A stretch of 64,000 nucleotides of DNA from Candidatus Gallispira edinburgensis. Its GTDB lineage: Bacteria; Bacillota; Clostridia; Lachnospirales; CAG-274. The number at the start of each line of letters is the position of its first letter. The first letter of the stretch is position 1. A program made the position numbers and the translations under genes. Of the stretch, positions 1 through 64,000 are shown one piece after another. The stretch is taken from positions 20,520 to 84,519 of the forward strand of contig CAJFNV010000054.1 in NCBI GenBank assembly GCA_904395805.1, written 5' to 3'. The notes below the pieces were generated by a model. The model was not told the origin of the DNA and did not search any database. It saw only the letters and a list, made by a program, of their open reading frames with translations.

Positions 1-2274
1 AGACTCTACACAGCCGTCAATATAAGCTTTGATTTTAGGATATTTTTCAAAATAGCTCTCAATATAGGCATCTGCTTCCTTTTTTGTAATTCCCAGATCC
101 TGAGATAAGCTGAAAGCACCGATACCGTAAATAATACCGAAATTTACAGCCTTGGCATTTCTTCTCTGGAGAGGTGTGACCTCATCAAAAGGAACATTGA
201 AAACCTGAGATGCAGTCATTGTATGAATATCCTGATTTTCTTTAAAAGCATTTATCAAGTTTTCGTCCCCTGCAAGATGAGCAAGCACTCTCAATTCGAT
301 CTGTGAATAGTCCGCATCTATATAAACACAGTCCTTTTTTGGTATAAAAACCTTTCTAAGCTTTCTTCCAAGCTCTATCCTGACGGGGATATTCTGCAGA
401 TTAGGCTCTGTAGAGCTTATTCTGCCTGTTGTTGTTATTGTCTGATTAAATGTAGAATAAATTCTGTCATCATCATGAAGAACAGCCAGAAGCCCCTCTG
501 CATAGGTGGACTTAAGTTTGCTGTAGGAGCGGTATTCGAGAACCTTACCCACAATCTCATCCTTGTCCTTAAGCTTCTCAAGTATATCGGCAGATGTTGA
601 CCAGCCCGTCTTTGTTTTCTTACCGCCCTTTAAGCCAAGCTTTTCAAATAAAATATGGCTTAACTGCTTAGGAGAGTTAATATTGAATTCCTCTCCCGCA
701 AGCCAGTAAATATCCTTTGTAAGTTCCTCCAGTTTGCCATCAAGACTTTTGCCGTACTCAATAAGGGCATTTCTGTCAACACCCATACCTACATACTCCA
801 TATTTGCAAGTACATATATAAGGGGCAGTTCTATTTTATAGTACAAATACTCCTGATCATTTTCCTTTATCTTTTTATCTATTACAGGATAAGCTCTGAA
901 ACTTATATCACACATTCTTCCGCAGAATTCTCTAAATTCATCATCACTTAAATCATCAAAGCTTTTTCTGCTTTTTCCCTTACCCATAATTTCTTCTTCC
1001 GACGGATAGCTTTCATTTAAAAAGTCCTCGGCAAGCTCATTGTATTCATAGTTATCCATAGAGGAATTTATAATATATCCCCCTATCATTGTATCAAAAA
1101 TGATACTGTTAAGTTCAATGCCCTTTCTCTTTAAATACACAATATCTCTCTTGCCGTTGTGAGCGATCTTACAGTTCTGATTTTCAAAAAAGTCCTTAAA
1201 AACAGTCAGCAGTTCTTCTTCACTCATTCTGAATACATAAGCACTGTGTTCCTTTTGTGTTACTGATATACCCTTAAGACTTTCGTTTTCATATATCATT
1301 TTATAACCACAGTTTTCAAAGGGATTTATGTCTGCAACAGCCTTTTTTGCTTCATTTACATCCTTTATAAGCGTGTACTCTGCAATATGCTTTTCACTTA
1401 CCTTTTCAGTATCAAAACGGCTTAGCATTGACTTAAACTCATATCTTTTAAACATTGAGTAAGCTTCTTCATTAAATATATCTCTTACCCTTGTATCCTC
1501 AAAGTCAAACTCCATTGGTACATCTGTCTTTATTGTTACAAGCCACCTGCTCTCCCTTGCCTGTTCCGCATAAGTTACAAGATTTTCACTTGCCCTTTTT
1601 GGCTTTACCTTGTCTGCATTTGCAATAGCATTTTCAACAGACTTATACTCCTGTATGATTTTGATTGCGGTTTTTTCACCTATTGAGGGTACGCCTGGCA
1701 CATTGTCACTTGAATCACCCATTAAAGCCTTGACCTCAATAAATTCCTCCGGGGTCACACCGTATTTTTCAATAACATCTGCCGCATTATAGTCCTCAAC
1801 AACAGTTGTTCCTGATTTTGTCTTTGGTATTCTTATTTTTATAGTATCACTTGCAAGCTGCAGCAGATCTCTGTCACCGCTCACTATTACAGGGGCTATC
1901 CCCTTGGTTTCAGCAGTCCTTGCAATTGTGCCAAGCAGATCATCGGCTTCATATCCGCCCATTTCATATGTCTTTATATTCATTGATGCAAGGACCTTTT
2001 TAACCGTATCCATCTGAGGTACAAGTTCCTCGGGCATTCCCTTTCTGGTACCCTTGTAATCTTTGTATTCCTTATGTCTGAATGTAGGTTCATGAACATC
2101 AAAGCATACAGCACAGTAGTCAGGCTTTTCCTCATCAAGTAATTTAAAAAATATATTTAAAAAGCCGTAAACACCGTTTGTAAATTCTCCGTCCTTATTT
2201 GTAAGAATGGGCATGGCATAAAAGGCTCTGTTCATTAAACTATTGCCGTCCAAAAGCATAATTTTATCAGACAT
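1..2274 (-). CDS. polA: DNA polymerase I, C-terminus truncated by window edge
   Basis: Translated reverse strand from ATG at 2274: MSDKIMLLDGNSLMNRAFYAMPILTNKDG... with 5'-3' exonuclease motifs and polymerase motifs (TTTGRISSTEPNLQNIP, DYSQIELRVLAHL, RRNAKAVNFGIIYG). Absent from the ORF track because no stop lies within the window. Confidence 0.95.
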   Translation of the reverse strand, partial: MSDKIMLLDGNSLMNRAFYAMPILTNKDGEFTNGVYGFLNIFFKLLDEEKPDYCAVCFDVHEPTFRHKEYKDYKGTRKGMPEELVPQMDTVKKVLASMNIKTYEMGGYEADDLLGTIARTAETKGIAPVIVSGDRDLLQLASDTIKIRIPKTKSGTTVVEDYNAADVIEKYGVTPEEFIEVKALMGDSSDNVPGVPSIGEKTAIKIIQEYKSVENAIANADKVKPKRASENLVTYAEQARESRWLVTIKTDVPMEFDFEDTRVRDIFNEEAYSMFKRYEFKSMLSRFDTEKVSEKHIAEYTLIKDVNEAKKAVADINPFENCGYKMIYENESLKGISVTQKEHSAYVFRMSEEELLTVFKDFFENQNCKIAHNGKRDIVYLKRKGIELNSIIFDTMIGGYIINSSMDNYEYNELAEDFLNESYPSEEEIMGKGKSRKSFDDLSDDEFREFCGRMCDISFRAYPVIDKKIKENDQEYLYYKIELPLIYVLANMEYVGMGVDRNALIEYGKSLDGKLEELTKDIYWLAGEEFNINSPKQLSHILFEKLGLKGGKKTKTGWSTSADILEKLKDKDEIVGKVLEYRSYSKLKSTYAEGLLAVLHDDDRIYSTFNQTITTTGRISSTEPNLQNIPVRIELGRKLRKVFIPKKDCVYIDADYSQIELRVLAHLAGDENLINAFKENQDIHTMTASQVFNVPFDEVTPLQRRNAKAVNFGIIYGIGAFSLSQDLGITKKEADAYIESYFEKYPKIKAYIDGCVES

Positions 2275-2461
2275 TTTCTTCCTCCTCTGCTGTTTATATA
2301 CATAAAGGGATATAACAACCTAAATTATAGTATACTAAATTTTTAACAATATTAAAAGCCCAAATTTAAATTGTAATAATAAAGTAAATTTTTGTAAAAC
2401 AGGAACTTTTTTACCTATTGTTAAAATCTAATGTTCCGCCATTTGAATTTTCTTATTTATT

Positions 2462-2502
2462 TTATAAAAAGAGCGGCAGGAATTTCTTTTTCCTGCCGTT
2501 CA
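2462..2502 (-). terminator. Rho-independent terminator of hydrogenase operon
   Basis: Minus-strand hairpin cggcaggaa...ttcctgccg followed by CTCTTTTTAT, just downstream of the ORF ending at 2530. Confidence 0.75.
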
Positions 2503-2529
2503 GTAATTGGGGCTTAATTATATATAAAA

Positions 2530-3996
2530 TCAGCCACGGTTATGCACATGTATATTCAAATTACCATAACCATTTTCTTTACATGTATTTATAATATTGT
2601 CATTTTCAACATTTACATTCTTGTCAAATACCTTTTTGCTTTCAAACAATTCCTTCTGACGCATAGGTCCGTTTACACAGCCGCCTTCACAAGCCATACC
2701 TTCAATGATGTCCTCGGGAAGTCTGCCAAGTTTAAGCATCTGCAGAGCAATCTTACATTCAGCAGCACCGTTACACACCTTAACCTTAGGCTTAAGATCA
2801 AGACCCTTTTCTTCTATAACTCTTAAAACAGAAGCTGATACACCGCCGCTTCTTGCAAAGCCCTTGCCGTAGCGTGTAGCAAACTGTTCTCCACCTTCAA
2901 ATTTTTCAGGGTCAACCTTCTTTACAGCAAACATTGCAGCAAGCTCATCAAATGTAAGAGCTGCACTTATTAAGCCCATATATCTTGACACAACCTCATG
3001 CTTCTTTGCAACACAAGGTCCTATAAACACGATTTCTGCCTCAGGGTCTTTTTCCTTTAAGTATCTTGCTGCCGCAAGCATAGGTGAACCTGTTGTTGAC
3101 ATTCTGTCCTTGATTTCAGGATAATGCTTTACTATCATATTGTAAAAGGCAGGACAACAGGATGTAGTCATCTTATTACCCTCTTTAATGTTTTCAACAA
3201 GTTCTTCAGCCTCGCTCCATGCAACAGCATCGGCACCAAGAGCAATTTCATAGCACTCCTTAAAACCAAGAGCCTCAACAGCCTGCTTTAAAGCAGGAAT
3301 TGTAGCCGTACCAAACTGACCTTCAATAGATGGTGCGATCATAGCATAGGTATGGTCCGGATTATTTCTTATTGAATTAATAACATTAGTCATCATAGAT
3401 ACTGCACCAATTGCACCGAAAGGACATTTAATAACACACTGTCCGCAGTTGATACACTTTTCCTCGTCAATTATAGCAAGGTCATGATCATCCATATCAA
3501 CAGCATTTACAGGACATGATTTGATACATGGTCTTTCAATATCCACAATTGCATTGTAAGGACAGGCTTTTACACAGGCACCGCAGTTTTTACACTTTGT
3601 CTTGTCAATATAGGCACCGTTTGGAGTATGTATGATAGCATCAAACTTACAAGCCTTCATACATTTCTTAGCAAGACAGTTCTGACAGTTATTTGTTACT
3701 GTTACTCTGTCAATAGGACAACCTTCACAAGCAGACTGCATAACATGTACGATCTGAGTGTCATCCTTCTTTTCATAGTGAAGGTCTGAAGGCAGCTTAC
3801 CCATAGCAAGTCTTACCCTCTGTCTTAATATTTCTCTTTCTCTGTAAACACAGCATCTGAAACTTGGCACAATAGGGTCAGTGATCTCGTAAGGAATATG
3901 CTCCATTTTATCCTCAAGTGTACCTTCATAAGCATACTCCGCCACCTTATAGAGCACGGCATTTTTAATTTGATTAATGTCGGTTATCTGTTCCAT
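2530..3996 (-). CDS. [FeFe]-hydrogenase with multiple 4Fe-4S sites (monomeric, group B-like)
   Basis: H-cluster motifs TTSCCPAF, GPCVAKKHE, EGMACEGGCVNGP; several CxxCxxC ferredoxin motifs. Confidence 0.88.
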   Translation of the reverse strand: MEQITDINQIKNAVLYKVAEYAYEGTLEDKMEHIPYEITDPIVPSFRCCVYREREILRQRVRLAMGKLPSDLHYEKKDDTQIVHVMQSACEGCPIDRVTVTNNCQNCLAKKCMKACKFDAIIHTPNGAYIDKTKCKNCGACVKACPYNAIVDIERPCIKSCPVNAVDMDDHDLAIIDEEKCINCGQCVIKCPFGAIGAVSMMTNVINSIRNNPDHTYAMIAPSIEGQFGTATIPALKQAVEALGFKECYEIALGADAVAWSEAEELVENIKEGNKMTTSCCPAFYNMIVKHYPEIKDRMSTTGSPMLAAARYLKEKDPEAEIVFIGPCVAKKHEVVSRYMGLISAALTFDELAAMFAVKKVDPEKFEGGEQFATRYGKGFARSGGVSASVLRVIEEKGLDLKPKVKVCNGAAECKIALQMLKLGRLPEDIIEGMACEGGCVNGPMRQKELFESKKVFDKNVNVENDNIINTCKENGYGNLNIHVHNRG

Positions 3997-4013
3997 TTTT
4001 AATCCTCCTGAAA

Positions 4014-5195
4014 TTAATAATAATTGCGTTTAACGACCTTTCCCGCCTTAACCATAAGACTGTAAAGCTCGTCCATAATTAACATTTTTATACTTAAATC
4101 TACAGGCAGATCAGGGTTCTGATGAGCCGGATTGATTTTTTGACCAATAAACATATAAAAGTGTGTACATTCCTCAACAAGCATCTTTGCGATTAATGAA
4201 GCTCCGTTTTTCTTTTCAAGCTTCATAAGAGTTTCCTTGTCTGTGGGATTTTCAATATAAGTCTTTATGATATCAACTGCTTTTTTTAGTGTAATAACGC
4301 CTTCCGTAACAAGGTCTATCCCAGGTATTTCAGCCGTAGGCGGTATTTCAGGGTCGATATATTCAAGACTCGGTGTAAGAGGTTCCTTAAGTACTCTGCT
4401 TACTATAGTAGCAGAGCTTCCTCCGCACACAATTTTTTTACCCTCTGGTATCATAAACTCAGTTACAAGTCTTTCATCACTATTTGGGTCAACCGGGGGA
4501 CCGCTGTAAAGGCTTACGATCTTTTTGCCTGTTATTCTGACTGCTGCAACTGTTGTATCATCTCCGGGCTTATTCATATAAAGCTGATTACAGGTTTCAC
4601 TGACCATACTTGTAAGCCTTGCCGCTGTTATACCCGGCTTAATGTGACTTAATAAGTACCTGGATACATTTTTCCACGTCCAGCCCAGATTCATAAGCTG
4701 TCCTATGCCTGCATAGATGACACCGTCACTCATTAAAGTGAGCACATCATCAGGCTTAACCTTAAATCTTGCCTCTCTTATGTTCTTTCCTGCAATCTCC
4801 CTGTAACTGTAATCAATGGGAACAAGTTTTCCCTCTCTTACAAATATACAGCCGGGGGCATCAAACTCAACAAGATAGGCATTGCCATCATGGTCTATCT
4901 GCAATATTATAAATGTAGAATAAGCGACCTTTCTTATATTACATATAGGCAATGTATGTACTATTGTGTCAACGGTATCCTCAATTGTGGAACCTTCATA
5001 GAGCATAGTCGAAATAATTTTGGCAGTAAGGGTAGAGAGTATATTTGCCTTTACTCCGCTTCCCAGTCCGTCTGAGAGAACCACAATATACTTATCATCA
5101 TTTCTGACAATTTCCACATTGTCGCCGCAAAGCTCCTCTGTGTATTTTATTAAGCTTTTATATGCCGCATCTACATATACCTTATCAGACATCAT
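4014..5195 (-). CDS. SpoIIE/PP2C-family serine phosphatase
   Basis: VVLSDGLGSGVKAN, LMSDGV and GDDTTVAAVRI motifs typical of SpoIIE-type PP2C; overlaps the 3' end of the upstream HydS-like gene. Confidence 0.85.
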   Translation of the reverse strand: MMSDKVYVDAAYKSLIKYTEELCGDNVEIVRNDDKYIVVLSDGLGSGVKANILSTLTAKIISTMLYEGSTIEDTVDTIVHTLPICNIRKVAYSTFIILQIDHDGNAYLVEFDAPGCIFVREGKLVPIDYSYREIAGKNIREARFKVKPDDVLTLMSDGVIYAGIGQLMNLGWTWKNVSRYLLSHIKPGITAARLTSMVSETCNQLYMNKPGDDTTVAAVRITGKKIVSLYSGPPVDPNSDERLVTEFMIPEGKKIVCGGSSATIVSRVLKEPLTPSLEYIDPEIPPTAEIPGIDLVTEGVITLKKAVDIIKTYIENPTDKETLMKLEKKNGASLIAKMLVEECTHFYMFIGQKINPAHQNPDLPVDLSIKMLIMDELYSLMVKAGKVVKRNYY

Positions 5196-6918
5196 TCATT
5201 CCCTCAGCATCTATCAAGTTCTTAAGCTTATTAAGTGTAACCTTGGTTTCGGCAGTAGTTTCGCCAAGCAGGCTTGCGATCTGCTGTGCAACTACCATCT
5301 GCTTGTCAATAACCTTCTGTGCCATTTCAACAGACTCAATTTTCCTTTTGTAAAGGCTTTCTTTATCCTTTTCCTCCTGAGTAACATCCTTTATAATTGC
5401 AATAGCCATATTTCTCTCTTCAGAATATACAATTGTCTGTTCGGTAACAATATTGTATTCGGGATAACAGACCTTTTTATCATATATACTGCTTTTGTTC
5501 GCAATGACCTGTTCAAAATCCGTTGCAGGTATAAAGTTTGAAAGCTTCTGATTCAGAGCCTCTGCCCTTGTTATATTGAAAAGTTTCTGAGCCGCAACAT
5601 TAAATTCCTTAATATACATATCACTGTCAACAGCAATTATATAATTTGGTGTAAGGCTTAATGTCACATTACTCATTGCCTGATTTATATCTGTCATATA
5701 AGGCATGCATATGTAAAGCTCTGCCTTTTTCTGATATACGGCAATTGCCTTTTCCCTGCATGTAGCATAACCGCAGCTTCCGCAGTTCAGCTCCTGTGCC
5801 CTTGAATTTTTGCCTATCTGTGAAAGTATTGCTCTTATCTCCTCTTCACTTGGCATATCCTGATAAACAGGCTCAGGCTTAAACTCTGTTCTTACACTTG
5901 AAACATCATAATGTCTTGACTTTGTTGCACTGTCGGCATATTTCTTTACTTCTATTCTTGCCTTATATCCCGTTGATCTCATCTTAGGCATAAAGGGTCC
6001 GTTTACACAGCCTCCGTAACAGGCAGAGCCTTCAATAAAGGCATGTTTTATATTGCCCTTCTGCATTTCATCAAATATTTTTGTCAGATTTGCAAGTCCG
6101 CTTACTGCAATAAGGTCATAGCCCTCTATATATTCAGTCTTTGTAAACTTACAGTACTGATGCTGCAGATCAAACACAATGCCGTCTACAATTGGATATA
6201 TTCTGGAATAGCCTGCTTCATTGTCAAAACCGTATTCATCTCTTTCGCTTTCGGATTCCTCTCCCGGTGCTATGCCTTCTTCAAGGAACCATTTCATAAG
6301 CTGTTCATATGTAACAACACCGTCAACATAGGGACTTTCTGCACATTCCTTTATTCTTGCAAGGCAGGGAGAAAAATGAATGACCTTTACATCATTCCCC
6401 CTCAGTTCCTTTACGATCCTTCCGTGAACAAGAGCAGGAGACATAACGGGAGCAAGCCATTTTACAAGGTCCGGATAGTATTTTTGTATATACATATTAA
6501 TACTCGGACAGGCTGAAGAAATTATATTTTCAATTTCTCCTTCCCTTATAAGTCTTAGGTACTCCTTTGTAACATACTTTGCACCTATTGCAGCCTCTTC
6601 AACAAAGTCAAAGCCCAGTTTTTTAAGTGCCCATGCAACAGAAGGAGAATTTTCTCCAAAGGCTGCCACAAAGCTCGGATCAAGACTTGCCACAGTAACA
6701 ACATTTTCATCCTTTAAATAATCTTTTATATACTCTATGTCATTCTGCAGCTTTTTTGCTTTCTGTGGACAGGTGGTCATGCAGACTCCGCACAGTATAC
6801 ACTCATCTTCGATAATTTCGACCTTGTCATTAACATATTTAATTGATTTTACAATACAGTTTTTAAGACATTTGTAGCAGTTTTTACAATTTGCCTTCCT
6901 TACACTTATGTACCCCAT
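5185..6918 (-). CDS. Sensory [FeFe]-hydrogenase (HydS-like): ferredoxin, H-cluster domain, 4Fe-4S domain, PAS
   Basis: N-terminal 2x4Fe-4S; modified H-cluster motifs SSACPSI, SPCLARIKE, GSACYGGCVNGP; Fe-S motif LNCGSCGYATCREKA; PAS-like region (NYIIAVDSDMYIKEFNVAAQKLF) and C-terminal coiled segment. Confidence 0.87.
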   Translation of the reverse strand: MGYISVRKANCKNCYKCLKNCIVKSIKYVNDKVEIIEDECILCGVCMTTCPQKAKKLQNDIEYIKDYLKDENVVTVASLDPSFVAAFGENSPSVAWALKKLGFDFVEEAAIGAKYVTKEYLRLIREGEIENIISSACPSINMYIQKYYPDLVKWLAPVMSPALVHGRIVKELRGNDVKVIHFSPCLARIKECAESPYVDGVVTYEQLMKWFLEEGIAPGEESESERDEYGFDNEAGYSRIYPIVDGIVFDLQHQYCKFTKTEYIEGYDLIAVSGLANLTKIFDEMQKGNIKHAFIEGSACYGGCVNGPFMPKMRSTGYKARIEVKKYADSATKSRHYDVSSVRTEFKPEPVYQDMPSEEEIRAILSQIGKNSRAQELNCGSCGYATCREKAIAVYQKKAELYICMPYMTDINQAMSNVTLSLTPNYIIAVDSDMYIKEFNVAAQKLFNITRAEALNQKLSNFIPATDFEQVIANKSSIYDKKVCYPEYNIVTEQTIVYSEERNMAIAIIKDVTQEEKDKESLYKRKIESVEMAQKVIDKQMVVAQQIASLLGETTAETKVTLNKLKNLIDAEGMNDV

Positions 6919-6932
6919 ACAAAAGCCTCCGC

Positions 6933-7175
6933 TTAAACATTAGGCAAAATCTTTTTGTTAAAAAACATTTCTATATCTTCATCTGCAACAGAATAAAATT
7001 CATCATTTATTTTAACGGAAACTCCCTCATGGCTGCACTGACCCATACAGAAAGAACCCTTTAAAATTGCCTTTCCTTCTATGTTGTTTTTCTTAATAAG
7101 CTCTGCAAGCTTATCAATAACAGTTTTTGAGCCCTTTAAATGACATGAGCTTCCTACACATACAAAAATCTCCAT
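6933..7175 (-). CDS. (2Fe-2S) thioredoxin-fold ferredoxin (NuoE-like)
   Basis: MEIFVCVGSSCHLKGS...KGSFCMGQCSHEGVSVKI: four-cysteine pattern of TRX-like 2Fe-2S proteins. Confidence 0.85.
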   Translation of the reverse strand: MEIFVCVGSSCHLKGSKTVIDKLAELIKKNNIEGKAILKGSFCMGQCSHEGVSVKINDEFYSVADEDIEMFFNKKILPNV

Positions 7176-7231
7176 TTATCTGATCCTCCTTTTTATGAAG
7201 TCACGGGAGTATTTTTACACCCGCCTAATTG

Positions 7232-7260
7232 ATTATAATACTCTCTTATATAGCCGTCAA
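7232..7260 (-). promoter_or_regulatory. Sigma-A-type promoter of the hydrogenase operon
   Basis: Minus strand TTGACG-17 bp-TATAAT about 57 nt upstream of the ferredoxin start. Confidence 0.6.
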
Positions 7261-7366
7261 ACTTTTTTATCAAATTTATAAATTTTAGTTCATATTGACA
7301 GTTTGAATGTAATATAATGTCATATTTTATACAATTTTAACATATAAATTTTATTATTTTAAGAAA

Positions 7367-7825
7367 CTACTTTTTTTCTTTCAAAAGCTTTCCAAGTTCC
7401 TGCATAAAGCTGTCCACATCAGTAAACTGTCTGTAAACAGAAGCGAATCTGACATAGGCGACCTCGTCTACATCCTTAAGTCTTTCCATAACCATTTCAC
7501 CTATCTCTTTGCTTGGTACCTCCTTTCTTGCTGAATTTAAAATAGTGTTTTCAATATCAGACACCATTTTGTCAATAACCTCTCTTGATACAGGACGCTT
7601 GCTGCAGCTTATAAGTATGCCTTTTGTAAGCTTGTCCCTGTTAAAGGCCTCCCTTGTGTTATCTGACTTGACAACAGTAAGGGGAATGGTATCAATTCTT
7701 TCATATGTTGTAAATCTGCCCTCACAGCCGTCACAGTAACGGCGGCGTCTTATGACAGTGTTATCCTCCATAGTTCTTGTATCTATAACCTTTGTGTCTG
7801 TTTTACCACAGAACGGACATCTCAT
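7367..7825 (-). CDS. nrdR: Transcriptional regulator NrdR
   Basis: MRCPFCGKTDTKVIDTR...RRRRYCDGCEGRFTTYER zinc ribbon and ATP-cone. Confidence 0.97.
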   Translation of the reverse strand: MRCPFCGKTDTKVIDTRTMEDNTVIRRRRYCDGCEGRFTTYERIDTIPLTVVKSDNTREAFNRDKLTKGILISCSKRPVSREVIDKMVSDIENTILNSARKEVPSKEIGEMVMERLKDVDEVAYVRFASVYRQFTDVDSFMQELGKLLKEKK

Positions 7826-7933
7826 TCAATGACCTCCTTGCGACAAATTTATCTATTATACTCATTATAACAATAACAAAAATTATTTACAAGTAAATTA
7901 TATTTAAAATATATTATAATTGAGCTAAATAAA

Positions 7934-7962
7934 TTGACAAAGCAAAGAAAATATTATAAAAT
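7934..7962 (+). promoter_or_regulatory. Candidate thrC promoter
   Basis: TTGACA-17 bp-TAAAAT upstream of thrC. Confidence 0.45.
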
Positions 7963-8014
7963 TACTTATTATAATTCACTGTCAGATTAAATTTTTTAAA
8001 TGAGGTAATTAATT

Positions 8015-9484
8015 ATGGATATTATGTTTAAAAGTACGAGAGGCGACAAAAGCCTTGTAACAGCAAGTCAGGCAATTGTAAAGGGTATTGCCGATGACGG
8101 CGGACTTTACGTTCCCGAAACAATACCTTCAATTGACTTCCCTCTTGAAGATATTACAAAATACAGCTATCAGGAGCTTGCTTATCAGGTATTGAAGCTT
8201 GTCCTTACAGACTATACAGAAGAAGAATTAAGATACTGCATAAACTCAGCCTATGACGAAAAGTTTGACACAAAACTTATTGCTCCCGTAGTTTCTGCGG
8301 GAAATGATAACTTCCTTGAACTTTTCCACGGCAGAACGATTGCCTTTAAGGATATGGCACTTTCAATACTTCCATATCTTTTAAAGACTGCAGCAAAGAA
8401 AAACGGTGTTAATGAAGAGATCGTTATTTTAACAGCTACTTCAGGTGACACAGGAAAGGCTGCATTGGAAGGCTTTGCCGACGTTGAGGGCACACAGATA
8501 ATCGTTTTCTTCCCTGAAGACGGTGTATCACCTGTTCAGAAAGCACAGATGGTTACTCAGACAGGTAAAAATACATGTGTTGTAGGTATAAAGGGTAACT
8601 TTGACGATGCCCAGACAGCAGTTAAGAAGATATTTACAGACAAGGAACTTAAGGATGAGCTTAAAAGCAAGGGTTATGTTTTCTCTTCCGCAAACTCAAT
8701 TAATATAGGCAGACTTGCACCGCAGATCGTTTACTACTTCTATGCTTACGCACAGATGGTAAATGCAGGCAAGATAAAAATGGGTGACAAGCTTAACTTT
8801 ACTGTTCCTACAGGTAACTTCGGTGATATTCTTGCAGGCTACTATGCAAAGAAAATGGGACTTCCTGTAAACATGCTCATATGTGCATCAAATGACAACA
8901 AGGTATTGTATGATTTCTTCAAAACAGGTACTTATACAATTAAGAACAGAGAATTTACAGTAACAGTATCTCCGTCAATGGATATTCTTATATCTTCAAA
9001 CCTTGAAAGACTTCTCTATCATTTAAGCAAGTCTGCCGAAGATACTAAGAATATGATGGCTGACCTTAACACAAAGGGAAGCTATGACTTTAAGATCGAG
9101 GACGAATTTGCAGGAGAATATGCTACCGTTGCAGAGACATTTAAGGCAATAAAGAGTGAATTTGAAGAAAATAAATATGTTATGGATACTCATACAGCAG
9201 TTGCAAAGGCATCCTATGATAAATATGTTGCAGAAACAAAGGACACAACTCCTAATGTTATAGTATCAACTGCAAGCCCTTATAAATTCGCAAAAGACGT
9301 TTTAAGAGCTATAGACAGCAAATACGATGACATTGAGCCATTTGCTGCCCTTGAAGAACTTGAAAAGGTAAGCGGTGTTCAGATCCCTGCACCTATTAAG
9401 GGAATTGACAAGAGAGAAGTACTTCACAAGACAGTTATTGAAAGAGATGAATTAAGAACGTTCGTACAGAACAAATTAAAATAA
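8015..9484 (+). CDS. thrC: Threonine synthase
   Basis: FKSTRGD...GGLYVPE, AFKDMALS, LTATSGDTGKAALEGF: PLP-dependent threonine synthase family. Confidence 0.96.
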   Translation: MDIMFKSTRGDKSLVTASQAIVKGIADDGGLYVPETIPSIDFPLEDITKYSYQELAYQVLKLVLTDYTEEELRYCINSAYDEKFDTKLIAPVVSAGNDNFLELFHGRTIAFKDMALSILPYLLKTAAKKNGVNEEIVILTATSGDTGKAALEGFADVEGTQIIVFFPEDGVSPVQKAQMVTQTGKNTCVVGIKGNFDDAQTAVKKIFTDKELKDELKSKGYVFSSANSINIGRLAPQIVYYFYAYAQMVNAGKIKMGDKLNFTVPTGNFGDILAGYYAKKMGLPVNMLICASNDNKVLYDFFKTGTYTIKNREFTVTVSPSMDILISSNLERLLYHLSKSAEDTKNMMADLNTKGSYDFKIEDEFAGEYATVAETFKAIKSEFEENKYVMDTHTAVAKASYDKYVAETKDTTPNVIVSTASPYKFAKDVLRAIDSKYDDIEPFAALEELEKVSGVQIPAPIKGIDKREVLHKTVIERDELRTFVQNKLK

Positions 9485-9493
9485 TATAAAAAC

Positions 9494-9537
9494 GAGGAAA
9501 ATTCTGTATATTATAAAACAGAATTTTCCTCATTTTT
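9494..9537 (+). terminator. Rho-independent terminator after thrC
   Basis: Perfect 14-bp stem gaggaaaattctgt/acagaattttcctc followed by atttttg. Confidence 0.85.
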
Positions 9538-9570
9538 GATTTAGAAAGTTTTCAAAACAATAAGGGTAGA

Positions 9571-9714
9571 TCACAAAACCCTCCATATCCCCACACCTAT
9601 AAAGGCAATGGCACATATACACCCCAGACCCCATACTCTGCAAAGTATAATGCCAAGTCCTATGCCTATAAGGAATATGCCAAGGAAATATTTTTTAACA
9701 TCACAAAATCTCAT
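9571..9714 (-). CDS. Small hydrophobic membrane protein (47 aa), below ORF-track cutoff
   Basis: Reverse-strand ATG at 9714: MRFCDVKKYFLGIFLIGIGLGIILCRVWGLGCICAIAFIGVGIWRVL*, two hydrophobic segments; 46 bp downstream of thiN. Confidence 0.4.
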   Translation of the reverse strand: MRFCDVKKYFLGIFLIGIGLGIILCRVWGLGCICAIAFIGVGIWRVL

Positions 9715-9759
9715 TATACAAACTTCCCTGCCCTATATATTTATATTATGCAGTTTGGT

Positions 9760-10392
9760 TTAATCTCTTGACATGATTAATATCAGCGTACCTTCTTCCA
9801 CCGAAACAGTTGCAACATCCTCTGTCATAACATTGCTCACACCAAGGGAACTTCCTATTTCCATTTCAGCATCCTTAAGTTCATATTCCATATGCCTTGT
9901 ATTAATGCCTTTGACCTTAGTTGTCAGCGGCAGAAGAGAAACCGTCTGTCCCTTCTCTCCCACAATATCAATACTGTCCTCAACCAGTGTTATAATATTG
10001 TTTTCATCAAGAAGACAGGCCCTTATCCCAAGTCTTACAGGTCTTAAAAGTATATGTACATTGGCAAGACTGTGGTCAAATCTGCTTCCCAGTCCGCCAA
10101 CTATATAAATTTCATCAGACTCTCTCTCAATAGCCATATCAACGGCAATTTCCATATCAGTCTTATCCTTTTTAACGGGATATTCCTCCATAAGGACACC
10201 TAAATTATAAAAAAATTCAATATCCTCCTTATGTGCCGAATCAAAGTCCCCCAGCATAACATTAGGCTGTATCATCATAGCCCTGCAATGCCTGAGACCT
10301 CCGTCGCAGGCTATTATGTAAGCTTCGTCAAAATATTCCCGTATAATTTCATAATTTCTGATCTCACCATTGCCGATAATTATAGTTTTCAT
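9760..10392 (-). CDS. thiN: Thiamine diphosphokinase
   Basis: IIGNGEI..., ACDGGLRHC, LGDFDS, KDKTDMEIAVD, GGLGSRFDHSLAN. Confidence 0.93.
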   Translation of the reverse strand: MKTIIIGNGEIRNYEIIREYFDEAYIIACDGGLRHCRAMMIQPNVMLGDFDSAHKEDIEFFYNLGVLMEEYPVKKDKTDMEIAVDMAIERESDEIYIVGGLGSRFDHSLANVHILLRPVRLGIRACLLDENNIITLVEDSIDIVGEKGQTVSLLPLTTKVKGINTRHMEYELKDAEMEIGSSLGVSNVMTEDVATVSVEEGTLILIMSRD

Positions 10393-10405
10393 ATCCTACC
10401 TCATA

Positions 10406-11074
10406 TTATCCTTTGTATCTGCTCATTATTTCATTAAAGCTCTGAATTCTCTCTGCCGTATTTCCTTTGCCGAATATAGCAGAGCCTGCCACAATTACAT
10501 TTGCACCTGCATCAAGAGGACGGGTAACATTGTCAATATTTATGCCTCCGTCAATTTCAATATCGTATTCATATCCCTTTGCCGCCTTGTATTCAGCAAG
10601 TCCCTCCACATTTTTAAGAGTGGACTCAATAAAACTCTGTCCGCCGAATCCGGGCTCGACACTCATTACAAGGAACATATCCGCATAGTCTGCAAGGTGA
10701 ATGACTTCCTTATAGCTTGTCTTTGGCTTAATTGTAACTGCTGCTTTTTTGCCAAGACTTTTTATTTTCTTAAGCACGGGAACACAGTCCTCTGTTGCTT
10801 CATAATGAATATTTATAATATCTGAGCCTGCCTCTGCAAAAGCTTCAATATATCTTTCAGGCTTAACTATCATTAAATGCACATCAAGAACAAGGTCTGT
10901 TATCTTTCTTATACTTTTTACAACAGGAATACCTATTGAAATATTTGGTACAAACATACCATCCATAACATCCACATGTAAATATGGTACATTGTTTTCC
11001 TCACAAATTTTTATTTCCCTGTCAAGCTTAGTAAAATCAGCAGAAAGCAATGACGGTGACAATATATAATCCAT
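10406..11074 (-). CDS. rpe: Ribulose-phosphate 3-epimerase
   Basis: LSPSLLSADFTKL, HVDVMDGMFVPN, MSVEPGFGGQSF, EIDGGIN. Confidence 0.97.
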   Translation of the reverse strand: MDYILSPSLLSADFTKLDREIKICEENNVPYLHVDVMDGMFVPNISIGIPVVKSIRKITDLVLDVHLMIVKPERYIEAFAEAGSDIINIHYEATEDCVPVLKKIKSLGKKAAVTIKPKTSYKEVIHLADYADMFLVMSVEPGFGGQSFIESTLKNVEGLAEYKAAKGYEYDIEIDGGINIDNVTRPLDAGANVIVAGSAIFGKGNTAERIQSFNEIMSRYKG

Positions 11075-11078
11075 AATT

Positions 11079-11957
11079 TTATCTCCTTTGTTTCAGTTCA
11101 TTGTACAAATATACGAATCTGTCATATCTTTCCTGTGAAATACCTTCTCCTATGTGTTCTTTAACAGCACAGCCGGGCTCAGCTATATGGGCACAGTCTG
11201 TAAAGTAGCACTTGCCTATATAAGGCTCAAACTCTCTGAAATAATGCTGTATATCCCCTGCATCAAGAAAATCCAGTGAAAGAGATGTAAAGCCCGGTGA
11301 ATCCACTATATAGACATCTCCCTCCATGTGGATAAGCTCAACCTGTCTTGTGGTGTGCTTACCTCTTTCTATTTTCCTGCTTATTTCTCCCGTCTGTCTG
11401 TTGCTGTGAGGAATAAGCTCATTAATAAGGCTTGACTTTCCTACACCTGAAGGTCCTGCAAATACAGTCACACCTTTTACAGCCTTTTTAAGCTCGTCAA
11501 TACCAAGCGCCTCTGTTGCAGAAACATAAACCACAGTATAAATACTTCCGTAAATTCTTATAAAATCATTTTTGGCATCCTCATCTGCAAGGTCAGATTT
11601 GTTTATACATATTACAATGTTTGGTATATTCTGAGTTTCAGCAAGTATAAGAAATCTGTCAAGGAGGTCCATATTAATATCGGGACTTGCTGCCGCAAAA
11701 GTAATTACTGCTGTATCAATATTTGTGACCCTTGGTCTTATAAGAGAGTTTTTTCTTTTTTCGATTTTATCGAGAGCACCTTTTTTTGCATCTTCATCAA
11801 GAACTGTAAATTCCACAAAATCTCCCACTGTAGGCACAATTTTAGCCTTTCTGAATCTGCCTCTGGCACTGCATTCATATATATGGTCTGCGGCGGCTAC
11901 ATAGTATAAGCCGCCCACACCTCTTATTATTCTTCCTGTCATATTACTGTATCTCAT
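11079..11957 (-). CDS. rsgA: Ribosome small subunit-dependent GTPase A
   Basis: Circularly permuted GTPase: NKSD, FAGPSGVGKSSLIN, DSPGFTSL, zinc-binding C-terminal CYFTDCAHIAEPGCAVKEH. Confidence 0.96.
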   Translation of the reverse strand: MRYSNMTGRIIRGVGGLYYVAAADHIYECSARGRFRKAKIVPTVGDFVEFTVLDEDAKKGALDKIEKRKNSLIRPRVTNIDTAVITFAAASPDINMDLLDRFLILAETQNIPNIVICINKSDLADEDAKNDFIRIYGSIYTVVYVSATEALGIDELKKAVKGVTVFAGPSGVGKSSLINELIPHSNRQTGEISRKIERGKHTTRQVELIHMEGDVYIVDSPGFTSLSLDFLDAGDIQHYFREFEPYIGKCYFTDCAHIAEPGCAVKEHIGEGISQERYDRFVYLYNELKQRR

Positions 11958-13932
11958 TGTATATTACGCTGCCGTTTACTGTTACTGTATACTCCGTATT
12001 TCCGTCAGAGGTATCATTGACCGTAAACGGAAATTCGTCCTTACCAAGTGTATATTCCTTTAATGTTACCTCAGTCCCGTTTTTCTTTGCCGTAACTTTG
12101 ACGCTGTTTGAATCTGTCAATACTGAGGCATCGGGATTTACAGGAATGCTTACGGCTTTATTCTGAGGAGCTGCCGTAACAGGCTCGGCAGTGGTTGCCT
12201 CTGTCGTAGCCTCTGTTGCAGGCTGTTCTATGTCTATAATAGCCGGTACACTTGTTGTAGCCTCTGTTGAATCATTTCTTACGCCCCTGCTTATTGTTAC
12301 AGTAACCTGGCTTCCTATAGGTACAAATGTATCTGCTGCTATACCCTGGTCGATTACCTGTCCCTCGGGAACAGTATCGCTGTAGCCGTCAATGAACTTT
12401 CCGTTTAATCCAAGCTCATCAAGTATCAGGGCTACCTCCTCCTGAGTTTTAAGCTTAAGATCAGGCACCTGTACTTCTTCATCTACAGAACCCTGGCTTA
12501 CCTTTACATTTATTTTAGCATCGGCGCTTACCATTTCTCCCTCTTCAGGATCCTGTTCGATAATTTCACCGACAGGTCTGTCACTGCTTACATAGTCCAC
12601 AGTTCCCATTGAAAGTCCCATTTCTTCAAGGGCTTCTTCACCCTTTGACTTTCTCATACCTACTATATCAGGCACCTGTATATCTCCTGCACCAAAGCTT
12701 ACATACAATACAACAACATCCCCGGGATTTACTCTTTCGCCCTTTTCAGGAGTCTGCTGTGCAACACAGCCTGCTTCAACGTCAGCCTGGTATACTTCCT
12801 TTCTTTCAATTGTAAGTCCTTTCCTTTCGGCTCTCTCACAAGCCTTTTCATATGTCATACCAACAAAATTCGGCACCTTTATTGTATCACCATAGAGGGT
12901 ATTTCTAAGTATACTTCCCCCTACAGTAATAAGAATTATAATAAGTATACCTGTTATTACTGCGGTAATTATTACATTACGCTCCCTCTTTTTAATTTCA
13001 AGAGCTTCCTCATCCTCTTCAAAAACGTCATCAATATCGGGAATAGGCTTTTTGATACCCTTGTTTTTCTTGTTTACATTGTCAGTATTTCCCTTGCCTT
13101 CATAGACATTTTTAAGTGCCTGCCCCATAGCTCTTGCACTCTGATACCTGTTTTTAGGTTCCTTGGCGCATGCCTTTTTAATAATTTCGATTATTTCTGG
13201 AGCAACCTTTGGATTTACCATTCTCGGATCGGGAATAGGTGACTTGATATGCTTCATAGCAAGGTCAAGGGCGGACTCCCCTTCAAAAGGAATCGTACCT
13301 GTAACCATTTCATAAAGTACTATACCAAGTGAATATATGTCACTTCTCTGGTCAACGTTTTCACCCTTTGCCTGCTCAGGTGAAAAGTAGTGAACAGAGC
13401 CCATATAGTCCCCCTGTGTATTTTCAAGGCTGTTTGCCTTTGCTATACCAAAGTCGGTCACCTTTGCGGTAAGCTTCCCGCCTATTTTGGTAAGAAGTAT
13501 ATTTTCAGGCTTTATATCCCTGTGTATTACTCCGTGGGCATGGGCATTTTCAAGACCTGCCGCTATCTGCATAGCAATGTCACATGCCAGCCTGTTATCC
13601 AGAGGTGCATTTTTATATATAAGCTCCTTAAGGGTATATCCGTCAATATATTCCATTACAATGTAATAGATATCCCCGTCATTACCTACATCATAAACAT
13701 TTACAATATTTGTATGAGCAAGCTGTGCTGCCGCTCTTGCTTCCGTGCTGAATCTGCTTATAAAAGCTTCATCCTCAATAAAGTCAGACTTTAAAACCTT
13801 AAATGTAACATCTCTGCCAAGCTTAAGGTCATTGGCTTTATAAACAATAGCCATACCGCCCTTGCCTATTGTTTCAAGAATTTTATATCTTTCGCTTACA
13901 ACATAGCCCTTTTCAAGTATCATCGGCAACAC
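11944..13932 (-). CDS. prkC: Stk1-family PASTA-domain Ser/Thr protein kinase
   Basis: Hanks kinase (HRDIKPENIL, DFGIAKA), TM segment, several PASTA repeats, TEATT-rich linker. Confidence 0.94.
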   Translation of the reverse strand: MLPMILEKGYVVSERYKILETIGKGGMAIVYKANDLKLGRDVTFKVLKSDFIEDEAFISRFSTEARAAAQLAHTNIVNVYDVGNDGDIYYIVMEYIDGYTLKELIYKNAPLDNRLACDIAMQIAAGLENAHAHGVIHRDIKPENILLTKIGGKLTAKVTDFGIAKANSLENTQGDYMGSVHYFSPEQAKGENVDQRSDIYSLGIVLYEMVTGTIPFEGESALDLAMKHIKSPIPDPRMVNPKVAPEIIEIIKKACAKEPKNRYQSARAMGQALKNVYEGKGNTDNVNKKNKGIKKPIPDIDDVFEEDEEALEIKKRERNVIITAVITGILIIILITVGGSILRNTLYGDTIKVPNFVGMTYEKACERAERKGLTIERKEVYQADVEAGCVAQQTPEKGERVNPGDVVVLYVSFGAGDIQVPDIVGMRKSKGEEALEEMGLSMGTVDYVSSDRPVGEIIEQDPEEGEMVSADAKINVKVSQGSVDEEVQVPDLKLKTQEEVALILDELGLNGKFIDGYSDTVPEGQVIDQGIAADTFVPIGSQVTVTISRGVRNDSTEATTSVPAIIDIEQPATEATTEATTAEPVTAAPQNKAVSIPVNPDASVLTDSNSVKVTAKKNGTEVTLKEYTLGKDEFPFTVNDTSDGNTEYTVTVNGSVIYNEIQ

Positions 13933-13937
13933 CTCCT

Positions 13938-14672
13938 TTAAATATCGATTACAACGGCGGATATGTTGTCTTTACCGCCATTATTGTTTGCTGTATCTAT
14001 AAGCATGCTAACTCTATCTTCTATAGCCAGTGATCTGTTCCCTGCTATATCCAGTATTTCCCTGTCCTCAAGCATGGTATTAAGACCGTCACTGCACATA
14101 ACAATTGTATCATTTTCCTTTACTCTGACTATAAGACCGTCACTGACAACATTTCTGTCGGTTCCCACAGCCCTTGTAATGCAGTTTCTCTGAGGATGGA
14201 CTCTTGCCTCCTCCTCTGTTATCTGACCTGCCTTCACCATTTCTGCAACAAGTGAATGGTCATTTGTTATCTGTTCAATTATGCCGTCAGTTATTCTGTA
14301 AAGCCTTGAATCTCCCACATGGGCAACATAAATATTATCTCCCTCAATAGTTGCGGCAACCATAGTAGTCCCCATATCTCCATACTCTTCATATGAGCAG
14401 CCAAGTTTGTAAACAGCTTCATTTGCCATATTTATACCTCCGATAAGCATGTCAAGAGGTTCTTCTGTACTGTCAGGCTGGTATTTGTCAAGATATGCAA
14501 TAAAAGCCTCAATAGCAGTATTGCTTGCAACCTGCCCGGCCTTATGACCACCCATACCGTCAGCAACTATGTACAGATTAGAGAGCTTGCCTACAGGCTC
14601 ATTTGATACATATATAGAGTCCTCATTTTTAGGACGTACCTGACCTATATCGGTCTTTCCAAAGCCAAACAT
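13938..14672 (-). CDS. prpC: PP2C-type Ser/Thr phosphatase (Stp1/PrpC)
   Basis: TDIGQVRPKNEDS, VADGMGGHKAGQVAS, HVGDSRLYR, CSDGLNTM, GGKDNISAVVIDI; paired with prkC. Confidence 0.95.
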   Translation of the reverse strand: MFGFGKTDIGQVRPKNEDSIYVSNEPVGKLSNLYIVADGMGGHKAGQVASNTAIEAFIAYLDKYQPDSTEEPLDMLIGGINMANEAVYKLGCSYEEYGDMGTTMVAATIEGDNIYVAHVGDSRLYRITDGIIEQITNDHSLVAEMVKAGQITEEEARVHPQRNCITRAVGTDRNVVSDGLIVRVKENDTIVMCSDGLNTMLEDREILDIAGNRSLAIEDRVSMLIDTANNNGGKDNISAVVIDI

Positions 14673-14673
14673 A

Positions 14674-15723
14674 TTATTCCTCCTTCACTTTTTTCTCTTT
14701 ATAGCTTTTCCTGAGCTGTCCGCAGGCAGCATTTATATCGCTGCCAAGCTTTCTTCTTACGGTAGTTTCTATTCCAAGCCTCTGCAGTGTTTCCGCAAAG
14801 CTTCTTATATTTTCCTCTGTGCTTCTCACATAGTTGTTTTCCTTAACATCATTTACGGGTATAAGATTTACATGACACATTAAGCCTTTAAGCCTTGATG
14901 CAAGTTCCCTTGCATTGTCCTCTCCGTCATTTACCCCTTTAATAAGGGCATATTCAAATGTTACACGCCTTTTTGTTGTATCGGCATAGTATTTTGCTGC
15001 CTTTATAAGAGAGTCATAGTCATACTTTCTTGCCACAGGCATTGTATTCTGTCTTATTTCATTATTAGGTGCATGAAGAGAAATTGCAAGTGTGATCTGC
15101 AGCTTTTCTTCCGCAAGCTTATATATTTTATCAACAATACCACATGTTGAAAGGGTTATGTGTCTGTGACTTAAATTATTTCCCTCTTTTGAATGTATTA
15201 TTTCAAGAAAGTCCAAAACATTGTCATAATTATCAAGAGGCTCACCGCTTCCCATAATTACAACATTTGATACCCTTTCTCCCGTGTCTCTCTGAATTTC
15301 ATATATCTGTCCCGCCATTTCTCCCGGGAGAAGATCTCTTTCAAGTCCTCCTATAGTTGAGGCACAGAATGTACAGCCCATTCTGCAGCCGGCCTGAGAT
15401 GATATACACACAGCATTTCCATAGGAGTATTTCATAAGAACACTTTCTATAACTATATTATCCCCGATGTCAAAAAGATACTTACTTGTATTATCCTCCT
15501 TTGACACAAGTTTTTCAACTATTTTTAAGTTTTTTAATGTATAATTTTCTTCAAGCTTCTTTCTGAGGTCCTTTGAAATATTTGTCATTTCATCAAAACT
15601 TGTCACTTGTTTCTGATGGAGCCAGCCATATATCTGCTTTGCCCTGAATGGCTTTTCTCCAAAGCTTTTCATTTCCTCTGTAAGCTTTTCAAGTGTAAAT
15701 GAGCGCAAATCTCTTTTATCCAT
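14674..15723 (-). CDS. rlmN: 23S rRNA (adenine2503-C2)-methyltransferase
   Basis: Radical SAM CRMGCTFCAS, VVIMGSGEPLDNYDN, HITLSTCGI. Confidence 0.96.
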   Translation of the reverse strand: MDKRDLRSFTLEKLTEEMKSFGEKPFRAKQIYGWLHQKQVTSFDEMTNISKDLRKKLEENYTLKNLKIVEKLVSKEDNTSKYLFDIGDNIVIESVLMKYSYGNAVCISSQAGCRMGCTFCASTIGGLERDLLPGEMAGQIYEIQRDTGERVSNVVIMGSGEPLDNYDNVLDFLEIIHSKEGNNLSHRHITLSTCGIVDKIYKLAEEKLQITLAISLHAPNNEIRQNTMPVARKYDYDSLIKAAKYYADTTKRRVTFEYALIKGVNDGEDNARELASRLKGLMCHVNLIPVNDVKENNYVRSTEENIRSFAETLQRLGIETTVRRKLGSDINAACGQLRKSYKEKKVKEE

Positions 15724-17044
15724 TTTTTCTCATCCTTGCTATAAAAAATCCGTCTGTTCCATACTCATGGGGCAAAAGCTGTATATATCCCTTTTCCGCC
15801 GTATCACAGCTCATATTTTCGGGAAGATATTTACTTATATCCTCGGGAGTAAATCCGTATTCCCTGCAGAACCACTTTACATTTTCAATATTTTCCTTAT
15901 GTGATATTGTGCATGTGGAATATACAAGTATTCCGCCCTCCTTCACCATTACCGATGAGGCGGCAAGAATTTTTCTCTGTAAAGCTGAGAGCTCTTCAAT
16001 ATCCTCATAAACTTTGTTATATTTAATATCAGGCTTTTTTCTCACAAGTCCGAAGCCTGAACACGGGGCATCCACAAGTACATAATCAGCCTTTAATTCA
16101 TTATCAATCTCTGCCGCATCCTTGATTTCAGCCTTTATTGATTTAAGCCCCAGACGTTTTGCCCCTTCCTCTATAAGCTCGATTTTGTGAGAATAAATAT
16201 CTCTTGAATATACCTTTCCCGAATCACCCATATATTCGGCTATTGCAAAGCTTTTTCCGCCGGGAGCAGAACACACATCAGCAACAACGGAATTCTTCAA
16301 AGGTGCCATAATTTTAACGGCAAGCATGGAACTCTCATCCATTATATGAAAAAGCCCCTCTTTATAGCACCTGCTTTCGGCTATATTGCTTGTTCTGTAA
16401 ATATACAAGCTGTTGTCAAGAAGTGTATCACTGTCTACAGCAATGCCTTCATCCGAAAATTTATTCTTTAATTCATTTTTGCTAAGTTTTGTTGTGTTTA
16501 CGCATACACTGAGCCTCGGTGGCTGTGCAAATGAAGCACAAACCTTTTCCCCATCCTCAAAGGACATTTCCTTAAGCCAGTATTTTATAAGCCACTCGGG
16601 ATAAGAATATTTAAGGGCAAGGGCCTTTGTCTTATCCTTTGGATATTCAATGCTGTCTTTGTTTCTTGCAATATTTCTGAGCACTCCGTTTACAAAACCT
16701 GAAAGAGAAGAAAAGCTTCTCTTTTTGGCAAGTATAACAGCCTCGTTACAGGCAGCCGATACAGGAATTTTATCCATATAAAGTATCTGATAAACAGCCA
16801 CCCTTAAATTATTTAAAATAAAAGGCTTCATTTTATCTGTTTTAGTCTTTGAGAACTGATCAATAACATAGTCAATGTTTATAAGATTTCTCAATGTTCC
16901 GTTTACAAGTTCTGTTATAAATGCCCTCTGAACAGAAGTAAGCTCACTATGCTTATTCAGTGTTTTCCTTAATATTATATTATTATAGGCACCCTCTTCA
17001 AATATATCCATAAGTACAAAAAGGGCAATTTCTCTTTCTTTCAT
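15716..17044 (-). CDS. rsmB: 16S rRNA (cytosine967-C5)-methyltransferase
   Basis: NusB-like N-terminus; VADVCSAPGGKSFAIAEYM, DAPCSGFGLVRKKPD, VYSTCTISHKEN. Confidence 0.95.
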   Translation of the reverse strand: MKEREIALFVLMDIFEEGAYNNIILRKTLNKHSELTSVQRAFITELVNGTLRNLINIDYVIDQFSKTKTDKMKPFILNNLRVAVYQILYMDKIPVSAACNEAVILAKKRSFSSLSGFVNGVLRNIARNKDSIEYPKDKTKALALKYSYPEWLIKYWLKEMSFEDGEKVCASFAQPPRLSVCVNTTKLSKNELKNKFSDEGIAVDSDTLLDNSLYIYRTSNIAESRCYKEGLFHIMDESSMLAVKIMAPLKNSVVADVCSAPGGKSFAIAEYMGDSGKVYSRDIYSHKIELIEEGAKRLGLKSIKAEIKDAAEIDNELKADYVLVDAPCSGFGLVRKKPDIKYNKVYEDIEELSALQRKILAASSVMVKEGGILVYSTCTISHKENIENVKWFCREYGFTPEDISKYLPENMSCDTAEKGYIQLLPHEYGTDGFFIARMRKNG

Positions 17045-17171
17045 AAATTTATCTCCAAAAAAACTTTAAATTTTAATAAATCTATTGTATAATAAAACCA
17101 TAAATTAATAACTAAGTATATATTAACATATTTTGGTGAATTAAAAAAGTGTTTTTTGAAGGAGTTTGAAT

Positions 17172-17897
17172 ATGTTCAGAACAATAAAGTGGTATGCTAA
17201 ATTAATAGGCTCCCTTGCCATAAACAACGGTCAGCTTAAAAAAGCGGATAAGCTCCTGGCTGAGGGTAAAAAAGAGGAATATGAGGACTTTGTCACAAAG
17301 AAGGTATCGGGCTGGGCAATGGACAGAATGAATGACTCGGGTGCAAAGGTAAATGTTTACGGTATAGAAAATCTTCCGGAGGATAAAAACACTCTCTTTG
17401 TTTCTAACCATCAGAGTAATTTTGACATACTTCTGCTTCTTGCGTATCTTCCTGTTCCAAAAGCCTTTGTAGCAAAGGTTGAGCTTGAAAAGCTTCCTTT
17501 TATAAATCAGTGGATGAAGAGAATACACTGTCTTTTTATGGACCGCAATGACATTAAGCAGTCAGCACAGATAATTATTGAAGGCATAAAGCAGCTTAAA
17601 AGCGGAATAAATATGGTAATATTCCCCGAAGGAACAAGGAGTAAAACAGGAAAACTTGGCGAATTCAAAGGCGGCAGCTTTAAGCTTGCAACAAAAAGCA
17701 AATGCCCCATTGTTCCTTTAACAATTGACGGTACAAGAAATATTATGGAGGCAAATAACTACAGGATAAAGCCTGTAACTGTTAATTTATATATACACCC
17801 CCCAATTGATGTTACAACACTTTCAAAAGAAGAAATTGCCAAGCTGCCTGAAACAGTCAGAGAAACTATAGAAAATGATTTAACGACCTTTGAATAA
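17172..17897 (+). CDS. plsC: 1-acyl-sn-glycerol-3-phosphate acyltransferase (PlsC family)
   Basis: SNHQSNFD, FPEGTRSKTGKLGEFKGG; ATG at 17172 preceded by gaaggag (ORF track uses an upstream TTG). Confidence 0.88.
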   Translation: MFRTIKWYAKLIGSLAINNGQLKKADKLLAEGKKEEYEDFVTKKVSGWAMDRMNDSGAKVNVYGIENLPEDKNTLFVSNHQSNFDILLLLAYLPVPKAFVAKVELEKLPFINQWMKRIHCLFMDRNDIKQSAQIIIEGIKQLKSGINMVIFPEGTRSKTGKLGEFKGGSFKLATKSKCPIVPLTIDGTRNIMEANNYRIKPVTVNLYIHPPIDVTTLSKEEIAKLPETVRETIENDLTTFE

Positions 17898-17947
17898 AAA
17901 ATATGTAAGCTGTAAATTCTAAAACTAAATGAAAGAGAGGTTTTTTT

Positions 17948-18475
17948 ATGAAAAAGGAAAGAATGGCTATACTTAAAATGGTAAATGACGGCAAAATAAC
18001 CGTAGATGAAGCTGTTAAGCTTATGGAAACAATAAAAGGCACAAAAAGCGTGGACCCGGGAGATATGATTGAATCCGTAAGAGAAAAAGTGTGTGAAATA
18101 GTTGAAGATGCAAAGCCTGTTGTAAAAAAATATGCAGGCAAGGCAAAAGAAATGGGAGAAGATGTATACTACAAAGGTAAAACAAAGGTACAGGAATACA
18201 GGGCAAAGGCTAAAAATTCAGACTTTGTTGATGAAGTAATTATTGACCCTGCCGAAGACATTATTGACGAAGTAAAAGAGGCTGCAGGTGACGTTAAAGA
18301 GTCTGTTAAAAGCACAATAGAGGATACTAAAGATGCCGCCGCAGATATCAAAGACTCTGTTAAATCCACAATAGAGGACACAAAAGATGTTGCAGCAGAT
18401 GTTAAAAATACAGTTAAAGACGCTGTAAATGATGTTAAGGATGAACTCAGCTCCGACAGCAAAGACAGTGAGTAA
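17948..18475 (+). CDS. SHOCT/YvlB-N-like short N-terminal domain protein with repetitive amphipathic C-terminus
   Basis: KKERMAILKMVNDGKITVDEAVKLMETI followed by three 18-aa repeats. Confidence 0.6.
   Translation: MKKERMAILKMVNDGKITVDEAVKLMETIKGTKSVDPGDMIESVREKVCEIVEDAKPVVKKYAGKAKEMGEDVYYKGKTKVQEYRAKAKNSDFVDEVIIDPAEDIIDEVKEAAGDVKESVKSTIEDTKDAAADIKDSVKSTIEDTKDVAADVKNTVKDAVNDVKDELSSDSKDSE
18281..18442 (+). repeat. Three in-frame 54-bp (18-aa) tandem repeats
   Basis: AAGDVKESVKSTIEDTKD / AAADIKDSVKSTIEDTKD / VAADVKNTVKDAVNDVKD. Confidence 0.85.
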
Positions 18476-18498
18476 AAATCTATCATAAAATTTTAAGA

Positions 18499-18540
18499 GG
18501 CGGATAAGTTGATTTTAAACTTATTCGCCCTGTCTTTAAT
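18499..18540 (+). terminator. Hairpin terminator between SHOCT-like gene and scrR
   Basis: ggcggataagtt-gatttt-aaacttattcgcc stem followed by ctgtcttt. Confidence 0.5.
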
Positions 18541-18561
18541 ATTATAAAAAGGAAACAGAAT

Positions 18562-19539
18562 ATGACAATAAATGAGATAGCAAAAATGGCGGGAGTTTCA
18601 AGAGCCACCGTGTCAAGGTATCTTAATAACGGCTATGTAAGTGCCGAAAAGAAGGAAATAATAAAAAAAGTTATTGAGGAAACAGGCTATGTACCCTCTA
18701 CACAGGCACAGACTCTCCGTACCAAAAAGACAAATGTTATAGGTGTAATTATACCAAGGCTCAATTCCGATGCAATAGGAAAAATGATAAGCGGAATAAG
18801 CAGTGTTGTTGCAGCAGAAAATTTTCAGCTCATACTGGCAAACACAGCCAATGACGAAAAGGAAGAGCTTAAGTATATAAATACATTTAAAGATAATTTT
18901 GTAGACGGCATTATATTAATAGGAACAATATTCACAAACAAACACAAAAAATTAATAAATGAACTTAACATTCCCCTTGTTATACTTGCCCAGAAACTTG
19001 AGGGGTGTTCATGCGTATACAGTGACGATTACAACGGTACAAAGGCACTTACAAATGTGTTATTGAGGAAAAAGAAAAAAATTGCCTACATAGGAGTTAC
19101 AGACAAGGACAAGGCTGCAGGTCTTTCAAGAAAAAAAGGATATATTTCCGCACTCAATGAAAATAATGTAAAATATGACGACAGGTACATTGTGCAATGC
19201 GAATTTTCACTTGAGGCAGGATATGAAGCCTGTAAAGAGCTTTTCAGCCGTAATATTGATATTGAAGGCATTGTATGTGCTACAGACAATATTGCTGCAG
19301 GTGCTGTAAAATACATTAAACAGTCCGGCAGAAAAATACCTGATGATGTAATGATAACAGGTATTGGTGATAACATAATAGGCACAGTAATGGAGCCTAA
19401 TCTGACCTCACTCCATTTTTATTACAAATCAAGCGGAATGGAGGCAGCTCGTCTTTTAATGAATATGATAACGGGCAGAGAAGAAGGCTGCAGGGAAATA
19501 AAAATGGGCTACAGCGTTATTGAAAGAGAATCAACTTGA
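18562..19539 (+). CDS. LacI-family transcriptional regulator (probable sucrose operon repressor)
   Basis: MTINEIAKMAGVSRATVSRYLNNGYVS HTH, periplasmic-binding-protein-like domain; adjacent to sucrose PTS genes. Confidence 0.92.
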   Translation: MTINEIAKMAGVSRATVSRYLNNGYVSAEKKEIIKKVIEETGYVPSTQAQTLRTKKTNVIGVIIPRLNSDAIGKMISGISSVVAAENFQLILANTANDEKEELKYINTFKDNFVDGIILIGTIFTNKHKKLINELNIPLVILAQKLEGCSCVYSDDYNGTKALTNVLLRKKKKIAYIGVTDKDKAAGLSRKKGYISALNENNVKYDDRYIVQCEFSLEAGYEACKELFSRNIDIEGIVCATDNIAAGAVKYIKQSGRKIPDDVMITGIGDNIIGTVMEPNLTSLHFYYKSSGMEAARLLMNMITGREEGCREIKMGYSVIEREST

Positions 19540-19548
19540 TAAAATATT

Positions 19549-19580
19549 AAAAATCGGAAATTTTTCCGATTTTTTTTATT
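19549..19580 (+). terminator. Rho-independent terminator after LacI regulator
   Basis: aaatcggaaa-tt-tttccgattttttttatt. Confidence 0.8.
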
Positions 19581-19595
19581 TTTTTAACTGTTTTA

Positions 19596-19609
19596 TGTAA
19601 TCGTTCTCT
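19596..19609 (-). promoter_or_regulatory. Candidate LacI/CcpA-type operator (upstream copy)
   Basis: Reverse complement AGAGAACGATTACA; 13/14 to the generic cre pattern TGWNANCGNTNWCA; shares GAGAACGAT with the downstream copy. Confidence 0.55.
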
Positions 19610-19685
19610 TTATTTCTAAATTTCAAAATCAATTTTATCTGTAAATTGCACAATAAATTTTGTTAAAATTTGTGTAAAATATCAA

Positions 19686-19714
19686 TTTACAACAAAATCA
19701 ATACTATGTATAAT
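19686..19714 (+). promoter_or_regulatory. Sigma-A promoter of sucrose PTS operon
   Basis: TTTACA-17 bp-TATAAT. Confidence 0.7.
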
Positions 19715-19726
19715 TAAATCATAAAG

Positions 19727-19740
19727 TGAGAACGATACCA
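19727..19740 (+). promoter_or_regulatory. Candidate LacI/CcpA-type operator (downstream of -10)
   Basis: TGAGAACGATACCA, 13/14 match to TGWNANCGNTNWCA, just downstream of the -10. Confidence 0.65.
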
Positions 19741-19765
19741 CATTAAAATTTAAGGAGGTTTTTTT

Positions 19766-21634
19766 ATGGATTACAATTCAGCAGCTAAAAAGGTAATCGA
19801 AGGCTTGGGCGGAAAGGAAAATATTGTTTCCGCTGCTCACTGTGCAACAAGATTAAGACTTGTTATAGGTGACAATGACAAATGCAACAAGGAGTTTATT
19901 GAAAACATCGACGGTGTCAAGGGTGTTTTCTTTGCCTCAGGTCAGCTTCAGGTCATATTCGGCACAGGTGTTGTAAACAAAGTATATGACGAATTTATAA
20001 AAGAAGCAGGCATAAGCGAAGCAACCAAAGAGGACGTAAAACAGGCAGCAAGCGCAAAGACAAATGTATTTAAGAGAGTTATCAAAGCTTTAGGCGATGT
20101 CTTTGTTCCCATTATACCTGCAATTGTTGCAAGCGGTCTTTTAATGGGACTTCTGGAAGGCTTATGCAATGCCTTTCCCGAAATGGCAAATTCAGGTACA
20201 TATCAGATAATACATCTGTTTTCAAATGCAGCTTTCGTATTTCTTCCTGTTTTAATAGGTATGAGTGCAGCACAGGTATTCGGCGGAAATAAATTCCTGG
20301 GTGCAGTTATAGGTATGATCATGATACATCCGGACCTTATGAATGCATGGAACGTTGCAGGTGCAGATCCCGGCACTATTCCTCAGGCTTCCGTATGGTT
20401 CGGTGCCTACTCAATTAATCTTGTAGGCTATCAGGGACACGTTATCCCTGTTGTTATAGCAGTATGGTTTATGTCAAACCTTGAAAAAAGGCTCCATAAG
20501 ATCGTGCCCGAAATGATAGATCTCTTTGTTACACCCCTTGTAACAGTTCTTGTAACCGGATATCTGACACTTACAATTTTCGGACCTGTATTTTCACTTC
20601 TTGAAAACTATGTTTTAAACGGTGTACAGTATCTTATATCAATACCTTTCGGTATTGGCTCATTTATCGTAGGTGCAGTTTACGCTCCTACAGTTGTGGC
20701 AGGTGTACATCATATGTACAACGCAATTGAAGCAGGTATGATAAGCTCTACAGGGGCAAACACATGGATGCCTATAGCAACAGCAGCAAACGTAGCACAG
20801 GGTGCTGCAGCCCTTGCCCTTGCCTTAAAGACAAGAAACAGAAAGGTAAAATCAATGGCTCTGCCTGCATCTCTTTCAGCATTTTTAGGCATTACCGAAC
20901 CTGCTATATTCGGTGTTAATTTAAGATTTTTCAAGCCTTTTATTGCAGGCTGTATAGGCGGTGCTTTCGGTGCCCTTGTTGCATCCGTATTAAAGGTAAG
21001 CGCCACTGCTTATGGTATTACAGGTGTATTCGGCTTACTTATTACAACTCACTGTATCGTTCAGTATATCATTGTTATGGCAGTTGCCTTTGCCGTTGCA
21101 TTTATAGTATCATGGATATTATTCAAAGACGAAAAAGAAGAAGGGCCTGTTCAGGCAGAAACAGTAACAGAATTCACTCCTGAGCCGGGTACGGTTTATT
21201 CCCCTTTAAAAGGCGAGGCTATAGCTTTAAAGGATGTTAAGGACGAAACATTTGCAGGGGAAGTACTTGGACAGGGAATTGCGGTTATACCCGAAAATGG
21301 CGTTGTTGTTTCTCCCGTAAAGGGAAAGGTTGAAACCCTTTTTGATACAAAACATGCAATAGGTATAACAGCAGATGACGGCACAGAGCTCCTTATACAC
21401 ATTGGCATAAACACAGTTGAGCTTGGAGGAAAATATTACACAGCCTTTGTAAGTGAAGGCGATGAGATCAAAGTCGGACAAAAACTCATTGAATTTGATA
21501 TAAATGAGATCAAAAAAGCAGGCTATGACATTACAACTCCCGTTATTGTAACAAATTCATTTGACTATGAAAGCGTTACAGCAGAAAAAGCAGGAAGTGT
21601 TGACTTTGGCGAAAAGATTTTAACTGTAAGGTGA
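19766..21634 (+). CDS. PTS transporter subunit IIBCA, sucrose/beta-glucoside family
   Basis: IIB HCATRLRL motif, IIC membrane domain, C-terminal IIA (LLIHIGINTVELGG); adjacent to GH32 and fructokinase. Confidence 0.93.
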   Translation: MDYNSAAKKVIEGLGGKENIVSAAHCATRLRLVIGDNDKCNKEFIENIDGVKGVFFASGQLQVIFGTGVVNKVYDEFIKEAGISEATKEDVKQAASAKTNVFKRVIKALGDVFVPIIPAIVASGLLMGLLEGLCNAFPEMANSGTYQIIHLFSNAAFVFLPVLIGMSAAQVFGGNKFLGAVIGMIMIHPDLMNAWNVAGADPGTIPQASVWFGAYSINLVGYQGHVIPVVIAVWFMSNLEKRLHKIVPEMIDLFVTPLVTVLVTGYLTLTIFGPVFSLLENYVLNGVQYLISIPFGIGSFIVGAVYAPTVVAGVHHMYNAIEAGMISSTGANTWMPIATAANVAQGAAALALALKTRNRKVKSMALPASLSAFLGITEPAIFGVNLRFFKPFIAGCIGGAFGALVASVLKVSATAYGITGVFGLLITTHCIVQYIIVMAVAFAVAFIVSWILFKDEKEEGPVQAETVTEFTPEPGTVYSPLKGEAIALKDVKDETFAGEVLGQGIAVIPENGVVVSPVKGKVETLFDTKHAIGITADDGTELLIHIGINTVELGGKYYTAFVSEGDEIKVGQKLIEFDINEIKKAGYDITTPVIVTNSFDYESVTAEKAGSVDFGEKILTVR

Positions 21635-21638
21635 TAAT

Positions 21639-23030
21639 ATGAACAAAAACACCATTCTTAATTCCGTTAAGGAAGCTGAAAAGAATATAGATAAAGTAAA
21701 CAAAGATAATTACAGACAGTGTTTTCATTTAATGCCTCCTGTAGGCTGGCTTAATGACCCTAACGGACTGTGTCAGATCAATGGGGAATACAATGTTTTC
21801 TTTCAGTATTCTCCATTAAGCCCCAAAGGCAGCGGCGGCAGATTCTGGGGATGGTATAAAAGCCGTGATTTGATAAACTGGAAATATGAAGGAGTTCCCC
21901 TTGTAACAGACACCCAATGGGATAAAGACGGGGTGTATTCAGGCTCTGCCCTTGTGGAAGATAATAAAATACACATTTTCTACACAGGCAATGTTAAGCA
22001 CAAGGGTGAATATGACTACATAAACGCAGGAAGAGAGTCAAATACTATATACACAACTCCCGAAAACTGGGAAAAGCAGCTGATTTTTACAAACAGCGAT
22101 TATCCCGAAAGCTATACACAGCATATAAGAGATCCGAAAGTCTGGAAAGAAAACGACAAGTACTACATGGTTCTGGGCGGAAGAAAAAAAGGTGACAAGG
22201 GAGCAGTGCTTTTATACACATCAGATAATATAAGCAGCGGCTGGCATTTTCTCAGGGAAATCACCACTGAAAAGAAATTCGGATATATGTGGGAATGCCC
22301 AGACATATTTAAGCTTGATAACCAGTATTTCCTCTCTCTTTCACCTCAGGGACTGGAACAGGAAGGCTACAAATACCAGAATATATATCAGAGCGGTTAC
22401 TTTTCAATTGACGGAGACTACAGATCGGACTGTGATTTAATTAACTTTACGGAGTGGGATATGGGCTTTGACTTTTATGCCCCCCAGACATTTAAAGACG
22501 AACTGAACAGAAGAATATTAATAGGCTGGGTCGGTATGCCGGATGCTGAATATACAAACCCTACCGTTGAAAGAGGCTGGCAGAACTGTCTGACTGTACC
22601 GAGAGTTCTTGAATATAAGAAGGGTAAAATTTATCAGACTCCCGTACCCGAGATCAACAAGCTGAGAAGAGATGCAGCTGCTCTTAATTCGGGAGATAAA
22701 GTATCCTTGAAAATATGCGATATAATCATTGAAAATATTAATTCCAATAATTTTAAAGCAGATATTAAAGGCGTTCTCTCCATTGAATACAGTAATAATC
22801 TCTTTAAAATCACTCTTGACCAATACGGCAGAAAGGAAAGAGGACTTGTTCTTTCCTCTCTTGACAAAGTAAGGATACTTGCCGACAGTTCCGTTGCCGA
22901 AATATATATAAATGACGGAGAATATGTATTTACAACAATGTATTATAGTGAAGATGATTTTATAAGTATCAATTGTCCTGACAGCAGAATTACACTCTGG
23001 TCTATGGATAAAATGGAGGTCAGATATTAA
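21639..23030 (+). CDS. scrB: Glycoside hydrolase family 32, sucrose-6-phosphate hydrolase
   Basis: HLMPPVGWLNDPNGL, FQYSP, RDPKVW, WECPD motifs of GH32. Confidence 0.95.
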   Translation: MNKNTILNSVKEAEKNIDKVNKDNYRQCFHLMPPVGWLNDPNGLCQINGEYNVFFQYSPLSPKGSGGRFWGWYKSRDLINWKYEGVPLVTDTQWDKDGVYSGSALVEDNKIHIFYTGNVKHKGEYDYINAGRESNTIYTTPENWEKQLIFTNSDYPESYTQHIRDPKVWKENDKYYMVLGGRKKGDKGAVLLYTSDNISSGWHFLREITTEKKFGYMWECPDIFKLDNQYFLSLSPQGLEQEGYKYQNIYQSGYFSIDGDYRSDCDLINFTEWDMGFDFYAPQTFKDELNRRILIGWVGMPDAEYTNPTVERGWQNCLTVPRVLEYKKGKIYQTPVPEINKLRRDAAALNSGDKVSLKICDIIIENINSNNFKADIKGVLSIEYSNNLFKITLDQYGRKERGLVLSSLDKVRILADSSVAEIYINDGEYVFTTMYYSEDDFISINCPDSRITLWSMDKMEVRY

Positions 23031-23989
23031 TGAAAAAGCTTATAGCAATAGGAGAAGCTCTTATAGACTTTATACCGGGTGAAAAATCAAAACCTATTAA
23101 AAACGTATCCGCATTTTATCCCAATGTGGGCGGTGCTCCCGCTAACGTATGCGGAGCATTTACAAAGCTTGGAGGAAAATCCGAAATGATCACTCAGCTT
23201 GGCAATGATCCTTTCGGAGACAAAATAATAGATGAATTTGAAAAATACGGCATAGGTCACAGCTATGTGTCAAGAACAGATAAAGCTAATACATCTCTTG
23301 CCTTTGTTGCACTTAAGGAAAATGGAAACAGAGAATTTTCATTTTACAGAAATCCCGGGGCAGACATGCTCCTTTCACCTGAAAGCATTAAGGAAGAGTG
23401 GTTTGATGAGGGCTACTGCCTCCACTTCTGTTCCGTATCCCTTGGAGATTTTCCTATGAGAGAGGCTCATAAAAAGGCTATAGAAATTGCTCTTAAAAAA
23501 AATATGATCGTAAGCTTTGATCCGAATATAAGACTTCCCCTATGGAAAGACAAAAATAAGCTCAGAGAGGCGGTAATGGAATTTATGCCCCTTGCCCATA
23601 TCGTTAAAATATCCGATGAAGAGATCGAATTTATAACAGGCAAAAAAAATGTATCAGATGCAAAGGACATATTATTCAGAGGCAATACAAAAATAGTTCT
23701 TTATACAAAGGGTGCCGAGGGTGCGGAAGTTTACAGAAAACATGACAACGGATATTCTGCCTGTGAAGATGTTGAAGCTGTTGACACTACAGGAGCAGGA
23801 GATGCTTTTATAGGCTCATTTTTATATAAAATGTACGAAAACAACATTACTGTTGAGAGTCTTAATAAAATTCCTGTTGAAATTCTCTTAAATGCTCTTG
23901 ACTTTTCCAACAGATTTTGTACAATAAGTATAACAAGGAAAGGAGCAATAGCTTCTTATCCCGACAATTTTAAGGAGGTATTAAAATGA
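23030..23989 (+). CDS. scrK: PfkB-family carbohydrate kinase (fructokinase)
   Basis: GEALIDFIPGE, NVGGAPANV, DTTGAGDAFIGSF. Confidence 0.92.
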   Translation: MKKLIAIGEALIDFIPGEKSKPIKNVSAFYPNVGGAPANVCGAFTKLGGKSEMITQLGNDPFGDKIIDEFEKYGIGHSYVSRTDKANTSLAFVALKENGNREFSFYRNPGADMLLSPESIKEEWFDEGYCLHFCSVSLGDFPMREAHKKAIEIALKKNMIVSFDPNIRLPLWKDKNKLREAVMEFMPLAHIVKISDEEIEFITGKKNVSDAKDILFRGNTKIVLYTKGAEGAEVYRKHDNGYSACEDVEAVDTTGAGDAFIGSFLYKMYENNITVESLNKIPVEILLNALDFSNRFCTISITRKGAIASYPDNFKEVLK

Positions 23990-24243
23990 AAGTTATTGAT
24001 TATGTAATTACAGATCCCGTAGGTATTCACGCAAGACCGGCAGGTCAGCTTGCAAAGCTTGCAAAAGAGGTCGAAAGCAAGGTGACCATCGAATTTGATG
24101 ACAAAAGTGCAGATGCCGGCAGACTTCTGGCTGTTATGGGCTTAGGCATTAAATCGGGGGATAAAATGACAGTTAAGATCGAGGGAGCCGACGAGGAGGC
24201 AGCCGCTGTAAAGGTAGAGGAATTTTTAAAGAATAATTTATAA
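23986..24243 (+). CDS. ptsH: Phosphocarrier protein HPr
   Basis: DPVGIHARPAG active-site His15 motif; overlaps the preceding stop codon. Confidence 0.95.
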   Translation: MKVIDYVITDPVGIHARPAGQLAKLAKEVESKVTIEFDDKSADAGRLLAVMGLGIKSGDKMTVKIEGADEEAAAVKVEEFLKNNL

Positions 24244-24256
24244 GGGGGTATCTATA

Positions 24257-25876
24257 ATGGGGGAATTTACAGGTAAAGCCATTGTAAGCGGTATTGCAAT
24301 CGGCAAACTTATGTATTATTCAAAGGATGCACAGCAGGTAAAAAGATATAAGATAAGTGATATCGATGCTGAAAAAGCAAGATATGAAGAAGCAAAAAAT
24401 ACAGCAATTGAACAGCTTAATCAGATCTACGAAAAGGCATTAAAAGAAGTCGGGGAAGTAAATGCCTCTATATTTGAAGTTCACGCCATGATGCTTGAAG
24501 ATGAGGACTATAATGACTCCATAAATAACATAATTGAAAGCCAGCTTGTAAATGCGGAATATGCCGTTGCCTGTACAGGAGATAATTTTTCAAAAATGTT
24601 TTCTGAAATGGAAGATGATTATTTCAGGGCAAGAGCTGCCGATATTAAAGACATTTCAGAAAGAGTTATTTACGTTTTAAAGGGCAGCGGAAGTACATCA
24701 GGACCAAATGAGCCTGTTATACTTATAGCCGAGGACCTGGCACCAAGCGAAACAGTACAGATGGATAAGGACAATCTTTTATCCTTCGTAACAAGACTTG
24801 GTTCCTCCAACTCTCATACTGCAATTCTTGCAAGAAATATGGACATACCTGCTATTATAGGCATTGATATAAAGGAAGAATGGGACGGACTTAACGCCAT
24901 AGTAGACGGATATAACGGAAAGCTTATTGTCGACCCTGACGAGGAAACACTTAACGCCTACATAGAAAAGCAGAAAAAGGATACTGAAGCAAAGGAGCTT
25001 CTTAAGCAGTTTAAGGACAAGGAAGACGTTACCCTTGACGGAAAGCATATCAAACTCTACTGCAATATAGGAAGTGTGTCTGACACAGCCGCTGTACTTA
25101 AGAGCAACGCTCAGGGAATAGGGCTTTTCAGAAGTGAGTTTTTATATCTTGAGAGCAGTGACTATCCGTCAGAGGAAGTACAGTTCCAGGCATACAAGAC
25201 CGTTGCGGAAAATATGGCAGGCAGAAAGGTTATAATAAGGACCCTTGACATAGGAGCCGATAAACAGGCTGATTACTTTGAACTTGGCAAAGAAGACAAT
25301 CCGGCATTAGGCTACAGAGCCATAAGAATATGCCTTGACAGACCTGAGGTATTTAAAACTCAGCTGAGAGCCCTTTTCAGAGCAAGTGCCTTCGGAAACA
25401 TAGCTATTATGTACCCTATGATAATATCTGTTGACGAGGTTTTAAAAATCAAAGCAATTGTAAAGGAAGTAACTGATGAGCTTAAGGAAAAGGGTATCCC
25501 ATTTAAGGAAGATATCGAACAGGGTATTATGATCGAAACTCCGGCAGCAGCTATTATAAGCGACGAGCTTGCCAAAGAGGTTGATTTCTTTAGTATCGGT
25601 ACAAACGATCTGACTCAGTATACCCTTGCTATTGACAGACAGAATGCAAAGCTTGAAAGCATATGTGATACACACCATCCTGCCGTATTGAAGCTTATTG
25701 AAATGGTTGTTAAAAATGCTCATAAAGAAGGTATATGGGCAGGTATATGCGGTGAACTGGGTGCAGACCTTACTCTTACGGAAAGATTTCTTAAGATGGG
25801 CGTTGACGAACTTTCTGTTTCAGCATCAAAGGTTCTTGCAGTAAGAAAGAAGATAAGAGAAACAAAGGCTAATTAA
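24257..25876 (+). CDS. ptsI: PTS enzyme I (phosphoenolpyruvate-protein phosphotransferase)
   Basis: SHTAILARNMDIPAIIG, IGLFRSEFLY, DIGADKQ, FSIGTNDLTQYTLAIDR. Confidence 0.97.
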   Translation: MGEFTGKAIVSGIAIGKLMYYSKDAQQVKRYKISDIDAEKARYEEAKNTAIEQLNQIYEKALKEVGEVNASIFEVHAMMLEDEDYNDSINNIIESQLVNAEYAVACTGDNFSKMFSEMEDDYFRARAADIKDISERVIYVLKGSGSTSGPNEPVILIAEDLAPSETVQMDKDNLLSFVTRLGSSNSHTAILARNMDIPAIIGIDIKEEWDGLNAIVDGYNGKLIVDPDEETLNAYIEKQKKDTEAKELLKQFKDKEDVTLDGKHIKLYCNIGSVSDTAAVLKSNAQGIGLFRSEFLYLESSDYPSEEVQFQAYKTVAENMAGRKVIIRTLDIGADKQADYFELGKEDNPALGYRAIRICLDRPEVFKTQLRALFRASAFGNIAIMYPMIISVDEVLKIKAIVKEVTDELKEKGIPFKEDIEQGIMIETPAAAIISDELAKEVDFFSIGTNDLTQYTLAIDRQNAKLESICDTHHPAVLKLIEMVVKNAHKEGIWAGICGELGADLTLTERFLKMGVDELSVSASKVLAVRKKIRETKAN

Positions 25877-25908
25877 ATTAGCTGCATAAAAGGATATTTA
25901 ATATTAAA

Positions 25909-25930
25909 GGGTGCTGCATTTGCAGCACCC
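25909..25930 (+). terminator. Perfect hairpin downstream of ptsI (poor U-tract)
   Basis: gggtgctgca-tt-tgcagcaccc; no strong T-run. Confidence 0.4.
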
Positions 25931-26014
25931 TCATACTGTCAAAGAGTCCATTTTAGGCTTTTTTTGATCCCCGCAATTTTTTTATTGTCTGTTTTTATAA
26001 CATATACTGTCTCA

Positions 26015-26794
26015 TCAGCTGCCCATTATCATATTTAACTGTTCCTGCAGGTGTGAGTTATAATTTGCCACAACATCGCTTACACCGGCTTCTCCCGCAA
26101 CACTTCCAAGAGCATCATCAATTTCCTTAAGCCTGCTTAAAGCATTAACAAGCTCATCATAGCTCATGCCTGATATACTGTCTGCAATACTATTAAGCTC
26201 GGTTTTAAGCTCGGTATATTCATCACTTGTGTATTCAACAGCATCAATAATACTTACCGTTCCCTGAAGTATCTGTGCATAGGCATCTACTTTTCCAGCC
26301 ATATTGCTGCTTACATCAGCTTTTTCCTGCTCAGAAGCAGAATTGGTGTCATTGCTGTCCATCGCTTTTGAACTTATGTTTACAGTCCTTGTGGTTCCGT
26401 CCCACTCAACATCGTATCCAAAGCCCTCAGACAAAGCTCTCAAAGGGATCATTGTTCTTGAATTTACTATAAGTGCAGGAGAATCAACAGGCACATTTTC
26501 ATTATAAACACCGTCACCTACAATTATGTAATTCTCTCCCACTGTAACTATTGCAATTACATCCCCCTGAGTAAAGCTTGCAGTCTTTGTTTCGGCATCC
26601 CATGCAACATCACAGCCGAGAGCCTCTGCAACAGCTCTTAAAGGCACAAGTGTTCTGCCGTTTTCAATTATGGGCTGCTGATCCATTTCAACCTTAATAC
26701 CGTTTACATTAACGGTAATTTCATCTGCCGCCATAGCCACTGAGGCAAAAGCCATTGTAAGAGCTAAGGCTGATGCAAAAATTCTTTTCTTCAT
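26015..26794 (-). CDS. Secreted copper amine oxidase N-terminal (stalk) domain protein
   Basis: Signal peptide; VNVNGIKVEMDQQPIIENGRTLVPLRAVAEALG... repeated. Confidence 0.85.
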   Translation of the reverse strand: MKKRIFASALALTMAFASVAMAADEITVNVNGIKVEMDQQPIIENGRTLVPLRAVAEALGCDVAWDAETKTASFTQGDVIAIVTVGENYIIVGDGVYNENVPVDSPALIVNSRTMIPLRALSEGFGYDVEWDGTTRTVNISSKAMDSNDTNSASEQEKADVSSNMAGKVDAYAQILQGTVSIIDAVEYTSDEYTELKTELNSIADSISGMSYDELVNALSRLKEIDDALGSVAGEAGVSDVVANYNSHLQEQLNMIMGS

Positions 26795-26834
26795 AAAAAT
26801 ATCAACTCCTTACTTCAAATTCAGCTTAGCTGAT

Positions 26835-26870
26835 TTAAAAAAATAAGCTGCCGCAAAACTGCAGCAGCCA
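26835..26870 (-). terminator. Terminator after tagO-like gene
   Basis: Minus strand GCTGCTGCA-GTTT-TGCGGCAGC followed by TTATTTTTTT. Confidence 0.7.
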
Positions 26871-26878
26871 AGATTTTG

Positions 26879-27913
26879 TTACTGTTTTCTGTCTGTTCTC
26901 TTGCCATACACTGCGATCATTAGTATTATAACAAGCAAAATCATTAAGAGAGCAAGGGTTATCCTGTAATCACCTATAGCTATAACAACAGCTATAAGAC
27001 AGCTTATAGAGCTTAAACCGTAAAGCACCATTACAGCCTGCTGTGAACTAAGTCCCGAATCCACAAGTCTGTGATGAAGGTGTCCCCTGTCCGGAGCCAT
27101 AATAGGCTTGTGATTAATTGCACGCCTTATCATAGCAAAAGTTGTGTCAAGTATAGGAAGTGCCATTGCAAGGACCGAAAGAAGAAGAGCCAGCAATGCA
27201 TAAGTCTTGAACACGCCTATACATGAGGTAACAGCAAGGACATATCCTAAAAATGTTGAGCCTGTGTCACCCATATAAACCTCTGCAGGTGCAAAGTTTC
27301 TTGGAAGAAATCCCAGTGTTGACCCTGCAAGGGTAGCACATATAACTACAGCAAGGGTATTCCCTGACAAAGCACAGAGAATAGTAAGGCATATACTTGC
27401 AATAGTCGTAACACCTGCCGCAAGACCGTCAAGACCGTCTATAAGATTTACTGCATTAATAAGTCCCACAACCCACATTACGGTTATTATACTTGCAAAA
27501 GGCTTTAAATATTGCCACATAGGCCACATTATAAAATCAAGCTTTGTGCCTGTTGCAACCACGATGATCGCAACTATTATCTGGATAAACAGTTTAAACT
27601 TTGCACTAAGCTCATAAATATCATCAAGCATGCCCACAACAACAATAATTACAGCACCTGCAATAAAGCCTACAAATCTCATTGTATGAAATTCTTCAAC
27701 AAAAAAGGACATAACAATAATAGAAGCCATAAAGCCCAGCACAATAGCCAGTCCGCCCATACGGGGCACAGGCTCATTATTCATACCTCTTGAACGAGGG
27801 AAATCTACAGCTTTAAAGCGATATGCCAGCTTTTTAGCCACAGGTGTTGTCAAAAGTGTTATAGCAAAAGCAACAGCAAAAGCTGTCATGCACAAAAGCC
27901 AGGTTTCCGACAT
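26879..27913 (-). CDS. MraY/WecA/TagO-family undecaprenyl-phosphate glycosyl-1-phosphate transferase
   Basis: PVPRMGGLAIVLGF, NAVNLIDGLDGLAAG, YMGDTGSTFLGY, DRGHLHHRL. Confidence 0.92.
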   Translation of the reverse strand: MSETWLLCMTAFAVAFAITLLTTPVAKKLAYRFKAVDFPRSRGMNNEPVPRMGGLAIVLGFMASIIVMSFFVEEFHTMRFVGFIAGAVIIVVVGMLDDIYELSAKFKLFIQIIVAIIVVATGTKLDFIMWPMWQYLKPFASIITVMWVVGLINAVNLIDGLDGLAAGVTTIASICLTILCALSGNTLAVVICATLAGSTLGFLPRNFAPAEVYMGDTGSTFLGYVLAVTSCIGVFKTYALLALLLSVLAMALPILDTTFAMIRRAINHKPIMAPDRGHLHHRLVDSGLSSQQAVMVLYGLSSISCLIAVVIAIGDYRITLALLMILLVIILMIAVYGKRTDRKQ

Positions 27914-27924
27914 AACGATCTCCC

Positions 27925-28548
27925 CTATTTAGTACCAAACATTCTGTCGCCGGCATCACCTAAACCGGGAACAATGTAACCGTCCTCACTTATTGCTCTG
28001 TCAAGAGCTGCTGCATAAACATCTACATCAGGATGATCCTCCTGAAGTCTCTTAACACCGTCAGGTGTACATATAAGACAAATGTACTTGATCTTTTTAA
28101 CATTTCTCTCTTTAAGGAACTGAATAGCTGCTGAAGAAGTACCTCCTGTAGCCATCATAGGCTCAAGTACGAACATTTCAATGTCCTCTCCCTCCGGAAG
28201 CTTGCAGTAATATTCAATAGGCATAAATGTATTGGGATCTCTGTAAAGACCTATATGACCTATTTTAGCATTTGGCATTAAGTCAACTATTCCCTCAACC
28301 ATACCAAGACCGCCTCTTAAAATAGGCACAATACCGATCTCATTGTCAAGTACCTTACACTCAGCCTCTCCGCGGGGAGTTGTTACATTAACTGATTTAA
28401 CTGCCATATCCTTTGTAGCCTCATAAAACAAGAGGGCTGAAATTTCACTTACAAGTTCTCTGAATTCCTTGTTGTTTGTTTCCTTGTTTCTCAGGTGAGC
28501 AAGCTTGCTCTGTACAAGGGGATGCTCTACTATACATAAGTTACTCAT
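27925..28548 (-). CDS. upp: Uracil phosphoribosyltransferase
   Basis: VPILRGGLGMVEG, LEPMMATGGTSSAAI; start chosen at MSNLCIVEHPL with RBS aagggagg. Confidence 0.96.
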   Translation of the reverse strand: MSNLCIVEHPLVQSKLAHLRNKETNNKEFRELVSEISALLFYEATKDMAVKSVNVTTPRGEAECKVLDNEIGIVPILRGGLGMVEGIVDLMPNAKIGHIGLYRDPNTFMPIEYYCKLPEGEDIEMFVLEPMMATGGTSSAAIQFLKERNVKKIKYICLICTPDGVKRLQEDHPDVDVYAAALDRAISEDGYIVPGLGDAGDRMFGTK

Positions 28549-28561
28549 AAAATTACCTCCC

Positions 28562-28990
28562 TTAATCTTCAATCATTTTTATTCTTCTTATATGCCTTTC
28601 ATCATTAGAAAAGTCAGTTTCAAGAAAAGCCTTTACAATTTCAAGGGCAAGTCCCGGACCTATTACCCTTGCACCCATAGCAAGAATATTGGCATCATTA
28701 TGTTCTCTTGTTGCCTTTGCAGAAAAAACATCATGACAAAGAGCAGCTCTTATGCCCCTGACCTTGTTTGCGGCAATTGAAATACCTATACCTGTGCCGC
28801 ATATAATGATACCCTTGTCACATTCACCACCGGCAACAGCATTTGCCACAGCCTTTCCGTATACAGGATAGTCACATGACTCACTTGTGTATGTGCCGAA
28901 ATCCTTATATTCAATATTTTTACTGTCAAGATAATCCATAACTACCTTTTTAAGCTCAAGACCGCCGTGGTCACAACCTAAGCCTATCAT
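28562..28990 (-). CDS. rpiB: Ribose-5-phosphate isomerase B
   Basis: IGLGCDHGGLELK, IICGTGIGISIAANKVRGIRAALCHD. Confidence 0.95.
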   Translation of the reverse strand: MIGLGCDHGGLELKKVVMDYLDSKNIEYKDFGTYTSESCDYPVYGKAVANAVAGGECDKGIIICGTGIGISIAANKVRGIRAALCHDVFSAKATREHNDANILAMGARVIGPGLALEIVKAFLETDFSNDERHIRRIKMIED

Positions 28991-29035
28991 TATAACAGCT
29001 CCCTTCGGTATTTTATTTATTATGCTATTTTCTGT

Positions 29036-30085
29036 TTACACATCTATTATACAATATCCTGCCGCTTTCTTCAACCTGTTCATTATAGCAAGTCCAAGTT
29101 CATCTTCACAAAGTCCTTCTGCAAAAACCTTGTCAATTTTGTGATAATCACATTTTCTCAGCATTTTAAAAAGATTTGCGGCAATTGTCTGTGGTTCTTT
29201 TATGCTGCCTATTACAAGAACCTCACAGTTTTTATACTTATCTTTATTTTCCTCTGTGGCTATAACTCCTATTTTAAATGAACTGTCAACCTCAGAGATA
29301 AGTTCATTTATTTTATGGACCATTTTATCCCTGTCCCCTCTTACAATAACCACATCGGCACTGGGTGAATAGTGAGTATACTTCATTCCCGGAGCTTTTG
29401 GAAGCTCTCCCGCATCAAGCTTTGTAACAACAGCCTTGTCAACATCTACCCTGCCCAGAACTTCCCTCAGCATTTCAAGAGTTATTGATCCGGGACGCAG
29501 CAAACAGGGCACTTCTCCCGTCACATCCACAATAGTTGACTCAAGCCCGAATTCACAGGCTCCCCCATCGATGATCATATCGATTTTGCCGTCTAAGTCA
29601 AATTCCACATGGGAAGCTCTTGTTGGGCTCGGACGTCCTGAAGTGTTTGCACTTGGTGCGGCAATAGGAGTACCGCTTGCCCTGATAAGTGCCTGAGCTA
29701 TTTTATTTTCCGGAAAACGCACCGCAACGGTATCAAGTCCGCCGCTTGTTTCCTTAGGAACAATGTCACTCTTTTTAAAGATCATTGTTAAAGGACCGGG
29801 CCAGAATTCCTTTGCAAGCTTTACAGCCATGTCAGGAATTTCTTTTACAAGCCTTTCAAGCTGTGATATATGTGAAATATGTAGTATAAGAGGGTTGTCG
29901 GAGGGTCTGCCCTTTGCACTGTATATCTTCTTTGATGCAGAAGGGTTAAGACCGTCACCTCCGAGGCCATATACCGTTTCCGTCGGAAATGCCACAAGAC
30001 CGCCTGATTTAATAATTTCAGCGGCCTTGCCAATTACACTATTATCAATATTATCTGAATCAACTTTATAAATCTGAGTTTTCAA
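29036..30085 (-). CDS. L-threonylcarbamoyladenylate synthase (Sua5 type)
   Basis: GGLVAFPTETVYGLGGD, KGRPSDNPLILH, WPGPLTMI, SANTSGRPSPT, C-terminal Sua5 domain. Confidence 0.95.
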   Translation of the reverse strand: MKTQIYKVDSDNIDNSVIGKAAEIIKSGGLVAFPTETVYGLGGDGLNPSASKKIYSAKGRPSDNPLILHISHISQLERLVKEIPDMAVKLAKEFWPGPLTMIFKKSDIVPKETSGGLDTVAVRFPENKIAQALIRASGTPIAAPSANTSGRPSPTRASHVEFDLDGKIDMIIDGGACEFGLESTIVDVTGEVPCLLRPGSITLEMLREVLGRVDVDKAVVTKLDAGELPKAPGMKYTHYSPSADVVIVRGDRDKMVHKINELISEVDSSFKIGVIATEENKDKYKNCEVLVIGSIKEPQTIAANLFKMLRKCDYHKIDKVFAEGLCEDELGLAIMNRLKKAAGYCIIDV

Positions 30086-30586
30086 TTATTTTGCACCACA
30101 ACATTTTTTATACTTCTTGCCGCTACCGCAAGGACAAGGATCATTTCTTCCGATCTTAGGTCCCTGATTAACGATTGTAGTGGACTTCTTCTGTTCCTTA
30201 TAAAGCTTGGTAAGTTCTTCTTCACTGAATATATTCTTCCACTGAGGAAGTGAATATAAATGGTCAGCCTTATACTCTACCATCTTCTTATAAAGTCTTT
30301 CAAAATCTATTTTTATAGTAACCTCTGTATCCTCCTCAAGCTTTTCAAGCTCAAAAGGAGTATCCTGAGTTTCATTTATACCATCAATAAAGCCTACAAT
30401 ATAAGGAGCAGGAACACTGTAAGTTTCTGCAAGTTCCTTTATTGTTCCCTTTAATTCGGTTTTCTTGTTTTCTATAATATCCTCATAAATTTTCTGTTCA
30501 CGTGGGATATAATCATTCCAAAGAGTGTCATTATTTCTGCCGTTTCTGTGATAAGCAGATGCAAGCCACTGTTCGTATAAAGTCAT
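30086..30586 (-). CDS. SEC-C zinc-binding domain protein
   Basis: C-terminal [21 protein letters not shown]. Confidence 0.85.
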
Positions 30587-30704
30587 TTGTATTCCTCCTA
30601 GAAAATCAATCTAATTTTTTTAAATCACATTTCATTTTACTACAAAATGCTTGATATGTCCAGTATTTTTTGCTTTCTTAAGCATTACAAAGATTACGCA
30701 CATT

Positions 30705-32063
30705 TTACAATGCCTTTTCAAGAAGTTCATCAACACTTCCGGCACATATAACATTTATGCCTTCTACTCTTGAGGCTTCCTTATAATTTGCCTTTGGCAC
30801 AATACAGGTCTTAAAACCCATTTTGCAAGCCTCCTGAACTCTCTTTTCAGCCATTGTAACAGCTCTCAGTTCTCCCGTAAGACCTATTTCACCAAAGACA
30901 AGCATATCAGATGCCACAGGTACATTACGGTAGCTTGAAGCAATTGCAACAGCAACCGCCGCATCAATTGCAGGTTCAAGGACCCTTATGCCTCCCGTAA
31001 GATTTATATATGTGTCATAGCTTGAAAGCTGGAGTCCCGCTCTTTTTTCAAGGACAGCTATGATTATAACAACTCTGTTAAAATCAGTACCTGTTGCCAT
31101 TCTTCTCGGCATATTGAAGGTAGTATAGCTTACAAGGGACTGGACCTCAATAAGAAGAGGTCTTGTACCCTCCATACTGCATGTAACAGCAGTTCCCGGC
31201 ACATCAACAGGTCTGTCGGAAAGCATATATGCAGAAGGATTGAGTATTTCCTTAAGCCCCTCATTTCCCATTTCAAAAACACCGATCTCATTTGTGCTTC
31301 CGAATCTGTTTTTAACTGCTCTCAATATTCTGTAGCTTGCAGTTTTGTCACCTTCAAAGTATAAAACGGTGTCCACCATATGTTCAAGAACTCTCGGACC
31401 TGCAATATTCCCGTCTTTAGTAACATGCCCCACGATCATTACAGATATACCTCTGCCCTTGCTTATATGCATAAGCTTTGCCGTAGTTTCCCTTACCTGG
31501 GTCACGGAACCGGGAGCAGATGCAGCCTCCTCGGAATACATTGTCTGTATCGAGTCAATAATAACAAAGTCAGGATCTTCGTTTAAAACCGCGCTGTCCA
31601 CAACAGCTATATTTGTCTCCGAAAGGAGTTTTATATTTTCTGAATTTATATTAAGTCTGTCTGCCCTTAGCTTTATCTGATGAGGAGATTCCTCACCTGA
31701 AACATAGAGTATCTTTTTGCCCTGTTTACCAAGCTCACTGCAGATTTGAAGAAGTAAAGTTGACTTGCCTATTCCCGGGTCGCCGCCTATGAGAGTAAGA
31801 GAACCTTCCACAAGCCCTCCGCCAAGCACTCTGTCAAGCTCACCCATTCCTGTTGTAGCTCTGTCCTCATTTACAGGCTTAATATCCTTAAGCATCTGGG
31901 GCTTTACAGAGGACTGTATGCCGATCCCCCTTACCTTTGAAGGCGCTGCCACGACCTCTTCCGTAAGTGTGTTGTAACTTCCGCAGTCAGGGCATCTTCC
32001 AAGCCACTTTACAGTTTCATATCCGCATTTCTGGCATACGAACTTACTTTTAGTCTTTGCCAT
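30705..32063 (-). CDS. radA: DNA repair protein RadA
   Basis: Zinc finger CQKCGYETVKWLGRCPDCGSYNT, GGDPGIGKSTLLLQ, KNRFG, C-terminal Lon-like domain. Confidence 0.97.
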   Translation of the reverse strand: MAKTKSKFVCQKCGYETVKWLGRCPDCGSYNTLTEEVVAAPSKVRGIGIQSSVKPQMLKDIKPVNEDRATTGMGELDRVLGGGLVEGSLTLIGGDPGIGKSTLLLQICSELGKQGKKILYVSGEESPHQIKLRADRLNINSENIKLLSETNIAVVDSAVLNEDPDFVIIDSIQTMYSEEAASAPGSVTQVRETTAKLMHISKGRGISVMIVGHVTKDGNIAGPRVLEHMVDTVLYFEGDKTASYRILRAVKNRFGSTNEIGVFEMGNEGLKEILNPSAYMLSDRPVDVPGTAVTCSMEGTRPLLIEVQSLVSYTTFNMPRRMATGTDFNRVVIIIAVLEKRAGLQLSSYDTYINLTGGIRVLEPAIDAAVAVAIASSYRNVPVASDMLVFGEIGLTGELRAVTMAEKRVQEACKMGFKTCIVPKANYKEASRVEGINVICAGSVDELLEKAL

Positions 32064-32064
32064 A

Positions 32065-32475
32065 TCAGTGCTTTTCTATTCTTACAGACTTGCAGTTAGA
32101 GTCAAGCTCAAGACTGAAACTTATTTTGCCTGTCATATTGGTATTGACCTTATCAAGATTTACATCGTCAACATAAATTGAATAAGTACTGTCACCGTCA
32201 AGTTCAAGTGTTACCATAGTGTTTCCGTTGCCTTCAATCTCAAAGCCTGTAACTCTCTCTCCGACCTTAAGGCTATGTACTGTTGCTCCTGGAACTGTTT
32301 CAAGAACAAGATTACCGTTCTTTGAAAGACGTGTAACATCCTTGTGAGTTCTTACTTTATATACATCATTACCTACCTTAAAACCTTCTGCCTTCTGCTT
32401 TTCTGCAACTTCATAATTGCCAAAGCTTAAAGAACCATCAGCTTCAGTACAGATAATTTCATTAATAACAGCCAT
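32065..32475 (-). CDS. Conserved hypothetical protein
   Basis: Complete ORF with RBS; no confidently recognised domain. Confidence 0.6.
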   Translation of the reverse strand: MAVINEIICTEADGSLSFGNYEVAEKQKAEGFKVGNDVYKVRTHKDVTRLSKNGNLVLETVPGATVHSLKVGERVTGFEIEGNGNTMVTLELDGDSTYSIYVDDVNLDKVNTNMTGKISFSLELDSNCKSVRIEKH

Positions 32476-32682
32476 TTTATTTTTCCTCCTGAAATTTATA
32501 ATTGCATATTTTTAATTTTTTGACAAATTCTTTTGAATTTATTATAATTATATCAAATTAATTTTAATTTGTACACTGCTTTTAATTACAAATTAATTAA
32601 ATATTCCGCGGTGCTGAACTCGCCTCCGCTTTGCTTCGGCTCGTTCACGGGCTTTTACCAAGAAATTTATCCATATTTGTAG

Positions 32683-32701
32683 GGGCGAGCATTGCTCGCC
32701 C
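32683..32701. repeat. GC-rich palindrome, remnant of dispersed intergenic repeat
   Basis: gggcgagc-att-gctcgccc in an AT-rich intergenic region, GC island 32607-32705. Confidence 0.6.
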
Positions 32702-32744
32702 GCTATTCCAACTGAAAACAGATCCATACAAAAAGGAGATAACT

Positions 32745-33461
32745 ATGCTAATGCGACTTGACAAATACCTTTGCAGCTGCGGCACAGGCACAAGAACAGA
32801 GGTAAAGAAAATAATAAAATCAAAAAGAGTAAAGGTAAATAACAAAATAATCGACACAAGTGACTTTAAGGTAGATGAAACAATGACAGTCACTCTTGAC
32901 AACAAAGTAGTAGAGTACAATAAATACACCTATATAATGCTTAACAAGCCTGCCGGATACCTTTCGGCTACAAGAGATAACAATAAAGATACGGTAATTG
33001 ACCTTCTTGAAGAAAAATACCGTAATATGGGCTTATTTCCCGCAGGAAGGCTTGACAGAGACACGGTGGGACTTGTAATACTTACAAATGACGGGGACTT
33101 TGCCCACAATACCCTTTCACCCAAAAAGCATGTTTCAAAAACATACATTGCACATATAGAGGGTACACTTCCCCCCGATGCCTGTGAAATTTTTAATAAA
33201 GGTGTAATATTAAAAGACTTTACATGTGAGAGTGCAGACCTTATAATAGAAGAGACCCATAATGACTATACCGTTGTCAGAGTAACTATACACGAGGGTA
33301 AATATCATCAGATCAAAAGAATGTTTTTATCCTTAGGCTGCAAGGTTATATATTTAAAACGTATAAGCTTCGGTCCAATTGAACTTGACAATAAATTAAA
33401 GGAGGGCGAATACCGCCTGCTTGATCCTAAAGAAATGGAATTTGTAAAGGCGGTCAGATAA
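32745..33461 (+). CDS. RsuA-family pseudouridine synthase
   Basis: S4 domain MRLDKYLCSCGTGTR..., GRLDRDTVGLVILTNDGDFAH; RBS aaaaggag before ATG 32745. Confidence 0.92.
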   Translation: MLMRLDKYLCSCGTGTRTEVKKIIKSKRVKVNNKIIDTSDFKVDETMTVTLDNKVVEYNKYTYIMLNKPAGYLSATRDNNKDTVIDLLEEKYRNMGLFPAGRLDRDTVGLVILTNDGDFAHNTLSPKKHVSKTYIAHIEGTLPPDACEIFNKGVILKDFTCESADLIIEETHNDYTVVRVTIHEGKYHQIKRMFLSLGCKVIYLKRISFGPIELDNKLKEGEYRLLDPKEMEFVKAVR

Positions 33462-33463
33462 AT

Positions 33464-34570
33464 ATGAAAAGAAAAATAATATTAACAGCTTTAGCTGTTA
33501 TGCTTATGAGTCAGAATGTATTTGCAGACAACTGTGATGATCTCGTATCTGTATGGAAGTCATTGTACTCCAATATACAGGGCAAGACATACTCAGAAGC
33601 AGATACAATTACAGTTACAACACCGGAGGCATGGGAAGATGCCATTGTTTCCGCATATAACAGACTTGAGGATAAGATCACTCTGCAGATTGCCGGTTTT
33701 AATGAAACAGACTATGATTTAAACAGTCTTAAAAATTATGATGTTTCAATTTCCGCAAAGGGTATTGTTTCAAAAGACGGCATTTCAACTGTAACATATT
33801 CATTTGATTACAATCCAAATTATAAGATCGCAAAGGTTGTTGAGGTCCCTGCTCTTTTTGACAAGCTTGATCTGGAGCAGAAGGAAGCCTATGATATTCT
33901 TTACAAATGTACAAAAGAACTTACAGAAAATTTAACCACAGATTATGACAAGGAAGTTGCCATACATAACTTCATCACAGACAACTTCCAGTACGGACCT
34001 CTTGACATGGGTAATGTTCCCCAGAGGGCCCACAGCATTACAGGCTTTGTATTTGACGGTCAGGGAATATGCGAGGCATATGCCAACACATTTTATGTTA
34101 TGGGTAAAATGGCGGGTCTTGACGTAAGCATAATTACAGGTACTGCAAACAATGTAAGCCATATGTGGAATCAGATCTGTCTTGACGGTGAATATTACCA
34201 TGTTGACGTAACAAGCGATGACCCTACACCTGATGTACCGAACAGAGAAAGATATACTTTCTTCAATGTTTCAGATGATATTATATCACAGACCCACTCA
34301 TGGGAAAGAAGCGAATTCCCTGCCTGTACATCAGATAAATATAACTATTATACATTAAACAACTACATCATACACAGTGAGCAGGAGTTAAAGGATTTTA
34401 TAAATACACAGCTCAACAGCGGAAATACTTCATTCACATTCAGAACAGAAGGCTACACTATTTCCGGACCTGATATAATAAGATACTATACATCAGGAAA
34501 AGGCTTCAGCTCAATAAATATTACCGGTGAATACGGTAAAGAGAGTACATATAATGTAACATTAAGATAA
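33464..34570 (+). CDS. Secreted transglutaminase-like domain protein
   Basis: Signal peptide; GQGICEAYANTFYVMGKMAGL, SHMWNQICLDGEYYHVDVTSDDP (Cys-His-Asp triad). Confidence 0.85.
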   Translation: MKRKIILTALAVMLMSQNVFADNCDDLVSVWKSLYSNIQGKTYSEADTITVTTPEAWEDAIVSAYNRLEDKITLQIAGFNETDYDLNSLKNYDVSISAKGIVSKDGISTVTYSFDYNPNYKIAKVVEVPALFDKLDLEQKEAYDILYKCTKELTENLTTDYDKEVAIHNFITDNFQYGPLDMGNVPQRAHSITGFVFDGQGICEAYANTFYVMGKMAGLDVSIITGTANNVSHMWNQICLDGEYYHVDVTSDDPTPDVPNRERYTFFNVSDDIISQTHSWERSEFPACTSDKYNYYTLNNYIIHSEQELKDFINTQLNSGNTSFTFRTEGYTISGPDIIRYYTSGKGFSSINITGEYGKESTYNVTLR

Positions 34571-34587
34571 AACAGATCGACATTTTT

Positions 34588-34773
34588 TAATGTGGTTCGT
34601 TTTGTTACATCTTTTCAAACTCCCGTATAGGCTCCCTTTTAAGGGCAATGCTGTCAGCTTAAAGGATTAGCATAAACCTGACTGTTCAAAAAGGCGGCGT
34701 GTCCGCCCCCTTGGCTCCTTTGTAAGGGAGCTGTCAGCGTAGCTGACTGAGGGTTTTCTTTTAAACCACACTA
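34588..34773. repeat. MITE-like palindromic element (copy A)
   Basis: Contains ggcggcgtgtccgcc and ggctcctttgtaagggagctgtcagcgtagctgactgagggttttc; borders carry near-inverted TAATGTGGTT / AACCACACTA. Confidence 0.55.
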
Positions 34774-34805
34774 TCTCCGGGCAAGAATTGATAAAGCATA
34801 TGTTT

Positions 34806-34842
34806 AAAGGGAGAAACTGATTTCTTGGTTTCTCCCTTTTAT
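34806..34842. terminator. Bidirectional terminator
   Basis: aaagggagaaac / gtttctcccttt stem between convergent genes. Confidence 0.75.
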
Positions 34843-34847
34843 AATAA

Positions 34848-37211
34848 TTATTTAATTTTTATATTTTCAAATACAACTGTATTCAGATTGGCAATATGAT
34901 TATCAACCTTATTTCCGTCTGCACCAAGTCCCACATAAAGCTCATCATTAAGATTTACTGTCTTTTTACCGACAAAAGTCCAGCTGCTTCCGTCAGGAGA
35001 AGCATAGGCAGTAAATTTATCTCCCTTTCTCACAAGCCTTAAATAATAACCCTTAAAGTTCAGACCATCTTTAAGTTCAATGTCTCTCAAAAGCTGAATA
35101 TTGCTCTTCTGTGCATTTTCAACAGTATCCAGATTTTCAGAAGGCACAGGCATTTCTCCACCGTCTTTATCTCTTCCAAACATATATACCCCGAACGGAT
35201 TTCTGTAATATGTTGTGGATTTTCCTGTTTCAGGATCTGTTTCCTTCCATTCATATGCCTTTGTGTGTGATATGCCGAGGGCAACTGAAGCACTGTCCTC
35301 TTCCAGGCTGTTTCTTGCCACAATACCGCTGAAAGCATGATTGTCAACAGGTGTAATACTGTCCACCTTTACCGTAAAGTCAAAGTCACCCTTTACCTTC
35401 TGATATGCAAAATTAAATGAATCTTCTTCTCCACCCATTTTACCGCTGCCCTTTACCGTAAGCTTGCCGTCGGTAAGAGATGCACTGCCTTTAACTCCGG
35501 TATCACCAATGTCCGTATCCTGCCATGCACCTAAATCAGTCTGTGTATTTACATGTATTTCATGGGCAATTGACTGAGTTTCTTCTCCCTTTGAATTTAC
35601 AGCCTTTGCAGAAATATTATAAGATCCGTCACCAAGCCCCTTTAAAGTAAATTCAAAAGGTGCCTCTGTATCTGTGCCTATAATTTCATCATTATTGTAA
35701 AATACCACCTTTTCAACATCTCTGTCGGTATTTACACTTATCTTAACATCATCACCCAACACAAACTGCTGATTGTTTGCAGGGCTTTCAATGCTTATGT
35801 CAGGATTTGAAGGCTCATACTCCATATCCACAAGAGAATTAAAGTAGTTTTCAATATTTGCATAACCGTTGCTGCTTATTAACACACTATCGGAAGGATC
35901 TTCCGGATCAAGACCGTTAGCAAGTTCCCATTCGTCTGCAATACCGTCTCTGTCCTTGTCAAAATCAGCATCTCTGTGTACCTCATCGGTATATGGCAGT
36001 CCTCCCACCTCTTCATGTCTGTTTGCAAAATATCCTGTATTATCCTTTACAGACTGTACAATTCTGGCATCAAGGGCATCTCTGTAAGGAAGAGTGGCTC
36101 CTGCCCTTGCAAGTACAAGTTCATATGCCTCCTCAGGTGTATCTGTATGTAAATTTTCAGGCTTTGTGCCCTCCATTTCAAATTCCGCATCCACAATAGT
36201 TGTAAAAGGCTTATTTGTATCTGATATGTAAATACCCTTGCTGTTATCCTCTGTTACCTCTTCATTTCCTTCAAGAACATTACCCTTTACATAGAACCAT
36301 CCCGGCTTATTATTTTCACCGCAGTCAACTAATCTGTTTACAACGCTGTCCCTTGTTCCCGGACCGGGCTTCATATAATTAAATACATAGTTAAGCTCGG
36401 CTCTTCCTCCGCCGTAGCCCGTGTTATAACCCCAGTTATATATTACATTATTTCTGAAATCAAAATGCGCAATATGATCATTATCATCAGCCTCAACCGT
36501 ACCTCCGCCGAATCTCGGGTTCCTTGAAGTATGGTTAGCATATAAATTATGATGATATGTAGTGTTCACGCCTCCGACGATTGCACCGTAGCCGTGTCTG
36601 CCCTTTGTATGACCTGACATAGTTAAACTTTCAGCTATTATTGACCACTGTACAGTCATATTTTCAGCTCTGTAAAGGGACATGGTTTCATCTGTGGACC
36701 ATGAACAGGATAGGTGGTCTATCATAATATCAGTCATAGCTCTGCCCCAGAGAGAATCCATTGAATCACCTTTAAGCACATTGTCAGCCCCGGGTCTGAA
36801 ACGCAAATATCTCATTATAATATTGTTTGAATTGCTGAGATTTGTTTCATAGCCATATATTGTAATTCCATTGCCCGGTGCTGTCTGCCCCGCTATTGTA
36901 AGATTATTTTTATTGGTAATAAGGAGCTTGCTCTTTAATTCTATAACCCCTCCTACATCAAAAACAATTATTCTGTTATCCTGGCTTACGGCATCTCTTA
37001 AAGAACCTTTTATGGGCTCTTCCGTTTCCGGATCATAATCCTCAAGAGTTGTTACAATATAAACCTCACCGCCGCGTCCTCCTGTGGTATATTTTCCTCC
37101 GCCCTCGGCACCGGGAAAAGCAGGAATTTTTACAGCACCCTCCGCGTGCCCGCACACGGGAACAGCAAAAAATATTGCCGCCGATAACATCAAAGCTAAA
37201 AATCTTTTCAT
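34848..37211 (-). CDS. Secreted pectate-lyase-like polysaccharide lyase (PL1-like) with Ig-like and C-terminal domains
   Basis: Signal peptide from MKRFLALMLSAAIFF; AFPGAEGGGKYTTGGRGGEVYIVTTLEDY, IIMRYLRFRPGA, DHLSCSWSTDE; start at 37211 with RBS gaggagg. Confidence 0.82.
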   Translation of the reverse strand: MKRFLALMLSAAIFFAVPVCGHAEGAVKIPAFPGAEGGGKYTTGGRGGEVYIVTTLEDYDPETEEPIKGSLRDAVSQDNRIIVFDVGGVIELKSKLLITNKNNLTIAGQTAPGNGITIYGYETNLSNSNNIIMRYLRFRPGADNVLKGDSMDSLWGRAMTDIMIDHLSCSWSTDETMSLYRAENMTVQWSIIAESLTMSGHTKGRHGYGAIVGGVNTTYHHNLYANHTSRNPRFGGGTVEADDNDHIAHFDFRNNVIYNWGYNTGYGGGRAELNYVFNYMKPGPGTRDSVVNRLVDCGENNKPGWFYVKGNVLEGNEEVTEDNSKGIYISDTNKPFTTIVDAEFEMEGTKPENLHTDTPEEAYELVLARAGATLPYRDALDARIVQSVKDNTGYFANRHEEVGGLPYTDEVHRDADFDKDRDGIADEWELANGLDPEDPSDSVLISSNGYANIENYFNSLVDMEYEPSNPDISIESPANNQQFVLGDDVKISVNTDRDVEKVVFYNNDEIIGTDTEAPFEFTLKGLGDGSYNISAKAVNSKGEETQSIAHEIHVNTQTDLGAWQDTDIGDTGVKGSASLTDGKLTVKGSGKMGGEEDSFNFAYQKVKGDFDFTVKVDSITPVDNHAFSGIVARNSLEEDSASVALGISHTKAYEWKETDPETGKSTTYYRNPFGVYMFGRDKDGGEMPVPSENLDTVENAQKSNIQLLRDIELKDGLNFKGYYLRLVRKGDKFTAYASPDGSSWTFVGKKTVNLNDELYVGLGADGNKVDNHIANLNTVVFENIKIK

Positions 37212-37319
37212 ACACTTACCTCCTCGTAATATTAAATGACATATATTAATTATAAAATAATTTATATATATTTTCAAGCTGAATTTGCATTTACTTTTAT
37301 ACTTTTGGTAAAAGCAGTA

Positions 37320-37346
37320 CTGCGGCAGACATACAGTCTGCCGCAG
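37320..37346 (-). other. Perfect 11-bp hairpin in leader of pectate lyase gene
   Basis: ctgcggcagac-ataca-gtctgccgcag; lies between candidate promoter and start codon; not followed by a minus-strand T-run. Confidence 0.6.
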
Positions 37347-37388
37347 CACCAAGAAGGATATATTAAATTTCTTAATTAATTCTTGTTT

Positions 37389-37419
37389 CTTATAAACTAT
37401 GACATAGGGTCAAAGTCAA
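37389..37419 (-). promoter_or_regulatory. MerR-type promoter (19-bp spacer), pectate lyase
   Basis: Minus strand TTGACT-TTGACCCTATGTCATAGTT(19)-TATAAG; near-identical to the site at 43830-43860. Confidence 0.65.
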
Positions 37420-37480
37420 TACATTTTTGTAATTTATTCAAATTATTTTTATAGGTCTCAGTAAAAAGTAATTATTAAAC

Positions 37481-37630
37481 TTACTTACCGAACATTGAAT
37501 CAAAGCTTTCTTTCCCTCCGGTTCCGCTTTCACCACCGTATGTAAGCTGATTTACACCACTTGCGGTAATAATACTGCTGTTTTCAAATTTTATTATATT
37601 AAGAGTTGCTTTAACATACATCTTTTTCAT
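37481..37630 (-). CDS. 49-aa Gly-rich small ORF, translationally coupled to giant esterase
   Basis: MKKMYVKATLNIIKFENSSIITASGVNQLTYGGESGTGGKESFDSMFGK*; ATG overlaps the upstream stop (TAATG); below ORF-track cutoff. Confidence 0.6.
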   Translation of the reverse strand: MKKMYVKATLNIIKFENSSIITASGVNQLTYGGESGTGGKESFDSMFGK

Positions 37631-40600
37631 TAGTTTTCATCCTCCTTAATATAAAACTTTTTGTCCTCAGGTAAAGCAATAGCACTTCCACTTGTTAAAA
37701 TATCTGATAAGTCAACATTTAATACTGCAGGCTTTAATGCATCCACACTATATTCAGCTGTATCACCGTAAACAATTCTTCCGCTATTTGTTATAACATA
37801 TGGAGTTACACTTATTCCTGTCAAAAATTCAGTCTCATCAATATCTGTTATAGTAAAACCGAACATATAATTGCCGCCTGTTTCATCCAATGAATAAATA
37901 CTGTTTTCAATAGAGCCGTATACTGTGTCTGTTCCTCTGAAAACAGCTTCACCATTTACCTCAAACAAAAATCCTACTTCACTGTAATTAAGTGAATCCA
38001 CACTGCTTACAAATACAATACCATTATCTCCTGCCATATTAGCCAATGGAGTGTATATTGCAACGTCTTCAGTTGTTGTTTCAGTAGTTGACTCTGTCGT
38101 ACTTTCTGTTGTTGACTCAGTAGTTGACTCTGTCGTACTTTCTGTTGTTGACTCGGTAGTTGTCTCTGTCGTACTTTCTGTTGTTGACTCGGTAGTTGTC
38201 TCTGTTGTATCATCCTGAACATTACTGTAACTTACATCAATAGCTTTATACCACAAATTTGATCTTGTAGGAGTATTGATTGTAACAACATCCCCTGCCT
38301 TAACATCTGCACTAAGCTCTACCACAGAATTCTGTACGGCATCTATAGCTGCTGTATCTACACCGTTTATTTTAAGCATAAGTTTATCAGCATTACTTAC
38401 TGATATACTTACTGATACAGTGCAAGTACCTGTCTTATCCGCAACAAATGAGATTATATCATTGGAATTTGTCTTTACTCCGTACTGCTTATATGAATCT
38501 GTCATAACGATAGCAGCAGGATAAACAGTAATACCGCTGTAAGGATCTGTTAATTCTGTATTGCCATATCCCATTCCATCAAGATATATCTTATAGTCAT
38601 CATAATATTCCATGAAATCTAACGGGAATTCAAATAATATTCTTGATAATATTAGGTTAGCAACACCGCTGTCATCAGTTACAACAGATGTTCCTGTATA
38701 AACGCCCTTGTCACCCTTTGCGGTTACTTCATAGGTTTCACCCTTAATAAGGTCTAAACCATTTTCAGCATAATCACTTGCACTTATTGTAAGTGTCTCT
38801 GTTGAGCCCTTTAAAGTGATCATTACATTTGTATCATCACTTTCAATACCGGATATTTCTCCTGTATAGTGGATCTTCTCTTCTTCAGGAAGCTCACTCT
38901 TAGTTATTTTAACATCAGATACATACATATTGGCTGCATCCGGTGTAGCAAAGTAAAGAATTTCAGGTGTACTTGTCTGTTTCTTATAAACTATTGTACC
39001 GGGAGCACTTCCCCTTACTACGCTTGCTGCACATTTATCATCAGTATAAAGTCCTATTGTTCCGCTGCCTGTTGAAGCAGTTACTTCAATAGTATACATA
39101 GCTTTTTCATCAGCAGTAAATGAGAATACAGGCTTGTTAGGTGATACCTTAGTTCCGTAATGAGCCTGACTGTTAAAGTACTGTACACCGCTCTGATATA
39201 TGCTTATATCAAATGTCTGGTTGCTGTCGTTTGTGTATGTACCTGTATAAACACCATCTGTATATGTTGAGTCTGCATTTGTTTCATAGAGAGCAAGTGC
39301 TTCATCTGTACCAAACTCAAGTGTAACTGTTTTTGGTACTTCAACTGAAATACTTACATTTGAAATATACATATTCGGTGCTTCTGATGCAGCAAAATAA
39401 AGTGTTTCCTTTTCAGCACTTGTCTTTTTGTAAACAATACTCCCAGGAGCTGCTGCTGTTGCCACAGCATTTGTACAATCTGCATCGGTGTATAAAGCAA
39501 CTGTGCCTGTACCCGTTGATGCAGTTACATTTATTGTATATTCAGCTGCCTCATCAGCCTCAAATGAGAATATTGGCTTTCCCGGGGTTGCCTTTGTACC
39601 ATATCTTGACTGACCGCCAAAGTAAGCTATACCGCTCTGATATATACTCACATTAAACTCTCTTCCTTCTTCATTTACATATTCACCTGAGTAAACACCG
39701 TCAACATATGTTGAATCTGCATTTGTTTCATAAAGAGCAAGAGCCTCATCAGTTGCAAAGTTAAGAGTAACATCATTTACAGGAGTAACTGAGCCTGAGA
39801 TAGAATCGAAAACAGCCTGTCCGATTTCTTCCCAGTATGGCTGTTCTGTAAGTGATTTATCCTTTGCAGTAAACTTGCCATCCTTGTCAATTGTAAAGAT
39901 ATATTCACCTGATGTTTCCTCACCATAAACCGATCTTGGCTGAACAACAAAATCAGAAACTGTAATTCCTGCATCCTGTATCCATTTTGCAATTAAACCT
40001 GCCTGAATAACACCGCCTGTTTTATTGCTGTGAGTAGCATCGCCTGTATCCATAACAGCATATCCAAGTGTGTCATTTCCGCATTCATCATAAGCAGCCT
40101 CATACATATCGGCAGTCATCTGATATGCATCAATATAAAGAACACCCTTATCCTTATTTTCCTCATAAAGCTCTTCACAAGCTGTTACATAAGCATTTCC
40201 TGATGTCAGCAAATCTGCTGTAGGAGCATAATCTGTCATTGTTGCATCATGATGTGTCCTTATGTTTCCGTTTGAATCATAATACAGTCTGGCTACAGGA
40301 GATACAATTACAGGAATTGCACCCTTTTCAAGAGCCGCATCAATATAATACTGTAAATATCCCTTATATGTAGCACCACAGTCCCATGAGTAATATGTAT
40401 CGCCATAACTTCCCTTTAAAGCATCAGGAGTAGTTACTTTCATATCCTCTGTAGGGACAATTGTAGGATAAGTTGTTCCGTCATAAGGAGCATCCTTTGT
40501 ATAAAGAGGAGCAAATCTTTCTTCATAATAACTTGCACCGTTAGCACAATCGTTATGTCCGAACTGCATTAGGAGATAATCTCCTGCCTTAATATTTTCA

Positions 40601-43600
40601 AGAATAGTGTCAAGCTTTCCTTCATTTAAGAATGAACGTGAGCTTCTGCCCCCCTGAGCATAATTATTAACAGTTACATAATCTTCATTAAAGAAATACT
40701 GTAAGAATTCACCCCATGAGCCGGCACTAAGTGTCTGACCGCCGTTATAAATACCATTTGCTGAGTAGTCTTTAACCGTAGAATCACCTGCAAGGTAAAT
40801 ATTTATACCTGAGCCGGGAGCAATGCTTCCCGGATTATCCGGATCAGACCATATATTGCTGACAGGTCTTTCTTTATCGATAATATATTTTGGAGTACCT
40901 GTAAGTCCCTTTGTCGTAACAGGAGTTACAACAGCCATAATATACTTGCCCGCACATTCCATAGGAATCTGGAATCTGTTTGTGCTTACGGCAGATACTG
41001 ACTTTAACAATGTTGCGCTTTCAAGAATTGTATCAAGGCTTGTATCATCATAGCCCTCTGCCACTGCATACCATGAAATTATTGAAGCATCCTCATCTGC
41101 CCACTCATCACCTAATTCATAGCCAAGTGTAATTGTTTCTCCCGGGTTTGGTGTATTTAAGTCACCGTTTGATGTCATGCTTGGGTCAGATTTAAATTCA
41201 GGAGCCGTTGCTGCATCTCCTGTATAATAGGTCGGAGTCCAGCCTCCTGCAGTAAATACATTTTCAACAGAATAGTCATCAGCATTAATACTGTCTGCGA
41301 CACCGTTCACTCTTTCTGATGTATCAACTTTAACACCATTATGAGTAGTGTTATATTCTGTTAATGTAACAGTTGATGCTGTAGGATCAACTGACATTGC
41401 ATACCAGCCTGCACCTACTATCATATCACTTTCCTGAAGCTGAGTGTTTATAAATGAGACCTTTGCACTGTCACCCCACATTCTTCCAAGGTATCCTGCT
41501 GTAGTATCAAGCTCAGGATCATATGAAATATAACAGCCTCTGAAAATATATCCTGCTGCCGCCATATTTTCTGCTGAGCATGAATTAGCTGTAATATATC
41601 CTGCTGCCTGAGTTCCGTCATAACCGCAGAAGTTGATCTCACAGCCGTCAAATATCACATCACCATTACCATATATAAAGTCTGTCTGACCTTCAATATA
41701 ACAGTTCTTGTAATATGATCTTAAGTAACCGTAGTTACCTGTATAAAGAGTGTCCTGACTTCCTATAAATGAGCAATTGCTGAACTCGATCTCATCAGCA
41801 TAGTTTACAAGAGCTGCCGCTCTTTCAGTTGCTGCTCTTGAATCAACATTAGTGTTTTCCTTTCTTTCAACTGTTATTGATTCCTTACCGTTTACTTCAA
41901 CGCCGTCTGTCATTTCCTCTTCTGTCATATACTTGTTAAAGGAATTTTCAAATTTAATATTTTCTGCTTTAAATCCTGCAGCCTCTTTATTTAAAATAAC
42001 TGCAGCACCCCAGTATCTTTCTACATCGCCCTTTTCAAACTTATCATAATCGGCATATGGGTCATAATAGCTGTCCACACAGCTATAATACTTATATCCT
42101 ATACCGTAATACCATGTAATTATTGTATTATCCTCTGTACCACCGTTACTTTCAAAAGTAATATCAGGAGTGTTTACAACAACCTGCTCACGATATGTAC
42201 CAGGATCAATTTTAATTGTAACTCTCTGTCCGTCAGTTCTTGTCATATTTGTAACTGCATCAACGGCAGACTGAACTGACTTGTATGCCTTATCTTCACC
42301 TACATAAAGAGTGTCTGTATAAGGCACCGACTTAACACTTATATCCTTAAGCAGTAAATCTCTTGTTACAGCACCGTCATTTACAACTACATGTGTTGAT
42401 GTTGAATAATTATCTGACGTAATTGAAGCTTCATAAGCACCGTTTCTTAAATTAACACTGTATGTGCCATTTGACACTGTACCATTATACACATATCCGT
42501 CATCAACATTTGTGAATTTAATAGCATCTGGATTTACATTAAGAGTTTCATATTCTCCCCTTACCTGTGTAAGTCCCAGAAACTTACCGTTTACAGCATA
42601 TACAGGAACTGCTGTAAGAGCTATATCCTTTGTTACAGCTGTACCATCTTCATTGTTTATAACTATATTTTCTGAAAGCTTATAGTCATAAGCTCCTTCA
42701 AGTGTAAGTGTATAGTTCTGGTTAGCTACAAGCTGAGCTTCATATGTCTTGTTCTGCATATCAATACCGGCAATAACATTTTCAAAGCTTGTTGTATCCT
42801 CAGGCACAAATACAAGTTTCATATCACCTGCACTGTATCCGTCAGCAAGTCCTGATATACTTCCCGATACTATATATGACACGCTTTCTTCTATAGTCAG
42901 ATCTGCTGTCTGTGTTTCCGTAACTTTAACATTTACAAGTCTTGTATCATTTGTGAAAGCATACTTTACAGCATTGCTGCCTGTAAGTGATACAGAATAC
43001 TCATAGCCCGGCTTTAATAATATGGAATATCTGTTGCCTTCTACTGTCGCTTCCTTGCTTTCACCTGTTTCTCTGTTAGTAAACTTGATACCATAGCTGT
43101 CCAGACCAAAGCTGTCATTTATAGTACCTGTTACATTTGTATATGCTGTAAATTCAGCACCATAGCAGAACATTTTTGAGCCTGAAAGGTTTACATAATA
43201 TGTATATCCTTTTTCAACCTCTATTTCAAGTGTTGCCCATGTAGTACCCTGTGTAACCCTAAAACCTGTTGTATCATAGTTATCGGAACCTCCCGGAACA
43301 TATGATGCAATAGCTTCGCTTACACCTTCTGTACTTGTTCTGCTCACATATCCTGTCTTAGTGCTTGCATTTCCCACATAGACAATTAATGTACCGTCAG
43401 CCTTTGGTGTAAAGTCACAATAAGACTTGTTATCAGTGACTACAATACCATTGCTGGCAGAACCGTTTGTATTACTGGATCTTACATAATCCTTACCGCC
43501 ATTGCTGCCGTAAATAAAAGCAGTTGTAGGACTGTGGTATGTAAATCCAATATCGCCATAGGCAGCAGTACCGCTGCTTTCCTCATTTGTAATGGTCCAG

Positions 43601-43719
43601 AGCCCCTGTGTGATCACTTCTGCTCCAAAAGCATATAAAGGGGTTGAAGCAAGAACCATTACCACAGACAAGAGCATTGATATAAAACTCATTAATCTGT
43701 GACTTTTTCTGTTGACCAT
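37630..43719 (-). CDS. Giant secreted multidomain pectinesterase (CE8-like) / SGNH rhamnogalacturonan acetylesterase-like protein
   Basis: Signal peptide from MVNRKSHRLMSF (RBS aaaaggagg); pectinesterase region (LYVGEDKAYKSVQSAVDAV...TFESNGG...ALVNYADEIEFSNCSFIGSQDTLYT...GQTDFIYGNGDVIFDGCEI); SGNH region (IYLAGDSTVKDY...QFGHND); tandem C-terminal modules; TTES-rich linker. Confidence 0.88.
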   Translation of the reverse strand: MVNRKSHRLMSFISMLLSVVMVLASTPLYAFGAEVITQGLWTITNEESSGTAAYGDIGFTYHSPTTAFIYGSNGGKDYVRSSNTNGSASNGIVVTDNKSYCDFTPKADGTLIVYVGNASTKTGYVSRTSTEGVSEAIASYVPGGSDNYDTTGFRVTQGTTWATLEIEVEKGYTYYVNLSGSKMFCYGAEFTAYTNVTGTINDSFGLDSYGIKFTNRETGESKEATVEGNRYSILLKPGYEYSVSLTGSNAVKYAFTNDTRLVNVKVTETQTADLTIEESVSYIVSGSISGLADGYSAGDMKLVFVPEDTTSFENVIAGIDMQNKTYEAQLVANQNYTLTLEGAYDYKLSENIVINNEDGTAVTKDIALTAVPVYAVNGKFLGLTQVRGEYETLNVNPDAIKFTNVDDGYVYNGTVSNGTYSVNLRNGAYEASITSDNYSTSTHVVVNDGAVTRDLLLKDISVKSVPYTDTLYVGEDKAYKSVQSAVDAVTNMTRTDGQRVTIKIDPGTYREQVVVNTPDITFESNGGTEDNTIITWYYGIGYKYYSCVDSYYDPYADYDKFEKGDVERYWGAAVILNKEAAGFKAENIKFENSFNKYMTEEEMTDGVEVNGKESITVERKENTNVDSRAATERAAALVNYADEIEFSNCSFIGSQDTLYTGNYGYLRSYYKNCYIEGQTDFIYGNGDVIFDGCEINFCGYDGTQAAGYITANSCSAENMAAAGYIFRGCYISYDPELDTTAGYLGRMWGDSAKVSFINTQLQESDMIVGAGWYAMSVDPTASTVTLTEYNTTHNGVKVDTSERVNGVADSINADDYSVENVFTAGGWTPTYYTGDAATAPEFKSDPSMTSNGDLNTPNPGETITLGYELGDEWADEDASIISWYAVAEGYDDTSLDTILESATLLKSVSAVSTNRFQIPMECAGKYIMAVVTPVTTKGLTGTPKYIIDKERPVSNIWSDPDNPGSIAPGSGINIYLAGDSTVKDYSANGIYNGGQTLSAGSWGEFLQYFFNEDYVTVNNYAQGGRSSRSFLNEGKLDTILENIKAGDYLLMQFGHNDCANGASYYEERFAPLYTKDAPYDGTTYPTIVPTEDMKVTTPDALKGSYGDTYYSWDCGATYKGYLQYYIDAALEKGAIPVIVSPVARLYYDSNGNIRTHHDATMTDYAPTADLLTSGNAYVTACEELYEENKDKGVLYIDAYQMTADMYEAAYDECGNDTLGYAVMDTGDATHSNKTGGVIQAGLIAKWIQDAGITVSDFVVQPRSVYGEETSGEYIFTIDKDGKFTAKDKSLTEQPYWEEIGQAVFDSISGSVTPVNDVTLNFATDEALALYETNADSTYVDGVYSGEYVNEEGREFNVSIYQSGIAYFGGQSRYGTKATPGKPIFSFEADEAAEYTINVTASTGTGTVALYTDADCTNAVATAAAPGSIVYKKTSAEKETLYFAASEAPNMYISNVSISVEVPKTVTLEFGTDEALALYETNADSTYTDGVYTGTYTNDSNQTFDISIYQSGVQYFNSQAHYGTKVSPNKPVFSFTADEKAMYTIEVTASTGSGTIGLYTDDKCAASVVRGSAPGTIVYKKQTSTPEILYFATPDAANMYVSDVKITKSELPEEEKIHYTGEISGIESDDTNVMITLKGSTETLTISASDYAENGLDLIKGETYEVTAKGDKGVYTGTSVVTDDSGVANLILSRILFEFPLDFMEYYDDYKIYLDGMGYGNTELTDPYSGITVYPAAIVMTDSYKQYGVKTNSNDIISFVADKTGTCTVSVSISVSNADKLMLKINGVDTAAIDAVQNSVVELSADVKAGDVVTINTPTRSNLWYKAIDVSYSNVQDDTTETTTESTTESTTETTTESTTESTTESTTESTTESTTESTTETTTEDVAIYTPLANMAGDNGIVFVSSVDSLNYSEVGFLFEVNGEAVFRGTDTVYGSIENSIYSLDETGGNYMFGFTITDIDETEFLTGISVTPYVITNSGRIVYGDTAEYSVDALKPAVLNVDLSDILTSGSAIALPEDKKFYIKEDEN
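38069..38210 (-). repeat. Low-complexity TTES/TTET-coding tandem repeat
   Basis: Protein TTESTTESTTETTTESTTES... encoded by near-identical gactctgtcgtactttctgttgtt-type units. Confidence 0.85.
38890..39770 (-). repeat. Tandem duplication of a ~145-aa module inside giant esterase
   Basis: LNFATDEALALYETNADSTYVDGVYSGEY... and LEFGTDEALALYETNADSTYTDGVYTGTY... align over their full length. Confidence 0.85.
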
Positions 43720-43829
43720 AAATTTTCCTCCTTTTTTATTTATAATATCAAGGCTATACAGCAACAAAAATTCAATATTACAATTCAATAGTTATTAACC
43801 ATATATCCTTTAACTGTATCTGTACTTTT

Positions 43830-43860
43830 ATGGTAAACTATGACATAATGTCAAGGTCAA
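43830..43860 (-). promoter_or_regulatory. MerR-type promoter (19-bp spacer), giant esterase
   Basis: Minus strand TTGACC-TTGACATTATGTCATAGTT(19)-TACCAT with perfect dyad TGACAT-T-ATGTCA. Confidence 0.7.
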
Positions 43861-44035
43861 TATAATTTTTAATTCATCTGCTTTTTTCGACCTTTTACAC
43901 AATTTACCACAGTTTTCACACAATCATATTACTGCATTTTCAACAAAATATATAATTTATACAATTTTCCAATAAAACATTATCCGAAAATATGTTATAA
44001 TTACAAATGATTTATAATATTGAGGATGATGAATT

Positions 44036-44857
44036 GTGAAATACAAAGTCAGTGATTTATCAAAAGTTTTAGGCGTAACAACCAATACAATAAGACGATA
44101 TGAAAAAGAAGGATTTTTGACATCGGAAAGGGACAAGTCCGATTACAGATGGTATGAAGGGTTTGATTTATGCAAAACTGCAGTTATAAGACTGTTTATA
44201 AAGTGCGGCTTTACTCACACTGAAATAAAAGAAATGCTTGATAACAACTCAGACAAAATAACTGAAATATGCCAAAACCGCTTAAATGAAATAGACAAAG
44301 AAATGAACAGACTATATTTCCTAAGACACTGGTTAAAGGATAATGTCCAGCTTTTCAACACTCTTGAGCAGATAGGTGACGGCTTTATGACAATGAAGTG
44401 CCGTACTCTTAAGTATATACTTTACAGCAAGGGAGATCAGCTCCTCAGTGAAAAAGAAAGGCTTGATACGATCAATCACTTTATGTATACTATTCCTGAA
44501 GTTCAGCTTATAAGGCTGTTTAAGCTTGAAGACATAAAAAGTCGTATCTTTATACCCTACAGTGGATGGGAAATGAAAGAAATTGATATAAAGAGATTAA
44601 ATGTTGAAGATATAGTAAAGGACAATAAATTCGTAGAAACATATCCTTCACAGCAATGCCTTTACGGAGTTCTTGAAATTCCCGCAAAGTATATGAATGA
44701 CACGGACAAGCTGACAGAAAAAAGAATAGCTTTCTTTAAAAAAGCAGACGAATATATGAATGATAATAATATTAAAATTTCGGGAGACATAATGGAGGTT
44801 CTTGTCAACGTACTTGGAAACACTGCCCAGTCCCTCATATGCATACCTTATATTTAA
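44036..44857 (+). CDS. MerR-family transcriptional regulator
   Basis: GTG start; KVSDLSKVLGVTTNTIRRYEKEGFLTSERDKSDYRWY winged-helix MerR N-terminus; divergent from giant esterase. Confidence 0.9.
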   Translation: MKYKVSDLSKVLGVTTNTIRRYEKEGFLTSERDKSDYRWYEGFDLCKTAVIRLFIKCGFTHTEIKEMLDNNSDKITEICQNRLNEIDKEMNRLYFLRHWLKDNVQLFNTLEQIGDGFMTMKCRTLKYILYSKGDQLLSEKERLDTINHFMYTIPEVQLIRLFKLEDIKSRIFIPYSGWEMKEIDIKRLNVEDIVKDNKFVETYPSQQCLYGVLEIPAKYMNDTDKLTEKRIAFFKKADEYMNDNNIKISGDIMEVLVNVLGNTAQSLICIPYI

Positions 44858-44861
44858 ATAA

Positions 44862-44902
44862 ATTTTCTCCTTTGCACTGTAAAACTATACAAAGGAGAAA
44901 AT
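44862..44902. terminator. Bidirectional terminator between convergent genes
   Basis: attttctcctttg ... caaaggagaaaat 13-bp stem. Confidence 0.7.
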
Positions 44903-44906
44903 CATA

Positions 44907-45824
44907 TTAATCAGAAATATTATCACTTTTCTTTGTTACAGACAAAAACGTAACTCCGAACAGTATAAACACAAGACCAAGTATATCCATACCCGTAAAT
45001 GCAACCTTCATAACCAGTGCAGTTAAAACCGTTGATGTCAAAGGCTCAGAGGAAGCAAACAAACTTGCCTTTGAAGCGCCTATCAGCCTTACTCCCTCTA
45101 AATACAGACTGAAAGAAAGAACTGTTCCCCCTATAATTACAGTAACAAAAGCAAGCCATGTACCCATATCCCATATACCCGGTATTATCCACGGCTTTGT
45201 AATTACAGTCATAAGAATTCCTCCTATTATCATTCCCCATCCAAGTACAGGGACTGTGCCGTATTTATTCATTAGCTTTACAGGCATCAGATTATATACA
45301 ACAACGGTAAAGGCAGAAGTAATTCCCCAGAAAAGTGCAGCCTTTGAAATGGCAAGGCTGTGTATGTTACCGTGTGTCACTATAAAAAATGTTCCCACTA
45401 CTACAAACACAAGAGAAATAAGCTCCTTTGACTCAGGGATCTTTTTATTCTTTAGCGCCATAAAGACCATTATCAATACAGGAGCCGTATACTGCAAAAT
45501 TGTTGCAGTACTTGCATTTGACTCCTCAATTGTAATAAAATATGTAAACTGGCAGGCAGCCATTCCCAGAAGTCCAAAAGCAATAAGCCTTATAACATCT
45601 CTCTTATCCGTCCAAATTTCAAATACATCTTTTACATTTTTTTGTCTGCTTATAGTCAGAATAATCATAATAATTCCCGCAAGCACAAGCCTCATTGTAA
45701 CAAGCCATTCTGCATTGAGTCCCTTTTCAGAAAAGAGATACTGACCGCACACTCCCGAAAGTCCCCAGAATACACCTCCCAGAATAGTAAACAATATTCC
45801 TCTTTTACTTCTGCTCAATTTCAA
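44907..45824 (-). CDS. DMT-family (EamA) transporter
   Basis: Ten hydrophobic segments; two EamA repeats (GGVFWGLSGVCGQYLF; EPLTSTVLTALVM). Confidence 0.88.
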   Translation of the reverse strand: MKLSRSKRGILFTILGGVFWGLSGVCGQYLFSEKGLNAEWLVTMRLVLAGIIMIILTISRQKNVKDVFEIWTDKRDVIRLIAFGLLGMAACQFTYFITIEESNASTATILQYTAPVLIMVFMALKNKKIPESKELISLVFVVVGTFFIVTHGNIHSLAISKAALFWGITSAFTVVVYNLMPVKLMNKYGTVPVLGWGMIIGGILMTVITKPWIIPGIWDMGTWLAFVTVIIGGTVLSFSLYLEGVRLIGASKASLFASSEPLTSTVLTALVMKVAFTGMDILGLVFILFGVTFLSVTKKSDNISD

Positions 45825-47043
45825 GCCCCTCCTTTTTACTTAAAAATATTTTAATAACATTCCCCGGAATAAAAATCAGCTTTTTTATCCAGCTTGCACA
45901 GAAGGAAAGGAGGATACATGTACCAACAAGGCTTATTATATTATTAAAGCTGTCCATAAAGGGCACATTGTTTTCAATAATTTCCTTATATATAAATCCG
46001 TCAAACATTTGACTGAAAAGATACATTTCAAGAGAAACAAGACTAACAGCCTTAAAAATGTATCTTAAGGGTCTGAACTTAAAATCAATGTTAAGACACA
46101 CAACCATAATAAGCATTGATAAAAATACAGTTATCATTGCAGAATATCCTGAATTCGCCTGATAGCCAATAAAATTCCAGTCAAATACAGTACCTTCACA
46201 ATGAAGATAAGTTGAAACACTTATAACAGCCAGAAGTCCGCAGAAAGCCATTAATGCAAATATAGGATTTATGTTGACTCTGTATTCTGAAAGATAGCAT
46301 CCTATAACATAATAACCGAATACATAAAATATAAGCCAGCTTGAAGGCACAACATCAAATGTAAGGGATCCAAGTGCATTAAGCCCTACAAGGGTAAGAA
46401 TAAATACTTCCTTCTTCCATTTATCCCCGATACTTTTATAAGCAATGTTGAAAAATGGCATTAAAAACAGCATACCTATATACAGCCTTATATACCATCC
46501 ATAGTTAAAATAAAGGAGCTTGTCCGCAATGTAAGAAGCATCTACATCTATATTATGAAATTTATAATCCACCCATATCCTTATACATGATATAAATATA
46601 TGAGTAAAAAGCAATGGTATTATTGCAAAATAGTGCTTTTTGCTTATTTTTGCATTGACCTTAAAATACCCCGAAATTATCATAAAAAGGGGCACTGCAC
46701 AAACTCCCAGCCATCTTATTGCTGTGGGAAAAATCATTTCCGGTGTAAATTCAGTACTGTAGTAATATGTAAGTCCGAAAAAATGCACAAGGGGCACAAG
46801 TATAACAGCAATTGTTCTCGCTATATCTCCGCCCACCTCTCTTTTTCCACTGTGAATTCTCTTTTCTGTGGATAAAATGGGCAGATCACATCTCACCGAA
46901 ATGTAATCTGCAGCACATATAACAAACCAGTAAATAACCGTGGACAAAACATATACAGCCCAAAAATTATAATCGGTAAATTCAGTTGTACAGTAGCCTA
47001 AAAGCAAGCTCAAATATAAATATAACACATGTTTTGTTTTCAT
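45805..47043 (-). CDS. Acyltransferase family 3 membrane protein
   Basis: Multi-TM; RTIAVILVPLVHFFGL, WLGVCAVPLFMIISGYF. Confidence 0.82.
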   Translation of the reverse strand: MKTKHVLYLYLSLLLGYCTTEFTDYNFWAVYVLSTVIYWFVICAADYISVRCDLPILSTEKRIHSGKREVGGDIARTIAVILVPLVHFFGLTYYYSTEFTPEMIFPTAIRWLGVCAVPLFMIISGYFKVNAKISKKHYFAIIPLLFTHIFISCIRIWVDYKFHNIDVDASYIADKLLYFNYGWYIRLYIGMLFLMPFFNIAYKSIGDKWKKEVFILTLVGLNALGSLTFDVVPSSWLIFYVFGYYVIGCYLSEYRVNINPIFALMAFCGLLAVISVSTYLHCEGTVFDWNFIGYQANSGYSAMITVFLSMLIMVVCLNIDFKFRPLRYIFKAVSLVSLEMYLFSQMFDGFIYKEIIENNVPFMDSFNNIISLVGTCILLSFCASWIKKLIFIPGNVIKIFLSKKEGLEIEQK

Positions 47044-47064
47044 TTGTAAATCCTCTTTTAAAAA

Positions 47065-48846
47065 TTATACAAGCTTTTCAAACTCATCAAGTAAACCTTC
47101 AAAAACCTTCATAGCATTTTCAACAGGCTCAGAGCTTGTCATATCAACACCTGCACCCTTAAGCAGATCAATTGAGTACTTTGAAGAACCACCCTTAAGG
47201 AACTCAATATAATCCTCTGCACCATTTTCATTCAGTATTTTCTGAGATAATGTAATGGCTGCACTATAACCTGTAGCATACTGATATACATAAAAGGCAG
47301 TATAGAAGTGAGGTATCCTTGCCCATTCCCAGCTTATTTTTTCATTGGAGCTGTTTATTTCATCACCGTAATACTTTTTATTTAATTCTCCGTAAATTTC
47401 ACAGAGATTTTCAAATGTAAGTGGCTCTCCCTTTTCAGCTTTGCTGTGTGTTATAAGCTCAAATTCGGCAAACATAGTCTGTCTGAACAATGTTCCTCTG
47501 AACTGTTCCATAAAATAATTTAAAAGATATTTTCTTTCATTTATATCCGTCGTATTTTTAAGAAGATATTCCATTAAAAGTGATTCATTGACAGTAGATG
47601 CAACTTCAGCCACAAATATAGTATAGTCTCCGTATACATATGGCTGATTTGTCCATGTGTAATGAGAGTGCATAGCATGTCCCATTTCATGGGCAAGAGT
47701 AAACATTGAATCTACAGTATCATTATAGTTTAATGATACAAAGGGATGACAACCATAAGCTCCCCAGCTGTAAGCACCGCTTCTTTTACCTTTGTTTTCA
47801 TATATATCTACCCATTTTTCATTATTAAGAGCAGACTCCAGTTTTCTGCAGTACTCCTCACCCATAGGCTTTACAGCCTCAAGCACTGTTGCCTTTGCCT
47901 CTTCATAACTTTTATGAGTATTTATATCCTCTACAATAGGGGTATAAATATCATACATATCAAGGTCATTAAGTCCAAGTACCTTTTTTCTAAGCTTAAT
48001 ATATCTGTGCATAAGAGGCAGATACTTATTTACCGTTTCCACAAGCTTTGTATAGACCTCAACGGGAATATTGTTTGCTGAAAGGGCAGCTTCAAGAGCA
48101 GAGCCGTAATTTCTCGCCTTAGCATTGAACACATCCTTTTTAACAGAAGCACTGTAAATAGCAGCAAGAGTATTTTTCTGCCTGTAATATGTGTCATAAA
48201 CACTGTTAAAAGCAGACTTCCTAAGCTCTCTGTCAGCACTTTCAAGATAAGCTGAATATGTTCCGTGAGTCAGACTGTGTTTTTCTCCCTTTGAATCCTC
48301 TGCATCGGGAAATTCAATATCCGCATTGTTAAGCATATAAAAGATATTTGAAGGAGCTGAGCCTATCTCATATACTTGTGCCAGAAGTTCCTCCTTATCG
48401 GCAGATAGAATATGTTCCCTGCTTCTCAATATATCTTCTATATAATGCCTGTACCCCTTAAGGTCATCATTCATATTATTTTTTAATTCCTGCTCGGGAA
48501 TAGCAAGTACAGCCGGCTCAATGAATGCAGCAGCCGCACCCAGAACGGTAATCAGCCTTTCGCTCTTCGAATCAAGTCCCTGATAAAAGCTGTTTGTACT
48601 GTCCTCATTAGCTCTTAAGCCTGCATAAACACAAACCTGTTCTGCCAGAAGCATAATTTTATCTCTGAGCTTAAGGCACTCTGCCAGATTTTCTGCCGTT
48701 ATATTTTCTCTGTATTTGTCAAACAGGGGAAGGCTTTTTTCAACTTTGTCATAAGCCTTCTGCCACTCATCATCATTTTTGAACAAATCCGTAATGCTCC
48801 ACTTAAACTTTTCATCAATGTTGCTGCGTTCTAAAACCTTATCCAT
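47065..48846 (-). CDS. pepF: Oligoendopeptidase F
   Basis: M3 zinc motif TLAHEMGHAMHSH; family-typical N-terminus. Confidence 0.95.
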   Translation of the reverse strand: MDKVLERSNIDEKFKWSITDLFKNDDEWQKAYDKVEKSLPLFDKYRENITAENLAECLKLRDKIMLLAEQVCVYAGLRANEDSTNSFYQGLDSKSERLITVLGAAAAFIEPAVLAIPEQELKNNMNDDLKGYRHYIEDILRSREHILSADKEELLAQVYEIGSAPSNIFYMLNNADIEFPDAEDSKGEKHSLTHGTYSAYLESADRELRKSAFNSVYDTYYRQKNTLAAIYSASVKKDVFNAKARNYGSALEAALSANNIPVEVYTKLVETVNKYLPLMHRYIKLRKKVLGLNDLDMYDIYTPIVEDINTHKSYEEAKATVLEAVKPMGEEYCRKLESALNNEKWVDIYENKGKRSGAYSWGAYGCHPFVSLNYNDTVDSMFTLAHEMGHAMHSHYTWTNQPYVYGDYTIFVAEVASTVNESLLMEYLLKNTTDINERKYLLNYFMEQFRGTLFRQTMFAEFELITHSKAEKGEPLTFENLCEIYGELNKKYYGDEINSSNEKISWEWARIPHFYTAFYVYQYATGYSAAITLSQKILNENGAEDYIEFLKGGSSKYSIDLLKGAGVDMTSSEPVENAMKVFEGLLDEFEKLV

Positions 48847-49044
48847 AACAAAAATCTCCTTTTGTACAAATTTTATTATTGATTAATCTTTATTTACATA
48901 GTATAATTATAATATAAAAAACCGAAAATATACAGTAAAATTTTCTATAAATATAAAATAGATTAAATTATTATTCAGCTATTTTATGAAAAATTAAGAA
49001 TTTTACATATTTTAAACAGTTCGGTATTAAAGGAGGGTATATTT

Positions 49045-50481
49045 ATGGCATTAAAAGTATTGATCGTGTCTTCTGAGATGGCACCATATGCTAAAAGCGG
49101 AGGTTTAGGTGATGTTGTAGGCTCACTTCCTAAAGCCCTTAAGGCAAAAGGGGTTGATGTAAGAGTAGTATTCCCCAAATACAGAACAATTAAGGAACAA
49201 TACCTTACAGGATGCCAGTATGTAAGCTCATTTGACGTAACTCTTGACTGGCGTAAACAGAAAGCCGATATTTTTACACTTAACTCCGAAGTTCCTACTT
49301 ATATGATAGGCAACGACTATTATTTCGGCAGAGCAGGATTTTACGGATATGGTGACGATAATGAAAGATTTGCCTTTTTCTGTAAAGCAGCAATTGAATT
49401 TCTCGATTATGTAGACTTTATACCTGATGTTATTCACTGCAATGACTGGCAGACTGCACCTATATGCCTCTATATAAAGGACAGATACTCAAAAATAAAA
49501 TATTTTTCAAATATCAAGACTCTTTTCACAATTCACAATTTACAGTATCAGGGTATGTTTCCAAAGGAAACATTGTCCATGATGGAGCTTGATGAAAACT
49601 ATTACTTTACAAATGACAAACTTGAATACTATAATGCAGCTAACTTTATGAAGGCAGGACTTTTGTATTCAGATGCCATTTCAACAGTAAGCAAAACTTA
49701 TGCCTATGAAATACAGACACCCCAGTACGGCTATGGTCTTGACGGTGTTTTAAGATGCAGAAATGACGTACTTTACGGCATTGTAAACGGCATTGACTAT
49801 GATGAAAATAATCCTGCAACAAGCACTAAGATATATGCAAACTTTTCTCCCGATAACATGACAGGAAAGTATGTAAACAAGCAAAAGCTTCAGAAGGAAT
49901 TAGGCCTGCCTGAAAAGGAGAACACTCCCGTAATATCATTAATATCAAGACTTGTTGACCAGAAGGGAATCAACCTTGTACTTCAGGCTGCTTATGATCT
50001 TCTTAACAAGGATGTTCAGCTTGTTATTCTTGGTACAGGTGATTATCACTATGAAAATATGTTTAAGGATCTGGCTTATCGTTATCCCGATAAGGTAAGT
50101 GCAAACATACTCTTTGACGATACTCTTGCACAGAAGATATATGCAGGAAGTGACATGTTCCTTATGCCAAGCTTATTTGAACCATGCGGCTTAGGTCAGC
50201 TTTTCTCAATGAGCTATGGTACAGTGCCGATCACAAGAACAACAGGCGGCCTTGTTGATACTGTTAAGCATTTTGATGCAGAAACAGGAGAAGGCAACGG
50301 CTTCCAGTTCCAGGATTATGATGCAGGCGGACTTATGTGGGCAATCAATCAGGCTCTCCTTGTATACGAGGATAAGGAACTCTGGAAAAAGGTAGTACAA
50401 AACGCTATCAACACACGCTTTTCATGGGAAAAGAGTGCCGATGAATATATCGAAGTTTACAACAAAATATGCGGTAATTAA
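49045..50481 (+). CDS. glgA: Glycogen synthase (GT5)
   Basis: LKVLIVSSEMAPYAKSGGLGDVVGSLPKAL; SLFEPCGLGQLFSMSYGTVPI. Confidence 0.96.
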   Translation: MALKVLIVSSEMAPYAKSGGLGDVVGSLPKALKAKGVDVRVVFPKYRTIKEQYLTGCQYVSSFDVTLDWRKQKADIFTLNSEVPTYMIGNDYYFGRAGFYGYGDDNERFAFFCKAAIEFLDYVDFIPDVIHCNDWQTAPICLYIKDRYSKIKYFSNIKTLFTIHNLQYQGMFPKETLSMMELDENYYFTNDKLEYYNAANFMKAGLLYSDAISTVSKTYAYEIQTPQYGYGLDGVLRCRNDVLYGIVNGIDYDENNPATSTKIYANFSPDNMTGKYVNKQKLQKELGLPEKENTPVISLISRLVDQKGINLVLQAAYDLLNKDVQLVILGTGDYHYENMFKDLAYRYPDKVSANILFDDTLAQKIYAGSDMFLMPSLFEPCGLGQLFSMSYGTVPITRTTGGLVDTVKHFDAETGEGNGFQFQDYDAGGLMWAINQALLVYEDKELWKKVVQNAINTRFSWEKSADEYIEVYNKICGN

Positions 50482-50496
50482 TATAGTATAAGCATA

Positions 50497-50546
50497 AGGC
50501 TGCTGCAAAAATGATTTTTTCATTTTTGCAGCAGCCCTTTTTATTA
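50497..50546 (+). terminator. Rho-independent terminator after glgA
   Basis: ggctgctgcaaaaatga-tttttt-catttttgcagcagcc followed by ctttttatt. Confidence 0.85.
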
Positions 50547-50562
50547 TTATTAAACATAACAT

Positions 50563-50627
50563 ATAACCAAAAGTTATAACTCCATAACCAAAAGGAAGTT
50601 CACTGTTCGGTAAATATAATGTATAAT
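50563..50627 (+). promoter_or_regulatory. Promoter TTCACT-17-TATAAT with two upstream direct repeats ATAACCAAAAG
   Basis: Repeats at 50563-50573 and 50584-50594 (21-bp period); -35 at 50599-50604, -10 at 50622-50627. Confidence 0.55.
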
Positions 50628-50736
50628 TAAATCATAGATAACAAAACTATTTATATTTAAGCTGTTATAAAATTTACAATATAAACAGCAGATATTTTAA
50701 TCGGCAAAATATACAATTTTTAAGGAGGAATTAAAC

Positions 50737-51867
50737 ATGAAAAGAAAACTTTTTTGTACAGCTATGGCAGCAGTTTTATCAGTATCAATTCTGACTGCAT
50801 GCAGCAGCTCACCATCATCAGGCACACAGGGTAAAACAGAAAGTACAACCACAGAAGCTTCCGCTGACAACGACAGCAGTGTACTAACTATTGCAAAGCA
50901 GGGAATGTTCTCATCAGGGGGAACTGTTACCGAGCCTGTTGAAGGCGAATTTGACGAAACTACAAACTGGCTCGATAATACAAGAGCAGGAAATACAGCC
51001 CACGTTGACCATGCAAATGTATTATACCAGATCCCGGAGAATGATAATGGCAACCCTATTGTATATCTTCACGGATATGGTCAATCAAGAATGGGCTGGA
51101 TGACAACACCTGACGGTCGTGAAGGATGGTCAGATATTTTCCTTAAAAACGGACACAGCGCCTTTTTAGTTGATCAGCCAAGACGAGGTGAAGCAGGCTC
51201 TACGGCAAATATGACAACAGACAACATTGATACATGGACTGAGGATTCAAAAGAATATATGCCGGGAGATCAGGCATGGTACACACATTTCAGAATAGGC
51301 AGGGTAGCTCCCGAAAGATACGAAGGTTCACAGTTCCCTGAGGGCGAAAAAGCACAAAATCAGTTCTTCCGTCAGATGACACCTAATACAGGAAGCTATG
51401 ATCAGGCAGTAGCTGCTGACGCATTAAGTGCAGTTATGGCTGATGTAAAGGAAATGACAGGCAACAAATCTATTTTCATTACACATTCTCAGGGCGGAAG
51501 AGTAGGCTGGGATGTTGATGTCGAAAATATATCAGCAATTGTGGCAATTGAGCCGGGCGGAACACCTGAGATAGGTTCCGAACAGTATACAAAACTTCTT
51601 GAAGCTAATATACCTATTGCAATTTATTTCGGTGATTACATTGATAACGGTCCCGAGGACATTCAGTCAACAGACTTTTGGAAACAGGTCAGAGACGGAG
51701 CACTTGCCTTTGCCGAACAGTATAATGCAGACGGTGGCGACTGTACAGTTGTTGATCTTCCAAAGATAGGAATTACAGGAAACAGCCACTTTATGTTCCA
51801 GGAAATGAATAACAAAGAAATTGCAGACCATATTGAATCATGGCTTGGAGAAAGAGGTTTAAACTAA
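50737..51867 (+). CDS. Lipoprotein alpha/beta hydrolase (esterase-like)
   Basis: Lipobox LTAC; VYLHGYGQSRMGW, THSQGGRVGW nucleophile elbow. Confidence 0.8.
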   Translation: MKRKLFCTAMAAVLSVSILTACSSSPSSGTQGKTESTTTEASADNDSSVLTIAKQGMFSSGGTVTEPVEGEFDETTNWLDNTRAGNTAHVDHANVLYQIPENDNGNPIVYLHGYGQSRMGWMTTPDGREGWSDIFLKNGHSAFLVDQPRRGEAGSTANMTTDNIDTWTEDSKEYMPGDQAWYTHFRIGRVAPERYEGSQFPEGEKAQNQFFRQMTPNTGSYDQAVAADALSAVMADVKEMTGNKSIFITHSQGGRVGWDVDVENISAIVAIEPGGTPEIGSEQYTKLLEANIPIAIYFGDYIDNGPEDIQSTDFWKQVRDGALAFAEQYNADGGDCTVVDLPKIGITGNSHFMFQEMNNKEIADHIESWLGERGLN

Positions 51868-51946
51868 AAAATCATTCTTTAGGCACACTAAAAATTAATA
51901 TACAAATAAGGATAGAGTAATTTAATTTTACTCTATCCTTATTTTT

Positions 51947-53014
51947 TTAATTATAAATTGCCGTCTTTGTATTGCTGTCCCAGTTTACTTCCGCACCAAG
52001 AGCCTCACCCAGCACTCTGAAGGGTACAAACATTCTTCCGTCCTTTATTTCTGCTGTAACACCATTTTCCATATATGTATCTTCACCGTTTATATTCACG
52101 ATCCCCGAACCTGCCGTAAATGAAACAGTATTTCCGTTATATGTTATAATAGCTGTCTTTGTATACTCATTCCATGATACCGTATTAATACTTCCGTTAC
52201 CGCTGTAGCCGTCTGCAAGAGCAAGGCTTACGGCTCTAAGAGGAACAAGGGTAGCCCATGAGCCGGCCTGTATATAAGGAGCACCTTCTATAATGACATT
52301 GCTGCCGTTTACAACCATTATGCTGCTTCCTATTGTCACCTGAACACTGTTGATCTTATTATCTGATTTTACAGTTTCTGTTGTTTCTTCTGTTTCAGAT
52401 TCTGTTGCTGTTTCCGTTGATCTTACACCGCCATCGTTAAATACATAATTGCCATAGCTTAAAGAGGTATCATTTACCTTTCCTGTCATTTTAAGTCTTA
52501 CAGGTCCGTCCTCCTTAACATATACAGGCAGCGGTATAGAATAATATGGTTCATCAATCGAGCCATTAAAATTTGTCAGAGATCTGTCTGCATATTCTCC
52601 GGGAATATTGCAGAGAGATACCCTTATATTGTAATCATCTAATCTTGTTATTTTATAGGGTACATATGAAACAGGTCTGCCTGACATAGCATCATAAAAG
52701 CCGTCACTTCCGTTCCATGTATAATTTCTGTATCCGCTGTACTGATAACCTGTTCCCTTTCCATTATAACCTGTTTCGTCGGTTTTCCCATTTCCGTTAA
52801 TTACATCCGATGAAAAAACAACTGCATTTTCAAACTCAATCTCTATGTAAGCACCTGTTGCAACTTCATTGCCGGGCTGTATAATGAGCTGTGCACTTAC
52901 AGCTTCTCCTGCCTTCTTTACAGCACCGCTTTCATTTATGCGGTTTCTTGAGCCGGCATAAGCATAAGAGGACATAATTATTATAAATACAAGGATTAAA
53001 CATATTTTCTTCAT
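51947..53014 (-). CDS. Secreted stalk-domain (copper amine oxidase N-term-like) protein
   Basis: Signal peptide; SWATLVPLRAVSLALADG and DGRMFVPFRVLGEALGAEVNWD; E/T linker. Confidence 0.82.
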   Translation of the reverse strand: MKKICLILVFIIIMSSYAYAGSRNRINESGAVKKAGEAVSAQLIIQPGNEVATGAYIEIEFENAVVFSSDVINGNGKTDETGYNGKGTGYQYSGYRNYTWNGSDGFYDAMSGRPVSYVPYKITRLDDYNIRVSLCNIPGEYADRSLTNFNGSIDEPYYSIPLPVYVKEDGPVRLKMTGKVNDTSLSYGNYVFNDGGVRSTETATESETEETTETVKSDNKINSVQVTIGSSIMVVNGSNVIIEGAPYIQAGSWATLVPLRAVSLALADGYSGNGSINTVSWNEYTKTAIITYNGNTVSFTAGSGIVNINGEDTYMENGVTAEIKDGRMFVPFRVLGEALGAEVNWDSNTKTAIYN

Positions 53015-53059
53015 AAAACCACCCTAAAGTTTAAGGTGCTGCATTTTGCAGCACCCCCA

Positions 53060-54136
53060 TTAATTAAAATAAGCTGTCTTTGTTTCTGCGTCCCAGCTGA
53101 CTTCTGCACCGAGAGCCTCACCTAAAGTTCTGAAAGGTACAAACATTCTGCTGTCCTTTATTTCCGCACTTACTCCGTATGCCATAACACTTGACCTGCC
53201 GTTTATATAAACAATATTTGAGCCTGCCGTAAACTTTATTTCATTATTATTATATGTTATAGTTGCAGTCTTTGTTTCTGCATCCCAGCTGACACATTCA
53301 GAATCTCCAACAACACCCTGACTTACAGCTCTTAAAGGGATCATTGTTGAACTTGAAGACTGCTGAATATAAGCAGGAGCATCAATACTTATTCTGGTAC
53401 CGTTTACAACAATTGAATTTGCGCCTATCTGTACTTCAACTCTGTTGTCAAGAACAGTATCTGAATTGTTATCTTCATTTACATTTTCCGTTGTTGTTTC
53501 TGTTGTACTCTCTGTTACAGCAGTTGTTGTAGTTTCGGATGTAGCAAGGCTGTTGTTTATATCAGAATCTCCGGAACTGCTTATTGACGTTCCGTTGCTA
53601 TCAATGCTTACAGTTACTTCTGCATCGCCGTCAGAATCTGCATATACTACAAGAGGGATTGAATAATAGGGCGCTCTTCCCGAACCGTTTACATCGGTAA
53701 GAGAATTACCTACATAAGCATCAGGCAAATTAATTAAAAATACCTCTATCTGAATGTCATTCATTCTTCTTATGTAGTAAGGAAGCTGACTGCTCTTTGT
53801 ATAAGGAACTACTTCACCAAAACTCTTTGTTCTGTCCCAGGTAACACCGTTCTCATTGTACTGGTAGCCGCCTTCCCTGTAGCCGATTTCTTTAGTATCA
53901 GTACTTGTTCCGTCAATTATATCCTGTGAAAACACAGTAGCATTTGTAAAAGTAATAATAATTGAGGAGCCTGTTTCAACCTCTGAATGAGGTGTGATTT
54001 CATAGGAAGCGGAAGCAAGGGACGTACCGTCCTTAACATGCTGTATTTTTGTAACAGTGTTTGTTGATGCTGCAAATACAGCCGCTCCTGAATTTAAAGC
54101 AAAAACAAAAGATAATAACATCAAAAATTTTTTCAT
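53060..54136 (-). CDS. Secreted stalk-domain protein, paralog of neighbour
   Basis: Same architecture as 51947-53014; MIPLRAVSQG, DSRMFVPFRTLGEALGAEVSWD; start MKKFLMLLSFVF at 54136. Confidence 0.82.
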   Translation of the reverse strand: MKKFLMLLSFVFALNSGAAVFAASTNTVTKIQHVKDGTSLASASYEITPHSEVETGSSIIITFTNATVFSQDIIDGTSTDTKEIGYREGGYQYNENGVTWDRTKSFGEVVPYTKSSQLPYYIRRMNDIQIEVFLINLPDAYVGNSLTDVNGSGRAPYYSIPLVVYADSDGDAEVTVSIDSNGTSISSSGDSDINNSLATSETTTTAVTESTTETTTENVNEDNNSDTVLDNRVEVQIGANSIVVNGTRISIDAPAYIQQSSSSTMIPLRAVSQGVVGDSECVSWDAETKTATITYNNNEIKFTAGSNIVYINGRSSVMAYGVSAEIKDSRMFVPFRTLGEALGAEVSWDAETKTAYFN

Positions 54137-54149
54137 AATAACATCTCCT

Positions 54150-54791
54150 TTAAAAATCTGTTTCTCTGTCAACAAAAACAGGATCATCTTCTTTGATTAT
54201 CACTGCCTTGTTGCCTGTTATATTGACAACATTTTCAATAAGCTTATCCGCCATATCAACTTCACAAAGTACGATAAATTCCACTTTGTCCGTGTATATG
54301 CTATCCTCTAAAATATGTCCGCCGTTCATCACCTCATATTGTACCTTACCCGAAAGAGTATAGTCAACTGTAAATTTTATCCTTATGTGAGGGATCCTTT
54401 CAATAAGCCCCGCATTGGCAAGTCCCGCCTTTGCAGCAGAGCTGTAAGCCCTTACCAGACCTCCCGTGCCAAGAAGAGTACCTCCGAAATACCTTGTTAC
54501 CACAACGATCGTGTTTTTAATATCACGTCCTCTCAGGACATCAAGTATAGGCATTCCTGCCGTTCCTCCCGGCTCACCGTCATCGGAATACCTTTGTACC
54601 TGATTTCTTTCACCGATCTGATATGCATAACAGTTATGCCTTGCATCCCAGTACTGCTTTTTTATTTCATCAATATATTCTGCTGCCTCATCCTCAGAGG
54701 CAACAGGCTTAACATTGGCTATAAACCGTGATTTCTTCTCTACGATTTCCGCCGTACCATATCCTTTTACAGTTACATATTTATCCGTCAT
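54150..54791 (-). CDS. YigZ/IMPACT family protein
   Basis: KKSRFIANVKPV, ARHNCYAYQIG, DDGEPGGTAGMPIL, VVVTRYFGGTLLGTGGLVRAYS. Confidence 0.93.
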   Translation of the reverse strand: MTDKYVTVKGYGTAEIVEKKSRFIANVKPVASEDEAAEYIDEIKKQYWDARHNCYAYQIGERNQVQRYSDDGEPGGTAGMPILDVLRGRDIKNTIVVVTRYFGGTLLGTGGLVRAYSSAAKAGLANAGLIERIPHIRIKFTVDYTLSGKVQYEVMNGGHILEDSIYTDKVEFIVLCEVDMADKLIENVVNITGNKAVIIKEDDPVFVDRETDF

Positions 54792-54803
54792 TACATCACC
54801 ACA

Positions 54804-55505
54804 TTATCCCCAGCCAAAAAGCTTTGCAAGGAGTACATTCATAATAACATTATTATCATAGAGAATTCTGCCTAAAATAGAATTATCCACAGCCTCTATA
54901 ATATCAGCAAAAACAGGAGTTGCAATAAAAAGAGTGGAGAGGGCCATTATCACCCATACAAAAACAACTCCCCAGAATAATCCAAGTATTCCTCCTCCTA
55001 TTCCGTTCACCTGCTTTATAACAGGAAGCTTGACAGCAAGCTGCAATGTACCTGCAGCCACCTTAATAATTACAAGTATAACAGCAAACACAAGTATACT
55101 TATAACAATATTAAGTATTATATTTGCAATATATCCGGCAATATATTCCTGTAAGCTGTTTACACCCAGAAGATCGTATATAACGGAATTATTGTTATCT
55201 ATAAGAAGTCCCTTAAGAGCTTCCGGAAGTGTAAGAGCATTGATTGCATCGATCTGTCCTGCACCGCTTTCAACGCTGACCGTATCAAGGCTCATAACTC
55301 CATATACAAATTCTCTCAATGAATCAAATATAAATGTATTTCTTATCAATCCGCTTATAACAGGGTAAAGTAAATAAGTTACAAGCAATGATATAAGCCA
55401 TGAACAGGACTTTAAAATACTTTCAACAAGTCCTCTTGAGGCAAATATAAATATAAAAAGCAAAATAACTATAATAATTACAATATCAACAATATAATTA
55501 ACCAT
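54804..55505 (-). CDS. CvpA-family membrane protein
   Basis: Hydrophobic CvpA-like protein; start at MVNYIVDIV with RBS aggagg. The N-terminal extension in the ORF track reads through the duplicated insert. Confidence 0.72.
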   Translation of the reverse strand: MVNYIVDIVIIIVILLFIFIFASRGLVESILKSCSWLISLLVTYLLYPVISGLIRNTFIFDSLREFVYGVMSLDTVSVESGAGQIDAINALTLPEALKGLLIDNNNSVIYDLLGVNSLQEYIAGYIANIILNIVISILVFAVILVIIKVAAGTLQLAVKLPVIKQVNGIGGGILGLFWGVVFVWVIMALSTLFIATPVFADIIEAVDNSILGRILYDNNVIMNVLLAKLFGWG

Positions 55506-55513
55506 ACATCCTC

Positions 55514-55672
55514 CTATTGAGTCTGTGCCTCTGCATAATTCAAATCTTCTTAAATCCCTTCCTCTACATATTTCACACAAGGCTCCCTTGCCTAAAGGGA
55601 GCTGTCAGCCCTAAGGCTGACTGAGGGATTCCACCCAATTGACATGTTTGCTATTGAGTCTGTGCCTCTGCA
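55514..55672. repeat. Palindromic element (copy B) bracketed by exact 22-bp direct repeats
   Basis: ctattgagtctgtgcctctgca at 55514-55535 and 55651-55672; between them ggctcccttgcctaaagggagctgtcagccctaaggctgactgaggg. Confidence 0.85.
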
Positions 55673-57189
55673 GTCGTTTCATTGGTTGTTTCTGCAGTTG
55701 TTTCCTCTGCACCATTCATATCTTCTTCCGTTTCCTCTTCCATAGTTACACCTCTTTTAACATCAAGAAGCTGCATCTTTGTAGGAGTAACGAGTATTAC
55801 TCTGTCAACGGAATCATAAAACTGCATGCCTGTTACATTCTGAACAGCCGTATACCTCCACAGTTCACTGCCTCTGTAATTATATGCAATAAATTCCTTA
55901 TCTACGGTAATTATTGTGCCCTTATCAGATGATGATATATCCGTTATTCTGTCATCAGCCTTTGCAGAGCCTGTTTCCCTGCCGTTCATATTGTACCAGT
56001 GGACAGTATTTTCTTCAGCCATTGCTGCCTCATCGGAAATATCAAGAGCTTCACCATAGGCAACAGCCACATATTTATTGTTGACAATATCAAAAGCAGT
56101 CACATAGTTATCAAATGTTATTTCCCACTTTTTATTGAATGAATTTCTGGTTGAGCAATCAATATTCATCATTGACGTATCGCTTGCAACAATACAATGA
56201 TTATCCGGAAGAAATCTCACTATTGCAGCAATTGCATCAGGCACTTCAATTGCACTTACAAGTCCGTCACTTGACTCTGTTGCCTGTGCTTCAGCTCTCG
56301 TTGTATAATAGAAAAGAACACTTGATTTGATTTTAATATCATTGTAATCAACAAGTGTCATTGAGAGAATCGTACCGTCGTCAGAAACGTCAATACCAAT
56401 AGGAATACCGTCTTTTGAAGCCCTTGAGCCCTCAAACATTGTTTCTCCCGTATTGGAATAAACATCTACTCTGTAGTCATCCTCGACCTTGCACACTACT
56501 GCACAGCAGCCTATAGGATTTATGGCAAAGGTAGTAATAGGTCCTGCTGTTGCGATCTGATAAATACGTCCTGTTCTGTCATAAACATTTATAGTTTTGC
56601 TGTTGCTGTCAGCAACGGCAACATAACCCCCGTCACTTAACATATAGGGAGCTGACATGGTAAATGTATCAGACCAGAGAGTTTCACCCTTTTCATCGAG
56701 AAAAAGCATACCATCCTTTGAAACATAAAAAATATTATCTCCGCTCACATAAAAATCAGCCTTTGAACTCATGCTGTATTCCTTTGAAAACATGACCTGT
56801 TTTTCACCGATTTTAATAATATTATTGGAGTTAAATACAAAGGCAATAACAAGGAGCACCACTATTGCAACAAGAGCGATCAAAGATGTCCTGTTAGCCT
56901 TTACAAATTTTTTAATATTCTTTTTATTGGGACTGAAAGCCTTTATCTTTTTAATATTTGATGCCTTTTTCGGAGGCTTTACTTTTTTCTTTTTAGCCTT
57001 CCCCTTGCCATCGATCACCTTTATATCAGGCTTTCCTTCTTTTTTTTCAGCGTTTTCAGTATTTTCTTTATTTTCTTCAGAGCCTTCATTTTGTTTTACA
57101 TTTTCTTCACTGACAGGCTCTGTGACATTATCCTTTTTTATTTCATCTGCTGCATTTTCAGCAGCATCCCTTTTCTTATCTTCGTCCAT
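55651..57189 (-). CDS. Single-pass membrane protein with beta-propeller-like extracytoplasmic region (DUF5711-like)
   Basis: Charged Lys/Glu-rich cytoplasmic N-terminus, one TM (TSLIALVAIVVLLVIAFVF), PQQ/WD-like repeats; T/E-rich C-terminus. Confidence 0.65.
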   Translation of the reverse strand: MDEDKKRDAAENAADEIKKDNVTEPVSEENVKQNEGSEENKENTENAEKKEGKPDIKVIDGKGKAKKKKVKPPKKASNIKKIKAFSPNKKNIKKFVKANRTSLIALVAIVVLLVIAFVFNSNNIIKIGEKQVMFSKEYSMSSKADFYVSGDNIFYVSKDGMLFLDEKGETLWSDTFTMSAPYMLSDGGYVAVADSNSKTINVYDRTGRIYQIATAGPITTFAINPIGCCAVVCKVEDDYRVDVYSNTGETMFEGSRASKDGIPIGIDVSDDGTILSMTLVDYNDIKIKSSVLFYYTTRAEAQATESSDGLVSAIEVPDAIAAIVRFLPDNHCIVASDTSMMNIDCSTRNSFNKKWEITFDNYVTAFDIVNNKYVAVAYGEALDISDEAAMAEENTVHWYNMNGRETGSAKADDRITDISSSDKGTIITVDKEFIAYNYRGSELWRYTAVQNVTGMQFYDSVDRVILVTPTKMQLLDVKRGVTMEEETEEDMNGAEETTAETTNETTAEAQTQ

Positions 57190-57351
57190 AATGACCTCCA
57201 TATTCCGGACATATGTATACCTATAATAATTATACCCTCTTTTCCTTTATATGTAAACCTTTTTTATTATTAAAAATTCCTGTCGATACCTTTATTGTAA
57301 CACATTTGAAGTCCTTTACATATATTACAACAGCAGTATGGAGGGCGAAAT

Positions 57352-58596
57352 ATGAGTTGCTATATTATTGAAGGCGGCAGCAGACTAAGCGGTGAAGTAC
57401 AGATAAGCGGAGCAAAAAATGCAGTATTGCCCATACTTGCGGCAGCAGCAGCAAGGAAAGAGAGCAAAATAAAAAATATACCATTTTTATCAGATGTTTC
57501 AAATACGCTGCGGATTTTAGAAAAGCTGGGAATGGATATAAAAGCAGAAAACAACACAGTCACAACACTTAACAATATAAACAGTACAGAACTTGACAGG
57601 GACCTTAGCCGTAAAATGAGGTCCTCTGTGTTATTTCTTGGAGCTTTGCTTGGTAAATACGGCGAGGTAACAATATACGAGCCCGGCGGATGTCAGCTTG
57701 GGCAAAGACCTATAGATATTCACCTTTGGGCAATGGAACAGCTTGGAGCTGAAATAAAACAGATTGATGAGAGAATAATATGCAAAGGCAAACTGAAAGG
57801 CACTGATATCACTCTCCCCATAATATCGGTAGGTGTAACGGAAAATATAATACTTGCAGCAATAAACGCAAAAGGCACGACTATTATAAACAATTCGGCA
57901 ATGGAACCTGAAATTGACGATCTTATAAAATACCTCAATGAAAGCGGAAGTAAAATAACCCGCCGCAATAATACAATAATAATAGAAGAAAGCGCCTCTG
58001 ATAATTACTGTGAGCACAGCATAATGCCCGATAGAATTGAAACGGGAACATACCTTGGTATGGCAGCGGCAACAGGGGGCGAATTATTTATAAAAGGTGC
58101 AGACCCTGGCCATATTAAATTTATAATTTCATTATTTGAAAAAACCGGATGTATAATAAAAACAGATTTCAGCACAATATATATAGATGCTCCCTCAAAA
58201 TTATATTCTATCCCCGAAGTCACGACCCGACCCTATCCTTATTTTCCCACAGATATGCAGCCTCAGCTTATGGCAGTTCTTTCAAAAGCAGAGGGCAGTT
58301 GTATTATAAACGAAACATTGTTTTCGGCAAGAAATAAGCATATCCCCGAATTAATAAAAATGGGAGCTGATATAAAGGAAATAACAAGCTCACAATTTGA
58401 GGTAACAGGAGTAAAAAAACTTATCGGAGCAGAACTTTATGCAAAAGACCTTAGGGGCGGAGCAGCACTTGTAACCGCAGCCTTAAGTGCCGAAGGTGAA
58501 AGCAGAATATACGGAACAGAACATATAATAAGAGGCTATGAAGCATTATGTGCAAAGCTTACGGCAGCAGGCGGAAAAATAAAATTAATAAAATAG
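57352..58596 (+). CDS. murA: UDP-N-acetylglucosamine 1-carboxyvinyltransferase
   Basis: GGSRLSGEVQISGAKNAVLPILAAA, DLRGGAALVTAAL; PGGCQLGQRPIDIHLWAMEQLGA. Confidence 0.93.
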   Translation: MSCYIIEGGSRLSGEVQISGAKNAVLPILAAAAARKESKIKNIPFLSDVSNTLRILEKLGMDIKAENNTVTTLNNINSTELDRDLSRKMRSSVLFLGALLGKYGEVTIYEPGGCQLGQRPIDIHLWAMEQLGAEIKQIDERIICKGKLKGTDITLPIISVGVTENIILAAINAKGTTIINNSAMEPEIDDLIKYLNESGSKITRRNNTIIIEESASDNYCEHSIMPDRIETGTYLGMAAATGGELFIKGADPGHIKFIISLFEKTGCIIKTDFSTIYIDAPSKLYSIPEVTTRPYPYFPTDMQPQLMAVLSKAEGSCIINETLFSARNKHIPELIKMGADIKEITSSQFEVTGVKKLIGAELYAKDLRGGAALVTAALSAEGESRIYGTEHIIRGYEALCAKLTAAGGKIKLIK

Positions 58597-58666
58597 ATGA
58601 AAAAACTTAATAAAATTAATTTTCTAGTATTTTACTCGGAGTTAGCAAGAGCTAATAACTTTAAAT

Positions 58667-58685
58667 AATAATGATTATCATTTAT
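58667..58685. promoter_or_regulatory. Fur-box-like dyad upstream of pfl
   Basis: AATAATGATTATCATTTAT vs GATAATGATAATCATTATC, 14/19 by eye. Confidence 0.45.
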
Positions 58686-58698
58686 TTGGTTTTTTATA

Positions 58699-58728
58699 TT
58701 GACATAATCTTGTCATATGTGTTATTAT
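58699..58728 (+). promoter_or_regulatory. pfl promoter overlapped by inverted repeat TGACA-N6-TGTCA
   Basis: TTGACA at 58699-58704, -10 TTATTA/TATTAT at 58722-58728 (17-18 bp); TGACATAATCTTGTCA at 58700-58715. Confidence 0.6.
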
Positions 58729-58732
58729 TAAT

Positions 58733-58793
58733 GCTGTCAGGAACATAAAAATCGACAAACTCTATTAATAAGATTTATATAGTTTCTGACAGC
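58733..58793 (+). other. 5'-leader stem of pfl transcript
   Basis: GCTGTCAGGAAC (58733-58744) pairs with GTTTCTGACAGC (58782-58793): 12 bp with one G-U. Confidence 0.6.
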
Positions 58794-58838
58794 GTTATGA
58801 TTTACAACTTTTTTATATACGATTTGGAGGAGTAAAAA

Positions 58839-60893
58839 ATGAATCAAGAATGGAATGGCTTTGTCAAGGGTGTTTGGCAAAAAGAGATCAACGTAAGAGA
58901 CTTTATTCAGAAAAACTACACACCTTATGACGGCGATGATTCCTTCCTTGCCGGCCCTACTAAGGCAACCGAGGAACTTTGGGCACAGGTAATGGAGCTT
59001 TCAAAGAAGGAGAGGGAAGCCGGCGGTGTCCTTGATATGGATACAAAAATTATTTCAACTATTACATCCCATAAGGCTGGATATCTGGACAAAACAAAGG
59101 AAAAGATTGTAGGCTTCCAGACAGACAAGCCATTTAAGCGTTCATTACAGCCTTACGGCGGTATCAGAATGGCTGTTAAGGCATGTAAAGATAACGGTTA
59201 TGAAGTTGACCCTGAAATCGTTGAGTTTTTCACAACTCACAGAAAAACACATAACGCAGGTGTTTTTGATGCATATACAGATGAGATGAGAGCTTGCCGT
59301 TCAAGTCATATAATCACAGGTCTTCCTGATGCTTACGGCAGAGGCAGAATTATAGGTGACTACAGAAGAGTTGCTCTTTATGGTGTAGACAGACTTATTG
59401 AAGATAAAATCAACCAGAAGAAAACTACAAAGACAATAATGTTCTCTGAAGTTATAAGAGACAGAGAAGAGCTTTCAGAACAGATAAGAGCTTTAGAAGA
59501 TTTAAAGAAGCTTGGTGAAATTTACGGTTATGATATTTCAAGACCTGCAAAGAATGTTCAGGAAGCTATCCAGTGGCTGTATTTCGGATACCTTGCCGCA
59601 GTTAAGGAACAGAACGGTGCCGCTATGTCATTAGGCAGAACATCAACATTTATTGATATTTATGCTGAAAGAGATTTAGCAAACGGCACATTTACAGAAG
59701 AAGAAATTCAGGAATTTGTTGACCACTTCATTATGAAGTTAAGACTTGTTAAGTTTGCAAGAACACCTGAATACAACGCATTATTCTCAGGCGACCCTAC
59801 ATGGGTAACAGAGTCAATCGGCGGTGTAGGTATTGACGGCAGACATATGGTTACAAAGATGAGTTTCAGATACCTTCATACTTTACAGAATTTAGGTACA
59901 GCTCCTGAGCCTAACTTAACAGTACTCTGGTCTACAAGACTTCCTATGAACTTTAAGAAATTCTGTGCAAAGACTTCAATTGAATCTTCATCAATACAGT
60001 ATGAGAACGATGATCTTATGAGAGTTACTCACGGTGATGACTATGCCATTGCCTGCTGTGTATCTTCAATGAGAGTAGGTAAGGAAATGCAGTTCTTCGG
60101 AGCAAGAGCAAACCTTGCAAAGTGTCTCCTTTATGCTATAAACGGCGGTGTTGATGAGATCACAAAGAAGCAGGTAGGTCCTAAGTACAGACCTATCACA
60201 TCTGAATACCTTGACTATGATGAAGTACTTGACAGATACAAGGATATGATGAAGTGGCTTGCAGGTGTATATGTAAATGCTCTTAACATTATTCACTATA
60301 TGCATGACAAGTACTGCTATGAAAAGCTTCAGATGGCTTTACATGACAGAGAGGTGACCCGTTGGTTTGCAACAGGTATTGCAGGTCTTTCAGTAGTTGC
60401 CGATTCACTTTCAGCTATTAAATATGCTAAGGTTAAGACAATAAGAGATGAAAACGGTATCGTTGTAGACTATGAAGTAGAAGGCGATTTCCCTAAGTAC
60501 GGTAACGATGATGACAGAGTAGACTCAATTGCTGCAACCCTTGTACATGAATTTATGCAGTATGTAAAGAGTAATCACACATACAGACATGGTATTCCGA
60601 CAACATCAATTCTTACTATAACTTCAAATGTAGTTTACGGTAAGAATACAGGCTCAACACCTGACGGAAGAAAGGGCGGGGAACCATTTGCTCCGGGTGC
60701 CAACCCAATGCACAGAAGAGATTCACACGGAGCTGTAGCTTCACTTTCATCTGTATCAAAGCTTCCGTTCAGAGATGCACAGGATGGTATATCTAATACA
60801 TTCTCAATCATACCAAACGCACTCGGAAAGGATGCCACTGTATTTGCAGGAGACCTTGAAGTAGACTTAGACCTTAATTCAGAGGATAAGTAA
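58839..60893 (+). CDS. pflB: Pyruvate formate-lyase core lacking the C-terminal glycyl-radical domain
   Basis: PFL family throughout incl. catalytic [24 protein letters not shown]; ends ...[33 protein letters not shown] with no RVSGYAV motif (684 aa). Confidence 0.93.
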
Positions 60894-60916
60894 TTGACCT
60901 TGAAAAGGGTGATAAA

Positions 60917-61144
60917 ATGGAAGATAAAAGGATTGACGATTTAGTTTCAATGATCGACAGCTTTATGTCAAATGACGGGGGACATATGAATGTTACCGTC
61001 AATGAAAATGGCGAAGTGAAAACAGACGAAGAATACATTGATAAAGACGTTGTAACTCTCGGCTGTCTTGACTGTGCCGACAATATGGCTTGTTCTGTAC
61101 CTACTCTTTTTGAAGGTATGGACAGGGAAGAAGAAAATAAATAA
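60917..61144 (+). CDS. 75-aa Cys-rich protein related to N-terminal half of glycyl-radical domain
   Basis: RIDDLVSMIDSFMSNDGGHMNVTVN resembles [25 protein letters not shown] of next ORF; then VVTLGCLDCADNMACSVPTLFEG; upstream aaaagggtga RBS. Confidence 0.8.
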   Translation: MEDKRIDDLVSMIDSFMSNDGGHMNVTVNENGEVKTDEEYIDKDVVTLGCLDCADNMACSVPTLFEGMDREEENK

Positions 61145-61171
61145 TTTTAAATTTATAAGGAGGATTTTATT

Positions 61172-61411
61172 ATGGCTAACGAACAGCAGATCGATAACTT
61201 GGTTAATATACTTGACGGCTATGCAGAAAAAGGCGGCCATCACTTAAATGTAAATGTATTTACAAAGGAAACATTGCTTGATGCACAGGCTCATCCTGAA
61301 AAGTATCCGCAGCTTACTGTAAGAGTTTCAGGCTATGCAGTGAACTTCAATAAGCTTACAAAGGAACAGCAGGACGAAGTTATTTCAAGAACTTTCCACG
61401 ATAATATGTAA
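61172..61411 (+). CDS. Stand-alone glycyl-radical domain (GrcA/YfiD-like), 79 aa
   Basis: [59 protein letters not shown] = C-terminal PFL domain; own RBS aaggagg. Confidence 0.95.
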
Positions 61412-61417
61412 TTTTTC

Positions 61418-61447
61418 AAAAAGGCGGTTTACTAACCGCTTTTTTTG
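61418..61447 (+). terminator. Rho-independent terminator after glycyl-radical ORF
   Basis: gcggtt-tact-aaccgc then ttttttt. Confidence 0.8.
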
Positions 61448-61550
61448 GTTTATACTAGTTTGTAGAGGCGATAAGCAGCACCTTTTTGCAGGGGTGATTA
61501 TTAATTCAATGTCATTAACTTAACACTTTTACCATAAAGCAAATAGCTTC

Positions 61551-61683
61551 TCAGGCGGCGTGTCCGCCCTTCAGAACTTTTGACTGCGTCAAAAGCGACA
61601 CTTCGTGTCGGCAAATATTCTTTTGCTTCAAACTTGGCTCCCTTGTAAGGGAGCTGTCAGCTCTGCTGACTGAGGGTTTTCTC
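61551..61683. repeat. Palindromic dispersed element (copy C)
   Basis: ggcggcgtgtccgcc, cgacacttcgtgtcg hairpins and ggctcccttgtaagggagctgtcagctctgctgactgagggttttc, shared with copy A. Confidence 0.7.
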
Positions 61684-61752
61684 CTTAAGTTGATGATATT
61701 GTTATTGCTCGCCCGCAATTTACCATAACAAATTAAACCAGGAGATGACAAC

Positions 61753-62496
61753 ATGAAAGGTCACATACATTCACTTGAAAGCTTCGGCAGTGTGGACGGT
61801 CCGGGAATACGTTTTGTTGTATTCTTCAAAGGCTGTCCCATGAGATGCAAATACTGTCACAATCCCGACACATGGGAGCCGGGCGGCGGTACAGAAATGA
61901 CAGTAGATGAAATAATCGACGATTTTAACAGAAACAGAGCCTTTTACAAAAACGGCGGCATAACAGCCACAGGGGGCGAACCCCTTATGCAGATAGACTT
62001 TGTAACAGAGCTTTTTAAGAAGTGTAAGGAGGAAAATATACACACCTGCCTTGACACCTCAGGTATTACATTTACCCCAAATAATACAGCAAAATTTGAT
62101 GAGCTGATCAAATATACAGACCTTGTAATGCTTGACATAAAGCACATTGACCCGGAGGAACACATCAAGCTTACGGAACAGAAAAATGACAATATACTTG
62201 AATTTGCAAGATACCTTGACAGAAATAACATACCTATGTGGATACGCCATGTAGTTGTTCCCGGTATAACAGACAATAAAGACTATCTTTTCAAACTTGG
62301 AGAATTTATAGGCTCATTGAAAAATGTAAAAGCCCTTGATGTACTCCCATACCACACAATGGGCGTTAAAAAGTACGAGGCATTAGGTATGGAATATCCT
62401 CTTAAGGGTGTTGAAGCAATGGATAAATCAAAGGCTGTTGAATGTAAAAAGATAATATTAAACGGTGTAAGAAAAGCAAGACAGGAAAGAAAATAG
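61753..62496 (+). CDS. pflA: Pyruvate formate-lyase activating enzyme
   Basis: SFGSVDGPGIRFVVFFKGCPMRCKYCHNPDTW radical SAM CxxxCxxC; TATGGEPLMQ. Confidence 0.96.
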   Translation: MKGHIHSLESFGSVDGPGIRFVVFFKGCPMRCKYCHNPDTWEPGGGTEMTVDEIIDDFNRNRAFYKNGGITATGGEPLMQIDFVTELFKKCKEENIHTCLDTSGITFTPNNTAKFDELIKYTDLVMLDIKHIDPEEHIKLTEQKNDNILEFARYLDRNNIPMWIRHVVVPGITDNKDYLFKLGEFIGSLKNVKALDVLPYHTMGVKKYEALGMEYPLKGVEAMDKSKAVECKKIILNGVRKARQERK

Positions 62497-62498
62497 AA

Positions 62499-63203
62499 AT
62501 GGAAAACTTTATTATAAACTACTTTAAGAAACTGAATATTGAAATTGACAGCAAAAAAGCAGAGCAGTTTATTACCTACAAGGATATGCTTGTGGAATGG
62601 AATAAGGTAATGAATTTAACAGGTATCACAGAGGACAGGGAAGTAATAATAAAGCACTTTGCAGACAGTATCATGCCCCTTACTATAGCTGATTTTAAGA
62701 ACAAAAGCGTAATAGACGTAGGTACGGGAGCAGGCTTTCCGGGACTTCCCTTAAAAATTGCAGAACCGTCAATCAAACTTACTCTTCTGGACTCTCTCTT
62801 AAAAAGACTTAACTTTCTTGAAAATGTCTGTCAGAATATAGACACAGATGCGGAATTTGTACACGGAAGGGCAGAGGAACTGGGTAAGGATATAAACTAC
62901 AGAGAACAGTACGATATTGCTGTATCAAGAGCTGTGGCACCCTTAAATGTTCTTGCCGAATATGACCTTCCCTATGTTAAGGTCGGCGGGCTTATGATAG
63001 CTCTTAAGGGACCTGCTGCCTATGATGAAATTGAACAGGCAAAAAATGCAGTAAAAGAGCTTGGAGGCGAAATTGAAAGAGTAGAGGAAATTGCTTTACC
63101 TGAAACAGACCTTAAACATACAATTGTAGTTATTAAAAAAATAAGCTCCACTCCCGAAAAATATCCGAGAAGAGCTAAGAAGATCGAAAGAAGTCCATTA
63201 TAA
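62499..63203 (+). CDS. rsmG: 16S rRNA (guanine527-N7)-methyltransferase
   Basis: MVEWNKVMNLTGITE, VIDVGTGAGFPGLPLKI, AVSRAVAPLNVLAEY. Confidence 0.95.
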   Translation: MENFIINYFKKLNIEIDSKKAEQFITYKDMLVEWNKVMNLTGITEDREVIIKHFADSIMPLTIADFKNKSVIDVGTGAGFPGLPLKIAEPSIKLTLLDSLLKRLNFLENVCQNIDTDAEFVHGRAEELGKDINYREQYDIAVSRAVAPLNVLAEYDLPYVKVGGLMIALKGPAAYDEIEQAKNAVKELGGEIERVEEIALPETDLKHTIVVIKKISSTPEKYPRRAKKIERSPL

Positions 63204-63232
63204 ATTCTGCACTTTGAACTTCCTCTCACTCT

Positions 63233-63332
63233 GCCTCCCTTTTAAGGGAGGAGCCCGAAGGGTGGAAGGTTTCTCTGCCTCTCTTCTAAGTGAGGGGGAC
63301 CGCTTCTTCTCTTTTTGCCTCCCTTCTAAGGG
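63233..63332. repeat. Left ~100-bp direct repeat flanking DUF559 gene
   Basis: Gapless alignment to 63901-64000 with 7 mismatches (counted by eye). Confidence 0.9.
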
Positions 63333-63380
63333 AGGGGGACCGGCTCTGCCGGTGGAGGGTTTTATATAAAGAGGTATACT

Positions 63381-63764
63381 ATGGAAAATTACAACTCTAA
63401 ATTAAAGAATAACGCAAGAGTATTGCGCAAAAACATGACAAAAGAAGAAAAGCATTTATGGTATGATTTCCTTAGAGATTATCCCATAAAATTTACAAGA
63501 CAAAAACCAATTGGCAACTACATTGCAGATTTCTATTGTTTCAGGGCTAAATTAGTTGTTGAACTTGATGGCTCACAGCATTACAGCGATACCGGTATGA
63601 CGTATGATTCTGCAAGAAATAATTATATGGAGCAAACAGGACTTAAGGTTATAAGAATTTCTAATTTGGATATTTGGAATAATTTTAATGGTGTATGTGA
63701 ATATATTGATAAAATAACAAAAAGCAGATTAAATAGAAAGAATGCCATACCAATAGATGACTGA
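63381..63764 (+). CDS. DUF559 / Vsr-like endonuclease-fold protein
   Basis: ARVLRKNMTKEEKHLWYDFLRDYPIKFTRQKPIGNYIADFYCFRAKLVVELDGSQHY: typical DUF559 family. Confidence 0.9.
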   Translation: MENYNSKLKNNARVLRKNMTKEEKHLWYDFLRDYPIKFTRQKPIGNYIADFYCFRAKLVVELDGSQHYSDTGMTYDSARNNYMEQTGLKVIRISNLDIWNNFNGVCEYIDKITKSRLNRKNAIPIDD

Positions 63765-63795
63765 TATGTATAACTTTCTAAGTAATTGTGTCACA

Positions 63796-63846
63796 AAAAC
63801 CCTCAGTCAAGCCTTAAAGGCTTGACAGCTCCCTTATAAGGGAGCC
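63796..63846 (-). repeat. Inverted copy of the gctccctt-aagggagc / ctgac-gtcag dispersed element
   Basis: aaaccctcagtcaagccttaaaggcttgacagctcccttataagggagcc, reverse complement of copies A-C. Confidence 0.8.
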
Positions 63847-63900
63847 TGTAATTTGCCTTTCGCCTTTCATTAAAGGGCAGCGGCAGCGACTGGGAAATTT

Positions 63901-64000
63901 GCCTCCCTTCTAAGGGAAGTGCCCGAAGGGCGGAAGGTTTCTCTGCCTCTCTTCTAAGGGAAGGGGACCGCTTCTTCTCTTTTTGCCTCCCTTTTAAGGG
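63901..64000. repeat. Right ~100-bp direct repeat flanking DUF559 gene (runs off window)
   Basis: See 63233-63332. Confidence 0.9.

Follow-up and report, generated by a model that had tools for sequence, protein, structure and literature searches.

MerR-family regulators are known for tasks concerned with metals, oxidative stress and drugs, and for a few metabolic tasks. The locus described here, in which a gene of this family stands beside genes for pectin-degrading enzymes, raises the question of whether such a protein governs these enzymes, and through which promoters. The locus lies in a window of 64,000 nucleotides (the whole stretch of DNA that was analysed) from Candidatus Gallispira edinburgensis, for which an earlier note had claimed a MerR-type regulator and two 19-bp-spacer promoters with a central dyad, one before a giant esterase gene and one before a pectate lyase gene. 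The features concerned first, in positions of the window, are the following.

44036 to 44857, plus strand: MerR-family regulator of 273 aa with a GTG start (Pfam MerR_1, 5e-11).
43830 to 43860, minus strand: site 1, the putative esterase promoter, with -35 box TTGACC, a 19-bp spacer containing the dyad TGACATTATGTCA, and -10 box TACCAT.
37630 to 43719, minus strand: giant secreted protein of 2029 aa, pectinesterase plus GDSL/CE12-like esterase, the putative main target (PF01095, 4.5e-30; PF13472, 7e-6).
37481 to 37630, minus strand: open reading frame (ORF) of 49 aa overlapping the stop codon of the giant gene, without a Pfam or NCBIfam match.
37389 to 37419, minus strand: site 2, a promoter of the same type, with -35 box TTGACT, a 19-bp spacer containing the dyad TGACCCTATGTCA, and -10 box TATAAG.

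The two promoters claimed on the minus strand with identical 19-bp spacing were both recovered exactly in sequence and position. Site 1, read from 43860 to 43830, is TTGACC-TTGACATTATGTCATAGTT-TACCAT, and site 2, read from 37419 to 37389, is TTGACT-TTGACCCTATGTCATAGTT-TATAAG, where TTGACATTATGTCATAGTT and TTGACCCTATGTCATAGTT each comprise 19 bp and share the dyad TGAC-N5-GTCA. Both sites thus carry an operator dyad within a spacer of 19 to 20 bp, the promoter arrangement by which the MerR family is recognised, and the regulator gene on the plus strand is indeed divergent from site 1. With up to three mismatches allowed, the whole promoter TTGACNTTGACNNTATGTCATAGTT matched only sites 1 and 2 in the 2,503,806-base genome, and its reversed control matched nowhere in the same genome. 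The looser pattern TTGACNNTGACNNNNNGTCANNNNTNANNNT, derived from relatives, gave one genome-wide match without mismatch and one with a single mismatch, both being the window sites; its remaining matches had two or three mismatches and were close to the level of the reversed control (totals of 37 versus 27). The genome-wide motif search proposed in the earlier note therefore leaves sites 1 and 2 as the sole strong matches in the 2.5-Mb genome. The 12-mer core TATGTCATAGTT was dropped as evidence by itself, as it matched 14 times in the window with up to two mismatches versus 10 matches expected.

The giant esterase named by the earlier note is present and can be described more precisely as a 2029-aa protein that combines a pectinesterase (PF01095) with a GDSL esterase. 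Three further pectinesterase genes are found in the genome, none with a strong site, and the putative regulon is therefore narrow. An ORF of approximately 50 aa, typically of the form MKKY.KPEI.I.LF..EDIITASG..., is found immediately 3' of the giant gene in most of the MerR-linked relatives (L034, L035, L037, L038, L041, L045, L048, L174, L178 and L180; partial in L033) and is absent after this genome's three further pectinesterase genes; Pfam and NCBIfam searches with this ORF returned no match.

Three further features, located 3' of site 2, bear on whether it serves the pectate lyase gene.

37317 to 37349, minus strand: hairpin with a stem of 14 bp, located between site 2 and the lyase gene and followed by a weak T-run.
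37249 to 37277, minus strand: ordinary promoter of the lyase gene, TTGAAA-17-TATAAT, also present in conserved form before orthologous lyases that lack MerR sites.
34848 to 37211, minus strand: pectate-lyase-like secreted protein of 787 aa, a possible second target (PF00544, 2.5e-4, below the cut-off; PF17957, 1.6e-12).

Site 2 is located approximately 170 bp upstream of the lyase start codon (37211), with the hairpin and the 17-bp-spacer promoter in between; the lyase protein has an Ig-like domain beside its pectate-lyase-like part. Lyase orthologues (59-75% identity) are present in most of the host's family, and the same-genus genomes have the lyase with an ordinary promoter near its start. 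On contigs with a close lyase orthologue, the family-wide search detected no promoter-pattern match other than the window's own. In the relative G004, site 2 is well conserved after the giant gene, within a poorly conserved intergenic region, and the lyase gene is missing downstream; a terminator-like hairpin follows the site. In G003, a genome without the MerR gene, the lyase gene still adjoins the transglutaminase gene that is its neighbour in the window. The comparison with G004 and with the orthologous lyases indicates that site 2 goes with the giant-gene locus. Of the earlier claim that the pectate lyase is the second target, the site itself thus stands, and the lyase was downgraded from an established target because of its own conserved promoter, its orthologues without a site, and the site without lyase in G004.

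The same observations lend weight to an alternative in which the giant esterase is the sole target of the MerR protein, site 2 giving rise to a short transcript that ends near the hairpin, or being a relic, and the lyase being transcribed from its own 17-bp promoter (conserved as TTGNAA-17-TATAAT). We give this alternative somewhat less than an even chance, as the hairpin in the window lacks a good T-run, so that read-through into the lyase gene is possible, and as Bacillus sp. MRMR6, one of the relatives outside the family described below, has a second site before a second gene for a pectin-type esterase. The hairpin was accordingly not retained as a terminator, and an Rfam search returned no match that would support it as a known RNA. 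The regulator probably binds site 2 too, and may thereby add MerR-dependent transcription of the lyase gene; the chances that this raises lyase expression above that from the lyase's own promoter appear about even.

The regulator was recognised as a MerR protein by two winged-helix models above the Pfam cut-off (PF13411, 5e-11; PF00376, 8e-10), and the MerR winged-helix domain was likewise matched by all 34 orthologues. The NCBIfam MerR equivalogs (ZntR, MerR, CueR, CadR, SoxR and choline activator) all scored far below cut-off. An AlphaFold2 model based on the 34-orthologue alignment (mean pLDDT 93) predicts an N-terminal winged helix, a dimerisation helix and a BmrR/GyrI-like C-terminal ligand domain, in this order. 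In a Foldseek comparison of the model with the PDB, BmrR was the best match (E 1e-12, TM-score 0.68) and EcmrR and BrlR came next, while GyrI/SbmC and CTR107 aligned to the C-terminal half. Together, these matches argue that the C-terminal half, which the earlier note had left unassigned, is a GyrI-like effector-binding domain by predicted fold; the Pfam and NCBIfam sequence models for such a domain did not match the regulator or its orthologues. Residues R142 and K181 are nearly invariant.

For BmrR it has been reported that the dimer sits on the spacer and that, with ligand, the DNA is kinked and the -35 and -10 boxes are realigned (PMC7722741). By analogy, a dimer of the 273-aa protein would bind the TGAC-N5-GTCA dyad in the over-long 19-bp spacer of the giant esterase promoter, and a ligand bound to the BmrR-like C-terminal domain would cause the regulator to kink and distort the promoter DNA. 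This distortion would bring the misaligned -35 and -10 boxes into register, RNA polymerase would use the promoter, and the esterase gene would be switched on. As a guess, the ligand could be a compound derived from pectin and possibly an anionic uronate, which R142 and K181 would fit. It is highly likely, in our judgement, that the regulator switches the giant pectinesterase/GDSL gene through the 19-bp-spacer promoter by such a ligand-dependent distortion. Dimer binding, activation by distortion and ligand dependence are carried over here from known MerR proteins; what the sequences themselves contribute is the anatomy of the promoter, its confinement to this locus within the genome, its recurrence with this regulator and enzyme class across Bacillota, the co-variation of recognition helix and operator, and the predicted fold.

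MerR orthologues, defined by E <= 1e-30, were found in 29 of the 48 genomes of the host's family, and the region between the MerR gene and the divergent gene in these genomes contains TGAC-N5-GTCA, mostly inside a 19-bp spacer. With one mismatch allowed, the promoter pattern occurred 38 times family-wide, in 25 genomes (3 matches for the reversed pattern), and did not occur in genus g7, all eight genomes of which are without the regulator. The genes 3' of these promoters encode mostly giant pectinesterase/GDSL proteins and GDSL proteins resembling rhamnogalacturonan acetylesterases.

The position of the operator varies within the family. Six genomes have two dyads with starts exactly 23 bp apart. 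In L009, L031, L054 and L057, all of genus g6, the dyad is located just upstream of the -35 box, outside the spacer. The four g6 genomes have this upstream dyad only, beside a promoter for which a spacer of 17 bp (G011 and G042) or 18 bp (G019 and G041) gives the best reading, although a 22-bp spacer can be read as an alternative in two of them. These promoters would be exceptions, given that unusually long spacers of 19 or 20 bp have been reported for each of 28 experimentally confirmed MerR promoters (PMC7722741). The upstream-dyad-only promoters and the six double-dyad genomes would both accommodate the alternative that the MerR protein mainly represses the esterase promoter, or acts as a contact activator where the dyad lies upstream, instead of activating by spacer distortion. 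We consider this improbable, as the window and most relatives have the dyad in its classical place inside a 19-bp spacer; moreover, repression does not exclude the distortion mechanism, since it is common for a MerR protein to be a repressor when free of ligand and an activator when ligand is bound. If the operator is displaced from the spacer in g6, the same regulator must act there other than by spacer distortion, and the displaced operators of this genus offer a ready test of whether spacer distortion is the sole activation route of MerR proteins.

Next, the 34-orthologue alignment was scanned against 85,462 species genomes, the promoter pattern having been fixed on the host's family before the outside loci (Bacilli, Lachnospiraceae) were seen. 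The scan yielded 46 loci, including those of Paenibacillus turpanensis, P. silviterrae, Neobacillus dielmonensis, Bacillus sp. MRMR6, and Lachnospira pectinoschiza and L. multipara, the last two being pectin specialists. The 503 kb around the 46 MerR genes contained 33 promoter copies in 29 of the loci, and ten Markov-shuffled replicates of this sequence contained none. Pectinesterase/GDSL-type genes follow 27 of the 33 sites, three sites run off the contig end and three precede something else; expressed per site with an assignable downstream gene, this corresponds to 27 out of 30. With the spacer length left open, 40 of the 45 sites examined in relatives gave 19 bp as the distance to the best -10 box; the other five have an acceptable box at that distance, CATAAT (four sites) or TATTAT (one site). 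In Bacilli the site lies between the MerR gene and a giant gene on the same strand, and in Lachnospira it lies before the giant gene with another gene intervening. Gene order thus differs between groups while regulator, site and enzyme stay paired, indicating that the pairing survives rearrangement; shared synteny was therefore rejected as the cause of the co-occurrence. The set of regulator, promoter and enzyme recurs in gut, rumen and soil bacteria.

In a control set of 292 genomes from the class, a perfect match to the bare promoter skeleton was found in 13, and the regulator (E <= 1e-40) in only three. The unrelated matches mostly have the G/C dyad centre TGACG...CGTCA and lie directly before other MerR genes, so that the skeleton appears to be a general MerR promoter, and it was rejected as a unique signature. 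The marks of the subfamily would be the A/C...T/G dyad centre together with the esterase target. The earlier note had named a widespread motif unrelated to the regulator as an observation that would speak against it; this applies to the bare skeleton only and not to the full motif, which tracks the regulator.

Three MerR proteins in the family have SM or SQ replacing TN in the recognition helix, and their adjacent operator is TAAC-N5-GTTA, not TGAC-N5-GTCA. A fourth genome encodes an SM protein and has a TAAC-type operator elsewhere. A family-wide search for the TAAC operator returned exactly these 4 of 48 genomes, with 0 control matches, and the TAAC operators stand before giant esterase or GDSL genes; for a paralogue in G053 with TM in the recognition helix, no TAAC-type operator was found. 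The change from TN to SM or SQ thus tracks the change from TGAC to TAAC and appears to tie the protein to the site, and this co-variation is the best non-experimental evidence that the protein binds it. That the sites belong to another MerR protein or a different regulator, with the adjacent MerR gene a bystander, is very improbable: several MerR subfamilies share the skeleton, but regulator and full motif coincide, their pairing persists as gene order varies, and helix and operator co-vary. With the same promoter recurring before the same class of gene in Bacilli and Lachnospiraceae, the original claim of a MerR-type regulator with 19-bp-spacer, central-dyad promoters at pectin-degrading enzymes has gained in strength. 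More tentatively, and at less than an even chance, the findings can be read as an undescribed MerR subfamily whose BmrR-like domain senses a product of pectin breakdown and which governs pectin-esterase genes across Bacillota, with the operator moved upstream of a 17- to 18-bp promoter in one genus, and helix and operator switched from TGAC to TAAC in another. The natural TN/SM helix switch with its matching operator lends itself to testing how DNA is read by MerR proteins.

The proposed mechanism belongs to a known class; what sets the system apart from those described is its target class, its breadth, the specificity switch and the displaced operators. BmrR of Bacillus subtilis, EcmrR and BrlR resemble the regulator in whole-length predicted fold and in a 19-bp spacer with central dyad, but share only 12-15% sequence identity with it, and the target of the BmrR type is a drug pump, whereas the putative target here is a pectin esterase. 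The metal regulators MerR, CueR, ZntR and CadR correspond to it in N-terminal domain and promoter architecture, but have a metal-binding C-terminus that it lacks. In Clostridium phytofermentans, the LacI/GalR regulator Cphy2742 has been proposed to control genes for pectin-degrading enzymes (PMC5171806), which is the kind of control proposed here, in a related group; it differs in protein family, in its cre-like operator and in repressing at or after the start site (PMC5171806). MerR genes near fibre-degrading CAZyme genes have been described on rumen Firmicutes contigs (PMC3818352), where, unlike at the present locus, there is co-occurrence only, with cellulase and xylanase genes, and neither an operator nor a pectin regulon (PMC3818352). 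No report of MerR control of pectinases or pectin genes was found in the literature searched (open-licence papers only), and MerR control of plant-fibre digestion has apparently been undescribed so far. If true, fibre digestion by pectin methyl- and acetyl-esterases would gain a regulator with a defined operator that can be tested in cultured strains.

Several minor observations concern individual loci. Near some MerR orthologues no site could be recognised; one of these orthologues, in G021, has a GH28 polygalacturonase gene (L043:10572-11918) directly 3' of it. In G053 and G013 (L086/L177 and L087/L104), the gene 3' of a perfect site adjoining a MerR orthologue encodes a ZIP metal transporter instead of an esterase. 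Two genomes of a single genus have a one-mismatch site in the same position near ribH (L169:4749 in G055, L170:5758 in G021), where neither an adjacent MerR gene nor a target could be recognised; the one-mismatch sites in L066, L085, L088, L089, L091 and L094 may be due to chance. Finally, a GH95-family glycosidase gene follows the same promoter in G049 and G010 (L171:8265-11249 and L176:9180-12164), which suggests that side-chain enzymes belong to the regulon.
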